Shown piece after piece: positions 1 through 64,000 of a stretch of 64,000 nt of DNA. The translations under genes and the position numbers were made by a program. The stretch comes from Spongiibacter sp. IMCC21906. GTDB lineage: Bacteria; Pseudomonadota; Gammaproteobacteria; Pseudomonadales; Spongiibacteraceae. Under the pieces are notes generated by a model. The model saw nothing but the letters and a program-made list of their open reading frames with translations. It was not told the origin of the DNA and did no database searches. Positions within the stretch are counted from its first letter, which is position 1; every line of letters starts with the position of its first letter. Location: NCBI RefSeq assembly GCF_001010805.1, contig NZ_CP011477.1, positions 2,185,001 to 2,249,000 of the forward strand. Direction: 5' to 3'.

Positions 1-1654
1 CCCGCCGCGCTTTGTGGCCGGTAATCGCAAAGCGGTGGGACTCATCGCGAATATGCTGAATAAGATGCAATGCAGGGCTGTTATCCGGCAGGCTGATCTC
101 TTTGCCATTATCACTGCGAATCAGTACTTCTAGCCCCGCGCGCCGATCGCTGCCCTTGGCGACGCCAACCATTAGTAAATTTTCAACCCCCAATTCTGCC
201 ATCACCTCTTTGGCTTGGCTTAACTGGCCTTTACCACCGTCGATAAACAGCAAGTCAGGCAACGCCACGTCGCCAGACTTAATGCGCTTGTAACGCCGAG
301 TCAGCGCCTGACGCATCGCGGCGTAGTCATCACCGGGTTCAATGCCATCGATATTCATTTTTCGGTAATCTGATTTTAGCGGCCCGTCTTTATCAAATAC
401 CACGCAAGACGCGACCGTGGCCTCTCCGCTGCTATGGCTGATATCAAAGCATTCCATCCGTTCTGGCACGGCATCTAGCTCCAGCACGCTTTGCAGTGCC
501 GCAAAACGTTTTGCCGTGCCGCTGGATGATGCCAAGCGATTACGTAGATTTTGCTCCGCCGCGGTCACCGCCAACGATTGCCATTTGGCCCGATTGCCCC
601 TGACTTTGTAACTAATCAGCACCTGCCGCCCCGCCTCTTCGCTCAGGCTATCGGCCAGTAGCTGGGCGTCTGTCGGGGGGATGTTGCAGATGATTTCTTT
701 CGGGATATCCATGGTCGATAGTTGAGTAAGATAGTGCTGGGCCAAAAATGCCTCGATATGCTCTGCCAAGCCTTCGCCCAAATGGCTTTTGGGAAAATAA
801 CTACGGCTGCCCAACACGCGGCCGCCTCTCACATACAGCAGCTGCAAACACACGGTGCCCGCCTCTTCTACTGCGGCGATAATATCTAAATCGCCCCGCT
901 CGCCTTCAATATACTGGCTAGCCTGTACTTGCTGTAAATAACCAATTCGGTCTCGTAGTTCGGCGGCTTTTTCAAATTCTAGCTGCTGGGCCTGATAATC
1001 CATTTCGTCACCCAGTTCGGTGAGTAGCACATCGCTTTTACCCGTCAGAAACAGCTCGGTTTGATGGACATCTTTGCTGTACTCGTTCTCGCTAATTTTT
1101 TCTACGCAGGGGCCAGAGCAGCGGCCAATTTGATATTGAAGACAGGGGCGGCTTCTCGCCCGGTAATAACTGTCTTCACACTGGCGAACCTTAAACACTT
1201 TTTGTAACCAGCTCAGGCTCTCTTTTACCGCTGCAGCACTGGGATAGGGGCCAAAGTATTGGCCTTTTTTGCGTTTGCTACCCCGATGCAGGCTCAAACG
1301 AGGATGACGATGATCGCTGAGAAAAATATACGGGTAAGACTTATCGTCCCTCAGCAGGATGTTATAGGGGGGCTTGTACTGCTTGATCAGGTTTTGTTCC
1401 AGCAGCAACGCTTCCCGCTCGGTGCCGGTAACCGTAACCTCTATTTGGTCAATTTTGCTGACCAACGCCATGGTTTTGGTGGTGAGCCCACTCGCGCGAA
1501 AATAACTGCCAAGTCGATTGCGGAGGTTTTTGGCTTTGCCCACGTACAGCACTTTGGCGGCAGCATCGAGCATAACGTACACCCCGGGTTTGCGGGTGAC
1601 GTTTTTTAAAAATCGAGAGGAATCAAATCCGCTGCCACTATCTTTATCGCTCAT
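1..1654 (-). CDS. uvrC: UvrABC excinuclease subunit C, 3' end beyond window
   Basis: UvrC makes the two incisions on either side of a lesion during nucleotide excision repair. About 551 codons of the usual ~610 are visible, and the C-terminal helix-hairpin-helix region lies outside the window. The GIY-YIG nuclease domain is near the N-terminus (PGVYVML, then YVGKAKNLRNR, residues about 23-48). A UVR domain for UvrB contact follows around residue 215 (LEFEKAAELRDRI), and the RNase H-like nuclease domain begins near DISHSSGEA at about residue 400. ATG at 1654 is the natural start because the GIY-YIG domain follows directly. The gene lies 12 bp after uvrY on the same strand, the same uvrY-uvrC pairing seen in E. 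coli and Pseudomonas. Confidence 0.96.
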   Translation of the reverse strand, partial: MSDKDSGSGFDSSRFLKNVTRKPGVYVMLDAAAKVLYVGKAKNLRNRLGSYFRASGLTTKTMALVSKIDQIEVTVTGTEREALLLEQNLIKQYKPPYNILLRDDKSYPYIFLSDHRHPRLSLHRGSKRKKGQYFGPYPSAAAVKESLSWLQKVFKVRQCEDSYYRARSRPCLQYQIGRCSGPCVEKISENEYSKDVHQTELFLTGKSDVLLTELGDEMDYQAQQLEFEKAAELRDRIGYLQQVQASQYIEGERGDLDIIAAVEEAGTVCLQLLYVRGGRVLGSRSYFPKSHLGEGLAEHIEAFLAQHYLTQLSTMDIPKEIICNIPPTDAQLLADSLSEEAGRQVLISYKVRGNRAKWQSLAVTAAEQNLRNRLASSSGTAKRFAALQSVLELDAVPERMECFDISHSSGEATVASCVVFDKDGPLKSDYRKMNIDGIEPGDDYAAMRQALTRRYKRIKSGDVALPDLLFIDGGKGQLSQAKEVMAELGVENLLMVGVAKGSDRRAGLEVLIRSDNGKEISLPDNSPALHLIQHIRDESHRFAITGHKARR

Positions 1655-1666
1655 AAACTCGATTAT

Positions 1667-2311
1667 CTAGCGACCCGGTGCATCAATCAAACCATGGCGA
1701 ATGGCCATATGGGTTAATTCGACATCGCCATTGATATTGAGTTTTTCAAACATGCGGTAACGATAGCTGTTGACCGTTTTGGAGGAGATGTGCAAATTAT
1801 CTGCGATTTCTGACACCTTGTGACAGTTGGCGATCATCAGGCAAATTTGCATTTCTCGATCCGATAAACAATCAAAAGGCGTTGCGCCATCGGCGTCAAA
1901 ACCCTTTAAGGCCATCGCTTGGGCAACAACCGGGCTGAGATAACGTCGGCCATTGGCAACTTGGCGAATCGCCGCCAGTATTTCGTCTTCAGATGCTTCT
2001 TTACTCACATAAGCCGAAGCGCCCGCTTTCATTAAACGGCTGGGCATGGGTTCTTGATCGTAGGCGCTTACCGCGACGATGCGAGAGTTTGGTGCAACCT
2101 GACAAAGTTTTCGTGTCGCTTCAAGACCGCCAATACCGGGCATACGCACGTCCATTAACACCACTGTTGGTTGGAGTTTACGGCATAGCTGGATGGCCTC
2201 TTCGCCATTGCAGGCTTGACCCAGTACGGAAATATCAGCTGCATCGTCTAGCATTCTCACAATGCCAGTGCGGACCATAGCGTGATCATCTGCAACAACA
2301 ACGGTGATCAT
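1667..2311 (-). CDS. uvrY: GacA/UvrY-type response regulator
   Basis: This is a 214-residue two-component regulator with an N-terminal receiver domain and a C-terminal LuxR-type HTH. Visible receiver landmarks are the acidic pair in VVVADDHAMVR, the phosphoacceptor region VVLMDVRMPGIGG and the conserved lysine in AYVSKEAS. The HTH reads LSDREMQICLMIANCHKVSEIA. Orthologues are phosphorylated by BarA/GacS and activate small RNAs that titrate CsrA/RsmA. The reading frame could open at a TTG at 2329, but ATG 2311 fits better: the receiver starts immediately after it and a GAGG ribosome-binding site lies upstream. It precedes uvrC, as in E. coli. Confidence 0.93.
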   Translation of the reverse strand: MITVVVADDHAMVRTGIVRMLDDAADISVLGQACNGEEAIQLCRKLQPTVVLMDVRMPGIGGLEATRKLCQVAPNSRIVAVSAYDQEPMPSRLMKAGASAYVSKEASEDEILAAIRQVANGRRYLSPVVAQAMALKGFDADGATPFDCLSDREMQICLMIANCHKVSEIADNLHISSKTVNSYRYRMFEKLNINGDVELTHMAIRHGLIDAPGR

Positions 2312-2394
2312 GTTAACGGGGGACCTCAATTATCCAGCGAGCCTTCGCTGAAGTGATGATGAAGCGACTGCAACAATAACATTCGCAGCAAGCC

Positions 2395-2991
2395 TCAGCC
2401 AATAGTCGTCAATATTTGCCGGAATGTAAGATTGATCCTGGGGCGATCCTGGCGTTTACGCTTGGGTAATGCGTGTTGCCAAAATCGCTGTGTGGGCGGC
2501 AACATCAACAATAAAGAGCCGCTCTCCAGCATTATTTTTTGGGGATCACGTTGCTCAGTATTTTTGCTGCGCAGCAGAAAATCCCTTGCGCCACCCAAAC
2601 TAATCGACGCAACAACAGGGGCCGAGCCTAACTCGGCTTCATCGTCGCTATGATAGCCCATACTATCGTCACCATTGCGATAGTAATTCAGCAAGGCACA
2701 ATTAAACTCAAAACCATAATCTCGCCCTAACTGATCGCGTAAGTTGTCTAGCGACTTAGGCCAAGGCGCTGCGGTGTGTAAATGCCCGGTGTATTGGTAA
2801 GCTACGCCGCTGTCTCCAACAAAAGCCACCAATCGTGGCGTTTTATGACGACGCCCAAACAACTGTAACTCAGGCTGTTGCCAATTCAGCTGGGACTGAA
2901 GTTGCTGAAAAAGGTGTTCATCATCAGAAACGTAATTGGGTCGGTAGATTAACTCGCCACCGTTTAGCTTAATGCGCTGCTCGGCAAACAT
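2395..2991 (-). CDS. alkB: AlkB-family 2-oxoglutarate/Fe(II) DNA repair dioxygenase
   Basis: This 198-residue protein belongs to the AlkB superfamily, which oxidatively removes alkyl groups from DNA bases. The iron ligands are visible as H and D in YHSDDEAELG and a distal His in FWQHALPK. The 2-oxoglutarate-binding arginines are in RPRINLTFR. SISLGGARDFLLR is the usual beta-strand between them. The compact size and YHSDDE motif resemble the ALKBH2/3-like bacterial group more than E. coli AlkB. ATG 2991 has a GAGG site 5 nt upstream. It sits between murB and uvrY-uvrC on the same strand, so DNA repair genes are adjacent, although no Ada-type operator is apparent. Confidence 0.9.
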   Translation of the reverse strand: MFAEQRIKLNGGELIYRPNYVSDDEHLFQQLQSQLNWQQPELQLFGRRHKTPRLVAFVGDSGVAYQYTGHLHTAAPWPKSLDNLRDQLGRDYGFEFNCALLNYYRNGDDSMGYHSDDEAELGSAPVVASISLGGARDFLLRSKNTEQRDPQKIMLESGSLLLMLPPTQRFWQHALPKRKRQDRPRINLTFRQILTTIG

Positions 2992-2999
2992 GTGAGCCT

Positions 3000-3989
3000 C
3001 TAATAAATTCGCGGTTCAATCTCTAGCGCGACGCCAAACCGTTGGCTAACAGCTTCTTGAATCGCCGCCGCAAGGGCAAGCACATTGCCGCCGCTGCAAT
3101 GTTCATAGTTAACCAGCACAATCGCCTGTCGAGGATGAACGCCCACGCCATCAACTCGTTGCCCCTTCCAGCCGCACTGATCTACCAGCCATGCCGCAGC
3201 CAGCTTTACTCGACCGTCAGGCATAGGCCATGAAACCAGTTGCGGATGCTCAGCCTGTAGCTCTGCCGCATTACTCGCCTCTATAATGGGGTTTTTAAAG
3301 AAGCTGCCCGCATTTGGCTCCAACCTAAAGTCTGGGAGCTTACTGGCGCGCAATCTTGCAACCGTTTCAGCCACCAGTTCAGGGGTGACATCCACCCCGC
3401 TTGGCAGTGCGTCGGCCAAGGCTTGGTAGCGAATATTCGGGCTTGGCGAATGGCTCAGTTTCAGCTCAACTTCGGTGACAATAAACTGATCCAATAGATG
3501 GGTTTTAAAGATGCTTGAACGATAGCTCAGTTCGCAGTCGCTGGCGCTTAAACGCCGCAGGCAATTTTCTCGCAGATCCCAGCCAGAAACCGCAACCAGC
3601 ACATCAGACAGCTCGACACCGTAGGCACCGATATTTTGGATTGGCGCCGCGCCAACAGAGCCGGGGATGGAGATTAAGTTTTCAAGGCCATACCAGCCTT
3701 GTTGCAAACAGCTCTTTACCAATGCGTCCCAATTTTCGCCAGCCGCTACCCGCAGCAACCGGGACTCACCCAGCGCTTCGCACTGCACGCCGCGCAATGC
3801 GATTTTAACCACCAATCCAGCAAAATCTTGTTGGAGAACAATATTGCTACCGCCGCCTAAAACCAAGCGCGGAAGACTGGCTAGTTTGGTGTCAGCGAGC
3901 AAGGTCGCTAAGGCATCCAGACTGGTAACTTCAGCAAAGTAGCTTGCCTTGGCGGCAATCCCCAGCGTGTTCAGATTGGTAAGAGCCAT
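3000..3989 (-). CDS. murB: UDP-N-acetylenolpyruvoylglucosamine reductase MurB
   Basis: MurB reduces UDP-GlcNAc-enolpyruvate to UDP-MurNAc with NADPH and bound FAD, an early cytoplasmic step of peptidoglycan synthesis. The 329-residue product shows the FAD-binding LVLGGGSNIVL, ISIPGSVGAAPIQNIGAYG and YRSSIFK. The catalytic serine segment is AGSFFKNPII, and the C-terminal glutamate is in LEIEPRIY. The spacing is that of type I MurB (E. coli form). The frame extends upstream to 4103, but those 38 codons overlap the phosphatase gene and have no family counterpart. ATG 3989 gives the standard N-terminus (NTLGI). Confidence 0.95.
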   Translation of the reverse strand: MALTNLNTLGIAAKASYFAEVTSLDALATLLADTKLASLPRLVLGGGSNIVLQQDFAGLVVKIALRGVQCEALGESRLLRVAAGENWDALVKSCLQQGWYGLENLISIPGSVGAAPIQNIGAYGVELSDVLVAVSGWDLRENCLRRLSASDCELSYRSSIFKTHLLDQFIVTEVELKLSHSPSPNIRYQALADALPSGVDVTPELVAETVARLRASKLPDFRLEPNAGSFFKNPIIEASNAAELQAEHPQLVSWPMPDGRVKLAAAWLVDQCGWKGQRVDGVGVHPRQAIVLVNYEHCSGGNVLALAAAIQEAVSQRFGVALEIEPRIY

Positions 3990-4011
3990 GTTGCGCTGCA
4001 CGATCACAAGC

Positions 4012-4503
4012 TTATCCCGCCGTCGTTGATTGCAATGCCGCCAACAGCCCTCTGGAACCGTCTTCAACCAGGTCCAGCACGTCCTCAAAGCCCTCTGGGC
4101 CACCGTAGTAAGGGTCTGGAACTTCCTCTACTGCCGCGTCGGCATAGTCTAAAAACAAGGCCAGTGACGCTTTGCCATCGCTGGGCTGCATAGCGAGTAA
4201 GTCGCTCAGATTACTATTATCCATGGCCAGGATCAGGTCGAATTCGTAAAAATCAGCAACCGACACCTGCCGGGCCCGCAAGCTTGATAAATTATAGCCC
4301 CGCTCTTTCGCTGATGTCGTCATTCTGCGATCGGGTGGATGACCGATATGCCAATCGCCGGTACCCGCCGAATCCACCGTGATACACGTCGTCAAGCTCG
4401 CTTGCTCAACTAAACCCTGAAAAACGCCGTGGGCAGTTGGCGATCGACAAATATTACCCAGACAAACAAATAAAACCTTTACCGGTTTTTGTTTAACACT
4501 CAA
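4012..4503 (-). CDS. Low-molecular-weight protein tyrosine phosphatase
   Basis: This is a cytoplasmic phosphatase of 163 residues. The P-loop CLGNICRSP lies at residues about 14-22, with the nucleophilic cysteine and the arginine five residues after it. The general-acid aspartate is in DPYYGG near residue 130. Pseudomonas has a ptpA-like gene at this same place between kdsB and murB. The start is a TTG that overlaps the kdsB stop codon; a strong AAGGAGG site 7 nt upstream supports it. The substrate is not evident from sequence. Placement among LPS and peptidoglycan genes suggests, but does not prove, an envelope-related target. Confidence 0.9.
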
Positions 4504-5267
4504 GCTGCGCCTCCTTGGATAGCATTGCGCACCCGGCTTAAATCCGCCTCGGTATCAACCCCGGCGGGCATGTCCACAGCAGCCACATCCACATGAATTC
4601 GCACACCGTTCTCCATGGCTCGAAGTTGCTCCAGTTTTTCCAATTGCTCCAACTGTCCCATCGACCAATTAACAAACTGGTGTAAAAATCCCACCCGATA
4701 CGCGTAAATGCCAATATGGCGCAAGAAAGGTGCCTGCTGAACCATCACTTGGGCGTTTTGAGTCCATTCGTCTCGGCACCAAGGCATCGGCGCCCGGCTA
4801 AAATACAAGGCATAGCCCTGACGGTCTCTGACCACTTTTACCGCATTGGGATTAAACACGGTTTCGGCGTCTTTAATCGGTTCGGCAAGGGTCGCAATGC
4901 CGGCATCAGGGTGGGCGGCCAAGTTGGCAGCCACCTGTTCAATTAACGCGGGCGGAATAAGCGGCTCATCGCCTTGCACATTGACCACAATCGCCTCATC
5001 GGTCAGTCCCAGCTTGGCGACCACTTCTTGCAGCCGGTCGGTGCCAGACTCATGGTCGGCCCGGGTCATACAAACATTGGCACCCATCTGCTGACAGGCC
5101 GCTTCGACGCCGGTGTGGTCAGTAGCAACCACCACGCCCGAGGCAGTGCTCTGGCCCGCTTGCTCCCACACCCGTTGTATCATCGGCTTGCCGACGATAT
5201 CTAACAATGGCTTACCCGGCAGTCGAGTTGAGGCAAAACGGGCTGGGATAATGACGGTGTAGCTCAT
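4500..5267 (-). CDS. kdsB: 3-deoxy-manno-octulosonate cytidylyltransferase
   Basis: KdsB activates Kdo as CMP-Kdo, the donor for the inner core of LPS. The 255-residue product matches the family length. It opens with the nucleotide-binding [15 protein letters not shown] and has ATDHTGV, the [12 protein letters not shown] motif and the [12 protein letters not shown] segment that are characteristic of KdsB. It lies 15 bp downstream of lpxK and overlaps the phosphatase start by 4 bp, so translation is probably coupled. It works with LpxK and MsbA, encoded in the same operon, in lipid A/Kdo assembly and export. Confidence 0.96.
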
Positions 5268-5282
5268 AGAAAATTCCAGTTT

Positions 5283-6263
5283 TTATAGCGAGGCTAATGT
5301 CGCAGAGAGTTGTTGATAAAACAGTGGTGGAAGAATGCCATCAACGGGAAGATACCACGCGTCTTGTAATGCCAGCCCCCGGCATTTAACGGCATCTTTT
5401 TCGGTCATGACAATGGGCAACGGCTCCTTAAAGGCAAAATCGCCCGTTTGAAAGCGATGATGATCGTCAAAGCTGTGTTCAACCGGCTCAAAACCCAAGG
5501 ATCTCAGGGTAGTAAAAAAACGCGCAGGATGACCTATTCCCGCAACAGCATGTACCCGGCGCCGATGTTGCGGCCAGTCTTTGTACTCAAGGCTGGGCTG
5601 TTGATTTAAGCTGATCAGTTGTGACGGCGCCAGCTGCATAACATGGCCGGAATTTTCCGTTGATTGGTCGCCATTCATAACGACGCTATCGACACCCTTC
5701 AGACGGGCTTTGCTTTCGCGTAACGGGCCGACAGGCAAGCAATGACCATTGCCTAAGCCTCTTACGGCATCCACAACGACTATTTCTATATCACGGGCCA
5801 TGCGGTAATGCTGGAGACCATCATCACTAATCAGCAAATTGCAATGCTTGTGGTCAACCAGATATTGCGCAGCAGCAGGACGATTTGGATCAACCACCAC
5901 CGGCAAGCCACTGCGCCGGGCCATTAACAGTGGTTCATCGCCGCTTTGCGCGGGGTCAGTTTGGGGGCCCACTTCAAAGGGATAATGCGGCGCTTTGCCG
6001 CCGTAACCTCTGCTGACAATACCGACCCGATAACCCTGCTCGCTATAAAATTTAGCCAGGGCTAATACCAATGGGGTTTTACCGCTGCCACCTACCGCGA
6101 GGTTGCCGACCACAATGACCGGAACGCCACAGTGTTTAGCCTTGCTCACCTTTCGGCGGGCCTTCGCCACTAAGCGAAACACGCCCTCCAGTGGCAACAG
6201 CAAATACAAACACCCTGGCGAGTTGCTATACCAGCGTTTTTCGATTGCCTGTGTTAGTCCCAC
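5283..6263 (-). CDS. lpxK: Tetraacyldisaccharide 4'-kinase LpxK
   Basis: LpxK phosphorylates the 4' position of the lipid A disaccharide at the inner membrane. The 326-residue protein starts with a hydrophobic membrane-associated helix (CLYLLLPLEGVF). It carries the P-loop GNLAVGGSGKTP near residue 58, then SRGYGG, GDEPLLMARR and the catalytic-region DDGLQHY. The start is a GTG, with a GAGG site overlapping the end of msbA. msbA ends 6 bp upstream, the same msbA-lpxK linkage found in E. coli. Confidence 0.96.
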   Translation of the reverse strand: MGLTQAIEKRWYSNSPGCLYLLLPLEGVFRLVAKARRKVSKAKHCGVPVIVVGNLAVGGSGKTPLVLALAKFYSEQGYRVGIVSRGYGGKAPHYPFEVGPQTDPAQSGDEPLLMARRSGLPVVVDPNRPAAAQYLVDHKHCNLLISDDGLQHYRMARDIEIVVVDAVRGLGNGHCLPVGPLRESKARLKGVDSVVMNGDQSTENSGHVMQLAPSQLISLNQQPSLEYKDWPQHRRRVHAVAGIGHPARFFTTLRSLGFEPVEHSFDDHHRFQTGDFAFKEPLPIVMTEKDAVKCRGLALQDAWYLPVDGILPPLFYQQLSATLASL

Positions 6264-6269
6264 CCGGCG

Positions 6270-8069
6270 TTATTCCTCAAAGTTTTTGTTGTACAGCTGG
6301 GCATAGTTTTGGTTCAACGCGAGCAATTCTGAATGGCTGCCCTGCTCTACAATCTCGCCGCCTTTCATTACCGCGATACAGTCGGCATTTTCAATTGTCG
6401 ACAGCCGGTGGGCAATAACAATGGTGGTGCGGCCCTTCATGATTTCTTCCATGGCCTGCTGAATATGGGTTTCTGCCCGGTTATCCAATGCGGAGGTGGC
6501 CTCGTCCAAAATCAAAATCGGCGCATTTTTCAAAAAAGCCCGCGCAATTGCCAAACGCTGACGCTGACCGCCAGACAACATCACCCCGTCTTCGCCAATC
6601 ATGGTATTTAAACCATCGGGTAGGTCATTAATAAAATCAATCGCGTGGGCGGCTGTAGCAGCGGCCACCACCGCGTCTTTGCTAGCTCCCGCCATGCCGC
6701 CGTAGGCAATATTATTAAACACCGTATCGTTAAACAGTGTGACTTGCTGGGTGACTAAGGCCATATTGTTTCGCAACCCTGCCAAGTCGTAATCCCGCAC
6801 ATCAACACCATCAAGCAACAAGTCGCCAGTGTCGTGTTGATAAAAGCGCGAAATCAAACTCACCAGTGTTGATTTACCTGAGCCAGACAGCCCCACCAAG
6901 GCCATTGAGGTACCCGCTGGAATGCGCAAATTGATATTTTTTAGCACCTCGGCGCCGTCATCGGTATAGGCAAAGCTTAGATTTTTAAACTCAATATCAC
7001 CTGCCACCGTATCGGGTTTATGACTGCCTTTGTCGTGCTCAACGTCACTATCTACAAATTCAAAAATATCTTGCGCGGCTGCCAAGCCTTTCTGAATCGT
7101 CGAACTCACATCCGCCAGCTGGCGGATGGGCTTGGGCAAAAACAAAGCCGCAGATAAATAAGCTACAAATTCGCCAGCCGACATTTCGCCACTCAGCCCC
7201 AAGGCAATCCATACCAAACCGCCGGTGGCCAAGATCACCGGAAATTGAATCACCGATGGACTGATAGCGCTGTAAAAAGCCATCTTGAGGTTTTGACTAC
7301 GATTGCGGTCACTGGCCTCATGAAATCGTTGGGTTTCGTATTCGGTGCCGTCGTACAGACGAATTTCCCGGTAAGCACTGATGGTTTCGTTGGTTACTTG
7401 GTTGACATCGCCCATCGCATTTTGAATTGAGCGGCTCAGCTTGCGAAAGCGCTTGCCCACCCAATAAACCGTGACGCCAATAAGGGGCAGCGCCAGAAAA
7501 AAGATCATGGTCAGCTTCCAATTGGTGTACAACAAAAAGCCAATTAAGCCGATGGCAAACGTACCTTCTCGCAACACCACTTTCATGGCATTAACGGCGG
7601 CGCCGGTGACCTGCTCCACATTAAAGGTAATTTTGGAAATCAGTGAGCCGGTGGTGTTGTGGTCGTAATACGCGCTGGGCATATACAAAAGGTGGTTATA
7701 CAGCTGGCAGCGCAGAGTATGAACCAAACGATGGGAGACGTTTGCCAGAAAATAATTACCGGCAAAAAAACCAAAGCCCCGAATTATACCCAGCACAATC
7801 ATCACTATCACAATTGCCGTGCGCGCATTACTCAGGTCAAAATTGTCACCGCCTACTGCCCACATGAGCTTGGCAATCATGCCGCCCTCGCCTTTAACGA
7901 GATTACCGCCAATAAAATCAACGATAAGCTGCATCAAATCCGCGAGGAGTACCTGGCTGGCGGAGTACAATGAAAAGCCCAATACACTGAATAAAAAGAA
8001 GTGCCAAGAGGGGATAATGTACTTTAAGAGGCGACCGTAAATTAATAAATCTGATTGATTTTTTTTCAT
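6270..8069 (-). CDS. msbA: Lipid A export ATP-binding/permease protein MsbA
   Basis: MsbA flips core-lipid A across the inner membrane as a homodimer. The 599-residue half-transporter has an N-terminal six-helix membrane domain (residues about 20-320) and a C-terminal ATPase. The Walker A is GLSGSGKST, the signature is MLSGGQRQR, the Walker B is ILILDEATSALD and the H-loop is IVIAHRLS. MsbA length, DNATTGSLISKITFNVEQV-like coupling helix sequence and its place before lpxK and kdsB identify it rather than a generic exporter. In Pseudomonas the corresponding cluster lacks msbA, so its inclusion here is more like the enterobacterial arrangement. Confidence 0.94.
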   Translation of the reverse strand: MKKNQSDLLIYGRLLKYIIPSWHFFLFSVLGFSLYSASQVLLADLMQLIVDFIGGNLVKGEGGMIAKLMWAVGGDNFDLSNARTAIVIVMIVLGIIRGFGFFAGNYFLANVSHRLVHTLRCQLYNHLLYMPSAYYDHNTTGSLISKITFNVEQVTGAAVNAMKVVLREGTFAIGLIGFLLYTNWKLTMIFFLALPLIGVTVYWVGKRFRKLSRSIQNAMGDVNQVTNETISAYREIRLYDGTEYETQRFHEASDRNRSQNLKMAFYSAISPSVIQFPVILATGGLVWIALGLSGEMSAGEFVAYLSAALFLPKPIRQLADVSSTIQKGLAAAQDIFEFVDSDVEHDKGSHKPDTVAGDIEFKNLSFAYTDDGAEVLKNINLRIPAGTSMALVGLSGSGKSTLVSLISRFYQHDTGDLLLDGVDVRDYDLAGLRNNMALVTQQVTLFNDTVFNNIAYGGMAGASKDAVVAAATAAHAIDFINDLPDGLNTMIGEDGVMLSGGQRQRLAIARAFLKNAPILILDEATSALDNRAETHIQQAMEEIMKGRTTIVIAHRLSTIENADCIAVMKGGEIVEQGSHSELLALNQNYAQLYNKNFEE

Positions 8070-8094
8070 AAGAAGTGCTCCCAGAAAAGGGAGG

Positions 8095-8526
8095 TTACTG
8101 CGCTCCTTCCGCCCCTTGGGGCTTCTGTGTGGTAAGACTTAGTCGAGCAAATCCCAGTCGTCCTGCCGCATCCATGGCGGTAACAACGGCTTGATGAGGA
8201 CTGGTGGCATCTGCGGTGATGATCACCGGTAAATCGTCACCGCCCTCAGCAAGCCGGGTCATGGCCGCCATCAAGGCATCAACACTGGTGCCGCTCACGG
8301 CTCTTTCATTAATTCGGTACTGCCCTTTGCCATCAACAACAATTTCTAGGGCTGCCCGCTCATCAGATGGCGGCTCCCCGGTAGCCGTTGGCAACTCAAT
8401 CTGTAAGCGGCTTTCTTTGGTAAAGCTGGTTGATACCATAAAAAATATCAGCAACAGAAAAACCACATCAATTAAAGGGGTCAGGTTGATACCACCCTCA
8501 TCAATGCGTTGTCGTCTAAACTTCAC
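8095..8526 (-). CDS. exbD: ExbD/TolR-family biopolymer transport protein
   Basis: This 143-residue inner-membrane protein has one N-terminal transmembrane helix (LIDVVFLLLIFFMVSTSF) that contains the conserved aspartate used in proton coupling, followed by a periplasmic domain. With ExbB it forms a proton-driven motor, which in the family energises TonB or TolA-type partners. The start is GTG and overlaps the exbB stop codon. No tonB gene is adjacent, so the partner is unknown. The same exbB-exbD pair precedes lpxK in Pseudomonas. Confidence 0.9.
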   Translation of the reverse strand: MKFRRQRIDEGGINLTPLIDVVFLLLIFFMVSTSFTKESRLQIELPTATGEPPSDERAALEIVVDGKGQYRINERAVSGTSVDALMAAMTRLAEGGDDLPVIITADATSPHQAVVTAMDAAGRLGFARLSLTTQKPQGAEGAQ

Positions 8527-9170
8527 GAGGCCTTGCTCACCGCAGCCGTGCCAGCCTCTTTAATGGGGGCATCGCCATACATAGCATTGAGCAATTTGAT
8601 AGATTCTTGCTCTAGCGTCACCACCAAGGCATCGATACGGCGCAGAAAATAGCGGTGCATAATCATTGCCGGAATCGCAACACAAAGACCTGAGGCCGTC
8701 GTGATTAGCGCTTCAGAAATCCCCCCCGCCAACACGGCGGTATTACCGGAGCCCTGGATCATAATATCGGTAAAGACCCGGATCATCCCCAGCACCGTGC
8801 CGAGCAAACCCAACAGCGGTGCCACGGCGGCAATGGTTCCCAATGCATTTAGATAGCGCTCCAGGCCATGAATAACATGTGAAGCCGCGTCTTCAATGCT
8901 CTCTTTCATCACCTCACGGCCATACTTGGCATTACTTAAGCCCGCAGCCAGAATTTGCCCCAGTGCCGAACCCCGGCGCAATTCTCGCATTTTTTCGGCA
9001 TCAAGCTTTTTGTTGGACAGCCACTTCCAAACCTGATTCAAGAGGTTTTTTGGCGCTACTTTCTCTGGATTCAATTCGAGAAACCGTTCAACGCAGATCG
9101 CAACCGCAATGATTGAGGAGAGAATGATTGGCAACATTAGCCATCCCCCCGCTTTCACCAACTCCAGCAC
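8523..9170 (-). CDS. exbB: MotA/TolQ/ExbB proton channel family protein
   Basis: This 215-residue inner-membrane protein has three predicted membrane segments. The first is MLPIILSSIIAVAICVE near residue 12. The second and third flank the family signature IAAVAPLLGLLGTVLGMI (residues about 111-128) and GLCVAIPAMIMHRYF. It assembles as the pentameric stator around ExbD. It is the first gene of the envelope operon that continues to murB, and the 101-bp gap upstream probably holds the promoter. Confidence 0.92.
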   Translation of the reverse strand: MLELVKAGGWLMLPIILSSIIAVAICVERFLELNPEKVAPKNLLNQVWKWLSNKKLDAEKMRELRRGSALGQILAAGLSNAKYGREVMKESIEDAASHVIHGLERYLNALGTIAAVAPLLGLLGTVLGMIRVFTDIMIQGSGNTAVLAGGISEALITTASGLCVAIPAMIMHRYFLRRIDALVVTLEQESIKLLNAMYGDAPIKEAGTAAVSKAS

Positions 9171-9271
9171 GGATATACCCCGGTGTTATTATCAAAGCGA
9201 GCATTATACGTAGTGACGCCCCCACTAAGAAGCGAAAAGCCCTCAAGGTTCTAAATTACACAAACAGCTAG

Positions 9272-11608
9272 CTAATTTTTGCATTTGGCTTGCTCTTCGG
9301 GCTGCTCCCAAAAGTAACTTCCCCGCCGCCAAGGCTGCAGCAAAACAATGCCTTGTGGCGCCAACTCAACCGCGATACTGCCCTCTGAGCCAGTATGCCA
9401 ACAGCTTGCGGCGCCGGCACGTCGATAGCGCTCCATCACTGCCGCCGCCGGGTGGCCATAAGCATGCTTATACCCAGAAGAATAAACCACTAGGGACGGT
9501 GACACGGCAGCAATAAATACCTGACTGGAAGAGGTTTTGCTACCGTGGTGAGGCGCAACAATCACTGCACTTTTCAGTTCCTGCTGCCACATTTGACCCA
9601 ATACCGCCTCTTCCAGAGACGAGATATCGCCGGGAATAAGACTGCGGCCACTGCCCTGCCCGACCGACAATACACACGAGGCAGCATTGCCAGTTTTGGA
9701 GGTGCTGGCAGGCGGAGACAGAAAACGAAAATCGACCCCATCCCACTGCCACGACTGTTGTAAATGACAGTGGCTACTGTCAGCACTACTGAAAGGCAGC
9801 GCGGTCTCCGCTGCCTCGCCTCTATAGACCTTAGCCACCGTGATGTGCCTCAATAAAGGCGTCACCGCACCAGCATGATCCCGATCATTGTGACTGATCA
9901 CCAGTGCGTCTATCTCGGTGACGCCAAGTTGCCGAAGTGCCGGTATTACAACCGCATCGGCAGTGTTAAAGCCGCCATCGAAATCAGGCCCCGCATCAAA
10001 CAACAAATGATGATTGCGAGTGCTGATCAACACCGCAAGACCTTGACCGACATCCAACACTCTCAGCACGTAATGGCCAGCAGGCGGAGTGTTAACGGGA
10101 CGCAGAAACAAGACTGACATCAACACCAGTGCCACGCCTTTTCCGGGCAGCCCCCGCCTCAGCAAAATCACCGCGCCGATCAACGCCGCCAATACTGCAA
10201 CCGACGATGTGGCAATGGTGACCGGGGCCACCGTGCGTTGTAATAAGTCCAGGCAAAGAAACAAGCCCTGCAATACATAATCGGCAAGCTGCCAGCCATA
10301 TTCAGCTGCAGTAAATTGGAACACACTTAATACATAACTCAGCAATAACAGCGGTAACACCAACAAGGCAATAATCGGGATTGCAATTAAATTAGCGGGC
10401 ATGGATAACGGGGCAACGGGAAACTGCCACGCCAGCAGCAATGGCAATAAGCCCAGCCCCAACAACCATTGGGCCTCAAAAAGGCCAGCGGAAAAACGAA
10501 GGTAGGAATTCTCTCGTCGGTATGAATAAAAACCCTGAAACCGCCAAAACAGAAAACATACCGCCGCAAAAGACAGGTAAAACCCCGGCTTATGCGCCGC
10601 CAATGGATCAATAATAGCCACCGCCAACAGCGCAAGACTTAAACCATGCCAGGGGGTAATTTTTCTAAGGCTTAACTGCGCCAGACAAATGACTGCAAGC
10701 ATCATCAGGGCCCGCTGGGTCGGCAATGCAAACCCAGCCATAGCACCATAAATCAGAGCGAAGCACATGGCCGTAATTGTCGGCAAGCGAATCGCCACCG
10801 CACTGTTAATACTGATTCCAGCAAATAGTCTGCCGAGTAAATATCCCCAAAAAGCCACCAGCCCGATATGCATACCCGAAATGGCCAATAAATGACTGGT
10901 GCCAGTAGCGCTTAATTGCTGCCAACGCTCAGAAGACATGCTACTGCGATCACCAAAGGTTAACGCCAGCATCACATCGCCGTTTTGATAGTCGCTCAGC
11001 CTCTCTTTTAAGCTGCCGATCTCTAAATCGCGCCACGACAATGTGGAGCCCCCGCCCGATTTTATGTGCTGATTTATTTGCCGAACATATCCCGATGCAG
11101 AATAACCGCTCACAAACAACCAGCGGCCATAATCAAAGGCCCCTTTTGATAGATAGCCTTTTGGACGCTTTAAGCGAACTATGGCATCAACCGTATCGCC
11201 ATTGTTCAGGGCTTGTTCGCCGTAATAATTCAGCCGCAATTTACCGAGATAAGATGGGCAAGGCGTAGCCTCACAATCGAACAAACTGACAACACGGGCA
11301 TCAAAACGGTATGCTGGTCGCCCACCAGCCCGCTGTTGAGGTTGGCTGGTGATGTCGATTTTTACCTGTAGATCCTGCCCTTCTAGATTGTAGGGCAGCA
11401 GATGGAGGAGACGGTATTCGGCATAAAAGCTGGCATAGGTCAATCCCATTAAGGCCGCCAACAACAGGCCAACAAGCTGGCTGCGGCCCCGGATAACGCG
11501 GTACAGTAACAATAGGCAGCAAGCCGCCAAACACAGCGGTAGAGGCAAAGGTCGGGCAAGATATCCGCTGATCAGGATAGCCGCCGCTGTCGTCATCCAT
11601 GACAACAT
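9272..11608 (-). CDS. comEC: ComEC/Rec2 DNA uptake channel
   Basis: ComEC carries single-stranded DNA across the inner membrane during natural transformation. The 778-residue protein has the three expected parts. N-terminal hydrophobic helices are followed by a DUF4131-type extracytoplasmic region. The Competence domain begins at LLAISGMHIGL near residue 237. A C-terminal metallo-beta-lactamase-like domain carries SHNDRDHAG and APHHGSKTSSS. Length is normal and no lesion is visible, so the gene looks functional. Other transformation genes are not in the window. ATG 11608 has an AAGGGA site upstream. Confidence 0.94.
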   Translation of the reverse strand: MLSWMTTAAAILISGYLARPLPLPLCLAACCLLLLYRVIRGRSQLVGLLLAALMGLTYASFYAEYRLLHLLPYNLEGQDLQVKIDITSQPQQRAGGRPAYRFDARVVSLFDCEATPCPSYLGKLRLNYYGEQALNNGDTVDAIVRLKRPKGYLSKGAFDYGRWLFVSGYSASGYVRQINQHIKSGGGSTLSWRDLEIGSLKERLSDYQNGDVMLALTFGDRSSMSSERWQQLSATGTSHLLAISGMHIGLVAFWGYLLGRLFAGISINSAVAIRLPTITAMCFALIYGAMAGFALPTQRALMMLAVICLAQLSLRKITPWHGLSLALLAVAIIDPLAAHKPGFYLSFAAVCFLFWRFQGFYSYRRENSYLRFSAGLFEAQWLLGLGLLPLLLAWQFPVAPLSMPANLIAIPIIALLVLPLLLLSYVLSVFQFTAAEYGWQLADYVLQGLFLCLDLLQRTVAPVTIATSSVAVLAALIGAVILLRRGLPGKGVALVLMSVLFLRPVNTPPAGHYVLRVLDVGQGLAVLISTRNHHLLFDAGPDFDGGFNTADAVVIPALRQLGVTEIDALVISHNDRDHAGAVTPLLRHITVAKVYRGEAAETALPFSSADSSHCHLQQSWQWDGVDFRFLSPPASTSKTGNAASCVLSVGQGSGRSLIPGDISSLEEAVLGQMWQQELKSAVIVAPHHGSKTSSSQVFIAAVSPSLVVYSSGYKHAYGHPAAAVMERYRRAGAASCWHTGSEGSIAVELAPQGIVLLQPWRRGSYFWEQPEEQAKCKN

Positions 11609-11710
11609 GCTGGAGTCCCTTGAAGGATATGTGCATAATAGCGCCGCCTTTTACTGGCGCAGGCAGTTTGCCATTACTTCTCTCACCATGTAGCGAGTAC
11701 CTCAGGGCAC

Positions 11711-12238
11711 ATGGCTCGTAAATTCTTAAAACGCATGTTACCCGCGCCAGAAAAAATGCGCGAGCATCCCTCTCTGCGAGTCTTTGGTAGCCTCCTGCAC
11801 GACCCCAACTTGTGGCATTTAAATCGTCGTTCAGTAACCATGGCGGTTTTTATTGGCCTGTTTGTCGCTTTTATTCCGTTTCCGTCGCAAATGCTGCTGG
11901 CGGGTCTCGCCGCCATTATTTTTAGAGCCAATTTGCCGTTATCGGTTATGTTGGTGTGGATTACCAACCCGGTAACCATTCCCGCCATTTTCTACTTTAC
12001 CTACAAAATTGGCGCACTGGTGCTTGGCATCGACACCCACCCCGTTCAGTTTGAACTGTCCTTTCAGTGGTTTGAAGAAGAATTAGTACAGCTGTGGAAA
12101 CCTTTGCTGCTGGGCTCTGTGGTCACTGGCCTGTTCTTTGGTCTACTGGGCGCCGCTATCGTCCATACCTTGTGGCGGGTGCATGTAATTCATCGTTGGC
12201 GCAAGCGCCGCCAACTTCGCAGTCGGCAGCGGCGTTAA
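11711..12238 (+). CDS. DUF2062 membrane protein
   Basis: This 175-residue protein belongs to the DUF2062 family, of unknown function. Hydrophobic segments are TMAVFIGLFVAFIPFPSQM, LLAGLAAIIF, LPLSVMLVWITNPVTIPAIF and LLGSVVTGLFFGLLGAAIV. The ITNPVT motif is typical of the family. The C-terminus is strongly basic (RWRKRRQLRSRQRR). It is the only plus-strand gene between comEC and lolE, an arrangement also found in Pseudomonas, which supports it as a real conserved gene. The ribosome-binding site is weak. Confidence 0.85.
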   Translation: MARKFLKRMLPAPEKMREHPSLRVFGSLLHDPNLWHLNRRSVTMAVFIGLFVAFIPFPSQMLLAGLAAIIFRANLPLSVMLVWITNPVTIPAIFYFTYKIGALVLGIDTHPVQFELSFQWFEEELVQLWKPLLLGSVVTGLFFGLLGAAIVHTLWRVHVIHRWRKRRQLRSRQRR

Positions 12239-12261
12239 TTATTATTTGAATTTATAAGACC

Positions 12262-13482
12262 TTATCCATGCCGTAAAGCTTCTGCGGGAGGCATTCGTGA
12301 GGCTCGCCAAGCGGGATACAAGGTTGCTACCAAACTCATTACATAGGCTGTGCCACAGACACTGGCAATATCACCCCAACGGAGCGCTGAGGGCAAATAA
12401 TTAATCGGATACACATCGCTTTGTAGCAATTTCATATCCAGCGCATTCTCAATGGCGGCAACAATATCGCCTATCCCCAGCGCTAAAAGCACCCCGAGCA
12501 CGCCCCCCGCCAACGCGCCGACGCCAGCGATCACAGCACCGTACACCAGGAAAATGCGCAAAATATCCCCTTGGCTCGCCCCCTGACTGCGCAAAATAGC
12601 AATGTCAGCTGACTTGTCATTCACCACCATTACCAGGGTTGAGACGACATTGAAGATAGCGACGGCCACCACCGCTAGGAGCATAATCACCACCAGCTTT
12701 CGAGACATTTGAATGGCGTGATACATATTGCCAAACTGCTGACTCCAATCACGGATGATATAATCTTGGCCATGCACCGAGGCCAATTCCCACGCTACCC
12801 GGGGCGCATTAAACACATCATCGATACTGACCCGCAGCGATAAGGTTTGACCGCTGGGCAGCAAACGAGCAGCCGTTTCAAGACTGGATAACAGTAATTG
12901 CTGATCTAGCTCGGTGCCCGTGGCCACCGTCGCTAATACTGGCAGTTTGGCAAAGCGAACATCGTTGCTGTCACTGGATTGAGGGATCCCCAAGCTGATA
13001 TTTTCACCCACCTCCACGCCCAGCTTTTTCGCCAGCGCATCACCTAATACCAGCCCTTCTCTATTGCCTTCTAGCAAGCCCAGGTCGACAAAATCGCCAA
13101 CCCGAGACACCTTGCGCTCGGCAGCAGCATCAATACCCAATAACAATGACGGTTCAACGGCATTGCCTTTTATCAGCATTACGTTGCCTTGTAAAAACGG
13201 CGCTGCAGCCGTCACGCTGGGGTGCTGTTCAACCTCCGCTTTTAAAGTCTGCCAATCCCCCCTGTCTTGCTGCCAAGGTTGAAAGGTAATATGCGGCACC
13301 AACGACAGAATGCGACTGCGCATTTCCTGATCAAAGCCATTCATGACCGACAACACCACAACCAATAGTGCCACGCCTAAAATCAAACCCAGCATCGACA
13401 ACCGGGATAGAAACGACACCAGTTGATTGCCACTGCGATCCATGGAATAACGCAGACCAATTTGCCAGGACAAGCCCCGCAT
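12262..13482 (-). CDS. lolE: Lipoprotein-releasing ABC transporter permease LolE/LolC type
   Basis: This is the second permease of the LolCDE complex, which extracts outer-membrane lipoproteins from the inner membrane and hands them to LolA. The 406-residue protein has the FtsX/LolC architecture. One N-terminal membrane helix (GLILGVALLVVVLSVMNGF) is followed by a large periplasmic domain. Three C-terminal helices begin near VVIMLLAVVAVAIFNVVST. Its start codon overlaps the lolD stop (TAATG). Assignment as LolE rather than LolC rests on gene order lolC-lolD-lolE. Confidence 0.9.
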   Translation of the reverse strand: MRGLSWQIGLRYSMDRSGNQLVSFLSRLSMLGLILGVALLVVVLSVMNGFDQEMRSRILSLVPHITFQPWQQDRGDWQTLKAEVEQHPSVTAAAPFLQGNVMLIKGNAVEPSLLLGIDAAAERKVSRVGDFVDLGLLEGNREGLVLGDALAKKLGVEVGENISLGIPQSSDSNDVRFAKLPVLATVATGTELDQQLLLSSLETAARLLPSGQTLSLRVSIDDVFNAPRVAWELASVHGQDYIIRDWSQQFGNMYHAIQMSRKLVVIMLLAVVAVAIFNVVSTLVMVVNDKSADIAILRSQGASQGDILRIFLVYGAVIAGVGALAGGVLGVLLALGIGDIVAAIENALDMKLLQSDVYPINYLPSALRWGDIASVCGTAYVMSLVATLYPAWRASRMPPAEALRHG

Positions 13483-14192
13483 TAGCTGGCGTCCTCTTCA
13501 CTCAAATGACCATCGCGCAGGTGCAAAATCCTATCCATGCGCCCGGCAAGATCCATGTCGTGGGTGACAATCACCAAGCTAATTGCCAGCTCTCGGTTTA
13601 ATTCTAGCAACAGCTCCTGAACTGACATGGCGGTATCACCATCTAAGTTACCTGTGGGTTCATCCAGCAGCACACAGGACGGCGTATTCACCAGTGCCCG
13701 CGCAATCGCGACCCGTTGACGTTCACCACCCGAAAGTGCAGAGGGCCGATGGCTGAGGCGATGGCCTAAACCAACTCGTTTCAACAGATCCCCTGCTTGT
13801 AGCAGTGCCTGTTTACGAGACATGCCACCAATTAACAGTGGCATTGCCGCGTTTTCGACCGCAGAAAACTCGGCCAGCAAATGATGAAACTGATAGACAA
13901 AGCCCAGCTCTTTATTGCGCAACAGACTGCGGCTGCGATCATCCATCGTCGCCATATTCTGGTTTGCCACCTCCACTCGCCCTTCTGAGGGGGTATCCAA
14001 GCCACCCAGCATATGCAGCAGTGTTGTTTTACCCGCGCCAGAGGGGCCGACAATAGCCAAACGCTCGCCCCGGCAGATTTCCAAATGAATATGATCAAGA
14101 ATCTGGAGTTTTTCCGGGCCTTGTTGATAGTGCTTACACAGCGCCTCGCAACGCAACACTAAAGTGCTAGGGTCAGTAATCATCTCACTCAT
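13482..14192 (-). CDS. lolD: Lipoprotein-releasing ABC transporter ATPase LolD
   Basis: LolD powers lipoprotein release by LolCDE. The 236-residue ATPase shows Walker A GPSGAGKTT, Q-loop YQFHHLLAEFSA, signature LSGGERQRVAIARAL, Walker B CVLLDEPTGNLD and switch histidine VIVTHDMDLA. The YQFHHLL sequence after the Q-loop is typical of LolD and distinguishes it from FtsE or MacB. It overlaps lolC upstream by 8 bp and abuts lolE downstream, consistent with one translationally coupled operon. Confidence 0.95.
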   Translation of the reverse strand: MSEMITDPSTLVLRCEALCKHYQQGPEKLQILDHIHLEICRGERLAIVGPSGAGKTTLLHMLGGLDTPSEGRVEVANQNMATMDDRSRSLLRNKELGFVYQFHHLLAEFSAVENAAMPLLIGGMSRKQALLQAGDLLKRVGLGHRLSHRPSALSGGERQRVAIARALVNTPSCVLLDEPTGNLDGDTAMSVQELLLELNRELAISLVIVTHDMDLAGRMDRILHLRDGHLSEEDAS

Positions 14193-15432
14193 ATCGTAAG
14201 GCCTCAGCCGGTTGCACTTTTGACGCCTGCCATGCCGGGTAAAGCGTCGCTAAAAAGCTTAATGACAAGCCAGCGATGCTCACACCCAGGGCATCTTGCC
14301 AGTGCAACTCTGACGGCAAATGGGTAATAAAATAAACTTGGGGGTCGAAGACCTGGAGGCCAGAAACCTGCTCTAACCACGCCACTATATCGCCAACATT
14401 GGCAGCCACCGGCAAGCCAATGAGCAAGCCTAGCAATACGCCAATACAGCCGCTGGCCATGCCGTACACCATAAACACCTGCAGGATAGTTATCGGGGTC
14501 GCCCCCATGGTTCGCAGCACCGCTATCGCACCACGCTTATCCGACACGGCCATGGTTAAAATAGAAATAATATTGAACGCGGCGATAAGAATAATAAAAA
14601 GTAGCAGCAGCCGAACCATGGTTTTTTCCATTTTGACCGCTTGAAAAAGACTGCCCTGGCTTTGGCTCCAATCCTGACTGCGGCTACCCGCTGGAAAACC
14701 CGCAGCCAATTCTGGCAAACGCAGGGGGGCGGCAAACATATCCGTCAGTTCCAGCCGCAAGCCCTCAACATCATTGCCATACTGATACAACTTTTGAGCA
14801 TCGCCAATATGAATAAACGCCGTGGTGGCATCCAGCTGTGCCCCCGCACTAAACACCCCTAAGACATGGAAATCTCGCTGCCGGGGGAACAATCCCATAA
14901 TCGTGACCGTTACCTTTGGCAAGGTCACCGTAATTTTATCGCCAATACTCACGCCGAGTTGTCGGGCGAGAATATCCCCCATTACGATGCCATAATCACC
15001 GGCCTCAGCAGGCAAACCTCTACCTGCCAGAATACGATCAAACACCGCCGACACATCTTTCTCAAGCTGAGGATCAACACCGTAGAGTGCCACGCCTCGC
15101 AATCCCGCGGGACCGGTGAGCAAGGCTTTGCCCCCGATATAGGGCGCCACGCCAACGACATCGTCTTCTTGAGCCAACGCTGACTGATATTGCTGCCAGT
15201 TCTCGAGTCTGCCCCTTGGACCTTCGATGTAGCCATGGGGCACCACCGACAACACCCTCTCCCGCAGTTCGCCTTCAAAGCCATTCATCACCGAGATAAC
15301 AATAATCAGGGCGCAAACCCCCAAGGTCATCCCCAGCAGTGAAAACCAGGAGATCAGGGAAAAAAAACGGTCGTTACTGGAAGCGCGCCGAAAATAACGA
15401 ATGCCGATGGCAAGGGGAAGAGGTAAAGACAT
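14185..15432 (-). CDS. lolC: Lipoprotein-releasing ABC transporter permease LolC
   Basis: This is the first gene of the lolCDE operon. The 415-residue permease has a cytoplasmic N-terminus, a first membrane helix (LLGMTLGVCALIIVISVMNGF), a periplasmic domain of roughly 200 residues, and C-terminal helices (VRLLLLFIILIAAFNIIS, then two more). It contains the ISWFSLLGMTLG and VMNGFEGELRERVLSVVPH sequences common to LolC/E proteins. LolC normally recruits LolA through a periplasmic hook loop; that loop was not resolved here. The promoter should lie in the 174-bp divergent gap with the DAHP synthase gene. Confidence 0.9.
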   Translation of the reverse strand: MSLPLPLAIGIRYFRRASSNDRFFSLISWFSLLGMTLGVCALIIVISVMNGFEGELRERVLSVVPHGYIEGPRGRLENWQQYQSALAQEDDVVGVAPYIGGKALLTGPAGLRGVALYGVDPQLEKDVSAVFDRILAGRGLPAEAGDYGIVMGDILARQLGVSIGDKITVTLPKVTVTIMGLFPRQRDFHVLGVFSAGAQLDATTAFIHIGDAQKLYQYGNDVEGLRLELTDMFAAPLRLPELAAGFPAGSRSQDWSQSQGSLFQAVKMEKTMVRLLLLFIILIAAFNIISILTMAVSDKRGAIAVLRTMGATPITILQVFMVYGMASGCIGVLLGLLIGLPVAANVGDIVAWLEQVSGLQVFDPQVYFITHLPSELHWQDALGVSIAGLSLSFLATLYPAWQASKVQPAEALRYE

Positions 15433-15479
15433 GATTCTGAGTTTTAGGCATCCGGGTAGTTATTCTGGCACTATACTAT

Positions 15480-15507
15480 CACTGTAAAGATACGCACTGT
15501 AGAGATA
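15480..15507 (+). repeat. Short direct repeat in the lolC/DAHP synthase divergent gap
   Basis: Two 13-bp copies of CACTGTAaAGATA (one mismatch) occur at 15480-15492 and 15495-15507, with a 15-bp period. A TATACT-like hexamer lies just upstream. The placement between two divergent genes would suit an operator, but no known regulator site is recognised. Confidence 0.4.
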
Positions 15508-15606
15508 AGAGTTTGTCGTTATTTATCGATTGCCTGTTTGTTATGACCGCTGACGTTATATCGATAGTAACGTACCTACACCACCGCAAAAACATTAGGG
15601 AATTTT

Positions 15607-16710
15607 ATGTTACTGATACTTCGTCCCGACATTTCCCCCGGCGATGCCGCTTACCAAGAAACCCTTAAATATCTGGACGCATTGCCAAACGTAGAAGTGC
15701 GCCAACATGAGGTTCAGGGCCAACTCCAGGCGTTAACTGAAATCTATCTATTAGGCGACACACTGGCACTGGACAAAGACGACATCGAAAGCCTGCCGGC
15801 GGTTGAACGCGTTATCCGTATCTCAGAAGAATATCGCATTCTTGGCCGCCACAGCGATCAGGAACGCGTTACCGGCTTTCAATATCAGGGGCTTAATTTT
15901 GACCAAAAAACCTTGCACGTTTTTGCCGGCCTGTGCGCCGTCGACAATAAAAAACATGTAGAGGAAATGATGCGTGCCCTGCAAGCCAACGGCCAGCAAA
16001 CCACTCGTATGGGGGCTTATAAGCCCCGCACCAACCCCTACGCGTTTCAGGGCCACGGTAAAGAATGTCTTCCATGGGTATTTGAGCTTGCGGGCAAATA
16101 CGGCATTAAAGTCATCGCCATGGAAGTCACCAAAGAACAACATGTCGACGAAATTAACGAAGCCCTGGATGCCACCGGCAATCCCTGTGGCGTCATTCTG
16201 CAAATTGGGACCCGTAACACCCAAAACTTTGAGCTATTGAAAACCATTGGCAAGCAGCAACGCCACCCAGCCCTGTTAAAACGCGGCTTTGGCATTACCC
16301 TGAACGAATCCCTGAACGCCGCAGAATATCTAGCCAGTGAAGGTAACTCTCAAGTCATCTTCTGCCTGCGCGGCATGAAAAGCGACTTCGGCGCGCCCCA
16401 TCGTAACTTAGTGGACTTTGCCCAAGTTCCCACCATTAAACGCCTAACCCGGATGCCAGTTTGTATCGACCCCTCCCACTCAGTCGGCAGCCGCGAACGC
16501 GCCCCCGATGGCGTGCTTGAACTCTGTCACGCCACGTCACAGGGCATTGCTGCCGGGGCTAATATGGTATTGGTAGATTTTCATCCTGCGCCGGAGAAAG
16601 CATTGGTAGATGGCCCTCAAGCCATGCTGATGAGTGAACTGGAGCCTTTTCTCAAAGATGTTGAGATTGCCCGAGAAGCGTATTTAAAACGCTGCGCAGT
16701 GTGGCAGTAA
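15607..16710 (+). CDS. 3-deoxy-7-phosphoheptulonate synthase (type I-beta-like)
   Basis: The protein resembles the type I-beta DAHP synthases, which condense PEP and erythrose 4-phosphate in the first step of the shikimate pathway. The 367 residues comprise an N-terminal ferredoxin-like regulatory segment (residues about 1-95) and a TIM barrel. Barrel motifs are KPRTNPYAFQGHG (substrate binding), QIGTRNTQNFELL and DPSHSVGSRER. Counterparts of the Thermotoga metal ligands are Cys110, His291, Asp324 (usually Glu) and Asp335. The usual AGPCSVE reads AGLCAVDN here, so it is a divergent member, possibly a specialised paralogue. It is transcribed alone, with a short hairpin at its stop codon. Confidence 0.85.
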   Translation: MLLILRPDISPGDAAYQETLKYLDALPNVEVRQHEVQGQLQALTEIYLLGDTLALDKDDIESLPAVERVIRISEEYRILGRHSDQERVTGFQYQGLNFDQKTLHVFAGLCAVDNKKHVEEMMRALQANGQQTTRMGAYKPRTNPYAFQGHGKECLPWVFELAGKYGIKVIAMEVTKEQHVDEINEALDATGNPCGVILQIGTRNTQNFELLKTIGKQQRHPALLKRGFGITLNESLNAAEYLASEGNSQVIFCLRGMKSDFGAPHRNLVDFAQVPTIKRLTRMPVCIDPSHSVGSRERAPDGVLELCHATSQGIAAGANMVLVDFHPAPEKALVDGPQAMLMSELEPFLKDVEIAREAYLKRCAVWQ

Positions 16711-16726
16711 GGCGCGTTGCGCCTTA
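16708..16726 (+). terminator. Hairpin at the end of the DAHP synthase gene
   Basis: An 8-bp perfect stem (TAAGGCGC/GCGCCTTA, 3-nt loop) includes the stop codon. There is no T-tract after it, so intrinsic termination is uncertain. Confidence 0.4.
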
Positions 16727-16829
16727 GCAAACTAAGCGAGATTAGCTAATGCCTGATTTCTTCAGGTGGGAGCTTGTGTCTTATTCTCGGTCGTTGGCTT
16801 TTTTATTTGTGTTGTGGGTAGAGATAGCT

Positions 16830-17252
16830 GGTTTCGCCCAGCTGGGCGAGTAACGTTTCTTTGAATGGCCAAAGAAACGTTAGCAAAAGAAAGGCCACCC
16901 CATTTCGCGGTCTGCGGCGATAAAGCTGCCATAGATTCCCTGCGCGCCTCCGTTATCACGGCGCGGAAAAAACGTGCCTGCGGCTCAAACCGTTTTCCGC
17001 TTATACCCGCGATAACTTGCGGTGCTCGGCAGCTTCATAAGGAGACGAGCCCCCCTTTGAACTCGGCGAGCATCACAGAAACACTGTGGGAGTTTTTTAG
17101 CGAGGACTGCTTGAGCCGCAGGCGAGTTCCACAGCGATCCCATTGTGTTTTGAGAAGCACAGTGAAGCCGTAGGCCGAGTGATCGGGGTGTGCTTTTCTT
17201 ACTTACTTCTTTTTCACATAAAAAGAAGTAAGTCGCCCACTTGGGCGAAACC
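16830..17252. mobile_element. 423-bp palindrome-bounded non-coding repeat element
   Basis: The segment is bounded by 11-bp terminal inverted repeats, GGTTTCGCCCA at 16830-16840 and TGGGCGAAACC at 17242-17252. Just inside each end lies a palindrome: TCGCCCAGCTGGGCGA at 16834-16849, and a 7-bp-armed version at 17233-17248. Each is followed inward by a 13-bp perfect hairpin (16851-16882 and 17202-17232). A further 13-bp inverted repeat joins 16976-16988 with 17111-17123. No convincing gene is inside. Similar TTCGCCC-bounded intergenic sequences are common and multi-copy in many proteobacteria, from memory. This may be a non-autonomous mobile or REP-like unit. It occupies most of the 660-bp gene-free stretch between the DAHP synthase and nqrM. 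Confidence 0.65.
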
Positions 17253-17295
17253 CCGCTAATAACTCATACGTCGCGATTAAAACAAAACGTCAAAA

Positions 17296-17321
17296 ATACA
17301 AAAACCCGGCATTGCCGGGTT
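17296..17321 (-). terminator. Rho-independent terminator of the nqr operon
   Basis: The perfect 8-bp stem AACCCGGC/GCCGGGTT with an ATT loop (17303-17321) is followed on the minus strand by TTTTTGTATTTTT. It lies about 50 bp after the nqrM stop codon and is the natural end of the nqrA-to-nqrM transcript. Confidence 0.85.
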
Positions 17322-17370
17322 CAAAGCCTGTAATTAGCTTAATCAGCGGCATGCCAAGCACGCCAAAAAC

Positions 17371-17613
17371 TTACTTACTCGCGTCGTAAAACGACGCTCC
17401 CCCCTGTTTGGCAGAAACAGCGGCATCGCTACTCTGCTCTTCACACTTGTTGGGATCATTACCACAAAGATCACACACATACTCAGGGTCGGCCAACGCC
17501 GCGCCGACGCCCCCACAGGAACCGGCAATGGGTTTGCGCCCCATGAGGACACCAATGGACATCGCGCCCACCACCAGCATCATAAAAATCATTGCCGCAA
17601 TTATGGTAGCCAT
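17371..17613 (-). CDS. nqrM: Na+-NQR maturation factor NqrM
   Basis: NqrM (DUF539) is needed to deliver iron for the Fe site between NqrD and NqrE. The 80-residue product has one N-terminal membrane helix (FMMLVVGAMSIGVLMGR). A cysteine-rich segment follows (SCGG, then YVCDLCGNDPNKCEE) whose four cysteines match the family. Length and position directly after apbE are also typical. It starts 1 bp after the apbE stop codon and is the last gene of the operon, before a strong terminator. Confidence 0.92.
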   Translation of the reverse strand: MATIIAAMIFMMLVVGAMSIGVLMGRKPIAGSCGGVGAALADPEYVCDLCGNDPNKCEEQSSDAAVSAKQGGASFYDASK

Positions 17614-17614
17614 A

Positions 17615-18625
17615 TTACTGCTCCTTCAAATAAGGTTCGAATGCCTTGCTGTGACGACTGGCAAAACCCTCGTCGGTTTTCTCGATGATATACACCGGAA
17701 TGCCCTGACGATTCGCCACTTCTAAAGTGTGCTCTACACCCATAACTGAAAACGCCGTCGCCATGGCATCTGCATAGGCACATGATGGATCCAGAACGGT
17801 AACAGATGCAAGTCGGTGTGTTATCGGGCGACCTGTACGCGGGTCGATGGTGTGAGAATAGCGCACGCCATCTTCTTCAAAATAGTTGCGGTAATCGCCC
17901 GAGGTGGCAACTGCTATTTCGGCTAAACGAATAGGCAAGGTCTCGGTAGCGTTGGGATCTGGGTTTTCTACCCCTACCCGCCAGGCATCACCGCGAGGGC
18001 TTTTGCCCGCCACACGCATCTCACCACCGATTTCCACCAAATAGTTTGTCACGCCGAGGGATTCCAGCCAAACGGCTGCAGCATCGACCCCATAGCCCTT
18101 GGCAACGGCCGATAAATCCAGTTGCACAGCTGCGCGACGAAGAACCTTTGGCTCCAGCATATCCATTTCTAGCTGGGTATAGCCCACATTTTTCAACGCT
18201 GCCGCAATCGCATCGTCAGCCGGGACGCCATGCGCTTTATCCGGGCCAAAGCCCCACAAATTCACCAGCGGACCCACGGTAATATCAAAGGCGCCACCGC
18301 TAAGCCAACTCACTTCTGTCGCGATATTGAGCATGGCATAAAGGGGCGGACTGACCTTTTGCCACTCCCCCACCTTGCTACGATTAAGCTTGTTCAGCTC
18401 AGAATCTTCGATATAGGTTGAGGCAATGCTATTAAAGTGTTCGAGCTGAAAATCCAGATCTTTTTTAAGCTCATCACTACGCAATTCACCGGGGTTCACC
18501 AAGGTAATGTGGTAAGTCGTACCCATGGTATTCCCACTGAGCAGAATCACCGCTTCAGGGTCGGGATTACAGCCCACCAGAAACAACAAAAGCAGCACCA
18601 AGGCTGCTTTTGGGATGCGAAGCAT
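17615..18625 (-). CDS. apbE: FAD:protein FMN transferase ApbE
   Basis: ApbE attaches FMN through a phosphoester bond to threonines of NqrB and NqrC in the periplasm. The 336-residue lipoprotein begins with a signal peptide ending in a lipobox (LLFLVGC). It has the family motifs GNTMGTTYHI, FDITVGPLVNLWGFG, DLSAVAKGYGVD, IGGEMRV and YSHTIDPRTGRP. The frame extends upstream to 18670, but ATG 18625 is preferred: it lies 4 bp after the nqrF stop and has GGTGGA upstream. The target sites DxxSGAT/DxxTGAT are present in the NqrC and NqrB proteins of the same operon. Confidence 0.94.
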   Translation of the reverse strand: MLRIPKAALVLLLLFLVGCNPDPEAVILLSGNTMGTTYHITLVNPGELRSDELKKDLDFQLEHFNSIASTYIEDSELNKLNRSKVGEWQKVSPPLYAMLNIATEVSWLSGGAFDITVGPLVNLWGFGPDKAHGVPADDAIAAALKNVGYTQLEMDMLEPKVLRRAAVQLDLSAVAKGYGVDAAAVWLESLGVTNYLVEIGGEMRVAGKSPRGDAWRVGVENPDPNATETLPIRLAEIAVATSGDYRNYFEEDGVRYSHTIDPRTGRPITHRLASVTVLDPSCAYADAMATAFSVMGVEHTLEVANRQGIPVYIIEKTDEGFASRHSKAFEPYLKEQ

Positions 18626-18629
18626 CAGC

Positions 18630-19853
18630 TTATCCACCGAAATCATCCAGCATGATATTCTCGGGCTCAACGCCCAAGTCTTCCAGCATTTTGATCACTG
18701 CAGCATTCATCATTGGCGGCCCACACATATAGTACTCACAATCTTCTGGAGCTTCGTGATCCTTCAGATATTGCTCATACAACACAGTGTGGATAAAACC
18801 GGTCAACCCCTCCCAGTTATCTTCTGGTTGTGGGTCTGAAAGGGCCAAATGCCATTCAAAATTATCGTTCTCTTCGGCAAGTTTGTCGTACTCATCCATA
18901 TAGAAGGCCTCGCGCAGAGAACGCGCGCCGTACCAGAATGAGATTTTACGCTTGCTACCGAGGCGCTTGAGCTGATCAAAGATGTGAGAACGCATAGGCG
19001 CCATACCGGCACCACCACCGATAAACACCATCTCGGCATCCGTTTCTTTGGCAAAAAATTCACCAAAGGGACCGGAAACCTTCACTTTGTCACCCTCTTT
19101 GAGATTAAACACCCAAGAAGACATTTTGCCGGCCGTTAAGGACAGGTTATTCGGCGGCGGCGTAGCGGCACGAATATTAAACTTAACAATGCCCCGCTCT
19201 TCTGGGTAGTTGGCCATGGAATAGGCACGAATTACCGTTTCTTCCACTTTAGACTCTACATTGAAGAAACCAAAGCGCTCCCAATCACCCCGAAATTCCT
19301 CAGGAATATCAAAGTCTGAGTATTTTAAATGGTGCGGAGGACATTCCAGCTGCACATAACCGCCAGCACGGAAATCCACGTTTTCGCCTTCGGGCAGTTT
19401 TAGCGTTAGCTCCTTAATAAAGGTAGCAACATTGGGGTTGGACTGAACCGTACATTCCCATTGTTTAACGCCAAACACATCTTCAGGCACTTCAATCTTC
19501 ATATCCTGCTTAACCGGGGTCTGGCAGGACAAACGCCAGCCTTCTTTGGCTTCGCGAGGACTAAAGTGGGCTTCTTCCGTGGCCAGCATTGAGCCGCCAC
19601 CCTCTTCCACAATGCACTTACACTGGGCGCAACTACCGCCGCCGCCACAGGCAGATGCGAGAAAAACACCCTGGTTGGATAATGTTCCCAACAGCTTATC
19701 GCCAGATGGGACTGTAATGGTTTTCTCGCCATTGATTTCAATGGTTACATTGCCACTGCTCACCATACGCGAGCGGGCAACCAAAATAATGAACACCAAC
19801 GACAATACAATCGCGGTAAACATTACGACACCGAGAACAACTACCGTATTCAT
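18630..19853 (-). CDS. nqrF: Na+-translocating NADH:quinone reductase subunit F
   Basis: NqrF is the NADH-oxidising entry subunit. The 407-residue protein has an N-terminal membrane helix ([19 protein letters not shown]). A 2Fe-2S ferredoxin domain follows ([14 protein letters not shown], distal cysteine in RLSCQTP). The FAD-binding RAYSMANYP and NADH-binding [14 protein letters not shown] motifs complete it, with YMCGPPMM near the C-terminus. All four cluster cysteines are present and length equals that of the Vibrio protein. A GGAGG site precedes ATG 19853. Confidence 0.97.
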
Positions 19854-19878
19854 TCAAACGCCTCCAGTATCTTCTCGG

Positions 19879-20487
19879 TTATAGGTCAATGCCGCCGAAG
19901 GACATAAAGCCCAACGACATCAAACCAACGGTGATAAAAGTAATGCCAAGGCCACGCAGCCCTTCTGGCACATCGCTGTACTTGAGTTTTTCGCGGATAC
20001 CAGCCAAGGCCATAATCGCCAATGCCCAACCGGTACCAGCGCCAGCACCGTAGACGACTGAATCAGCAAAGCCATAGTCCCGCTCAACCATAAACAAGGA
20101 GCCGCCCATGATGGCGCAGTTAACCGTGATCAGTGGTAGAAACACGCCCAAGGCGCTGTAGAGTGCAGGTACAAATTTATCCAGAAACATTTCCATGATC
20201 TGAACGATTGCCGCAATAACACCGATATAACTCAACAGGCCCAAGAAACTCAGATCAACATCTGGGTAACCTGCCCATGCCAATGCGCCTTCACGCAGCA
20301 AATAGTTATAGATCAGATTGTTTACTGGAACGGTGATGGTCAGCACCACGATAACCGCAATACCCAAACCGATAGCGGCTTGAATTTTTTTAGAAATCGC
20401 CAGGAACGTACACATACCCAGGAAAAACGCCAGGGCCATGTTTTCGATAAAGACCGACCTCACGAAGAGGCTAATATAATATTCCAT
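19879..20487 (-). CDS. nqrE: Na+-translocating NADH:quinone reductase subunit E
   Basis: NqrE is a 202-residue integral membrane protein with about six helices. With NqrD it holds the membrane-embedded iron centre. The cysteines expected for that centre are visible in [11 protein letters not shown] and [12 protein letters not shown]. Its ATG overlaps the nqrD stop codon (TGATG), so translation is coupled. NqrD and NqrE are pseudo-symmetric homologues related to RnfE and RnfA. Confidence 0.96.
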
Positions 20488-21152
20488 CAGAAAGCCTCCT
20501 TCACGCTGCGGGTATTTTTGGTGATTTTAAATTCTTCTTTTTCTACTTGCTCAGACTTCCAGGACCGCAATGCCCAAATGAACATGCCGATCAGGAAGAA
20601 CGCGCTCGGTGGCAACAATAACAAGCCGTTGGGTACATACCAGCCGCCATCAGTTACCAATGGAAGAATTTCAATACCAAAAAGCTTGCCGGAACCAAAC
20701 AGCTCACGAATCACAGCAACTGACAGCAGTACAACGCTATAACCCAAGCCGTTACCAATACCATCGACAAAGCTGGCAATGGGTGGATTCTTCATCGCAA
20801 AGCCTTCAGCGCGGCCCATAACGATACAGTTGGTGATAATCAAACCCACAAACACCGACAGCTGCTTGCTGATGGCAAACGCGTAGGCTTTCAATAGCTG
20901 ATCTACCACGATTACCAGCGAGGCAATAATCACCATTTGCACGATGATCCGTATTGCACCGGGAATATGATTACGAATCAATGACACGGTGAAACTGGAA
21001 AAGGCCGTGACTAAAATGACCGAAATACACATTACCACGGTAACTTTAAGACTTGAGGTCACCGCCAATGCCGAACAAATACCCAATATCTGTAGGGCAA
21101 TCGGGTTATTTTTAAAAACGGGACTGGTAAGGGCTTCTTTCAACGTCGCCAT
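20487..21152 (-). CDS. nqrD: Na+-translocating NADH:quinone reductase subunit D
   Basis: This 221-residue polytopic membrane subunit is homologous to RnfE. The two cysteines for the shared Fe centre with NqrE are seen in [14 protein letters not shown] and [15 protein letters not shown]. It lies 4 bp after nqrC and overlaps nqrE by one base. The C-terminal tail is hydrophilic and basic, as is usual for this subunit. Confidence 0.96.
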
Positions 21153-21155
21153 AGC

Positions 21156-21926
21156 TTAGGCCTCCCCTGACCGAAGATTTTCAAGAAAAGTTTTATAACC
21201 CATTTCGCCCATCCAGAAGCGAAGCAGGTTGGCAACACCACGGCTGGTCAAGGTTGCCCCCGAAAGCGCATCCACCTTGTTTTCAGCATTAGGCGTACTG
21301 CTACTAACATTGCCTTTTACCAAGTCGATGGCTACTTCTCCATCGTCATATATTTCTTTACCGGGCCATAGGCCTTTCCATTTGGGATTATCGACTTCAC
21401 CACCCAAGCCTGGCGTTTCACCGTGTTCGTAAAAACCCAGACCGGCAACCGTATTGAAGTCACCTTCCAATGCCAAAAAGCCGTAAAGCGTCGACCAGAG
21501 ACCATAGCCACGAACGGGCAAAATCAAGCGTTCATAATTGCCTGGCTCACCAACGAGGTACACCTCGGCAAAATTTTCGCGACGCTTAATTTTTGCCAGA
21601 TCTTCACTACCGCTAAGATTGATCGAGGTGTCAGGATTTTTCGCGACTTTCATCTGCTCAAACTTTTCCCCTGACATTTCCTCGGTGAACTTACCAGTGC
21701 GCAAGTCCACAATGCGGGTCGTGATCTGCTTGAATTGCTCATCAATACTGCTGCCCGCTTCCAACATGCCCGCCGCTGCGAGGATATTGGCCTTACGGTC
21801 CTGTGCCTTATTGGCAACTTGTGCCGGTTTTAACAGTACCGCCGCACTGGCTACTACCAAAGAGCAGACAATACAGAGGGTAAACGCAACCAGTAGCGTT
21901 TTTTTAATGCTGTCGTTACTAGCCAC
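21156..21926 (-). CDS. nqrC: Na+-translocating NADH:quinone reductase subunit C
   Basis: NqrC is anchored by one N-terminal helix ([22 protein letters not shown]) with a periplasmic FMN-binding domain. The covalent flavin attachment motif is [12 protein letters not shown] near residue 220, where the threonine accepts FMN from ApbE. The 256-residue length is standard. The start is GTG 21926 and overlaps the end of nqrB by 8 bp. The [14 protein letters not shown] segment is highly conserved in the family. Confidence 0.97.
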
Positions 21927-23115
21927 GTGCCAACCTCCGCTTAATATTCGCTTGAACTACAAAGTGGTCAATAAGAGGAGCAAACAGGTTAGCAAACAGA
22001 ATCGCTAACATAATACCCTCTGGAAATGCCGGGTTAACCACCCGAATTAATACTGTCATTACCCCAATCAGCGCGCCGAATATCCACTTACCGGTATTAG
22101 TCATCGACGAAGAAACGGGGTCAGTCGCCATAAACATCATCCCGAACGCAAAACCACCTATCACCATATGCCAATACCATGGTGTGGCCATCATCGGGTT
22201 ACTGCTTTCGAGGCTATTAAACAGCATGCTCAGGCCAACCATACCGATCATGACACCGGCCACAATTCGCCATGAGGCAATACCTGTCCACAACAGCACT
22301 GCACCACCGATGAAAATGGCTAATGTAGAGGTTTCACCCATAGAACCGTGGATATTGCCCAAGAAGGCATCCATCCAAGTGATTTTTTCTTGCACCATGG
22401 CAATGCCATCACTGGCGGCTACTGACAATGCCGTCGCGCCGGTATAGCCATCCACTGCCGTCCATACTGCGTCGCCAGATAATTGCGCAGGGTAAGCAAA
22501 GTACAAAAACGCGCGGCCGGTCAAGGCAGGGTTCAGGAAGTTTTTACCGGTACCGCCGAACACTTCTTTGCCAATTACCACACCAAAACTGATACCCAGC
22601 GCTACCTGCCAAAGCGGAATGCTTGGCGGGCAGATCAGTGCAAACAGAATAGATGTTACGAAAAAGCCTTCGTTGACCTCGTGACCACGTTTCATGGCAA
22701 ACAGCACTTCCCAGAAACCGCCAACAAGAAAGGTGACCGCATAAACTGGAATAAAGTACCAAAAGCCGTGCCAGATATTGTCCCAAATGCTACTGGGATC
22801 ATAGCCGGCAAACATGGAGATCATCACATGGCGCCAGCCCTCACCCGCAGCCAAACCGCCGTCGAGCATAATGCTGTTGGCCTGAAAACCAATATTCCAC
22901 ATGCCGTAGAACATGGCCGGAAAGGTACAAAACCACACCGTGATCATAATCCGCTTCAGGTCCACACCATCGCGAACATGCGCCGTGGTTTTGGTCACCG
23001 AAGAAGGTGAATAAAAAATAGTGTCTACCGCTTCATAGAGGGCATACCATTTTTCATAGCGACCGCCTTTTTCAAAATGCGGCTCAATATCGTCTAAATA
23101 TTTTCTCAGTCCCAT
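21919..23115 (-). CDS. nqrB: Na+-translocating NADH:quinone reductase subunit B
   Basis: NqrB is the largest membrane subunit. It binds covalent FMN and riboflavin and forms much of the sodium path. The 398-residue protein has about ten helices, beginning near [16 protein letters not shown]. The flavinylation motif is [10 protein letters not shown], matching the DxxTGAT rule, with the threonine as acceptor. [13 protein letters not shown] and [12 protein letters not shown] are family-specific. It starts 3 bp after the nqrA stop, with an AGAGGG site inside the end of nqrA. Confidence 0.97.
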
Positions 23116-23118
23116 GGC

Positions 23119-24680
<1,562 letters not shown>

Positions 24681-24688
24681 GCCTCGGC

Positions 24689-26155
24689 TTACTCTTCTGG
24701 GTATATTGAGTAGGTAACGCCTGCCATTTGTTCCAGTACACGGTGTACCTGGCAGCTATAGCCAAACTCATTGTCATACCAACAATACAAAATAGCTGAC
24801 TTGCCATTAACAATAGTGGCTTCACTATCGAATACGCAAGCGTGTCGAGACCCCACAAAATCACTGGACACCACTTCTGGCGAGTTGGAGTAATCGATTT
24901 GTTTACGTAAGGGCGAATGCAGCGCCACTTTGCGCATAAATTCGTTTAGCTCATCCTTATTGGTCTCAGTTTTGAGATTCAATTTTAAAATGGCCAAGGA
25001 CACATTAGGCGTCGGCACCCGAATCGCATTTCCGCTCAACTTGCCAAGCAACTGTGGCAATACCTTACCGACTGCTTTCGCAGCGCCCGTTTCGGAAATA
25101 ACCATATTCAATGGTGCACTACGACCCCGACGATCACCTTTGTGGTAGTTGTCAATCAGGTTTTGGTCGTTGGTATAGGAGTGAACGGTCTCAACGTGAC
25201 CGCCTTCAACACCAAAGCGATCATCCAAAACTTTAAGCGGTGGCGCAATGGCATTAGTCGTACAGCTGGCAGCGGAGATAATGGTGTCATCATCGCTGAT
25301 CAAGTCACTGTTAACACCGTGGACGATATTCTTCATATCGCCTTTGCCTGGTGCGGTTAAAATAACTTTAGAAACACCGGGGCAGGTCAAATGTACCGCT
25401 AGACCTTCTGCATCCCGCCATTTACCCGTGTTATCAACCACAATAGCGTCATTGATACCGTATTGGGTATAGTCAACTTCGGTAGGTGACGCCGCATAAA
25501 TCACTTTGACTTCAACGCCATTGGCGACAAAAGACTGTCTTTCTTCATCGACACGGATAGTGCCTTGGAAAGGACCGTGTACCGAGTCGCGGCGCAACAA
25601 GCTGGCACGTTTAACCAGATCGTTCTCTGCACCACCAGGGCGAACGACCACGGCGCGCAAGCGTAGATTTTCACCACCGCCCGACTTCTCTATAAGGAGG
25701 CGCGCCATTAATCGACCAATACGACCAAAACCGTATAACACCACATCTCGAGGTGGACGCACGGGTTCCACAGTACCGCCAATTAAATCGGAAACCTGGC
25801 TACGCACAAACTCTTCAACTGACTTACCCGCCGGCTTCCCTTGCTCTTCATAAGCAACAGCAATACGACCCGCGTCAATATGCGCTGTACCTAGTTCTAA
25901 AGTGGCAAGTGCTTGAATAACGGGGAAGGTTTCAAATTCAGAAAGCTCGTTTTGCTCAACTTGGCGAACAAAGCGATGAGCTTGCATGATGTCAAGAACT
26001 GAAAGGTTTACCAGGTTCTTTCCGTAGATGTAGGTTTTTACATTGTTGTTGCGGTAGAGCTTACCAATAAGAGGGATCATACCCTCTGCGAGGGCTTCGC
26101 GTTCTTTCCAATCGGCGAAGTAATCATCAGGACGCTCACGTCTTCTTTCAGTCAC
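24689..26155 (-). CDS. gap: Glyceraldehyde-3-phosphate dehydrogenase, N-terminally extended form
   Basis: This enzyme interconverts glyceraldehyde 3-phosphate and 1,3-bisphosphoglycerate with NAD(P). At 488 residues it is about 150 longer than classical GapA. The extra N-terminal region (residues about 1-125) precedes the Rossmann motif LYGFGRIGRLMARLL. The catalytic cysteine is Cys298 in SAASCTTNAIAPPL. ETVHSYTNDQ and WYDNEFGYSCQVHRV complete the family signature. The start is GTG 26155 with an AGGG site upstream. A gap gene also neighbours mfd and nqr in Pseudomonas (PA3001 region). The extended form is often a second, gluconeogenic or accessory GAPDH; that role is inferred. Confidence 0.9.
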   Translation of the reverse strand: MTERRRERPDDYFADWKEREALAEGMIPLIGKLYRNNNVKTYIYGKNLVNLSVLDIMQAHRFVRQVEQNELSEFETFPVIQALATLELGTAHIDAGRIAVAYEEQGKPAGKSVEEFVRSQVSDLIGGTVEPVRPPRDVVLYGFGRIGRLMARLLIEKSGGGENLRLRAVVVRPGGAENDLVKRASLLRRDSVHGPFQGTIRVDEERQSFVANGVEVKVIYAASPTEVDYTQYGINDAIVVDNTGKWRDAEGLAVHLTCPGVSKVILTAPGKGDMKNIVHGVNSDLISDDDTIISAASCTTNAIAPPLKVLDDRFGVEGGHVETVHSYTNDQNLIDNYHKGDRRGRSAPLNMVISETGAAKAVGKVLPQLLGKLSGNAIRVPTPNVSLAILKLNLKTETNKDELNEFMRKVALHSPLRKQIDYSNSPEVVSSDFVGSRHACVFDSEATIVNGKSAILYCWYDNEFGYSCQVHRVLEQMAGVTYSIYPEE

Positions 26156-26401
26156 GACTTAACCCTTGTACTTAATTAGCGGCAGAAATTGTGCGCGTAT
26201 TATCTTTGTTACCGGCCTTTAGTTCAACTGCCACTCAACAGCAATCCTGCACTTGAGGGCACAGAGGGGGAAAATTTCCCTAAAAAACACCGCTTTGACA
26301 CCACAATCAGGCTTGAGTGGCGTGCAACAACGACGTGGAAGCACCTTTAAAAAAAAGCTCACACCGGCTCGGTGTTACAGCGGACTGGCAGTCGGGTTAC
26401 A

Positions 26402-29400
26402 ATGCCCGCCGATTTAGGCAGCCAAAGACAAAACCCCATTGTGATCAAACTTCCAGACATGCCCACGCCTTGGCAAAGTAAACACCAGCACTGGGGGCGC
26501 CTTCCCGCCGCCGCCAGGGGCTTGATTATTGCCGAGCTTGTTGAGCACTCCTCAGACCCGGTTCTCGTCATCTGCCGCGACACGTCGTCGGCGTATCAAC
26601 TTGAACAAGCCTTGGCTTTTTTTACCAAAGCCGATGTGCACTTGTTACCTGACTGGGAAACCCTGCCCTACGACACCTTTTCGCCCCACGAAGATATTAT
26701 CTCGGATCGGCTCAGAACCTTAAGCAAGTTACCGGAGCTGAAACAAGGGGTGCTGATTGTACCCATCACTACCTTAATGCAGCGATTGGCGCCCCCCGCC
26801 TATGTTCAACAGCGGGCATTGCGGTTTAAAGTCGGCCATATTCTCGACTTGGCCGAAATTCGGCTACAGCTAGAGCGCAGTGGTTACCGCCACACAGCCA
26901 CGGTCTATCAACACGGTGAGTACGCGTTTCGCGGTGCCATTCTCGATATATTCCCTATGGGTTGCGAGCAGCCACTGCGTATTGAATTACTAGATGACGA
27001 AATAGACAGCATTCGTGAGTTCGACCCAGAAACCCAGCGCGGCACTGAAAAAGTCGACGACATTGATCTACTCCCCGCCAAGGAATTCCCCCTTGATGAA
27101 GACGGCATTGCCCTTTTTCGCCGCCAATGGCATCACCGTTTCGACGTTGATCATCGCAAATGTAATCTTTACCAGGATGTCAGCGATGGTATCGCCCCCC
27201 CTGGAGTTGAATATTATTTAAGCCTGTTCTTTGAAGAAACCGCCTCGCTGTTTGATTACCTGCCCAGCAGCATTCACCTGATTACCGAAGCCGGTATTGA
27301 AGACGCCGCCCAGCATTATTGGCAAGATATTCAGCAACGCTACGAACAGCGCCAAGGTGATGTACAAAGGCCGATATTGCCACCGAATGCGATCTTCCAG
27401 GCGGTGCCCGAGCTGTTTGCGACCCTCAAACACTACCCGCGCATCAGTCTTTCTGCCAGCAGCCAGGCGGATCAAGCTGGTGGCCATGACTTTCCTATTC
27501 ACGATGGCCCAGAGCTTAATGTTGAGCCCAAGTCAGACGATCCGCTGGCAAAATTACGTGCTTACGCCCTCAATCGGCAGGTTTTATTGTGCGCGGAATC
27601 GGCGGGTCGCCGCGAAGCCTTACAGGATTTATTAAAACGGCATAAGCTTGAAGCCCGTGAATTTTCCAGCTGGGAAGCCTTTCACGACAGCCAAAGCCCA
27701 TTGGGCATTACCGTCGCCCCGCTGGAAGGCGGTTTTAGCAGCGACCACGCCAAGGCGTTTGCCCTCGTCTCTGAATCCCAGCTGTTTGGCCGCCGGGTAG
27801 CACAAAATCGACGCCGCAAAAAATCCACCAGCAACCCCGATCTCGTGGTACGCAATTTAGCCGAACTCAGACCGGGCGCGCCGGTAGTGCACGCCGATCA
27901 CGGTGTCGGTCGTTATCTGGGCCTGCAAACTTTAGATGTCGATGATGATGCCAACGAATTTCTCACCCTGGAATATGCCGAAGGCTCATTGCTCTATGTC
28001 CCCGTTAGCGCCTTATTTTTAATCAGCCGCTACACCGGCAGCGATGAAGACAATGCCCCGCTACACCGGCTGGGCTCAGACCAATGGTCTAAGGCCAAGC
28101 GTAAAGCCGCAGAAAAAATTCGTGATGTCGCCGCCGAGCTGCTGGATATCTACGCCCGCCGAAGCGCCCGCAGCGGCCGCGCCTTTGATCTGGATGAAGC
28201 GGACTATCAAATGTTTGCCGAGGGTTTTCCCTTTGAGGAAACCCCCGACCAACAAACTGCCATCGACGCCGTCATCGGCGACATGAAAGCCACCCAGCCG
28301 ATGGACAGGCTGGTTTGCGGTGACGTGGGCTTTGGTAAAACCGAAGTGGCCGTTCGAGCGGCCTTTATCGCCGTACAAAATAGCAGCCAAGTCGTCGTTT
28401 TGGTGCCTACCACCCTGCTCGCCCAGCAACATTTTGAGTCATTCAGAGATCGCTTTGCCGACTGGCCTGTTACCGTAGAAGTGCTATCGCGCTTCCGCAG
28501 TGCCAGTGAACAAAAAGCGATTCTGGAAAACATGGCCGATGGTAAAGTGGATATTTTAATCGGCACCCACAAGCTGCTTAATGGCGGCATTAAATATCGG
28601 GAGCTCGGCCTAGTCATTATCGACGAAGAACACCGCTTTGGTGTGCGCCAAAAAGAAGCCCTGAAAAATCTCCGTGCGGAAGTGGATATTCTGACCCTGA
28701 CGGCTACGCCGATTCCACGCACCCTGAACATGTCTATGTCGGGGATCAGGGATCTATCTATTATCGCAACGCCCCCCGCGCGTCGACTGTCGGTAAAAAC
28801 CTTTGTTCGCGAGCGTGACGATGCGCTGATAAAAGAAGCTATTCTCCGAGAAGTGCTGCGGGGTGGTCAGGTTTATTACCTCCACAATGAGGTAAAAACG
28901 ATAGAAAAAGCCGCCCGCGATTTGCAAGAAGTCTTACCCGACATTCGTATCGGCATCGGTCATGGTCAAATGCGGGAGCGGGAGCTGGAGCAGGTGATGA
29001 GTGATTTCTATCACCGCCGTCACAATGTATTGCTGTGCTCCACCATTATTGAAACCGGTATCGACGTACCCAATGCCAACACCATTATTATTGAGCGGGC
29101 CGATAAATTTGGCCTGGCTCAGTTGCATCAACTGCGGGGCCGGGTGGGTCGCTCCCATCACCAAGCCTATGCCTACTTACTCACCCCGCCAATTAAACAG
29201 CTTACCGGAGATGCCCAAAAACGCTTAACCGCCATCAGTGAAGCCGATGACTTGGGCGCAGGCTTTACCCTCGCGACACACGATATGGAGATTCGCGGCG
29301 CAGGTGAGCTGCTGGGCGATGAACAAAGCGGACAGATTCATTCCATTGGCTTTACCATGTATATGGATATGCTGGATCGGGCGGTTAACGCCATTAAGTC

Positions 29401-29872
29401 CGGCAAAACCATCGATCTTGAAAACAGCAGCGAAGACAATGTCGACATTAATTTGCGGCTACCCGCACTGATCCCCGACGACTACCTGCCCGACGTACAA
29501 AGCCGCTTAATGATGTATAAACGTATTGCCAGCGCCGCCAACGCTGACGAGCTTAGAGAGTTGCAGATAGAAATGATTGATCGCTTTGGCCTGCTGCCCG
29601 ATCAAATCAAAAATCTGTTCCGGGCTTCCGAACTCCGCCAACGAGCTGGCGCACTGGGGATCAGTAAACTGGAGTTTTCTGCTCGCGGCGGGCGAATCGA
29701 GTTTTCGGCTCATACCGAGGTGGACCCGCTAAAACTGGTACAGCTGGTTCAATCGGCGCCCGGCGCCTATCAATTTGATGGTGCCACGGCATTAAAATGC
29801 AAAGCTGAGCTTGAAGAAGCAGCGCAACGCTTTGAATACATAGAACAATTATTGGAGATGCTGGAACCGTAG
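26402..29872 (+). CDS. mfd: Transcription-repair coupling factor Mfd
   Basis: Mfd removes RNA polymerase stalled at lesions and recruits UvrA. The protein of about 1156 residues has the UvrB-homologous N-terminal domains (LPDWETLPYDTFSPHEDII). The RNA polymerase-interacting domain starts near PGAPVVHADHGVGRYLG. RecG-like helicase motifs follow: GDVGFGKTEVA (Walker A), IIDEEHRFG (DEEH box) and LTATPIPRTL. The TRCF C-terminal domain ends it. The frame opens at GTG 26372; ATG 26402 is a better first codon, and ATG 26456 is also possible because none has a clear ribosome-binding site. It is divergent from gap across about 250 bp. Confidence 0.96.
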   Translation: MPADLGSQRQNPIVIKLPDMPTPWQSKHQHWGRLPAAARGLIIAELVEHSSDPVLVICRDTSSAYQLEQALAFFTKADVHLLPDWETLPYDTFSPHEDIISDRLRTLSKLPELKQGVLIVPITTLMQRLAPPAYVQQRALRFKVGHILDLAEIRLQLERSGYRHTATVYQHGEYAFRGAILDIFPMGCEQPLRIELLDDEIDSIREFDPETQRGTEKVDDIDLLPAKEFPLDEDGIALFRRQWHHRFDVDHRKCNLYQDVSDGIAPPGVEYYLSLFFEETASLFDYLPSSIHLITEAGIEDAAQHYWQDIQQRYEQRQGDVQRPILPPNAIFQAVPELFATLKHYPRISLSASSQADQAGGHDFPIHDGPELNVEPKSDDPLAKLRAYALNRQVLLCAESAGRREALQDLLKRHKLEAREFSSWEAFHDSQSPLGITVAPLEGGFSSDHAKAFALVSESQLFGRRVAQNRRRKKSTSNPDLVVRNLAELRPGAPVVHADHGVGRYLGLQTLDVDDDANEFLTLEYAEGSLLYVPVSALFLISRYTGSDEDNAPLHRLGSDQWSKAKRKAAEKIRDVAAELLDIYARRSARSGRAFDLDEADYQMFAEGFPFEETPDQQTAIDAVIGDMKATQPMDRLVCGDVGFGKTEVAVRAAFIAVQNSSQVVVLVPTTLLAQQHFESFRDRFADWPVTVEVLSRFRSASEQKAILENMADGKVDILIGTHKLLNGGIKYRELGLVIIDEEHRFGVRQKEALKNLRAEVDILTLTATPIPRTLNMSMSGIRDLSIIATPPARRLSVKTFVRERDDALIKEAILREVLRGGQVYYLHNEVKTIEKAARDLQEVLPDIRIGIGHGQMRERELEQVMSDFYHRRHNVLLCSTIIETGIDVPNANTIIIERADKFGLAQLHQLRGRVGRSHHQAYAYLLTPPIKQLTGDAQKRLTAISEADDLGAGFTLATHDMEIRGAGELLGDEQSGQIHSIGFTMYMDMLDRAVNAIKSGKTIDLENSSEDNVDINLRLPALIPDDYLPDVQSRLMMYKRIASAANADELRELQIEMIDRFGLLPDQIKNLFRASELRQRAGALGISKLEFSARGGRIEFSAHTEVDPLKLVQLVQSAPGAYQFDGATALKCKAELEEAAQRFEYIEQLLEMLEP

Positions 29873-29923
29873 GGTGATACCTGCGATAGTAATGCCAGCC
29901 AAAATGCCGGGGTTCCGATCACT

Positions 29924-30733
29924 ATGCGCAAACCATCTTTAAAATACCTGCTGGGTGCCCTGCTGCTCTCAAGCATTTCGCTATCAAGCTTGGCGGCGGA
30001 TCGAGAATTCCAGATAGACCTGATCGTGTTTGCCAACAACAACTCAAACGCCGCCTTTTCTGAAAGCTGGCCTGATAACCTGCGCCTGCGCTATCCCAAT
30101 AACTGGGTGCAACTGCCTGGCAGTGGTGGCAAAAATAACACATTGACCCGAGTTGACGCGCCCTCACCAGAGTTTGCCGACGTCCTCAAGTCCATGCGTT
30201 TGTCATCCCGTTATCGCACCCTGTTTCAAGGTAGCTGGCGGCAAACACTGAAGAATCGACGTAGTGCCCCTGCTATTTTAATTGAAGGCGGTGACCGTCA
30301 AGGCGAGCACTACGAGCTGGAAGGTTACGTCAAAGTGGCGGTAGAACGTTATTTATACCTGGACACCAATCTCTGGTTTAGCCGTTTTGGCGATGGTAAA
30401 GGCGACTTCTACCTGCCCAGACAACCCTACCGTTTCAGCGGCCAAGAAGAGACCGAGCCAGATTTTGATACCCTAACCGCTCGCCCCGAAGACAGCAGCG
30501 AGTATCAAGACGATTACCAGCAGTTTGTAGAACAAAATCCGCAACTTCAGGAAAAGCAGCGTTACGGCGCCAGTAATACGCCCATCGCCCGAATTGTGGT
30601 AATGGATCAGCTTCGCCGGCTCCGCAGCAATGAAGTGCATTTTCTGGATCACCCACTGTTTGGCGTATTGGTTATGATCACCAACGTCGATGACCTCCCC
30701 CCAGTGGATGCGCAAACCCAAATCAGTCCGTAA
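29924..30733 (+). CDS. csiV: CsiV family peptidoglycan-binding protein
   Basis: The 269-residue product has a cleavable signal peptide ([19 protein letters not shown]) and so is periplasmic. The mature start FQIDLIVFANN, the LEGYVKVAVERYLYLDTNLWF segment and the ending LDHPLFGVLVMI fit the CsiV family. In Vibrio cholerae CsiV binds peptidoglycan and activates PBP1A via LpoA. Its location immediately after mfd is a conserved arrangement in related gammaproteobacteria. Function here is by family membership only. Confidence 0.8.
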   Translation: MRKPSLKYLLGALLLSSISLSSLAADREFQIDLIVFANNNSNAAFSESWPDNLRLRYPNNWVQLPGSGGKNNTLTRVDAPSPEFADVLKSMRLSSRYRTLFQGSWRQTLKNRRSAPAILIEGGDRQGEHYELEGYVKVAVERYLYLDTNLWFSRFGDGKGDFYLPRQPYRFSGQEETEPDFDTLTARPEDSSEYQDDYQQFVEQNPQLQEKQRYGASNTPIARIVVMDQLRRLRSNEVHFLDHPLFGVLVMITNVDDLPPVDAQTQISP

Positions 30734-30754
30734 ACCTTAAAATAAACGTATTAA

Positions 30755-31510
30755 TCAATCCATTTTGGCCAGTGCACAGATCGCACCGGCCAAAATCGTT
30801 TTCACTTTTTCCATACCCGTATTCAGCACCAAAGTAATATCGTCCATGGTAATCAGCTCGTCGCTCTCACCTGCCGCGGGATTCACCACCAAACACAAAG
30901 ATGCGTAATCCATCGCCAGCTCTCTAGCCAACGCTGCTTCTGGCATGCCAGTCATGCCTACCAGGTCATTACCGTCTTTAGCGAGCCGCCTAATCTCCGC
31001 TGCAGTTTCTAAACGCGGGCCCTGGGTCGCCGCATACACGCCACCATCAACCATGGGTATCTCAGCTGTTAGCCCTGCCGCCAGCAAACGCTCTCGCAAA
31101 GGCTGCGAATAGGGATAGCTGAAATCGATATGTTCAACCTGACCATCCTCACCATCAAAATAGGTATGCTCCCTGCCCCAGGTGTAGTCATTGATCTGAT
31201 CGGGAACGGCAATCACCTCTGCCCCATAACGCGTGCCTATTCCGCCCACTGCATTGACTGCCAACACCTGTTTGACGCCCAGTGAATGAAGGGCATACAG
31301 GTTGGCGCGATAATTTATTTTGTGGGGCGGAATAGAATGCTTGCCGCCATGACGAGGCAGAAATAAAAACTCCACCCCTTGATACCTCAGCGCTTGCAGT
31401 TCAGCACTGGGAGAACCATAAGGGGTGTTAATCTTACGGGCCTTGCCAAACTCTAGCCCCGGCCAATCACATAAGCCTGTACCACCAACAACTGCCACTT
31501 TATGCCGCAT
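30755..31510 (-). CDS. S-methyl-5'-thioinosine phosphorylase (MTAP/PNP family)
   Basis: This 251-residue phosphorylase belongs to the MTAP branch of the purine nucleoside phosphorylases. Visible motifs are GGTGLCDWPG (phosphate binding), FLPRHGGKHSIPPHKINYRANLYAL-type active-site sequence, VNAVGGIG, and GPRLETAAEIR followed by GMTGMPEAALA. Pseudomonas has S-methyl-5'-thioinosine phosphorylase at this place next to mfd, so that specificity is favoured over methylthioadenosine, but residues alone do not settle it. Its 3' end contains a 9-bp hairpin (30762-30796). An RBS GAGGAAA precedes ATG 31510. Confidence 0.85.
   Translation of the reverse strand: MRHKVAVVGGTGLCDWPGLEFGKARKINTPYGSPSAELQALRYQGVEFLFLPRHGGKHSIPPHKINYRANLYALHSLGVKQVLAVNAVGGIGTRYGAEVIAVPDQINDYTWGREHTYFDGEDGQVEHIDFSYPYSQPLRERLLAAGLTAEIPMVDGGVYAATQGPRLETAAEIRRLAKDGNDLVGMTGMPEAALARELAMDYASLCLVVNPAAGESDELITMDDITLVLNTGMEKVKTILAGAICALAKMD
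30762..30796. terminator. Possible bidirectional terminator between csiV and the phosphorylase
   Basis: A perfect 9-bp stem ATTTTGGCC/GGCCAAAAT lies within the last codons of the phosphorylase gene. On the plus strand it is followed by CGTTTTCACTTTTT, which could end csiV transcription. Confidence 0.4.
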
Positions 31511-31547
31511 TACTTTTCCTCATTATCTAACTGACTGACTAGCTGTC

Positions 31548-32672
31548 TCATTGTCCAGTCGTCGGCTGCGTTGCAGTCTCGGCCATGTCTCGCTCAATTT
31601 GCACCGGGTCGAGTTTCACCGTCGTTGTTGGGAACGCGACGTCCGCACCCTGTTCATGAATAATATCCATTATCCTCAGTAGAATTTCTTGCTTGATCGC
31701 GTGATATTCCACCCAATCCCGGGTCTTGGTAAAGGTATAGATAAAAAAGTCCAAGGATGAGGCGTTGTATTTATTAAAATTCACGATCAGGGTTCGGCCT
31801 AAATCAATTTCACTATGATTTTCTAACATAGACCTGACCCGAGAAATAATATCAGGCATCAATGCGGCATCTTGATAGCGAAGGCCAATGGTTTCATAGA
31901 TCCGCCGGTTTAACATTCGCGAAGGGTTTTCTACTGCAATTTGCGCAAATATGGCGTTGGGCACATACAAAGGCCGCATATCAAAGGTTCTTATCCGGGT
32001 CAGGCGCCAACCAATATTTTCTACGGTCCCTTCAATTTCCTTATCGGGCGAACGCACCCATTCCCCCACGGAAAAAGGCCGGTCCAGATAAATCATCAAG
32101 CCACCAAAGAAGTTAGATAACAAATCTTTGGCGGCAAACCCCACCGCTATACCGCCAATACCGCCAAAAGCCAGCACCCCAGAAATGCTGTAACCCAGGT
32201 TTTGCAGCACCATTAATCCCGCAACAATAATCACCGCAGTACGCACCAATTTGCCAAGCGCCATCACCGTCGTCTGATCTACAGGTTCATCGGATTTACG
32301 ATAATCCTCAGACAACAATCGCTTTTCTATTTGCCGTACTAGTGACACCAAAAACCAGGAGAGAATGAGCACCACGCCAACGCCGCGAACCGAACCAAAG
32401 ATCGAAAAAATCTCCGCCTCGCTGGAACGCTCAAGCAACGCCAATACATAGCTTGCACCCACTGCCCAGATCATCAATATGATTGGACGCCGACTTGCCT
32501 CAAGCAAGGCATCGTCCCAAAGGTTGTGGGTTGCCTCAAACTTCACCGCCAACCGGCGTAAAAGAATCGTCACCAACAAATTAATAGTGAGTACTGCCAA
32601 CACCGCTAAAATTGCCTCGCCCAACCACGGGTACTCCTCGGGCTGGGACTCTGACCACCACTGCAAAAGCAT
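31548..32672 (-). CDS. MscS-family mechanosensitive channel
   Basis: This 374-residue protein has four N-terminal membrane helices, starting with AILAVLAVLTINLLVTILLRRL. The MscS pore-type helix runs GVLAFGGIGGIAVGFAAKDLLSNFFGG, and the beta domain has GEWVRSPDKEIEGTVENIGWR. The C-terminal region is short. The layout resembles the YbdG/MscM-like small channels rather than long MscK types. Such channels release solutes on hypo-osmotic shock. An AGAGGT site precedes ATG 32672. Confidence 0.88.
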   Translation of the reverse strand: MLLQWWSESQPEEYPWLGEAILAVLAVLTINLLVTILLRRLAVKFEATHNLWDDALLEASRRPIILMIWAVGASYVLALLERSSEAEIFSIFGSVRGVGVVLILSWFLVSLVRQIEKRLLSEDYRKSDEPVDQTTVMALGKLVRTAVIIVAGLMVLQNLGYSISGVLAFGGIGGIAVGFAAKDLLSNFFGGLMIYLDRPFSVGEWVRSPDKEIEGTVENIGWRLTRIRTFDMRPLYVPNAIFAQIAVENPSRMLNRRIYETIGLRYQDAALMPDIISRVRSMLENHSEIDLGRTLIVNFNKYNASSLDFFIYTFTKTRDWVEYHAIKQEILLRIMDIIHEQGADVAFPTTTVKLDPVQIERDMAETATQPTTGQ

Positions 32673-32953
32673 GTCGACTTACCTCTTTATCTCGCTGGGA
32701 AGCATAGAATAGCGCCCCCGAATAGACGGAATCATTTCTAAAGCCCGCCAATATATAAAAAACTGGCCTAAAAAACCTCATTCAATTGAGCAAGCAAGCT
32801 ATAACTTCTATTTTTATAACATGCACTTAGCTAAACAAAACCAAAACTCTCTTGGCAAGCAAGATAGCGGCGGCTCCACAGCTCGGAAAAATACATACTA
32901 GACAGGGGAGCTTGAAATGTTAGCTTTGTGGAAGGCTTATCGGAGGTGACAGC

Positions 32954-33274
32954 ATGGCAACAATAAGACCCCAAGTCGGTAATTGGTATAAAGAATTGGA
33001 TATGGGACAGACGTTCGAAGTCGTTGCTATCGACGACGATTCCGCAACAATAGAAGCCCAGCTTATTGATGGCGAACTCTGCGAATACGATTTAGACAGT
33101 TGGCGCCAACTCAACCTGGAAAATATCGAAGAGCCTGAAGATTGGCGGAACGCCTTTGAACTCAGTGACGACGATTATCGGCACCTTGATGACACGATCA
33201 TCCCCGAGAGTTGGAACAGCCCCATAAACGAAATTGAAACAGACGTGATAAACGGCATTCTCGACGATTATTAA
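32954..33274 (+). CDS. Conserved hypothetical acidic protein (DUF6763-like)
   Basis: This 106-residue, strongly acidic cytoplasmic protein has no signal peptide or membrane segment. It begins RPQVGNWYKELDMGQTFEVVAID, a beta-rich segment, and contains LDSWRQLNLENIEEPEDWRNAF. It resembles small proteins classed as DUF6763 in marine gammaproteobacteria; that family assignment is from memory. A perfect GGAGGTGA ribosome-binding site lies 5 nt before the start, which argues for good expression. Function is unknown. Confidence 0.7.
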   Translation: MATIRPQVGNWYKELDMGQTFEVVAIDDDSATIEAQLIDGELCEYDLDSWRQLNLENIEEPEDWRNAFELSDDDYRHLDDTIIPESWNSPINEIETDVINGILDDY

Positions 33275-33555
33275 ATTGCGTCGGCTCCGCGTCGTCCATG
33301 CTGCCCGCGCAACTGGCGGGCAGCAGCTTGCATAATCGATGTTTCAAGCCTTTGACAGGCATAGAACATTCCTTTTTTACCAGTCGGTTGTCCCCGCCTT
33401 AACGCCCTTTTGTTGATCTGCATTGACCATGATCGCTAAGACATCAGCAAATGCAGCTGTTGTCGTTATATTCACAACATCACTTCATATATTCCCAAGC
33501 CTTTATCCCATCCCTGTGAGCTATTTCGCTTAGATTATCTTTTAACTCACAAAAC
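33275..33555. other. Gene-free stretch upstream of lexA
   Basis: The 335-bp gap to lexA starts with a 10-bp perfect hairpin, TGCTGCCCGC/GCGGGCAGCA (33299-33325), with no T-run after it. It may end transcription of the upstream small gene. The remainder is unremarkable until the lexA promoter, listed separately. Confidence 0.5.
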
Positions 33556-33607
33556 TTGCACAGCACAAAATACTGTATATACTCACAGTTACTGTATAGA
33601 TAACCAG
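33556..33607 (+). promoter_or_regulatory. lexA promoter with SOS box(es)
   Basis: The -35 TTGCAC (33556-33561) and -10 TATACT (33578-33583) are 16 bp apart. A LexA box CTGTATATACTCACAG (33573-33588) covers the -10. A second imperfect box CTGTATAGATAACCAG (33592-33607) follows directly, as in E. coli lexA, which also has two boxes. This arrangement predicts autorepression. Confidence 0.9.
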
Positions 33608-33618
33608 ACATGGAAAAT

Positions 33619-34221
33619 ATGGAAAAGTTAACTGCAAGACAAGCTCAAGTATTGCAACTGATCCGGGACCATATTGATGAAACCGGCTACCCCCCTACTC
33701 GGGCCGATATCGCCAAGGAGCTGGGATTTCGCTCACCCAATGCAGCGGAAGAACATTTAAAAGCCCTCGCCAGAAAAGGCGCAATTGAAATTATTGCGGG
33801 CGCCTCCAGAGGCATACGGCTACCAGAATCACAGGGTATCCCGGTGGTTGGCCGGGTCGCGGCGGGCAACCCGATATTAGCCGAGCAAAACATTGAAGAT
33901 TACTGCGATATGCCTGCCTCGATATTTTCGCCAAGCGCTGACTACTTTCTTCGGGTTCAGGGCGACAGCATGATCAATGTCGGTATATTCGATAATGATC
34001 TTCTTGCAGTACATAGCTGCAATACCGCATTAAACGGTCAAATTGTTGTGGCACGTATTGACGATGAAGTGACCGTTAAACGTTTCAAACAGCACAAGAG
34101 CAAATATCAAATCAGTCTCTTTGCCGAAAACGACGATTATGCGCCCATTGAAGTTGATTTGCGGGAACAGGATTTTGCCATCGAAGGTTTAAGTGTTGGC
34201 GTATTGCGCCGGGGGAATTAA
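33619..34221 (+). CDS. lexA: SOS regulator LexA
   Basis: LexA represses the SOS regulon until RecA filaments trigger its self-cleavage. From ATG 33619 it is 200 residues. An N-terminal winged helix reads [14 protein letters not shown] and [15 protein letters not shown]. The cleavage bond is Ala82-Gly83 (VAAGNP), with catalytic Ser117 (GDSM) and Lys154 (TVKRF). These are all offset by two from E. coli numbering. An upstream ATG at 33610 is in frame, but the family N-terminus and a GGAAA site favour 33619. It is followed 2 bp later by sulA. Confidence 0.97.
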
Positions 34222-34223
34222 GC

Positions 34224-34649
34224 ATGCAACAAGTCGAGCAATTATCGCTTTATCAAGATATCCAACCTGCCAACACCATAGCAACCGAGAATGGCAGCCT
34301 TAACGAAATTCGTTTATCAGGTAACGGCCACTTAGCCCGATCACTCCTTGCCGGCATGCTGTTGGAGCTCAGTGGACGTTCCAATGATCGCTGGCTGTGC
34401 TGGGTAGCTCAACGCCCCCTCAAGCCGCTTTTAGATGCGGGTGCCAGTCTTCGCGGCCAACGAATTTTGCAGGTTACGGCCAATACGGACACGCTTTGCA
34501 AGATCACCTGCAGAGCCCTAGAAAGCGGACGTAGCCACACTGTCGCCGTGTTAATCGAGAATGAGTTAAGTGATGAGCAGCGTCAGAAATTAAGTGCAGC
34601 AGCCAAAGCGGGCAGCGCCGAGTGCTTAATAATCAGGATGCAGAAATGA
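34224..34649 (+). CDS. sulA: SOS cell division inhibitor SulA-like protein
   Basis: This 141-residue protein lies directly behind lexA, the arrangement known from Pseudomonas, where SulA blocks FtsZ polymerisation during SOS. It has the RecA-like fold pattern of the family: SLNEIRLSGNGHLARSLLAGMLLEL, DRWLCWVAQRPLK, then VLQVT-type strand and SHTVAVLIENELSDEQ. Sequence similarity is weaker than for LexA, so context carries part of the call. It shares the LexA-controlled promoter. Confidence 0.85.
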   Translation: MQQVEQLSLYQDIQPANTIATENGSLNEIRLSGNGHLARSLLAGMLLELSGRSNDRWLCWVAQRPLKPLLDAGASLRGQRILQVTANTDTLCKITCRALESGRSHTVAVLIENELSDEQRQKLSAAAKAGSAECLIIRMQK

Positions 34650-34663
34650 CGCTAAGATTTTGA

Positions 34664-34930
34664 TTAATGAAGGGTTTTTGACTCGGAATCCAAACTTGCC
34701 AGCTCTTCCTCTTCGTCATTATCTTCCAGCGCAGTTTCATCATCCATCACTGCGGCAGCCTCTAAACCAGCCTGAACCATTGCCCTAGCGACTTCTAAAC
34801 AAGAACCAGGAATATTGCGACGCGTTTCATCAGAAAATTGGATAACCAACAAAGGTTTATCATCACCCTCTGCCTTTTGCAGAACGATGTCGCCGTTTGC
34901 TAATTCCACCAATTCTAAATATGAAAGCAC
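34664..34930 (-). CDS. Conserved hypothetical acidic protein
   Basis: This small 88-residue protein has an acidic C-terminus (EDNDEEEELASLDSE). Its N-terminal core (YLELVELANGDIVLQKAE, LLVIQFSDETRRNIPG) looks like a compact beta domain. A small hypothetical gene occupies the same place between sulA and topA in Pseudomonas. The start is GTG with AAGGAA 8 nt upstream. Convergent with sulA. Function unknown. Confidence 0.7.
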   Translation of the reverse strand: MLSYLELVELANGDIVLQKAEGDDKPLLVIQFSDETRRNIPGSCLEVARAMVQAGLEAAAVMDDETALEDNDEEEELASLDSESKTLH

Positions 34931-35111
34931 AAAAAAATTCCTTGCTCGCAGAGGCCCCTCAATCAGGCGCGGTAATGGCTAGTGTAACAAATGCAGGGCC
35001 GGGGCTGCCAACGTCAATTAAAATCGTATGCCGTTTTTTATAACGACAGCCTGTTAGCAACTGGCAGACGACGAAAAACAATGGTCTTGCTAAAAGCCAG
35101 CATCCTCCATA

Positions 35112-35597
35112 TCAGTATTCCATTAGTGTCGCCCGGTGGCGGGCAATCAAGCTGTTGAGTTCTTCTAGCCATTCCTCTAACTCCCCTGCGCCCTGCGAAT
35201 GGGTTGCCAGAGAGTCTTTCGCAATCAACCCAGATACTTCGACGGTCACTGCGGCGCCAGGATGATTTATAAATCGTTCGCTGACCATAGCCCGAAGCCA
35301 CGGCGTGTGACGCTCTCTGTCAGCAAGCTCAAGTAATTCCGGTGGTAGCTCACTGGCCTTAAAGTCACAAGCAAAATAATCCCCTTTGGGCAGCTGCTGA
35401 GGAAATTTAGGTTGCTGCGTTAGCATATCAGCAAGGTGGGCGCGGTAACTTAGTTGTAACTGCCACACCACGGCATCGGCCATCGCTCTCGCATAATGGC
35501 CGCCCCAGCGTGCTTCTGGCTCTTGATCCAGAGACGTGAGAAATTGCTTGGCAAAATGTAGGTGCAGATTACACTGCCCCCGATAAGACTCTCTCAT
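35112..35597 (-). CDS. DUF6586-type hypothetical protein
   Basis: This 161-residue soluble, mostly helical protein has the segments CNLHLHFAKQFLTSL, WGGHYARAMADAVVWQLQLSYRAHLADML and ELEEWLEELNSLIARHRATL. It corresponds by position to the uncharacterised protein next to topA in Pseudomonas (DUF6586, from memory). No catalytic motif is recognised. It lies 63 bp downstream of topA's stop on the same strand and could be co-transcribed with it. Confidence 0.7.
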   Translation of the reverse strand: MRESYRGQCNLHLHFAKQFLTSLDQEPEARWGGHYARAMADAVVWQLQLSYRAHLADMLTQQPKFPQQLPKGDYFACDFKASELPPELLELADRERHTPWLRAMVSERFINHPGAAVTVEVSGLIAKDSLATHSQGAGELEEWLEELNSLIARHRATLMEY

Positions 35598-35660
35598 TGA
35601 CGTTTCCCAGCCATTTTTAGCGCAATGATTTTGGTTAGCACCAGGTGATTTGGGTAAGCG

Positions 35661-38333
35661 CTATGATTTCGCTGACTTCTTAGCTTTGGCTTTTGTCGCC
35701 TTTTCTTTCACCACCCATTTGCCACCAGTATAAAATGCCGACCAGCCAGATGGCTTGCCATCTACCTCAGACTGAACATATTGCTCTTTGGTCTTGCGGC
35801 TGTAGCGGATCACCGTATCGCGGCCTTCATTGTCTTGAGCCGGAGCAGAAAACAAAAAAGTATACTTTGGATCGATTTCGTTTTTGTGGGGCAGAATTTC
35901 TTTCACCCTTGGCGCGCGGGTTTCCCGATTACGCGGAAAGCCACTGGCGGCAAGAAACAATCCAGACGCCCCATCTCTCAGCACATAATGATCGTCTACC
36001 TTGTCACATTGCAGCTCGGGCATATCCACCGGATCCATCTTTGGTGGTGCTGCTTCGCCACTTCTCAACAGTTTTCGCGTATTTTTACAGCTTTCGCTGG
36101 TACAACCAAAATACTTGCCAAACCGGCCTGTCTTAAGCTGCATTTCTGCACCACATTTGTCGCATTCAAGGGTTGGCCCCTCATAACCCTTGATTTTGAA
36201 ACTGCCTTTTTCTATTTCGTAGCCCGAACAATCCGGGTTGTTGCCACAAATATGCAGTTTGCGACTTTCATCAATTAAATAGCTTTCCATTGCCGTGTTA
36301 CAGATCTTACAGCGCTGCTTGCTCCGTAATACCTTGGACTCCGCTTCTTCGTCTTCACTATCAATGCTGACAAAGTCGTCGCCAGTTACCAGGTTGATCG
36401 TTTTTTTACAGCGCTCTTTGGGCGGCAGCGCGTAACCCGAACAGCCAAGAAAAACGCCCGTGCTTGCGGTACGAATCTGCATGGGCCGACCACAGGTAGG
36501 ACACTCAATATCCGTGCCGGTAGGCTGATTATTGCGCATGCCTTCGCTATCATCTTGCTCGGCTTTTTCTAGCGCTTTTTGAAACTCGCTGTAAAACTCA
36601 TCCAAGAGCTTTTTCCAGTCTTTGCCGCCCGAGGCGACAATATCCAGCGACTCTTCCATACGGGCAGTAAAGCTGAAGTCCAGCAGATTACTGAAGCTCT
36701 CTACGAGGCGATCGGTGACAATATCGCCCATTTTTTCTGCATAAAACCGGCGGTTTTCAACTTTGACGTAACCCCGGTCCTGGATCGTGGAGATAATGGA
36801 GGCGTAAGTAGACGGCCGACCAATACCGCGTTTCTCAAGTTCTTTAACCAATGCCGCTTCAGAGTAGCGCGGTGCAGGCTTGGTGAAATGCTGGCTGGGG
36901 TCAAGCTTGACCAGAGCCAGCTGGTCGCCAATTTTTACATCGGGTAGCACTTGGTCTTCGTCTTTCTTGCTTTGCATAGGCGGCTGTACCGCCATAAAGC
37001 CATCAAAACGCACTACCCGGCCCCGGGTCCGCAATTCAAAGTCACCCGCGGTTACCACAATAGAGGTGCTGGTAAATTCAGCTTGCGCCATCTGGCAGGC
37101 TACAAACTGCCGCCAGATTAAGGTGTACAAACGCTCAGCATCTCGCTCCATTCCCGAAAGCTGGGTTGGCTCCACATTCACATCAGAAGGACGAATAGCT
37201 TCGTGAGCTTCCTGAGCCCCCTCTTTACTACTGTAAGACAGTGGCGATTCAGGCAAATAAGGTTTGCTAAAGTGCTCCGAAATATAATCTCGGCACGCCG
37301 CGACAGCGTCCTGACTCAAGTTTGTCGAGTCGGTACGCATATAAGTAATGTAACCCGCCTCATAAAGCCGCTGAGCCATCATCATGGTCTTTTTGACACC
37401 AAAGCCCAGCCTGGTGCTGGCGGCCTGCTGTAGCGTCGAGGTGATGTACGGCGCAGAAGGTTTGGATTTGGTTGGTTTATCTTCTCGACCCGATACAACA
37501 AAGTCATTGGCTTGCAGCGCACTCACTGCAGCCATGGTGTCAGCTTCATTACTGGGGCGGAAGTTGTCTTTACCCTGCTTTTTAACTTCTAAGCGCAATT
37601 CGCCAGCACTGGCTTTTGTATCAGCAAAGACCTGCCAATACTCATCGGGGACAAAGGCGCGGATTTCTTTTTCCCGCTCAACAATCAACCGCACCGCAAC
37701 GGATTGGACCCGCCCTGCGGATAAACCCCGGGCAATTTTTGCCCATAGTAGCGGTGACACCATATAACCCACTACCCGGTCTAAAAAGCGGCGTGCTTGC
37801 TGGGCGTTAACGCGATCTATATCAAGTTCTGTGGGGTGCTCAAAGGCTTCTTTAATGGCCTTTTTGGTGATTTCGTTGAAAACAACCCGCCGATAACGAT
37901 TATTGTCGCCGCCAATGGCTTCACGTAAATGCCATGCGATGGCCTCTCCTTCTCTATCCAAATCCGTTGCCAGATAGATGTGGTCAGCATTTTCGGCGAG
38001 CTTTTTCAGCTCATTCACGACTTTTTCTTTACCGGGCAGAATTTCGTAATGGGCGCTCCAGTCGCGTTCTGGGTCAACGCCCATTCTAGCCACCAACTGC
38101 TGCTTGGCCTTTTTCTTTTTATGAATCACTTTTTGCTCAGGCGACAGTTTGCGGGTTTCCGCCGCAGCCTTTGCTCGCGCCTTGGGGTCCACAGCTTTGC
38201 TGCTGGCGCTGCCACTGGTCGGCAAATCCCGAATGTGCCCAATGCTGGACTTCACAATAAAGTCTGCACCGAGGTATTTGTTTATTGTCTTCGCCTTGGC
38301 TGGCGACTCCACAATAACAAGAGATTTCCCCAT
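35661..38333 (-). CDS. topA: DNA topoisomerase I
   Basis: TopA relaxes negative supercoils through a 5'-phosphotyrosine intermediate. The 890-residue protein starts with the TOPRIM domain ([34 protein letters not shown]). The active-site tyrosine is in [14 protein letters not shown] near residue 330, and the toroid is closed by [22 protein letters not shown]-terminal zinc ribbons have [16 protein letters not shown] and CDKCGAEM cysteine pairs, followed by a lysine-rich tail. Length and layout match Pseudomonas TopA. An AGAAGGA site precedes ATG 38333. Confidence 0.97.
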
Positions 38334-38450
38334 ATTGTCCTTCTAAAATCTGTAAAACGGATGAAAGCCAGAAGCTGGCGAGGCGACATATATAAGTGTT
38401 CAAAATCCGGGGGTCAAGGATAATTACGCAATTTAGCGCTTACAACAAAG

Positions 38451-38687
38451 TTACAAAGCACCTTCTAAGTCGCTATTAACATACTTAAATCTATCAATTT
38501 TTTCCCCATCAAACTCAACAGATTCTAAAAACATATTCAACGGCCGCACCCACAGCTCTCTGCTACCATACAAGGGCCGGTAGACCGCTAGCAGCTCATC
38601 GGTTTCGCTATGCCGAGACACACCATAAACCTCATAAAAGCCACCCTTATAATGCTGATATTTACCGCGCTTTAACTCTTTAGTCAT
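38451..38687 (-). CDS. DUF1653 family protein
   Basis: This 78-residue protein has the DUF1653 pattern: a GKYQHYKGGFYEVYGVSRHSET opening followed by LLAVYRPLYGSRELWVRPLNMF. The family is small, beta-rich and functionally uncharacterised. A DUF1653-like gene also neighbours topA in Pseudomonas. It is probably transcribed separately from topA, which starts 117 bp further on. Confidence 0.82.
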   Translation of the reverse strand: MTKELKRGKYQHYKGGFYEVYGVSRHSETDELLAVYRPLYGSRELWVRPLNMFLESVEFDGEKIDRFKYVNSDLEGAL

Positions 38688-38731
38688 TGCGACTCCCCAG
38701 CTTAAGCATATTTAAAGAACCTCTGTACAAT

Positions 38732-39211
38732 CTAGCCACTTTCCAACTTACCTTCTCTTACAATCATTTCCAGCAGGTCAGCAAGGTCTTCGACAGTGTC
38801 TTTGTTAGCACTGCGTTCTCGCCAATAAAGGCTTAGACCTACACCGGTATATTCCAACAGCTCCGCGTCGGCTGGGAACTTGTTTTGCAAAGAACTGAGG
38901 AGTGGCTGCAGCGGCGACGATTCGGCCAAGGCATCGGCCTCAACTTCATCACAAGGCTTTAACCAGTACTTCCATCCCTGACCTGGTTTGCGATTATGAA
39001 TAGGCCGGGTGTAGCTCACCACCCGCTCCTGGGCCTCCCGCCGAACCCGTTGCCGCCGTGTTTGTGGCAGCGTGGTGACACGTACCTGAATACCTCGCAG
39101 GCGTGCTGCTTCGCGAATTCGCGTTTGACGCTGTTGTCTTGGGCTGGGCAGTATCCAAATTATCGGCGCTAGCATAAAAGCAATAACAGCAATGCCAATC
39201 AACCAAGCCAT
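38732..39211 (-). CDS. Hypothetical membrane-anchored protein
   Basis: The 159-residue product has one N-terminal membrane helix (WLIGIAVIAFMLAPIIWILP) followed directly by a basic stretch (SPRQQRQTRIREAARLRG), so the bulk is probably cytoplasmic. The remainder is hydrophilic, with YTRPIHNRKPGQGWKYWLKP and a C-terminal acidic helix. No domain is recognised. It precedes the uspA region in the opposite orientation. Confidence 0.65.
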   Translation of the reverse strand: MAWLIGIAVIAFMLAPIIWILPSPRQQRQTRIREAARLRGIQVRVTTLPQTRRQRVRREAQERVVSYTRPIHNRKPGQGWKYWLKPCDEVEADALAESSPLQPLLSSLQNKFPADAELLEYTGVGLSLYWRERSANKDTVEDLADLLEMIVREGKLESG

Positions 39212-39526
39212 GTCGTATTTCTCCCTAGCATATCTAATTTCCTTTTTACTCGGTGGACAAAAAGCTGGGGCGGTATCCTAAACGCTGATGTAGAATTTCT
39301 GTAAGTATTTAGTCGTAAACTTGAGGGCTAGAACGCATCTTTTTTTGAAAACGGCTAAGAATGTATTTAACGTGGAATTTGCTGACCCTTACTGCGGTCA
39401 TAGCTAAAGGCGTGATTATTGACCCGGAGCCACCCGCAACGGTAGACCCATATTACCTAGCAACGTTTTACCTACCAACGTTGCATAACGACTTAATTGC
39501 AGACTTATAAATAAGGGGGACACATT
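39212..39526. other. Gene-free divergent gap with a short tandem repeat
   Basis: The 315-bp gap separates the membrane-anchored protein gene from uspA. Two copies of ACCTAsCAACGTT (39455-39467 and 39470-39482, one mismatch, 15-bp period) lie about 45 bp before uspA and could be an operator. An AAGGGGGA ribosome-binding site precedes uspA. Nothing else is evident. Confidence 0.45.
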
Positions 39527-39970
39527 ATGCCCAACTACAAAAAAATTATTGTTGCTGTCGATTTGTCTGAAGAAGCAGAGCCGGTCATGCGCCGCGCGGC
39601 AGGTATGGCAAAACATCACGGTGCCGAACTCCACCTTCTGCACGTTGTAGAGCACCTCAGCATGGCCTATGGCGGCGATATCCCCATGGACTTCGCCAGT
39701 ATTCAAGAACAGTTACAAGAGCAAGCCAGTGATCACATGGCCACTTTAGGCGACCGATATGGCGTCGCCGCTGACTACCGTCACTTGTTAACTGGCCAAG
39801 CCGATCGACAAATCCATGACCTCAGTGAAGAACTCGGCGCAGACTTAATCATTCTGGGCAGTCATGGCAGAAAAGGCTTTGCCCTGCTGCTGGGGTCGAC
39901 AGCCAACAGTGTTCTTCACGGTGCCACCTGCGACGTGCTGGCCGTGCGAGTCGGTAAATCAGAAGAGTAG
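39527..39970 (+). CDS. Universal stress protein UspA family
   Basis: This 147-residue single-domain protein shows the family start KKIIVAVDLSEEAEPVMRRA. The ATP-binding type motif GSHGRKGFALLLGSTANSVLHGATCDVLAV ends the domain. The G-2x-G-9x-G(S/T) spacing is present, so it belongs to the nucleotide-binding Usp group. Such proteins are induced by starvation and stress. A hairpin follows its stop codon. Confidence 0.93.
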   Translation: MPNYKKIIVAVDLSEEAEPVMRRAAGMAKHHGAELHLLHVVEHLSMAYGGDIPMDFASIQEQLQEQASDHMATLGDRYGVAADYRHLLTGQADRQIHDLSEELGADLIILGSHGRKGFALLLGSTANSVLHGATCDVLAVRVGKSEE

Positions 39971-39996
39971 CTTGCCTCGAAGGCTATCGAGGCAAG
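39971..39996. terminator. Hairpin between convergent uspA and uup
   Basis: A perfect 10-bp stem CTTGCCTCGA/TCGAGGCAAG with a 6-nt loop begins directly after the uspA stop codon. It lacks a T-tract. Its position between convergent genes suggests a termination or transcript-stabilising role. Confidence 0.55.
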
Positions 39997-40026
39997 TGGC
40001 CAACCACACTATTGGCTCAACTCGAT

Positions 40027-41919
40027 TTATTCAGACAACTCCATCCAGCGCTCTAGGCACGCATCCAACTCAGCTTGCTTATCGCTCATCTCTGCCATGG
40101 CTGCGGCAATCACATCAGCCGCTTGCTGATAAAATTCGGCTTGCCCAGACTGATCTGCCAATATCGCCAGCTCTTTTTCGAGCTGATCGATACGGGCAGG
40201 CAAGCTGTCCAATTCCCGCTGATCTTTGTAGCTCAGTTTCTTCGCTTTGGGCGCTGCCACAGGGGCGCTGGCTTTTGCTTTTGTTTCGGGTTTTGCCTCC
40301 ACAGCAGCCTTGTCGCTTCGTGCGGCAAGACGCGCTTGATACGCAGCAACATCACTATATCCGCCAACATGTTCACTAATGCGGCTATTGCCTTCAAACA
40401 GCAAGCAACTGCTGGCAACACTATCGACAAAGGCTCGATCGTGGCTTACCAACAACACGGTGCCGGTAAATTCCACCAACAGGCTTTCAAGTAAATCCAG
40501 CGTATCCATGTCCAGGTCGTTGGTCGGTTCATCCATCACCAATACGTTTGCAGGCTGACTGAACAAACATGCGAGCTGCACTCTAGCTCGCTCACCGCCA
40601 GACAACACCCCAAAATGGCTACGGGCCCGCTCTGGGGTAAAGAGAAAGTCGCTCAAATAACTCATGATATGGCGATCTTTACCATTGATAGTGACGCTAT
40701 CACTACCCTGGCCAACAATATCCACAACCCGCTTATCTTCATCAAGGCGATCACGAAGCTGGTCAAAATACGCCACATTTAACTTGCTGCCACTGCGAAT
40801 ACTGCCGCTGTCGGCCTCAAGCTCGCCAAGAATCAGCTTCAGCAATGTGGTTTTACCCACCCCATTGGGACCAAGCAGCGCCAACTTATCGCCACGACAA
40901 ACCAGTAACGACAAATTCTTAACCAGCTGTTTGCCGCCTATTTTAAAGCTCACGTCTTTAAGTTCTGCGACAATTTTTCCGGTTTGATCGGCCTGGTTTA
41001 CCGTTACTTTCGCACTGCCACCCAGCTCGCGACGCTGGGAGCGCTCACGGCGCATTTGCTCCAGCGCCCTGACACGACCCTCATTGCGGGTTCGTCTGGC
41101 TTTAATGCCTTGGCGTATCCACACTTCTTCTTCGGCCAAGCGTTTATCAAACAGCGCGTTGTGCTCAGCCTCAATTTTTAAATTTTGCTCACGCAGTTCT
41201 AAATAACGCGGATAGTTACACTGGTAGCTGATTAAATGCCCCCTATCCAACTCGATAATCCGAGTCGCCAGTTTTTCGATTAACGCCCGGTCATGGCTCA
41301 CAAACAGTACACAGCCACTAAAATTCAACACACTTTGCTCAAGCCAAAGTATGCCTTCGATATCTAAATGGTTCGTGGGCTCGTCTAATAGCAAAATATC
41401 AGGCTCAGACACCAGCGCCCGTGCTAATGAGACCCGTCTTCGCCAGCCACCGGACAGCTCATTAAGCTTGGCATCTGCCTGCAAGTCCAATTTGGTGAGA
41501 ATGCTGTCGATGCGTTGTTGAAACAACCAGCCATCGGCATTTTCAATATCCCGTTGCAGCCGCTCCATTTCCTTCAGGTCCGCCTCAGAAGGATTACTGG
41601 CGGCAAGCTCATGGTAACGGCTCAATACCGCGCCCAATTCTGACAAGCCCCCGGCAACAACCTCAAAAACACTGTCATTTTCGCCCGCAAAATCCAGTGT
41701 TTGCTCCATGCGGCTCACAACCAGTCCCGGCTGTCGCCAAAGATCACTCGCATCGGCCTGCATACTGCCATCCACAACTTTCAGTAAAGTCGATTTGCCA
41801 GAGCCGTTTCGGCCTAGCAAACAAACCCGCTCACCGGGGTCTAACTGCAGCTCTGCGTTATCAAAAATAATTTGCTGGCCAATACTGTGCTGCAACTGTG
41901 TTGCGCGTAGCAAAGTCAT
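40027..41919 (-). CDS. uup: ABC-F ATPase Uup
   Basis: Uup is a soluble ABC-F protein acting on ribosomes and linked to transposon excision and replication-fork phenotypes. From ATG 41919 it is 630 residues with two ATPase domains. The first has GRNGSGKST, LSGGWRRR and LLLDEPTNHLD. The second has GPNGVGKTT, LSGGERARVQLA and VMDEPTNDLD. A linker with RRTRNEGRVRALEQMRRER and a C-terminal coiled coil (residues about 560-630) identify Uup rather than EttA. The frame extends upstream to 41964 without support. Confidence 0.93.
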   Translation of the reverse strand: MTLLRATQLQHSIGQQIIFDNAELQLDPGERVCLLGRNGSGKSTLLKVVDGSMQADASDLWRQPGLVVSRMEQTLDFAGENDSVFEVVAGGLSELGAVLSRYHELAASNPSEADLKEMERLQRDIENADGWLFQQRIDSILTKLDLQADAKLNELSGGWRRRVSLARALVSEPDILLLDEPTNHLDIEGILWLEQSVLNFSGCVLFVSHDRALIEKLATRIIELDRGHLISYQCNYPRYLELREQNLKIEAEHNALFDKRLAEEEVWIRQGIKARRTRNEGRVRALEQMRRERSQRRELGGSAKVTVNQADQTGKIVAELKDVSFKIGGKQLVKNLSLLVCRGDKLALLGPNGVGKTTLLKLILGELEADSGSIRSGSKLNVAYFDQLRDRLDEDKRVVDIVGQGSDSVTINGKDRHIMSYLSDFLFTPERARSHFGVLSGGERARVQLACLFSQPANVLVMDEPTNDLDMDTLDLLESLLVEFTGTVLLVSHDRAFVDSVASSCLLFEGNSRISEHVGGYSDVAAYQARLAARSDKAAVEAKPETKAKASAPVAAPKAKKLSYKDQRELDSLPARIDQLEKELAILADQSGQAEFYQQAADVIAAAMAEMSDKQAELDACLERWMELSE

Positions 41920-42014
41920 AAAAAATAGTCCACTGTGACACTGTGAGTGCGCTTGTTTGCGCAATGACTTTCGATAAACTGTGTTTTTACCGAGTTGATG
42001 AGGGGCGTTATTAA

Positions 42015-43955
42015 ATGAATTTTATGAGGCTGAATTTTCTAGTCCTCTTCATGTCACTGCAAGTTTTGCCAGCGCAAGCCGCCCTCCCTTTGGATGAAGC
42101 GCGCAAATTATACAGTGACGCCATTGAGCATATAAGACGTGGCAGGATCAGTGCCGCAGAAAATCTTGCGCCTCAGCTCAAAGATTACGCACTTTACCCT
42201 TATTTAGAGCTAGAACTGATCAAATCCCAACTCAATCAGCTCTCTAGCCAAACTATCGACACGTATTTACAAGAATACGGCAATACCATTGTCGGCCAAC
42301 GTATCCGCATTGCCTGGGTTAACTTGATGGTGCGCCGCCAGGATTGGCCAGGATTTTTACGCTACTACACCGGTCACGGTGGTGATGACATGCAATGCGT
42401 GGCAATACGCGCACTTCGCGACACCGGTCAGACCCAGGCCGCATTGGCAAAAGCGGGCGAGCTATGGAAAACCGGCCACTCACTGCCCGATATTTGTGAT
42501 GCCAGCCTGTATTTTTGGAATAACTCCTTATCAGCAACAGAAAAAACCCAACAGTATTGGCTGCGCGCAGAACTGGCCTTAGAAGAACGGCAGTATTCCC
42601 TTGCTAAGTACCTATTAGGCAAAGTTTCTGCAGACCCCGTTTATATTGAGCTGATTAGCCGGCCGTCACTGCTATACCACCGTCACTCTTCGCTACCCGT
42701 CAATGATCACAGCAGAATCATCGCAACGCACAGTTTAATGCGCTTGGCCCGGATCGATTTTGATCGCGCCAATGATCTTTGGCATCAAATTGATCGCCGT
42801 CTGCAACTCAATCCCGCTCAAAATTACGTGCTAAGAGATGCTATGGCCCGGCAAATTATTGCCGGTGATGCTGACTATGCCCGCGATTGGCTTAAAGCCA
42901 ATGACCCTGACTATGAAGATCCCTACCTCACCGAGTGGCGTATTCGCCTAGCGTTAAAAGATGGTGATTGGGTGGCCATACAGAGATTGATTAGCTTTTT
43001 GCCCCCAGAACTCGAAAACAAAGCCGATTGGCGGTATTGGTGGGCCCGCGCCGATATTATTCTGCAGGGCGAAATCACCGCCACAACCCGGGAAATTTTA
43101 AAAAATCTAGCGGCCGAACGTGGCTATTACAGCTTTATGGCGGCAGACCTTTTAGACAAGCCCTATCAATTAGCGGGTCAACGAACCTTGATTCCTGCGC
43201 TGGTTTCAGAGGTGACCCAACGCAGCGCCATTCAACGGGCCCGGGAACTGCACTGGCATGAGCAACGCTACACAGCCAGGCTGGAGTGGGCCAATGCCAT
43301 GCTCACCCTAAATCGTAACGAACAAGTCGCCGCAGCGCAGCTGGCTCAAGACTGGGGCTGGAATCATCAAGCAATTATGACTGCCATTCACGCCAAAGAA
43401 TGGGATGATTTGGAACTGCGCTTTCCGGCACCATTTAGCGATGAATTCAAGAAAGCCGCCAAGAAGCGCGACCTGGATTTAAAGTGGATTTACGCCATAG
43501 CTCGACAAGAAAGCGCCTTTGCAGAAGATGCCCGCTCTCCCGTAGGGGCCAGAGGACTTATGCAGCTCATGCCCGGCACCGCCAGAATTATCGCCCGAAA
43601 AATGGGCACCACCGCCAGGGAAGCAGACTTGATTGTAGCGGAGAAAAATATCGCCATGGGCAGCTATTATCTAGAGCAATTAATGGCGCAATTCGGCAAT
43701 AACCGAATATTGGCAACGGCAGCCTATAACGCCGGACCAAACCGAGTAGAACGGGTACTGCTCCGACAAGAACAGGACTATCCCGCCGATATATGGATTG
43801 AGAATCTACCTTATGGCGAAACTCGGGAATACATCAAAAACGTTCTCGCGTTCAGTATCATTTACGGTAAAAAGCTTGATATGGACGGCCCGCTGCTTGC
43901 CAAGCACGAGCGTCAAATTGGCCCCAATGTGCTAAAAACCGCCGCAAAAAACTAG
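42015..43955 (+). CDS. slt: Soluble lytic murein transglycosylase
   Basis: Slt70-type enzymes cleave peptidoglycan to anhydromuropeptides in the periplasm. The 646-residue protein has a signal peptide (RLNFLVLFMSLQVLPAQA) and a long helical superhelix, then the linker domain. The SLT catalytic domain holds the catalytic glutamate in IARQESAF, then GLMQLMPGTA and AYNAGPNRV. Length is typical (E. coli 645). A GAGGGG site lies 10 nt before the ATG. uup and slt are divergent, as in Pseudomonas. Confidence 0.95.
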   Translation: MNFMRLNFLVLFMSLQVLPAQAALPLDEARKLYSDAIEHIRRGRISAAENLAPQLKDYALYPYLELELIKSQLNQLSSQTIDTYLQEYGNTIVGQRIRIAWVNLMVRRQDWPGFLRYYTGHGGDDMQCVAIRALRDTGQTQAALAKAGELWKTGHSLPDICDASLYFWNNSLSATEKTQQYWLRAELALEERQYSLAKYLLGKVSADPVYIELISRPSLLYHRHSSLPVNDHSRIIATHSLMRLARIDFDRANDLWHQIDRRLQLNPAQNYVLRDAMARQIIAGDADYARDWLKANDPDYEDPYLTEWRIRLALKDGDWVAIQRLISFLPPELENKADWRYWWARADIILQGEITATTREILKNLAAERGYYSFMAADLLDKPYQLAGQRTLIPALVSEVTQRSAIQRARELHWHEQRYTARLEWANAMLTLNRNEQVAAAQLAQDWGWNHQAIMTAIHAKEWDDLELRFPAPFSDEFKKAAKKRDLDLKWIYAIARQESAFAEDARSPVGARGLMQLMPGTARIIARKMGTTAREADLIVAEKNIAMGSYYLEQLMAQFGNNRILATAAYNAGPNRVERVLLRQEQDYPADIWIENLPYGETREYIKNVLAFSIIYGKKLDMDGPLLAKHERQIGPNVLKTAAKN

Positions 43956-43959
43956 CACT

Positions 43960-44775
43960 TTACGCCACATCCATCACCTCCACCACGGCACCGGTTTTTA
44001 AGATTCCGGTGCTTCGGTGGATCGCGTTTTGCCCAAACAACACCTGACCACTCGCGCCACACTGACGTTTAAGCAGCTCAAACACCTTGCGTTCACGCTC
44101 GCCTGTGTCCGGATCGATAGTGGGAATAGCACAGCGCGCACAAGGTTTGACCAGGTCGATCTCCACCCCATTTATTTTCAAGCGCCGCCAGCGATCCTCT
44201 TCAAAGGCTTGCGCACCTGAAATAATAATATTGGCTCTAAAACGACGTGGATCCAAGTCTTGGCCATAGGCCTGACTCAATGCTGCGATAGATGCTTCAG
44301 TACAGATCAACAGAGGAAATCCATCGGCCAGGCCGACTTCATCACCCGGCTCGGCATAATTCTGATCGACCTGCCGCACCACTCCATCGGGGATGTAACA
44401 CAGCCGCAATGTCTTAGCAAACTGCTCCCTCAGCCATGATGCTGCCGCATCGCCCATATCCACCACCTCACACTCATCCCCCCATATCGAAGCAGTAAAC
44501 CTAAACCCTGCCGGCATTAACGGTAGCGTGAGTGTTTGACCTGGCGTGTCTAAATTCTCTATCAACAGCTCCGACGCCAATAAACTGGCTTTAAAGCGGC
44601 TCATCTTAGGTAACTGCCGCTGGGTGACAAACCGGCCCCGCTCGTCCACCACCATCCAGCGCCGGTCGTTTTCAAAACCTCTGGCGGTTAACGCCAGGCT
44701 ATTGTGACTCGCACCCTGAAATGACTTTAGTGGATAGCGCCACAACGCCGATACCAATAAGCTCACCCTTCGCAA
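43960..44775 (-). CDS. MOSC domain protein (YcbX-like)
   Basis: This 271-residue protein has an N-terminal beta-barrel MOSC_N domain (ALWRYPLKSFQGASHNSLAL). The C-terminal MOSC domain contains the conserved molybdenum-cofactor cysteine region KPCARCAIPTIDPDTGER. It lacks the C-terminal 2Fe-2S domain of E. coli YcbX. Relatives (YcbX, mARC) reduce N-hydroxylated compounds using sulfurated Mo cofactor. It overlaps the glutaredoxin-like gene by 13 bp, so the two are co-translated, and a thiol redox partner is plausible but unproven. Confidence 0.87.
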   Translation of the reverse strand: MRRVSLLVSALWRYPLKSFQGASHNSLALTARGFENDRRWMVVDERGRFVTQRQLPKMSRFKASLLASELLIENLDTPGQTLTLPLMPAGFRFTASIWGDECEVVDMGDAAASWLREQFAKTLRLCYIPDGVVRQVDQNYAEPGDEVGLADGFPLLICTEASIAALSQAYGQDLDPRRFRANIIISGAQAFEEDRWRRLKINGVEIDLVKPCARCAIPTIDPDTGERERKVFELLKRQCGASGQVLFGQNAIHRSTGILKTGAVVEVMDVA

Positions 44776-45014
44776 GCTCCAATAAAGCTTAAAACGCTAG
44801 CTTCATCAAAGGGCCAATTCAGCTCCTTGCCCGACACCGTATCCCGCAATACCGGAATTTTCTCACCATACTGATCTAACAAATGATCATTATCAGCAAT
44901 GTCTATCAACTCGACTTCCCACTCGTAACCTTGGGCTAACTGATTAGCCAACACCGCCTCTGCTAATTCACAGAGGTGACACGCCGAGGTTCCCAATAAT
45001 TGCAGCAGTCTCAC
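44763..45014 (-). CDS. Glutaredoxin family protein
   Basis: This small thioredoxin-fold protein has a CHLC redox motif (LLGTSACHLCELAEAVL), cis-proline region EKIPVLRDT and a short C-terminal helix, like the DUF836 glutaredoxin-like family. The longest frame starts at ATG 45026, but that codon lies in the T-run of the amtB terminator and has no ribosome-binding site. GTG 45014 (83 residues) has GGGAGGT 4 nt upstream and is preferred. The gene overlaps the following MOSC gene. Confidence 0.8.
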   Translation of the reverse strand: MRLLQLLGTSACHLCELAEAVLANQLAQGYEWEVELIDIADNDHLLDQYGEKIPVLRDTVSGKELNWPFDEASVLSFIGACEG

Positions 45015-45029
45015 TCTACCTCCCATAAA

Positions 45030-45065
45030 AAAACCGGTGCAGGCTTGAAGCCTGACACCGGTTTT
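45030..45065 (-). terminator. Terminator between amtB and the glutaredoxin gene
   Basis: A long hairpin pairs AAAACCGGTG with CACCGGTTTT (45030-45039/45056-45065) and continues inward with CAGGC/GCCTG across a one-base bulge. On the minus strand seven T residues follow, ideal for ending amtB transcription. The plus strand is also T-rich after the stem. Confidence 0.9.
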
Positions 45066-45084
45066 ATTTTATCCTGAAAATAGC

Positions 45085-46392
45085 TTACAAGTCGTAACCC
45101 ACTTCGTTGTGGCCCACCAAATCCAGACCTTCGCTTTCTTCGTCTGGCGTCACTCGTAAACCGACTAAAGCATCAATCACTTTAAACAACAGGTAGCTCA
45201 CCACCGCGGTATAGGCAAAGGTGGCTCCAATACCAATAAGCTGAACCTTTAGCTGCTGAACAATGCTCACGCCCTCGGCCAAGCCTTGGCCTGAAAACAC
45301 GCCCAGTTCAGAGCTGGCAAAGATGCCCGCCAAAAAGGTGCCCAAAATACCGCCCACACCATGCACCGGGAAAACATCGAGAGAATCATCGATTTTCCAA
45401 ACCTGCTTCATTGCCAGCGTGCAGTAAAAGCACACAAAGCCAGCAGACAAACCAATCACGATGGCGCCACCAGGACCAACATAACCCGATGCAGGGGTAA
45501 TGGTGCCCAAGCCAGCCACCATACCTGTTACGGCGCCAAGCGCACTCGGTTTGCCAAATTTCACCCACTCAATAAACGACCAGGTCAGGCAACCTGTTGC
45601 TGCGGACAAATGTGTAACCAGCATCGCCATGCCGGCATCGCCATTGGCGGCAAGCGCACTACCCGCGTTAAAACCAAACCAGCCTACCCACAACAAACCC
45701 GCACCGGTAAAGGTCATAGTCAAATTGTGCGGCGGCAACGCCATTTGTCCAAACCCTTGCCGTTTGCCCAACACCAGCGCAGCAACCAAGGCGGCCACAC
45801 CTGCCGTAATGTGCACCACCGTGCCACCAGCAAAGTCCAACAAGCCTAACTCGGCCAACCAGCCACCGCCCCACACCCAATGGGTAATTGGCGCATAGAC
45901 CAAAATCAACCACAATGCAGAAAACAGCATGACGGCAGAAAAGCGAATCCGCTCAGCAAAGCCACCTATAATGAGCGCCGGGGTAATAATGGCAAAGGTC
46001 ATTTGAAACATAATAAAAACCGTTTCAGGAATATCGCCACTCAGAGAATCTTCGCCAACGCCGTACAAAAACGCTTTATCCAAAGAGCCCATAAACCCAT
46101 TGCCATCAGCAAAGGCAATACTGTAACCGACCATAACCCACAGTAAAGATGCAAGACAGGTAATGCTGAAACACTGCATTAAAATGCTGAGAATATTTTT
46201 GCTGCGAACCAAGCCACCATAAAACAGCGCCAGCCCCGGCAAGGTCATCAGCAACACTAACGCCGTCGACGTTAACATCCATGCCGTATTAGCTTCACTC
46301 AAGCCTTGGGAAAATCCCCATTGCGGTGCAGCCATCAACACTAGAAAACCGGCAACAACACGAACCGGCGAGTGAGTAAGGTTTTTAATCAC
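45085..46392 (-). CDS. amtB: Ammonium transporter AmtB
   Basis: AmtB conducts ammonium across the inner membrane as a trimer. From GTG 46392 (GGAG 8 nt upstream) the precursor is 435 residues with a signal peptide (GFLVLMAAPQWGFSQG) and eleven membrane helices. The conserved aspartate and first pore histidine are in LLDFAGGTVVHITAGV, and the second pore histidine is in HGVGGILGTFLAGIF. No glnK gene is adjacent on either side, unlike the usual glnK-amtB pair, so the PII partner must be elsewhere. Confidence 0.94.
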   Translation of the reverse strand: MIKNLTHSPVRVVAGFLVLMAAPQWGFSQGLSEANTAWMLTSTALVLLMTLPGLALFYGGLVRSKNILSILMQCFSITCLASLLWVMVGYSIAFADGNGFMGSLDKAFLYGVGEDSLSGDIPETVFIMFQMTFAIITPALIIGGFAERIRFSAVMLFSALWLILVYAPITHWVWGGGWLAELGLLDFAGGTVVHITAGVAALVAALVLGKRQGFGQMALPPHNLTMTFTGAGLLWVGWFGFNAGSALAANGDAGMAMLVTHLSAATGCLTWSFIEWVKFGKPSALGAVTGMVAGLGTITPASGYVGPGGAIVIGLSAGFVCFYCTLAMKQVWKIDDSLDVFPVHGVGGILGTFLAGIFASSELGVFSGQGLAEGVSIVQQLKVQLIGIGATFAYTAVVSYLLFKVIDALVGLRVTPDEESEGLDLVGHNEVGYDL

Positions 46393-46903
46393 AAATAGTC
46401 TCCACTCAAATTTTATACGCACTACCAACGAGCAAACGCCCAGCAATTGCACCAATATGCAGCGTCATGAATACTGCAGCATTATTGGAGCAAAGTCCCC
46501 AATGGCCGTTATTACATTGGAAATTCAATTACTTACAAGTAAAAAGCATTATTAGTACAAACTGAATAACATTCTATTCAGTTCACATATTCCATTCCAA
46601 ATAGAATCGCACCAGATTAAAGCAAAATACATGCCTACTTTTGGAACACATGCACTACTTGTGGTCGTAGCGACAAGGTTGCTCGCTTCAAAAATCCAGA
46701 TAAATCTTGGTAGAACGAATCTTTTACTTATCTCAAGGGTGATACCTTGTTCTGCACACTAATGACGTACTTAAAGCCTGACGTTTGTGAGCAGCCCCCT
46801 TGATAGTGAATTGTTGTTCAAGGGTTGAGCGAAAATTTAAGGAGCCCGGTATACTTCCGCCCTCACCTCACTCCCTTATTAATAGCGACAATGACAGGAC
46901 ACC
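46393..46903. other. Gene-free divergent gap between amtB and the RNA methyltransferase
   Basis: No gene is supported in these 511 bp. Near the right end a TATACT hexamer (46850-46855) with a loosely placed TTGAGC (46825-46830, 19-bp spacer) may serve the methyltransferase gene. A sigma-54 type GG-N10-GC promoter for amtB was looked for and not found. The middle part is AT-rich without repeats. Confidence 0.4.
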
Positions 46904-47677
46904 ATGAGCGACTCGGAAAACTACCAGCAGCGCAAAGCCTTCTTCGCACAGATGCTGACAATATACGGCCGCAAGCCTGTATTAGAAGCACTTCAAGATG
47001 ACGCAATTGCGGTCTATAAGCTCCATCTGGCTTCCAGTAATCGTGAAGATGGTCAAATCCGGAAAATGCGCGAGCTGGCAGAAAAGCGTGGGGTTATTAT
47101 TGAAATGCACGATCGGCAAGCCCTGTCGCGCATTTCAAAAAATGGTAAACAGGATCAGGGCGCCGCTGCAGATTTGCAGTTATCCGGTCTTAAAGACGCG
47201 AGTGAATTAAGTCAACAAACCGCTACCGGGCAGCGGCAGTTTATTGCCCTTGACCGGATCACCAATCCTCAAAACCTTGGCATGATAATCCGCTCTGTTG
47301 CCGCCAGCGGCATTGATGGATTGATTCTGCCCCGTAAAGGCTGTGCAGCGCTGTCACCCTTGGTGATAAAAAGCAGCGCGGGTACCTTGTTTCGAGCCCC
47401 CATTTTTCTTTGTGACGATTTAAGCAGTTGCCTGAGCAAACTTAAAAACGACGGCACCCGGCTCTGTGCACTTTCTTCCCACGCCAAGCAATCGCTGCTC
47501 ACCGATAACTATCAGGGAAGCAGCGTGTATGTGCTGGGAAACGAAACAGATGGAGTCAGTCCAGCAATTAGCAAGCTCTGCCAACAACAGCTCAGCATTC
47601 CTATGCACAACGGTGTGGAATCCCTCAATGTCGCCATTACCGCTGCATTGATTGCATTTTCGTCGGCCGGAAATTAA
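46904..47677 (+). CDS. SpoU/TrmH-family RNA 2'-O-methyltransferase
   Basis: This 257-residue methyltransferase uses S-adenosylmethionine to methylate a ribose in rRNA or tRNA. The three SPOUT motifs are present: ITNPQNLGMIIRSVAASG (motif 1), YVLGNETDGVS (motif 2) and IPMHNGVESLNVAITAALIAF (motif 3). An N-terminal substrate-binding L30-like domain (residues about 1-90) precedes them. It resembles RlmB but the substrate cannot be assigned from sequence. GACAGGA precedes the ATG. Confidence 0.9.
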   Translation: MSDSENYQQRKAFFAQMLTIYGRKPVLEALQDDAIAVYKLHLASSNREDGQIRKMRELAEKRGVIIEMHDRQALSRISKNGKQDQGAAADLQLSGLKDASELSQQTATGQRQFIALDRITNPQNLGMIIRSVAASGIDGLILPRKGCAALSPLVIKSSAGTLFRAPIFLCDDLSSCLSKLKNDGTRLCALSSHAKQSLLTDNYQGSSVYVLGNETDGVSPAISKLCQQQLSIPMHNGVESLNVAITAALIAFSSAGN

Positions 47678-47765
47678 TACTTGGACTATCTACCGAGGAG
47701 GGTCGTTAAAAATGAGCGCCCCTGTAATGAGCGCTGTCGGGACAATTTTTGAAAGAAATGGCATG

Positions 47766-47783
47766 AGCTGCTGACAAGCAGCT
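47766..47783. terminator. Short hairpin between convergent genes
   Basis: A 6-bp stem AGCTGC/GCAGCT lies between the methyltransferase and the VWA gene. It has no T-tract and is weak. Confidence 0.3.
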
Positions 47784-47808
47784 TATTGCTCACACCAATA
47801 AGTCATCA

Positions 47809-48984
47809 TTACTTAGCAAGATACGTCATTGCCGCCTCTAACCCTGCCAACGTCATGGGGTACATGTGGCCGTCCATGACCTCTTCAACCATATGAATAC
47901 TGTGGGTCCAGCGCCACTCTTCTGGTGGTGTCGGGTTTATCCATACGACTTTATGGTAAGTGTCTTTCAGACGCTTCATCCACACGGCGCCAGATTCTTC
48001 GTTCCAATGCTCGACACTGCCGCCCGGCTGGGCAATTTCATAGGGCGACATTGCCGCGTCGCCCACAAAAATAATTTTGTAGTCAGAGCTGTATTTATGC
48101 ATTACATCCAGTAAGGAGATACGCTCCATATGACGGCGAACATTGTTATCCCATACCGACTCATAGATAAAGTTATGGAAGTAAAAATACTCCATATGCT
48201 TAAACTCGGTGCGAGCGGCTGAAAATAACTCTTCGCAGACCTTGATGAAGGGGTCCATCGAACCGCCCACATCAAAGAACAACAAAACCTTAACGGCGTT
48301 GTGGCGCTCAGGCACCATTTTCAGATCTAACAAACCGGCATTTTTTGCGGTGGACGAAATTGTGTCACCAATATCCAACTCTTCAGTCGCACCAGTGCGA
48401 GCAAATTTTCGCAATCTACGCAACGCCACTTTAATATTGCGGGTGCCCAGCTCGACGCTGTCATCCAAATTTTTAAAGTCTCGGCGCTCCCACACCTTGG
48501 TGGCTTTTTTGTTCATGCTTTCGCCACCAATGCGAATTCCTTCAGGGTTATATCCGCTATGGCCGTAAGGCGACGTGCCGCCGGTACCTATCCATTTGTT
48601 GCCACCAGCGTGACGGCCTTTTTGCTCTTCAAGACGCTTTTTAAATTCTTCTATCAGCTTGTCCAGCCCGCCCATAGACTTTATTTGCGCTTTTTCTTCG
48701 TCGCTGAGCTGCTTCATAAATTCACGACGCAGCCAGTCATCGGGAATCATCGCTTCGATAATATCGTCTAAATCCGACAATTCGCTAAAATAACGCGCAA
48801 AGGCCAAGTCAAAGCGATCGTAGTATTTCTCGTCCTTGACCATGCATAGGCGAGCGAGTTGATAAAACTCGTCCACATCCATAAAAGCCAAACGTTGCTG
48901 CAGGCCTTCTAGCACGTCCAGCAGCTCCCGAGTGGTGACGGGAATGCCGCTATTTTTAAGCCCAAGAAAAAACTGAACCAGCAT
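47809..48984 (-). CDS. VWA domain protein, CoxE-like
   Basis: This 391-residue cytoplasmic protein has an N-terminal helical region and a C-terminal von Willebrand A domain of the CoxE/DUF58-like type. The metal site motif reads DVGGSMD (residues about 238-244), where the canonical pattern is DxSxS, so the first serine is glycine. It follows the MoxR ATPase with a 1-bp gap. MoxR-VWA pairs act as chaperone-like systems that insert cofactors or activate protein complexes. No obvious client gene is adjacent, so the target is unknown. Confidence 0.85.
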   Translation of the reverse strand: MLVQFFLGLKNSGIPVTTRELLDVLEGLQQRLAFMDVDEFYQLARLCMVKDEKYYDRFDLAFARYFSELSDLDDIIEAMIPDDWLRREFMKQLSDEEKAQIKSMGGLDKLIEEFKKRLEEQKGRHAGGNKWIGTGGTSPYGHSGYNPEGIRIGGESMNKKATKVWERRDFKNLDDSVELGTRNIKVALRRLRKFARTGATEELDIGDTISSTAKNAGLLDLKMVPERHNAVKVLLFFDVGGSMDPFIKVCEELFSAARTEFKHMEYFYFHNFIYESVWDNNVRRHMERISLLDVMHKYSSDYKIIFVGDAAMSPYEIAQPGGSVEHWNEESGAVWMKRLKDTYHKVVWINPTPPEEWRWTHSIHMVEEVMDGHMYPMTLAGLEAAMTYLAK

Positions 48985-48985
48985 A

Positions 48986-49834
48986 TTAAACTCGTGTTTC
49001 CCGGCGATGCATAAAGGCCAGACGCTCTAACAGCTGCACGTCTTGCTCATTTTTTAACAACGCACCGTACAGTGGTGGAATCGCTTTACTGCCATCGCGG
49101 TTTTTAAGAACTTCTTCAGGGATATCGTCAGCCATCAGCAGCTTCAACCAGTCGATAAGCTCTGAGGTAGACGGTTTCTTTTTCAAACCGGGTATGCCCC
49201 GCACCTCAAAGAACACTTCCAGCGCTTCCTGCACCAATTTCTGGGCAATGCCGGGATAGTGTACTTCGACAATTTTTTCCATTGTCGCCCGGTCGGGAAA
49301 CGTAATGAAGTGAAAGAAGCAGCGGCGCAAAAACGCATCTGGCAGTTCTTTTTCATTATTACTGGTGATAATAATAATGGGGCGGTGCTTGGCTTTTATC
49401 GTCTCACCGGTTTCGTAGACAAAAAACTCCATCCGATCCAGTTCTACCAGCAAGTCGTTGGGAAACTCGATATCGGCCTTGTCGATTTCATCAATCAGCA
49501 ACACTACCTGCTCGTCGGCGTTAAAAGCCTCCCAGAGCTTGCCCTTTTTGATGTAGTTGGCAATATCGTGAACCTTGTCGTTACCCAGCTGGGAATCTCG
49601 CAAGCGAGATACCGCATCGTATTCATACAAGCCCTGCTGGGCCTTGGTAGTTGATTTGATATGCCACTGTATGAGACGTTTTCCCAGTGACTCTGCAACC
49701 TGCTCTGCCAGCAGGGTTTTGCCGGTGCCGGGCTCACCTTTGATCAACAACGGCCGCTGCAGTGTTACTGCCGCATTAACAGCCATACTGAGGTCATCGG
49801 TGGATACATAAGAGTCGGTTCCGGTAAATTTCAT
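48986..49834 (-). CDS. MoxR-family AAA+ ATPase
   Basis: This 282-residue single-domain AAA+ protein shows Walker A GEPGTGKTLLAEQV, Walker B VLLIDEIDKAD, sensor 1 IIITSNNEKELPDAFLRRC and the MoxR-specific helix region FPNDLLVELD. It begins with FTGTDSYVSTDDLSMAVNAA. It is the first gene of a two-gene operon with the VWA protein. An AGGAAAA site precedes the ATG. Expected to form a hexamer working with the VWA partner. Confidence 0.9.
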   Translation of the reverse strand: MKFTGTDSYVSTDDLSMAVNAAVTLQRPLLIKGEPGTGKTLLAEQVAESLGKRLIQWHIKSTTKAQQGLYEYDAVSRLRDSQLGNDKVHDIANYIKKGKLWEAFNADEQVVLLIDEIDKADIEFPNDLLVELDRMEFFVYETGETIKAKHRPIIIITSNNEKELPDAFLRRCFFHFITFPDRATMEKIVEVHYPGIAQKLVQEALEVFFEVRGIPGLKKKPSTSELIDWLKLLMADDIPEEVLKNRDGSKAIPPLYGALLKNEQDVQLLERLAFMHRRETRV

Positions 49835-50042
49835 GCATTTTTCCTACGCTAAGTCGCTACTTTCAAACAAAGCAGCACTAAAATTGAATCGATTAGCCTA
49901 ACAGGCGAGCCAGATAAGGCAATGCCGTTTACGAGGCGCTATATTACTCATGGTAACAAACAAATTAAATCATCGAGTCCACAACCACGAATTTGCGAAC
50001 CAAATAGCCTCTACACTGGAGGCAAAATAAGGAGCTATTTTT

Positions 50043-51002
50043 ATGACCGCCCCCTACGACGACCTCAGCCTGAGTATTGGCAAAACACCACTGATCAAAC
50101 TAAAACGCATTACCCAACACAATATTTTAATCAAAATGGAAAGTCGTAACCCCGCCAATAGTGTTAAATGTCGCATTGGCGCCAGTATGATTTGGCAGGC
50201 GGAGAAAGACGGTAAACTCAAAGCGGGTATGGAAATTGTGGAGCCCACCAGTGGCAACACTGGCATTGCTCTAGCCTTTGTTGCGGCCGCCCGCGGCTAC
50301 CCTATTACGCTAACCATGCCCAATACCATGAGCGTGGAACGCCGCAAAGTACTGGTGGCCTTGGGTGCCAAGCTCGTATTAAGTGACGGTGCCAAAGGTA
50401 TGAACGGTGCCATTGCCGCCGCCGAAGCTTTGGTTGCCAAAGACCCGGCAAAATACTTTATGCCCCAGCAGTTTAAAAACCCGGCCAATCCGGCCATTCA
50501 CGAGCAAACCACCGGACCGGAAATCTGGCAGGATACAAATGGTGCCATCGATATTTTGGTCAGTGGTGTTGGCACCGGTGGCACCATTTCTGGAATTTCA
50601 CGCTATATCAAAAATGAATGCGGTAAAGCCATCACCTCGGTAGCTATCGAGCCCGACTCTTCCACGGTGATTCGCGCGGCAATGAAAGGCGAAGAACCCA
50701 CCCACGGACCTCATAAAATTCAAGGGATTGGCGCTGGCTTCTTACCTGATACTTTAGATTTATCTATGGTCGATATATGCGAAGCCGTGAGCAACGAAGA
50801 AGCCATGCAGTGGGCTCACCGCTTGATGAAAGAAGAAGGTATTTTAGCGGGAATCTCCAGCGGCGCAGCCGTTGCAGTAGCCGAAAGAATGGCTGCCCGC
50901 CCAGAGAACGCTGGCAAACTGGTGGTTGCCATATTACCTGATTCCGCAGAACGCTATTTAAGTTCTGCGCTGTTTGAAGGGGCGTTTACCGAAATCGAAT
51001 AA
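50043..51002 (+). CDS. cysK: Cysteine synthase A
   Basis: CysK makes L-cysteine from O-acetylserine and sulfide using PLP. The 319-residue protein has the PLP lysine in NSVKCRIGA, the substrate loop [11 protein letters not shown], the phosphate-binding [11 protein letters not shown] and the PLP-serine region [20 protein letters not shown] and the ending YLSSALFEG match CysK rather than CysM. An AAGGAG site lies 8 nt before the ATG. It is monocistronic and ends at a strong hairpin. Confidence 0.94.
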
Positions 51003-51014
51003 TGGCTTTTTGCA

Positions 51015-51051
51015 GCGTATCAACATCGGCTCAACTGCGATGTTGATACGC
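51015..51051. terminator. Hairpin between convergent cysK and the membrane protein gene
   Basis: A perfect 13-bp stem GCGTATCAACATC/GATGTTGATACGC with an 11-nt loop lies 12 bp after cysK. It is probably a bidirectional terminator, although the T-tracts are short. Confidence 0.65.
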
Positions 51052-51063
51052 AAATAGCGGGTT

Positions 51064-51507
51064 TTAAACCTTATCGGTTTCAACCTTCAAACTGGGTTCC
51101 TGGCGAACCACAGCGGCTTTTCTGCGGTTCTTTTTTGGCGCATTGGCTTTGTTTGACTCAGCGGGCTTATCATTCGAACCGCCTTTACCAAACCACAGCA
51201 ATAGCGATACCGCCAATATTAAGGCTAAAACCTGTCCCGCGGCCATGGTCAAAATAATCGGCATAGCCGACTCCAAGCCTTCGGTCATGAGACTTAACAC
51301 TGCCGCCACATTACCGGGCACCCAAATTGCGGGATTCAGTGGATGGGGCACGGGCGTAAATAAAAATATCACCCCAGCCAACATCAGCCAGTAACGCAAA
51401 AATGCAGCCGGAATACGACGTACAATAAACAGCCACAACACCGCAGCCAACAATCCACAACCGAGGTAGGCCTGCCATGCTATTTGGTAATCGCCCTGAT
51501 CAATCAT
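51064..51507 (-). CDS. Hypothetical inner-membrane protein
   Basis: The 147-residue protein has about four membrane segments: YLGCGLLAAVLWLFIV, YWLMLAGVIFLFTP, a weaker NVAAVLSLMTEGL and PIILTMAAGQVLALILAVSLLLWFG. A basic cytoplasmic tail (NAPKKNRRKAAVVRQ) ends it. It is the last gene of the dnaX-to-ycgN operon. No domain is recognised. Confidence 0.7.
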   Translation of the reverse strand: MIDQGDYQIAWQAYLGCGLLAAVLWLFIVRRIPAAFLRYWLMLAGVIFLFTPVPHPLNPAIWVPGNVAAVLSLMTEGLESAMPIILTMAAGQVLALILAVSLLLWFGKGGSNDKPAESNKANAPKKNRRKAAVVRQEPSLKVETDKV

Positions 51508-51509
51508 CT

Positions 51510-51941
51510 TTAATCTATCCAGTGAATAATATGTTCTATCAATTCAACGTCGTCTCGCTCAGAGACGCAGCGGCCACGTATGGATATGCCTGCCCGATGA
51601 ACACTGTCGGCATTTCCTGATATTAAAGGATGCCAGTCCGCAAGACCTCGGCCGTCCGCAATGCGTCGATAGGCGCAGCTACTGGGAAGCCATTCTAAAC
51701 TCTGCGTATCCTCAGCGGCCAAACTTATGCAATCGCTGACTATTTCGCGGCGATGGCTATAATTGCTGCAACGACAGGCATCAGTATCAAGCAGGTGGCA
51801 TGCCACATTGGTGTAATACAGATCACCATTGTCTTCGTCTTCCAGCTTGTGCAGGCAGCATCTGCCGCAACCATCGCACAACGCTTCCCACTCCTGGCGG
51901 TCAAGCTGGTCTAATTTTTTATAGCGCCAGAACTCATCCAT
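51510..51941 (-). CDS. ycgN: YcgN family cysteine-cluster protein (UPF0260)
   Basis: This 143-residue protein contains the zinc/iron-cluster style motif CDGCGRCCLHKLEDE, then CHLLDTDACRCSNY and a C-terminal cysteine in RGRCVSE. That pattern defines the UPF0260/YcgN group, of unknown function. It lies 2 bp after ycgL. The rnd-ycgL-ycgN order is conserved in Pseudomonas. Confidence 0.88.
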   Translation of the reverse strand: MDEFWRYKKLDQLDRQEWEALCDGCGRCCLHKLEDEDNGDLYYTNVACHLLDTDACRCSNYSHRREIVSDCISLAAEDTQSLEWLPSSCAYRRIADGRGLADWHPLISGNADSVHRAGISIRGRCVSERDDVELIEHIIHWID

Positions 51942-51943
51942 CG

Positions 51944-52210
51944 TTATTCCGGTGAACGCACTTCGTTACTAAATGGCTCTGGCGGCAACTGCAGATAAAA
52001 ACCATTGTCAGTAATCGCGGCCATAACTTTACTCACGTCGGCACGCGCTAAACGTCGCTCAGGATGCAACAACAAGGTCATGCTAAATTCCGCCTGGCCA
52101 AATCGGCGCAGCAGCTCTTCTGGCACCCGACCAAGGGCTTCTTGCTTATCGACATAGAGATACATGCCGTCGTGCCGTTTACTGCGGTATATCGCACAGA
52201 CCCGCTTCAT
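51944..52210 (-). CDS. ycgL: YcgL domain protein
   Basis: This 88-residue protein matches the YcgL fold: CAIYRSKRHDGMYLYVDKQE, VPEELLRRFG and a C-terminal LQLPPEP. Function is unknown. Its ATG overlaps the rnd stop codon by 4 bp (ATGA), so the two are translationally coupled, as in related genomes. Confidence 0.9.
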   Translation of the reverse strand: MKRVCAIYRSKRHDGMYLYVDKQEALGRVPEELLRRFGQAEFSMTLLLHPERRLARADVSKVMAAITDNGFYLQLPPEPFSNEVRSPE

Positions 52211-53322
52211 TGTTCGCTCTCTTTTTTAAGATATCGACTCAAGCCCTCGCCCACTAAAGACATTCGCCAATCAGGTAATGAATCTGGCCATGCAGCCTCT
52301 CTTACAATGTATTCGATATCGCGTTTTTTCATCAGCAACTCAGCAGGGAGATTCGCCTGTTCAGCACAGTCCTGCACCACGCTGCGCAGGCTTTTAAACT
52401 TTCGCATATCATCGCCGCCCAACGGGGGCGCCAAGTTAGCAGGCAGCACACTGCGGTCATCTTCAGCCAAGGCTTCTGACACCATATTTAAAATCAGCTC
52501 GCCATGGTGCCGTACGATCTTTGACGACACATCTTTAATGGCATTGAGCTGGATGCTATTGGCGGGTTGTTGGCGAGCAATTTCAAAGCAGCTATTGTCT
52601 TTCAGAATACGGCCGCGGGGAATATTTTGTTGCTGGGCTTCGCCCTCACGCCATTCACACAAACGCTGTAAAAGCAGCAGGTTTTTACCCCGTAACTTCC
52701 AAGCCGTTTTAATGCGTTGATAATATTGTGCGGAGCCTGGTGCATTGCGCACATTGTCTAACATTTGCTGACATTCATCATGCCACCATTGCAACCGCCC
52801 CACTTCTTTTAAGGCTTCAACAAGCGATACATATACCGACTGCAAATACTCAACATCCAGCGCGGCATAACTGCATTGCCGCTCGGTTAATGGTCTCTGT
52901 AGCCAGTCGGAGCGGGTTTCGCCCTTTTCTACATGCTCACCGAGACAGGCTTCCACTAAACGCTGGTAGCTAATACCAGAACCGTAACCAGCCAAGCCTG
53001 CGCCAATTTGAGTATCTAATATCGGCGTGGGAATACAGCCCAACAGGCGCTGAAACACTTCTAAATCTTCGCTGCAGGAGTGCAGCACTTTAGGGATGCT
53101 AACGTCTTCAAACAACGCGACCAAGCCAGACCATTCATCGATGGTCAGGGGGTCTATCAAAAATAACTTTCCGGCCACGCCAATTTGGATCAAACCGGCA
53201 ATCGGGAAAAAAGTATCGGTGCGGATAAACTCGGTATCTACTGCGAGAAAACTTGCAGAAGTCCACTCCTGACAATACCGAGCCAGTTCACTGTTGCTGC
53301 GAATGTAGTGGTAATCAATCAA
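52207..53322 (-). CDS. rnd: Ribonuclease D
   Basis: RNase D trims 3' ends of tRNA and other stable RNAs. The 371-residue protein carries the DEDDy exonuclease residues in [24 protein letters not shown] and YAALDVEYL, followed by an HRDC domain (residues about 205-290). The only usable start is TTG 53322, since an in-frame stop lies six codons upstream. It has AAGGGCGG just before it and overlaps the recR end by 8 bp. Confidence 0.93.
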
Positions 53323-53914
53323 TGCGTCGCCGCCCTTTCATTGCGTGGGCCAACGTGCCGCTGTCCACGTATTCTAATTCGCCGCCCAACGGCACACCGT
53401 GGGCAATACGGCTCACCGTAATGCCCAATTTGCGCATTTGTTCAGTAATATAATAAGCCGTCGCTTCGCCCTCGACAGTAGGGTTGGTGGCCAGAATAAG
53501 CTCCTCAACACCTTGCTCTTTAACCCGCTGCACCAACAGGTCAATGCCGATCTCTTCCGGACCGATGCCGTCAATGGGCGATAAATGGCCCATCAACACA
53601 AAGTAATGACCCCGGTAATCGCCACTGGCTTCAAATGCAGCCACATCAGCTGGTGACTCCACCACGCAAATCAAACTGCTGTCGCGCCGGGCGTCACTGC
53701 AAATTTTACAGAACTCATCTTCTGTCAGTGTACGGCAGCGCTGGCAATGGCCGACTTTTTCTACCGCTTCTTGCAGAGCTTCAGCCAAACGTAGACCACC
53801 GTTGCGGTTACGCTCTAGCAACTGAAAGCTCATGCGCTGGGCGGTTTTTTGACCAACCCCCGGCAAACACCGCAACGCATCGATCAGCTCGTCGATTATC
53901 GGGCTATAACTCAT
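53315..53914 (-). CDS. recR: Recombination protein RecR
   Basis: RecR helps load RecA at gaps through RecFOR. The 199-residue protein has an HhH motif ([20 protein letters not shown]), a C4 zinc finger ([16 protein letters not shown]) and a TOPRIM domain ([13 protein letters not shown]). Length is standard. It follows ybaB by 1 bp in the conserved dnaX-ybaB-recR operon. Confidence 0.96.
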
Positions 53915-53915
53915 T

Positions 53916-54236
53916 TCAAAATGGCATCTTGAAGCCGGGGGGCATATTCATGCCAGAAAACATGCCGCTGAGCTTATCTTGATTAGTCACTTCTACCCTT
54001 TTAACGGCGTCATTAACGGCGGCAGCTACCAGGTCTTCCAGCATTTCTTTATCTTCACTGAGTAGCGTTGGGTCGATTTGTACCCGGCGCACATCGTGGC
54101 GCCCGGTCATCGTCACCTTAACCAAGCCCGCGCCAGCCTCGCCCTGTACTTCGATATTGGCGGCTTCTTCTTGGGCTTTTTGCATCTGCTCCTGCATTTC
54201 AGATGCTTTTTTCATTAATTCGTTGAGGTCTTTCAT
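53916..54236 (-). CDS. ybaB: YbaB/EbfC nucleoid-associated protein
   Basis: This 106-residue DNA-binding protein has an N-terminal coiled-coil helix rich in glutamine and alanine ([21 protein letters not shown]) and a beta-sheet core ([18 protein letters not shown]). The family binds DNA as a dimer. Its ATG overlaps the dnaX stop by 4 bp. Confidence 0.94.
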
Positions 54237-56416
54237 CGTCCTCTCTTCTCCTGATATTCACCGAGTTTTACTGAGCCATCTTCCAGCTCGGCGTTAAAAT
54301 CTGTCATTAATTGTTGGACAACCGGATCACCCAGTATTGCCTGCGTGGTTTCATGCAAACGTTGTTCAAGCTGCCGCTGCCGGTAGGCCGCAGGCGTTTC
54401 TTCAGCAACCTCACCAATATCAATTTTAACCTGTATTTGGCGTTCAAAATACGTACTTAATGACTCAGCCAGTCGCTCGATATGACGTGAATTCAACAAG
54501 GCGGCGTTAGATTGATGGATACAAAAATTGATATGCCCTTCACCGAGACTTTGAATCTGGCAGTGCGAGGCGACACTGCCCAGCATGCCCGGCAGTTTAA
54601 AGCGGCTAAACTGCTCACGCCAACTGGTAGTGTTTAATTCATCCCAAGACAAGGGTGACGTATATACCTCATCGCTTGATGAAGACGGAGCCACAGCCTC
54701 CATCGGTGCAGCTGGCGGCGCTTTCATGGACTCAGCTAAAGATTCTGTTTGAGGAGGCGCAGCTGATGGCCGAGCTATGCTGTCAGGCTTTGACGCAGAA
54801 TGCTGCTGATGCAATTCACCCAACGGGGGAACATCCGGCTCAAAGGCGCCCTGCTCTTCTTCTTTGGTCTCTGTTGTGATGGTCGCTGACAAAGCCTGTC
54901 GAGCGGCATCAGCCCCAGACAATGGCGGTGTTGCGACATGATGAGACGAAGAATTGTATTCTTCCCAAGGCGGCAGTTCGTCGGAAGATGAACCCAGCTC
55001 GACCGAGGGCTCAGAAGTCGACGCAAGTGACACCGGTGACGCAGAGGTTTGCGCAGGCGATGCGGGGCTTGGCGTCGACGCTTGGGGGGCTGGAGCAGTT
55101 TGTTCTGGCGCTGCGGTCTGGGCTGGAGAAGCAACCTGAGAAACAGCCGCTGGCTCATCAGAACCCTGATCCGATATGTCTTGGTTCGATATACTTTGGC
55201 TCGACATGCCTTGATTTGGGCTTTGGGACACCATCGCCTCCCGGCGATTAGGCTCCGGCTTTTTTGCCGATGCAGCAGCCTCCGCTGCAAGCTGATCGCC
55301 GGGTAATGCCCGCTGTGGCGGGTGAGCAACGCCAGCTGGCATAAAGGCCAACATCCGTAGCAACAGCATCTCTAATGCCGCCCTAGGATCTGGCGACAAA
55401 CCAAAATCTCGCCGACCTGCCAGCGCCATTTGATAAAAAAACTGCACATCTTCAGCGGGCAAACTACCAGCAAGGTCCAGCAATCGTTGTTTATCACCCA
55501 AGCTGTTATCAATGCCATCGGGGACAAGCTGTGCCAATGCAAGACGATGAAGAACGCTAAGCAGTTCATCAACCACCCCTGCCGGGTCCACGCCCAGCTC
55601 CAAGGTGTCGGCAATGGTTTGCAAAACCAATGATGCGCTCCGCTCATTAAGGGCCGCAATTAAGCGATAAACCGCATCGTGGTCTATTGTGCCCAGCATC
55701 TGCCGAATTTCTGGCTCAGATAACTTGCCCGAACCAAAGGCGATACCTTGATCCGTCAAGCTCAAAGCATCCCGCATACTGCCATCTGCAGCTCGTCCCA
55801 ACAGCCAAAGCGCACCGTCATCGTACTGAATCATTTCCTTTTCGAGTACGATTTTGAGGTATTCGACCACTTTTTCTGGACTCAAGTTTTTCAGCGAAAA
55901 CTGAAGACAACGAGATAAAATAGTCGGCGGAATTTTTTGCGGATCGGTAGTAGCTAATAAAAATTTAACGTGTGGCGGTGGCTCTTCCAAGGTCTTCAAC
56001 AAGGCATTAAAACTGCTGCTACTCAGCATGTGCACTTCGTCTATAAGGTAGACCTTATAGCGGCCTTGGCTTGGGGTGTATTGGACGTTATCTAACAGCT
56101 CGCGGGTATCTTCTACCTTGGTACGAGATGCTGCATCCACTTCAATCAGGTCGACAAAGCGGCCTTCGTTAATCGCTACACACGACTGACACTGGCCACA
56201 GGGTTCTGAACTAACGCCGGTTTCGCAATTCAGGCACTTGGCCAAGATCCGTGCGATGGTGGTTTTGCCCACGCCGCGAGTACCCGTAAAAAGGTAGGCG
56301 TGATGCAGGCGGTCATGATCCAGCGCGTTGATCAATGCCTTCAAGACATGATTTTGGCCCGCCATTTCACGAAAACTTTTCGGGCGCCACTTTCGCGCCA
56401 ATACCTGATAGCTCAT
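54233..56416 (-). CDS. dnaX: DNA polymerase III subunits tau (and predicted gamma)
   Basis: DnaX is the clamp-loader ATPase. From ATG 56416 (AGGA upstream) the tau form is 727 residues. Domains in order are AAA+ with Walker [10 protein letters not shown], zinc site [27 protein letters not shown] and SRC; then the collar; then a low-complexity linker rich in Gln, Ala, Ser and Pro (residues about 390-600); then the tau-specific domains that bind DnaB and the polymerase. A programmed -1 frameshift at codon 386 is predicted to yield a 389-residue gamma. The first 17 codons of the longer frame (to 56467) are unsupported. It lies downstream of the SRP RNA gene. Confidence 0.96.
55233..55283 (-). 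promoter_or_regulatory. dnaX programmed -1 frameshift signal
   Basis: On the minus strand a Shine-Dalgarno-like GGAGG (55283-55279) lies 13 nt before the slippery heptamer A-AAA-AAG (55265-55259), which is in the correct phase of the dnaX frame. A 6-bp perfect hairpin ATCGCC/GGCGAT (55248-55233) starts 10 nt after it. In the -1 frame the next codons are GCC GGA GCC TAA, so translation would stop at 55250-55248. Confidence 0.85.
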
Positions 56417-56564
56417 CAATCGCATCCTAATTCTGAAGCCGCAAGAATACACTAGGGCTCTCAGCACATAAACAAAGACGGTGGAATAGCTTGCTAAGGA
56501 TTACTCAGGCCAACAAATAAGCGCGGGGATGAACGTACAGAGGATGTAAAACGGAGGGAGTTTT

Positions 56565-56678
56565 GGGTGGCAGTCCAACCAGCCACACCCCGGCACACGA
56601 GTCGATAACTACCGTTGCTCCCTTCCGGGCCTGGCGGGGTTTGCTATCTATCGTTGCGAGGGGACCGGAAGGACCACC
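56565..56678 (-). ncRNA. ffs: 4.5S RNA of the signal recognition particle
   Basis: The minus strand contains the conserved SRP domain IV hairpin: the GGAA tetraloop in CCCGGAAGGGAGCA, the asymmetric internal loop, and flanking CTCGCAACG and GTGTGCCGGGGTGTGGCTGG as in E. coli 4.5S RNA. The ends GGTGGTCC and GGACTGCCACC pair to close a rod of about 114 nt, the bacterial small-type length. The RNA binds Ffh to target membrane proteins. It lies upstream of dnaX on the same strand, as in Pseudomonas. Protein frames crossing it are spurious. Confidence 0.94.
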
Positions 56679-56688
56679 GTCGAACACC

Positions 56689-56748
56689 TTGAAAAGACTC
56701 GCTTTTCAACGCGGGCGCTATTGTCGTAGAAAGCCTACTTACATGCAA
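56689..56748 (-). promoter_or_regulatory. ffs promoter and leader hairpin
   Basis: On the minus strand a -35-like TTGCAT (56748-56743) and -10-like GACAAT (56725-56720) are separated by 17 bp. They are followed by GCGCCCGCG, a GC-rich discriminator typical of stringently controlled stable RNA promoters. Between this and the mature 5' end is an 8-bp hairpin TTGAAAAG/CTTTTCAA (56709-56689), perhaps a processing signal. Confidence 0.5.
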
Positions 56749-56785
56749 GCTACTACGACGACTAAAGCATCAAATATACGACTCC

Positions 56786-57403
56786 CTAAGGCTGGGTAGC
56801 TGAATATCCAGGTGGAAACTCAGCCAAAATAGCCGACACTGTCTCCAAAACATACAACCTGCGCTCTTCAGGGGTAGATAAACGAGGCTGGGAACGCTTA
56901 GCAATACCGCGCCAAATCAAAGACCGGCTCTCAGGGTCGATAATATCAATAATTAAGCGGTTCTCGGTGTAGTTACGTACCCACGTTTGATTTTGGTGAA
57001 AAAAGTACGGGTCGCCATAATAACCAAAACCGGGGCGACGGAAACAGTGATAACAAGGATAGTAACCAAAATGGTTATTCCAGGCACCAACGTTGTCGAC
57101 CGCTATCTTGTCTTCAAGCCCATTGTGGTAGGTCACCAGCATAGACGCTTTTTGCGGATCAGCGACTTTTTTAAAACCTCTTGCAGCCAACTGAGAATCC
57201 ACAGCCCCCTGAATACGTTGACGCACCAGATCATTATTGGCTTCCGGGTCATCTGGCTTCAACTTGTTATCTTCCTTGGGGGGCAGCCACGCGTAGCTAT
57301 TCAACCCCGAAAAATCATAACCCGGGGCATAATCGGTACTGACTGGCAGCCCCGAGCAGGCCGCCAGCATAACTGCTACAAAAATTGCTAATAACGCTTT
57401 CAT
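56786..57403 (-). CDS. DUF4136 domain lipoprotein
   Basis: This 205-residue lipoprotein has a signal peptide and lipobox (LLAIFVAVMLAACSG). The family opening is DYAPGYDFSGLNSYAWLPP, followed by a DUF4136 domain with RIQGAVDSQLAARGFKKV and SLIWRGIAKRS. Ala/Cys/Ser at the lipobox, with serine at +2, predicts outer-membrane sorting through LolCDE. ATG 57403 has GAGGAG 8 nt upstream; the frame's extension to 57430 is unsupported. Function unknown. Confidence 0.85.
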   Translation of the reverse strand: MKALLAIFVAVMLAACSGLPVSTDYAPGYDFSGLNSYAWLPPKEDNKLKPDDPEANNDLVRQRIQGAVDSQLAARGFKKVADPQKASMLVTYHNGLEDKIAVDNVGAWNNHFGYYPCYHCFRRPGFGYYGDPYFFHQNQTWVRNYTENRLIIDIIDPESRSLIWRGIAKRSQPRLSTPEERRLYVLETVSAILAEFPPGYSATQP

Positions 57404-57446
57404 CGCCTTACTCCTCGGTGCCGCCAACATTAGCTGATCACCCTAC

Positions 57447-58850
57447 TTATTTGTTTAGCACTACCCACAATGCCGCTCGACCACGCACAATTCTGAGCAA
57501 TAAACGGTCATTAGACCGGGCTGCTGCCTTTGCAAAAGCTTCTACGTTGCTCACCCGCTGACGGTTTACCGACACAATCAAATCGCCCGGCCGCAGGCCA
57601 GAACTCGCTGCGGGCGAACCAGGCTCTATTTTCTCTATTAATACCGCATTTCCGTCATCCGCGTTGCGAAGAGTCGCACCTTTCAGCAATTCTCCTGCGG
57701 CCCCACTGTCTTTCGCCACCGAGAATTTTTCTGGCTCAGCCAGTGTCGCTTTAATGGTTTTCTCTTTGCCTTCACGCAGTACTTTCAGTTTGATTTTATC
57801 GCCAATTTTGCGAACCCCTACGGCATTGCGCAATTGTGCGGAGCTAAGTACCGGTTTGCCATCAATCTCGATCACCACATCACCGGTTTCTAGTCCGGCT
57901 TTATCCGCAGCGCTGTCTTCTTGAATTTCGGCAATCATGGCACCACGCTGAAAACGGTCGATATCGAAAGCCTCTGCCAACTCAGGGGTCAAATCTTGAA
58001 TCACCACCCCAAGCTGGCCACGCCGAACTTCACCATACTCCAAAATTTGGCCAATGCTGGCACGGGCCATATTAACTGGAATCGCAAAACCAATACCGAC
58101 ATTGCCTCCAGAGGGCGCCAGAATTGCCGTGTTAATTCCCACCAGCTCACCGCGAAGGTTTACTAGTGCGCCACCCGAATTACCCGGATTGATAGAGGCG
58201 TCGGTTTGAATAAAATTCTCGTAACCTTCAATGCCCAAGCCTGTACGACCAAGGGCGCTGACAATACCTGTTGTCACTGTTTGCCCAAGACCAAAGGGGT
58301 TACCAATGGCAGCGACAAAATCACCAACCTGTAATTGATCAGAATCAGCCACCTTCACCTCAACCAGATCCTCGCCCTCTATTTTCAACACGGCGATATC
58401 CAGCTCAGGATCAGAGCCAATTAACTTAGCGGTAAAGCTACGGCCATCCTCCATTGCCACGGTAATCTCGTCTGCACCATCAATAACGTGATGATTGGTT
58501 AATACCGTGCCCTCTTCCGCATCAATAATCACCCCGGAACCCGCACTTTGCGTGCGCCGTTGTTGGGGCTGCTGCATTTGCTGCTCGGGAATATTAAAAA
58601 AGCGACGAAAGAAGGGATCATTAAGCAAAGGGTTTTGCTGCATTTTGCGGGTGGTATAGGTGGAAATATTTACAACCGCCGGATTCACCTTTTTCAGCAT
58701 AGGCGCCAAACTGGGCAATGGCTCGCCCTGAGAGTCGGCAAATGGAAATAACGCATATGCAGAATGGCTACTCGCCATCGCCAGCATAAAACACAGGGAC
58801 ATGATGATTTGGCTAGGCCACTTTGCAACAGAAAATAAACGGTAAGTCAT
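57447..58850 (-). CDS. Do-type periplasmic serine protease (DegQ/MucD-like)
   Basis: This HtrA-family protease of 467 residues degrades or refolds envelope proteins. A signal peptide (IIMSLCFMLAMASSHSAYA) precedes the trypsin-like domain. The triad is visible as His in LTNHHVIDGADEI, Asp in DPELDIAVLKI and Ser in NPGNSGGALVNLRGE. Two PDZ domains follow, with GVVIQDLTPELAEAF and GSPAASSGLRPGDLIVSVN. The Gln-rich loop after QNPLLNDPFFRRFF is the LA-loop region. ATG 58850 is chosen because it opens directly on the signal peptide; the frame continues to 58940. Confidence 0.92.
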   Translation of the reverse strand: MTYRLFSVAKWPSQIIMSLCFMLAMASSHSAYALFPFADSQGEPLPSLAPMLKKVNPAVVNISTYTTRKMQQNPLLNDPFFRRFFNIPEQQMQQPQQRRTQSAGSGVIIDAEEGTVLTNHHVIDGADEITVAMEDGRSFTAKLIGSDPELDIAVLKIEGEDLVEVKVADSDQLQVGDFVAAIGNPFGLGQTVTTGIVSALGRTGLGIEGYENFIQTDASINPGNSGGALVNLRGELVGINTAILAPSGGNVGIGFAIPVNMARASIGQILEYGEVRRGQLGVVIQDLTPELAEAFDIDRFQRGAMIAEIQEDSAADKAGLETGDVVIEIDGKPVLSSAQLRNAVGVRKIGDKIKLKVLREGKEKTIKATLAEPEKFSVAKDSGAAGELLKGATLRNADDGNAVLIEKIEPGSPAASSGLRPGDLIVSVNRQRVSNVEAFAKAAARSNDRLLLRIVRGRAALWVVLNK

Positions 58851-58932
58851 TTTGGCAACAAACTCCGGTTCACTACGACAAGCTGTTAGAGCCTTGCAGA
58901 CGGCAAAAAATTCCGGCTCTGGCGACACTTTT

Positions 58933-59211
58933 TTAAGCAAGTTTCTCCCGTAATGCGCGCTCCACTTCGGTGCTAATTACAGATTTAAACGCAGACATCA
59001 TTAAGCCAAGCTTAATATTCACATTGACTGCATGCTCATCAAACTCAAGCAAGCCCGTCACCCCCTGCCGAGTTAACTCAACAGCATTATCAGAAACCCA
59101 ATTGGGGGTTAATTGATAACGATCTTCTAGTTTTTTAGCGAGAGAGTCGGCCAGCTCCCGAACTTCTCCCAACGTTTTGTTATGTGATTGCTTAATCGAA
59201 ATTGTCGACAC
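58933..59211 (-). CDS. Polyhydroxyalkanoic acid system family protein
   Basis: This 92-residue protein matches the PHA granule-region family (PHA_gran_rgn): STISIKQSHNKTLGEVRELADSLAKKLEDRY and a VNIKLGLMMSAFKSVISTEVERALREKL ending are typical, though the role in PHA metabolism is not established. GTG 59211 is preferred over GTG 59220 because a GGAG site lies 8 nt before it. No phaC or phasin gene is adjacent. Confidence 0.78.
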   Translation of the reverse strand: MSTISIKQSHNKTLGEVRELADSLAKKLEDRYQLTPNWVSDNAVELTRQGVTGLLEFDEHAVNVNIKLGLMMSAFKSVISTEVERALREKLA

Positions 59212-59220
59212 AAATACCAC

Positions 59221-59536
59221 TCCAGTACCAAGGCCCGTCTGATAGATTCCAAAATATCTCAGCGGTACCGTAAATTATATCAATGCACTATTTAATCGCG
59301 TAAGTGGATTCAGGTCCACATTTGCTAGCGGCAAAGACAGTGAGAAAAAACGGCAACCATCTTCAAAGAAGATTCAAGAAAAACAGGCAACTCAGCAAAA
59401 GCAATCACCAAGGGCTTATAGGAACGACCATTGTCCTACAGCCCTATCAACTCTAAAGTGAGTCGATAGATTGCCACATTGATTGCCAGCATATTTCAGA
59501 ATGATACACTGTATGCATATACAGTATTAATAAGGT
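59221..59536. other. Gene-free divergent gap upstream of umuDC
   Basis: These 316 bp carry no supported gene. The right end holds the umuDC promoter and SOS box, listed separately. The rest is unremarkable and marks the approximate start of the accessory region. Confidence 0.5.
59483..59526 (+). promoter_or_regulatory. umuDC promoter with SOS box
   Basis: A LexA box CTGTATGCATATACAG (59509-59524), inside the near-consensus CACTGTATGCATATACAGTA (59507-59526), lies 18 bp before the umuD start. A -35 TTGCCA (59483-59488) and -10 TACACT (59505-59510) with a 16-bp spacer place the box over the -10. Confidence 0.9.
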
Positions 59537-59542
59537 ATGACC

Positions 59543-59974
59543 ATGATTGTATCTCGGTTTGGCCGAAGTGCTCGATTCAAACGTCTTCGCATCCCCTTTT
59601 TCCTTGAGCGCGTATCGGCAGGGTTCCCATCGCCCGCGCAAGACTATATTGAACAAACACTCGACCTCAATGAGCTTTGCATCAAGCATCCCGCAGCTAC
59701 ATTTTTCGTGCGTGTTGAGGGTGACTCTATGGTGGACGCCGGTATCTTTGTCAATGATGTATTGACTGTCGATCGCTCCCTTAAAGCCGAGCATGGCGAT
59801 ATTGTCATCGCCTGCCTGGAGGGAGAAATGACAGTCAAAGAACTGTGTCTGCGCCCCTCCCCTAAATTGTTGCCGCGTAATTCAGCATATCAGCCTATTG
59901 AATTGAGCGATGAGCGCCATCTGGAGGTCTTTGGCGTCGTCACCAGTGTCATTCGGGCCCTTGGTCGCCGATGA
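59543..59974 (+). CDS. umuD: SOS mutagenesis protein UmuD
   Basis: UmuD is cleaved with RecA help to UmuD', which joins UmuC as polymerase V. From ATG 59543 (AAGG 7 nt upstream) it is 143 residues. The cleavage bond is Ala26-Gly27 (VSAGFPSPA), with catalytic Ser62 (GDSMVDAGIF) and Lys99 (TVKEL). All are offset by two from E. coli (24/25, 60, 97). An ATG at 59537 is also in frame. The gene overlaps umuC by 4 bp. Confidence 0.96.
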   Translation: MIVSRFGRSARFKRLRIPFFLERVSAGFPSPAQDYIEQTLDLNELCIKHPAATFFVRVEGDSMVDAGIFVNDVLTVDRSLKAEHGDIVIACLEGEMTVKELCLRPSPKLLPRNSAYQPIELSDERHLEVFGVVTSVIRALGRR

Positions 59975-61236
59975 GCGAACTTTTTGCGCTGGTGGACTGC
60001 AATAACTTCTACGCATCTTGCGAAACCCTGTTCCAACCCAAACTAAGACGCTGCCCTATCGTGGTTCTGTCCAATAACGATGGTTGTGTTGTCGCGCGTT
60101 CAAAGAGTGCCAAGCAACTCGGGATAAAAATGGGCGTGCCGGTACACCAAATAAACAGCCTGATTCGCCAGCACGGTATTGCCGTGTTCTCCTCGAACTA
60201 CGAGCTTTATGGTGATATGAGTCAGCGTGTGATGAGCGTTTTAGAGCAGATGGCTCCCGCAGTAGAAATCTACTCTATTGACGAGGCATTCCTCTCGCTC
60301 ACCGGCTTGAAGAGGCACCTGTCTCTAGCAGAATTCGGTCTCTCTGTTCGCGAGCGCGTCCAGAGGTGGACAGGTATTACCGTTTGCGTCGGTATCGCGC
60401 CAAGTAAAACACTAGCAAAGTTGGCCAATCATGCGGCAAAGACCTACCCTGCGACTGGCGGTGTCGTTGACCTGAGCGAACGAACCCGACAGCAACGTCT
60501 CATGGAAATTACTCCTATCGAGGAGGTCTGGGGCGTGGGGCGACAGCTGTCAACAAAACTGCGTGAGCTAGGCATACAAACCGCTCTAGATTTGGCAGAG
60601 TACGACCTCAAATCACTTCGGCAGCGATTCTCCGTGGTTCTTGAGCGTACAGCTCGAGAACTGCGTGGTGAGTCGTGTCTGGCTTTGAATGACGTGACAG
60701 AAGCTAAACAGCAAATCGTCTGCTCCCGCAGTTTTAGTCAGCGTATCGACTCGTTGACCGAACTGCGCGAACCCGTTGCGTTTTATACTGCTAGAGCTTG
60801 CGAAAAGCTTCGAACCGAAAAGCAAGTCTGCCGCACACTCTCTGTCAGCATACGAACTGGCCAGTTCAATCCAAGCGAACCTACATATAGCAATAGTATA
60901 ACGACTTCCCTCGCGATGGCCTCAAACGATAGCAATCAACTTATTACAGAATCCACGCGTTTGCTGGAAGCCATCTGGCGACCAGGGTATCGCTATGCCA
61001 AAGCAAGCATAATGTTGAGTGAATTATCACCACAAAACCAAGAACAGGCAGCTCTGTTCGTCCCACCGCAACAGGCTCGACGACAGCAACTAATGGAAAC
61101 CATAGATAAGATCAACGGCAGCAAACACGGCAAAGTGTTCGTGGCCGCCCAGGGGATAAAGCAAGAGTGGTCAATGAAGCGACGATTCCTCTCACCGGCT
61201 TATACGACTCGATGGAGTGAGCTCCCCTACGTGTAA
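59971..61236 (+). CDS. umuC: DNA polymerase V catalytic subunit UmuC
   Basis: UmuC is a Y-family translesion polymerase. The 421-residue protein has the palm carboxylates in ALVDCNNFYASCE and YSIDEAFLSL, the steric-gate region SNNDGCVVARS, then VCVGIAPSKTLAKLANH and the HhH segment EEVWGVGRQLSTKLRELG. The C-terminal DUF4113 region ends with MKRRFLSPAYTTRW. It is full length, and its ATG overlaps the umuD stop. It is followed by decayed accessory genes, suggesting that umuDC is part of an acquired or exchanged segment. Confidence 0.96.
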   Translation: MSELFALVDCNNFYASCETLFQPKLRRCPIVVLSNNDGCVVARSKSAKQLGIKMGVPVHQINSLIRQHGIAVFSSNYELYGDMSQRVMSVLEQMAPAVEIYSIDEAFLSLTGLKRHLSLAEFGLSVRERVQRWTGITVCVGIAPSKTLAKLANHAAKTYPATGGVVDLSERTRQQRLMEITPIEEVWGVGRQLSTKLRELGIQTALDLAEYDLKSLRQRFSVVLERTARELRGESCLALNDVTEAKQQIVCSRSFSQRIDSLTELREPVAFYTARACEKLRTEKQVCRTLSVSIRTGQFNPSEPTYSNSITTSLAMASNDSNQLITESTRLLEAIWRPGYRYAKASIMLSELSPQNQEQAALFVPPQQARRQQLMETIDKINGSKHGKVFVAAQGIKQEWSMKRRFLSPAYTTRWSELPYV

Positions 61237-61413
61237 GGTTTCAAGAGCGTTAAGAAGCTTCTGCGGGAATAAAAACTCGACAGCGCGGATAAGTAAAAGT
61301 GCTAGGATAAATAACATTGGTAATAGGCCCAGAAACCACTATGCAGACTTGCTAGCAATACCGACACGGCAGTCTTAACAGCCACCACATAAAAATGAAG
61401 CCACAGGTGTGCA

Positions 61414-61608
61414 GTGAAAATCATGACATGGAATTGTAACGGCGCACTCAGAAAAAAGTGCCATTCACTAGATTGCTTTGATGCTGACATATTGGTCATT
61501 CAGGAGTGTGAAGACCCTGCCCAATCGACTCAGGCTTATCGGAGCTGGGCTGGCGATTTTATCTGGATTGGGGAGTCGAAAAACAAGGGAATCGGTGTTT
61601 TTCCACGA
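61414..61608 (+). pseudogene. Endonuclease/exonuclease/phosphatase family gene, N-terminal fragment
   Basis: A GTG start with AGGTG upstream opens KIMTWNCNGALRKKC, the classic first strand of the EEP (exonuclease III/DNase I-like) fold, with ILVIQECEDP holding the catalytic glutamate. Similarity ends after about 65 residues (GIGVFPRK), where the family would continue for some 160 more. From there the sequence matches a type I restriction gene in another frame. The open frame runs on to 61803 but those residues are a shadow of hsdR. So this is a 5' fragment fused by deletion or recombination. Confidence 0.75.
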
Positions 61609-62149
61609 AAAGCCCAAAGATCAAGTTGCTGCAGGAGTTATTGGCTAAAGCCATCGAGGACTTCAAGAAAATCAACAAAGTGCAAGATATGGACTTCTCA
61701 AAGAAGTTTCGGGCGTTGGTCGATAACTACAATGAACGCAGCGAAGACGACATATTGGTCAGTGGCGTGTTGGAAGACTTCTCCGTTGAAATCATGGACA
61801 TGATCCAAGACCTCAAACGGGAGATTGGTTCCTTCGAAGATATGGGCATAGACCTCGAAGAAAAAGCCTTCTACCACATACTGGCGCGTCTCGCTGTTAA
61901 GTACGACTTCACCTACCCAGAAGACAAGTTGCTCGACCTAGCCAAAGCCGTCAAAGAAGTAGCGCAGGACAAAGTAAAGTGAAGTACACCGACTGGAGTC
62001 AGCGGGATGACATTAAGGCGGGATTAAAGGTTGGTTTAATATTGGTGCTGGCCAAGTTTGGCTATCCACCGGTAGACCGGGGGTAAGGTCAAAGTCTACA
62101 AAGAGATCTTTGAGCAGGCTGAGAATTTCAAGAAGTATCAAGCAGTGTG
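61600..62149 (+). pseudogene. hsdR 3'-end remnant (type I restriction enzyme R subunit)
   Basis: Only the C-terminal DUF3387-type region of a restriction endonuclease R subunit is present. In one frame PKIKLLQELLAKAIEDFKK through VKEVAQDKVK (to 61982), in a second YTDWSQRDDIKAGLKVGL to GYPPVDRG, and in a third KVYKEIFEQAENFKKYQAV to the stop at 62149. The first frame break coincides with a tandem AAAGT-AAAGT at 61971-61980; removing one copy restores DKVKYTDW. The second is near 62085-62095. No helicase part and no hsdM or hsdS is present, so it is dead. Confidence 0.8.
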
Positions 62150-62319
62150 ACTATTGGCTAGCCTTACAAGATCAAATTTGACCAGTGAATTATGCTTATA
62201 TCCGTGACTGGTTATGGATTAGTATTTCCCCGACGCATCACTGAATATTTCTATGACTGCAGATTTTCATCTGAGGGAATGGTTTGGTTCGGTCAGAAGT
62301 ATTTTGATGGCAGTGTTGC

Positions 62320-63039
62320 TTACCCTAGAACACCTAACCCAAAGTAGTCGACTAGGAAAATAGGGAATGCGCTTAGTACTGCGACTTCACCGTTAGGTAC
62401 GTGGTATTTAAGCTGCGATAGGGCTAGGGGTTGCTGACTATAAATCGGTTGGAGTGTAGGCTCGCAATTGATTAGTTTGTTGGCTTTTTTTAAGTTGGCG
62501 TCAATGAGCTGCTGCCATCTCGGTCTGTCAATCTTACTGGCTTGTTGGAACGCAGGATCACCTCGTGCAGCAGAGAGACACTTGTATAGGCGGCCGGTGC
62601 ATTCCTCTATTTTAACCGTTCTTGTGAGGTAATCGACTGGATCATAGATGTCACGTATTGCTTCTACCATTGGATAGCTGATAAACAGCTTGCCGTTTTC
62701 TGTCTCGTTGTCAAAACGATTTAACATGTCTAGCAATTTTTCACCGCTAAAATTGTCATCCTGGAGTTCGAAGTCAAAAAACAGGTATATCTGGCCGATT
62801 TGATCGCGTCGAAAATTCGCAAGTTTTTTATCCTGTTCAAGGCTGGGGTTTAACTCTTTAACAAGGGCAAAAAGATCTAAGTCTTCATCATTGGCGATTT
62901 GTTCATATAATTCGTAGATGTCATTTTGATAACTAGCCAGCAGCCGACTTTCTTCACCTTTAAAAAATGCATTTTCTAAGCTTTTAAAATAAAGCTTTTC
63001 AGTTTTTTCACCTTCAAAAATAAATAGCGTTCGCTCCAT
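62320..63039 (-). CDS. TOPRIM/RloB-like protein, partner of the upstream ATPase
   Basis: This 239-residue cytoplasmic protein opens TLFIFEGEKTEKLYFKSLE. The EGEKTE motif is shared with RloB and TOPRIM-type nuclease partners, and YLFFDFELQDD could supply the second acidic site. The later SYPMVEAIRDIYDP replaces the usual RloB C-terminal motif, so exact family is unsure. Its ATG overlaps the ATPase stop (TAATG), indicating a two-gene unit. ATPase plus TOPRIM/RloB pairs include AbiL, RloAB and PARIS-like anti-phage systems; membership is inferred. The region looks AT-richer than the core genes, suggesting transfer. Confidence 0.6.
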   Translation of the reverse strand: MERTLFIFEGEKTEKLYFKSLENAFFKGEESRLLASYQNDIYELYEQIANDEDLDLFALVKELNPSLEQDKKLANFRRDQIGQIYLFFDFELQDDNFSGEKLLDMLNRFDNETENGKLFISYPMVEAIRDIYDPVDYLTRTVKIEECTGRLYKCLSAARGDPAFQQASKIDRPRWQQLIDANLKKANKLINCEPTLQPIYSQQPLALSQLKYHVPNGEVAVLSAFPIFLVDYFGLGVLG

Positions 63040-63680
63040 TAACTGGACAGTCCTTTGTAAATTTTTTCAAGATTATGCGCTTTGCGTAGCTCCTTGCCAG
63101 TTAACGCGGTAATCGGTGAAATAGTCTTGTCTAATATGAAATAGCAGTCAGGGCGCAACAAATCGTTGCTCATAATGCCTGTGTTGTGCGTCGTCATAAT
63201 CGTTTGACAGCTCGTATTAGTAACTCTCTCAACAATTTTTGACGCTAAAGCATGGTGATAAAAAGCATCAAACTCATCAATATAGGCGAAGGTGATCTCT
63301 TTTTTGGAAAGCCGTAACCACCAGAAATAAAATATTCCTAGTGATAAGGTGCCCGTCGAGGCCGCTAGGCCAAATTCGAGGCTTGTGCTGCCATAATCGA
63401 AATAAATACCCTCATCTCCATTGCTGTTAGTATCGATTGTCAGGGAGCATTTGATGCCTGCATCGTTTAGAAACGTTTCGAAGTCGCTAACTGAATTAGC
63501 ACTGATAATGGCTTGTGAAAGGCGTTTCACACCAATATCTTTGCCGACGTATTCCCCTTTTTTTGTGGAGTCGAGCGAGCGGAAGAACACCATGCCCTCT
63601 ATAAAATTTAAGAGCTTAGTAAATAGTTGATTCGTTACTGTTCCCCCTCTGTCAGGATAGTTGTCGTGTCCAATTTTCAA
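63039..63680 (-). pseudogene. AAA_15/RloA-type ATPase, N-terminal half lost
   Basis: About 205-213 residues correspond to the C-terminal half of an ABC-like AAA ATPase. A signature-like ASTGTLSLGIFYF, the Walker B FAYIDEFDAFYHHAL and the H-loop MTTHNTGIMSNDLLRPD are present. No Walker A P-loop is visible, and the frame begins at a TTG directly after a stop codon at 63683-63681. An insertion sequence starts in this place, so truncation by that insertion is likely. The protein cannot bind ATP normally as it stands. It overlaps the TOPRIM-like gene by one base. Confidence 0.7.
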
Positions 63681-63711
63681 TTAATACTCGGGGGGCGCTC
63701 AGGAATGAGCA
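63662..63711. mobile_element. Probable left end of an IS3-type insertion sequence
   Basis: The segment beginning TGTCGTGTCCAATTTTC precedes the transposase OrfA gene by about 50 bp and interrupts the ATPase gene. TG at the outer edge is usual for IS3 elements. The exact boundary is inferred, because the right end and the target duplication are outside the window. Confidence 0.45.
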
Positions 63712-64000
63712 ATGAAACAATACCCAGAAGAACGCAAGCAGGCGGTGCTTAGAAGAATGATGCCGCCAGAAAACACCCCGGTACGCGTGCTATCAGAAGA
63801 GACGGGAATCTCCGACGTGACCCTGTATCATTGGCGCAAACAAGCCCGATCAGGAGGGATGGTAGTGCCAGGGGATGGAAGGAATCCGGAAGGTTGGTCG
63901 CCCGAAGACAAGTTTGCAGTCGTGCTGGAGACCGCCGCTCTGAACGAGGCGGAGGTGGCCGAGTACTGCCGCAAGAAGGGGCTGTATGCGGAGCAGATAC
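63712..64000 (+). CDS. IS3-type transposase OrfA, 3' part beyond window
   Basis: The 96 visible codons encode a helix-turn-helix transposase N-terminus: KQYPEERKQAVLRRMMPP, then VRVLSEETGISDVTLYHWRKQAR and a second segment WSPEDKFAVVLETAALNEAEVAEYCRKKGLY. This two-part layout is that of IS3-family OrfA proteins. An AGGA site lies 9 nt upstream. OrfB with the DDE domain should follow outside the window. It is the cause of the adjacent gene truncation, by inference. Confidence 0.8.
   Translation, partial: MKQYPEERKQAVLRRMMPPENTPVRVLSEETGISDVTLYHWRKQARSGGMVVPGDGRNPEGWSPEDKFAVVLETAALNEAEVAEYCRKKGLYAEQI

Follow-up and report, generated by a model that had tools for sequence, protein, structure and literature searches.

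A predicted E. coli-type -1 frameshift site in dnaX of Spongiibacter sp. IMCC21906 and the patchy occurrence of such sites in Pseudomonadales

The dnaX locus and its predicted recoding elements

The window, by which we mean the whole stretch of 64,000 nucleotides analysed here, belongs to the 3.48 Mb genome of the marine bacterium Spongiibacter sp. IMCC21906 and carries dnaX on its minus strand. In the 0 frame the gene runs from an ATG at 56416 to a stop at 54233 and comprises 727 codons. We preferred this ATG to a GTG at 56467, which would give 744 aa, since DnaX proteins presumably begin with MSYQVLARK. The best named relatives of the gene are found in Zhongshania species (7 of 9 loci in one scan). 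Just upstream lies a small bacterial SRP RNA gene (RF00169, 72.8 bits, 56574..56670, minus strand), and two short ORFs of the same strand, which we take to resemble YbaB/EbfC and RecR, occupy 53315..54236 (minus strand) directly 3' of dnaX. The features of the gene and of its two predicted readings are the following.

54233..56416, minus strand: dnaX, tau subunit, 727 aa, 0 frame (ORF and Pfam)
DnaX residues 20-178: clamp-loader ATPase, PF13177 (Pfam)
DnaX residues 183-230: lid, PF22608 (Pfam)
DnaX residues 233-357: domain III, PF12169 (Pfam)
DnaX residues 596-716: domain V, alpha-binding, PF12170 (Pfam)
55279..55283, minus strand: internal Shine-Dalgarno GGAGG, 13 nt 5' of the heptamer (sequence)
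55259..55265, minus strand: slippery heptamer A_AAA_AAG, Lys-Lys codons 385-386 (sequence, counted from ATG 56416)
55248..55250, minus strand: -1 frame stop TAA (sequence)
55226..55256, minus strand: predicted 3' stem-loop, 12 bp, UA bulge, GGGA loop (folding, z -1.94, base-pair probabilities)
55248..56416, minus strand: predicted gamma reading, 389 aa, 386 frame-0 codons followed by Ala-Gly-Ala-TAA in the -1 frame (sequence)

The initial annotation had described this place as a programmed -1 frameshift cassette composed of GGAGG, a spacer of 13 nt, an in-phase A-AAA-AAG at codon 386 and a -1 stop after Ala-Gly-Ala, and all of these elements are confirmed in the sequence. The heptamer is in phase and falls in the linker that follows domain III, thus ahead of domain V as placed by Pfam, and the spacer (55278..55266) falls within the range of about 10-14 nt that characterises SD-like stimulators. 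After a slip the -1 frame reads GCC GGA GCC TAA (55259..55248), that is, a stop three codons on, and the product ends before domain V. The predicted lengths of 389 residues for gamma and 727 for tau likewise check: gamma would hold the complete domains I-III and about 30 more residues without domains IV-V, and tau the domains I-V.

Among the tRNAs found there is one tRNA-Lys gene, with anticodon UUU, and no second close tRNA-Lys-like sequence was found; since no tRNA-Ile was labelled, this list may be incomplete. The sole tRNA-Lys of E. coli pairs rather weakly with AAG, according to an excerpt of PMC5009743.

The core of the downstream structure, at 55248..55233, is a stem of 6 bp (AUCGCC/GGCGAU) with the loop GGGA, separated from the heptamer by 10 nt. 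This agrees with the initial annotation, but the predicted fold is larger (12 bp) and nearer (2 nt) than was proposed. When folding starts at the base that follows the heptamer, GCC/GGU and GGA/UCC pair beneath the core, and the stem extends to 12 bp, interrupted by a 2-nt bulge and a single unpaired base, at -19.1 kcal/mol, against -19.7 kcal/mol for the 54 nt after the heptamer in E. coli. A bulged form of 9 bp would start 5 nt after the heptamer. The -1 stop TAA falls within this predicted stem-loop. In a shuffle test the extended stem reached z -1.94, with 11 of 200 shuffles equally or more stable. Because its outer pairs are only partly populated in the base-pair probabilities and the other folding windows at the locus reach only z -0.26 to -1.49, the hairpin taken by itself does not clearly exceed chance; marginal against shuffled sequence (z -0.26 to -1.94), it was dropped as stand-alone evidence.

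Conservation in the genus and its sister genus

We compared the locus across a sample of 18 genomes of the genus, which share ancestry. The heptamer A_AAA_AAG lies in phase in the linker in all 18 (codons 382-401), with none in either of the two other linker phases and none 5' of the linker in 19,440 nt of these genomes. A loss of the heptamer or of the -1 stop in close relatives was looked for, and neither is lost in any of the 18. The -1 stop follows at 2-8 codons in every locus. It lies within five codons in 17 of the 18 loci as compared with 39% of control positions, a contrast which, like the other genus/control contrasts given here, overstates the case since genomes of one genus are not independent.

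An SD-like tract, 4 or 5 letters long, is present 7-19 nt upstream of the heptamer in 18/18 genomes. Pairing with the anti-SD peaks at 11-13 nt upstream, with a mean of about -9 kcal/mol against about -0.2 kcal/mol at controls, and within 9-14 nt all 18 loci reach a pairing energy of -6 kcal/mol or lower, compared to 5% of control positions. For these energies we used the genus profile and the distances 9-14 only; the control energies of the order at distances 15, 16, 21, 22, 24, 25 and 30 were corrupted by overflow values. Folding downstream of the heptamer is more stable than at control positions of the same linkers, with a mean rank of 0.13 within each locus's own linker, where 0.5 is expected (18 loci). 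Several separate features of the cassette are retained within the genus while the linker sequence between them changes fast.

These data bear on the possibility that the heptamer is a mere spelling of Lys-Lys and the frameshift an incidental noise without function. The bare string is not rare, since the window holds 25 copies where 19.8 are expected, about the number foreseen by chance, and we dropped this count as evidence; moreover, a single Lys-Lys in an unconstrained linker could be plain inheritance within the genus. Against this stands the codon preceding the heptamer, which varies (GTA in 11 loci, GCA in 3, GAA in 3 and ACA in 1) and yet ends in A in 18/18, as compared with 23% of linker codons, and no second Lys-Lys pair occurs anywhere in the 18 dnaX genes. 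The SD tract and the near -1 stop are likewise kept, and the in-phase excess recurs in the order, where linker heptamers are in phase in 42 genomes, as opposed to 2 and 0 genomes for the two remaining phases. A functionless spelling is thus very improbable. As far as the sequences tell, it is the phase, the place and the conservation, rather than the heptamer string, that go beyond chance, and this conservation of phase, SD tract and -1 stop in relatives supports the programmed -1 frameshift cassette first proposed for dnaX.

In the sister genus, which belongs to the same family, both loci (L042, L043) keep the in-phase heptamer, with -1 stops 6 and 12 codons on, so that neither stop (0/2) lies within five codons, and the SD tract is weak or absent. 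The downstream fold is very stable in both, with z -3.12 and -6.29. The stimulators of frameshifting may trade off, as the poor SD and the very stable fold of these two loci suggest.

Proposed mechanism and relation to known systems

We read the dnaX site as a programmed -1 ribosomal frameshift of the E. coli type, with a probability of about 0.9 on the evidence of sequence comparison, and the Spongiibacter site is very probably functional. Weighing against this reading are the marginal hairpin of the window, the lack of a match to the Rfam model RF00382, the 33 of 85 order loci with neither cassette nor A-run, and the later stops and poor SD tract of the sister genus. The mechanism is taken over from E. 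coli, where it is established (PMC5009743). The ribosome would decode Lys-Lys on A_AAA_AAG while the stem-loop ahead holds it back and the pairing of GGAGG with 16S rRNA behind it pushes toward the slip. Both tRNA-Lys would then move back by one base and pair anew with AAA AAA, and the slipped ribosome would terminate three codons on in the -1 frame, yielding the 389-residue gamma. Unslipped ribosomes would complete the 727-residue tau, giving two proteins from one gene, and gamma would presumably enter clamp loaders without the polymerase-binding arm. The elements, their phase and their conservation are seen directly; that it is ribosomes which slip, and in what fraction, we infer. For E. coli dnaX an efficiency of about 50% is given in PMC5009743, and other published figures reach 70-80%; at the Spongiibacter site tens of percent would be expected, its structure being weaker than that of E. 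coli.

The site resembles E. coli dnaX in its in-phase A_AAA_AAG after domain III with an upstream SD-like tract, in a bulged downstream stem-loop (predicted in Spongiibacter), in the one tRNA-Lys found and in a truncated product without the alpha-binding domain. It differs in that its heptamer occupies codons 385-386 as opposed to 429-430, its -1 stop follows after 3 codons instead of 1, and this stop sits inside the predicted stem-loop. The equivalent linker position claimed by the initial annotation thus holds as regards the linker after domain III, but not as regards the codon numbers. Since these positions differ, we take the likeness as one of type, and the two sites may or may not share descent. 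The Spongiibacter site is a fresh instance of a known device and not a new device.

The Rfam covariance model RF00382 had no match in the window at 53500-57000 (E <= 1) and none at E <= 10 in the Pseudomonadales loci L013, L044, L105, L112 and L127. It scores 96.8 bits on the E. coli locus L195, the sole match among the six loci tried, and was dropped as a detector (1/6). Such Pseudomonadales sites would therefore go unannotated by RF00382.

A homopolymer also allows Thermus thermophilus dnaX to produce tau and gamma from one gene, and the short product could in principle arise from slippage of RNA polymerase of this type rather than of ribosomes. Linker runs of A8-A10 do exist in 11 of 85 loci of the order. 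The Thermus run, however, consists of nine As (PMC1088944, cited from an extract) read with polymerase slippage, as opposed to six As and ribosomal stimulators in Spongiibacter; within the genus the run is A6G in 15/18 loci and A7G in 3/18, short of the run of about nine that marks the Thermus type. Polymerase slippage would also leave the SD tract and the near -1 stop with no evident role, and we consider it hardly credible at this site. The reversed dnaX of the GeneTack dnaX cluster, in which the short product comes from the 0 frame (excerpts of PMC3711429 and PMC5009743), shares with Spongiibacter a frame change that separates gamma and tau products; in Spongiibacter, on the other hand, the 0 frame gives tau and runs for 727 codons.

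We also considered that the main role of the element is to set the level of tau or to adjust how the two downstream ORFs are translated, the truncated protein being a by-product. Two same-strand ORFs closely follow dnaX and their translation could be affected by the frameshift, and the use of gamma itself is here a prediction. The truncation, on the other hand, falls just past the complete domains I-III, like that of E. coli gamma, and tuning as the main role is highly unlikely. PMC5009743 reports that E. coli gamma has a role in UV resistance and in Pol IV mutagenesis, and also that its function was controversial even in E. coli. The ribosomal frameshift that yields gamma remains our preferred reading.

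Distribution and frame-swapped forms in Pseudomonadales

According to the accessible part of a 2012 review (PMC3290774), dnaX frameshift sequences occur among all enterobacteria and most other bacteria are without them; those without a kept sequence may make no gamma, and P. aeruginosa dnaX expressed in E. coli gave tau only. Nine genera are named in the dnaX logo in the part of a 2013 paper at hand (PMC3711429), and passages of PMC5009743 and PMC4066793 ascribe dnaX frameshifting to "many bacteria". A literature search, mostly without subscription papers, found no dnaX frameshift for Zhongshania and no survey of it across Pseudomonadales.

Our order sample of 95 genomes provided 85 loci from other families, with family labels transferred by hand. 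Left out were three genomes of the own genus, three without a match (G046, G064, G078) and four with loci cut at contig ends (G022, G038, G052, G104); a second dnaX-like match in G071 stands outside the count. A class sample of 75 genomes provided 65 loci of other gammaproteobacterial orders after leaving out two of the own order, six without a match and two cut at contig ends (G119, G124).

The standard cassette is present in 37/85 order loci and a frame-swapped cassette in 2/85, while 11/85 carry a linker A-run of 8 or more, 33/85 none of these and 2/85 a linker that is too short. At least one standard or frame-swapped locus is found in 22 of 41 families. The absence of cassette and A-run from 33 loci implies that gamma is dispensable or otherwise made in many relatives. 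Longer A-runs enclose 5 of the 42 in-phase heptamers of the order. The -1 stop follows after precisely one codon, the E. coli arrangement, in 27/42 in-phase loci (6.5% of controls) and within five codons in 38/42 (34% of controls). An SD-like tract accompanies 29/37 cassettes, compared to 11.8% of the 6832 control positions taken from the linkers of every locus with a cassette, and downstream folding is again stronger than at control positions, with a mean rank of 0.18 where 0.5 is expected (37 loci). Outside the order we found the cassette in 1/65 class loci and A-runs in 10/65. In-phase linker heptamers occur in four of these 65 loci, three of them (L147, L152, L193) within runs of 9-10 As; L182 is the sole cassette of the class sample and is without an SD tract. 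In L174 an A_AAA_AAG followed by a -1 stop after one codon lies at codon 422 of 514, which is beyond the linker limit, and it is uncounted.

In the sample studied, the predicted cassette occurs widely across Pseudomonadales, though with a patchy distribution. On a protein tree of 102 loci, with the own genus thinned to 6, the recoding trait (standard and frame-swapped forms pooled, gains not told from losses) changed at least 16 times, a rough figure because the tree has low resolution, with 45 of its 99 inner branches left open and long branches flagged. We would give about even odds to dnaX recoding in Pseudomonadales being a labile selected trait, one that has moved within the linker, been lost and regained often and switched between ribosomal, A-run and frame-swapped forms. 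If this is true, the Spongiibacter site is one tip of the pattern, and the order as a whole amounts to a natural experiment on the purpose of gamma. Related species with and without the cassette could serve to ask for gamma's function, and in our view the patchy distribution and the frame-swapped genus outrank the Spongiibacter copy in interest.

The linker runs of A8-A10 without a lone heptamer are those of L073, L075, L087, L091, L101, L102, L104, L106, L108, L125 and L128. These 11 order loci are candidates for transcriptional slippage of the Thermus type.

Frame-swapped dnaX was found in 3/3 genomes of one genus (g25, family f24), namely L114/L240 in G082, L117/L239 in G043 and L241 in G188. 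In these loci a 0-frame stop lies one codon beyond A_AAA_AAG and leaves a gamma-like product of 372-377 aa, and the -1 frame is then open for 294, 254 and 244 codons. Pfam places domain V in the -1 frame of the two scanned loci (E 2.3e-8 and 2.6e-9), and the third has a homologous stretch. It is tau, not gamma, that is predicted to require the frameshift in this genus. Of the two genomes of its sister genus, that of L242 shows the ordinary form, in which GGAGG is present and the -1 frame ends at UGA, and that of L243 has a run of N at the frameshift place. Reversed dnaX is already known from other bacteria; in family f24 it is found side by side with the standard form.

On contig C218 of G188 there is a second, full-length dnaX-like gene (L244) beside the frame-swapped one, which is perhaps assembly contamination. 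In L191, from another gammaproteobacterial order, the 0 frame of dnaX ends after 396 codons just past a run of A11, and another frame, tau-like by eye, is open for 211 codons; this locus is a possible reversed dnaX acting through A-run slippage.
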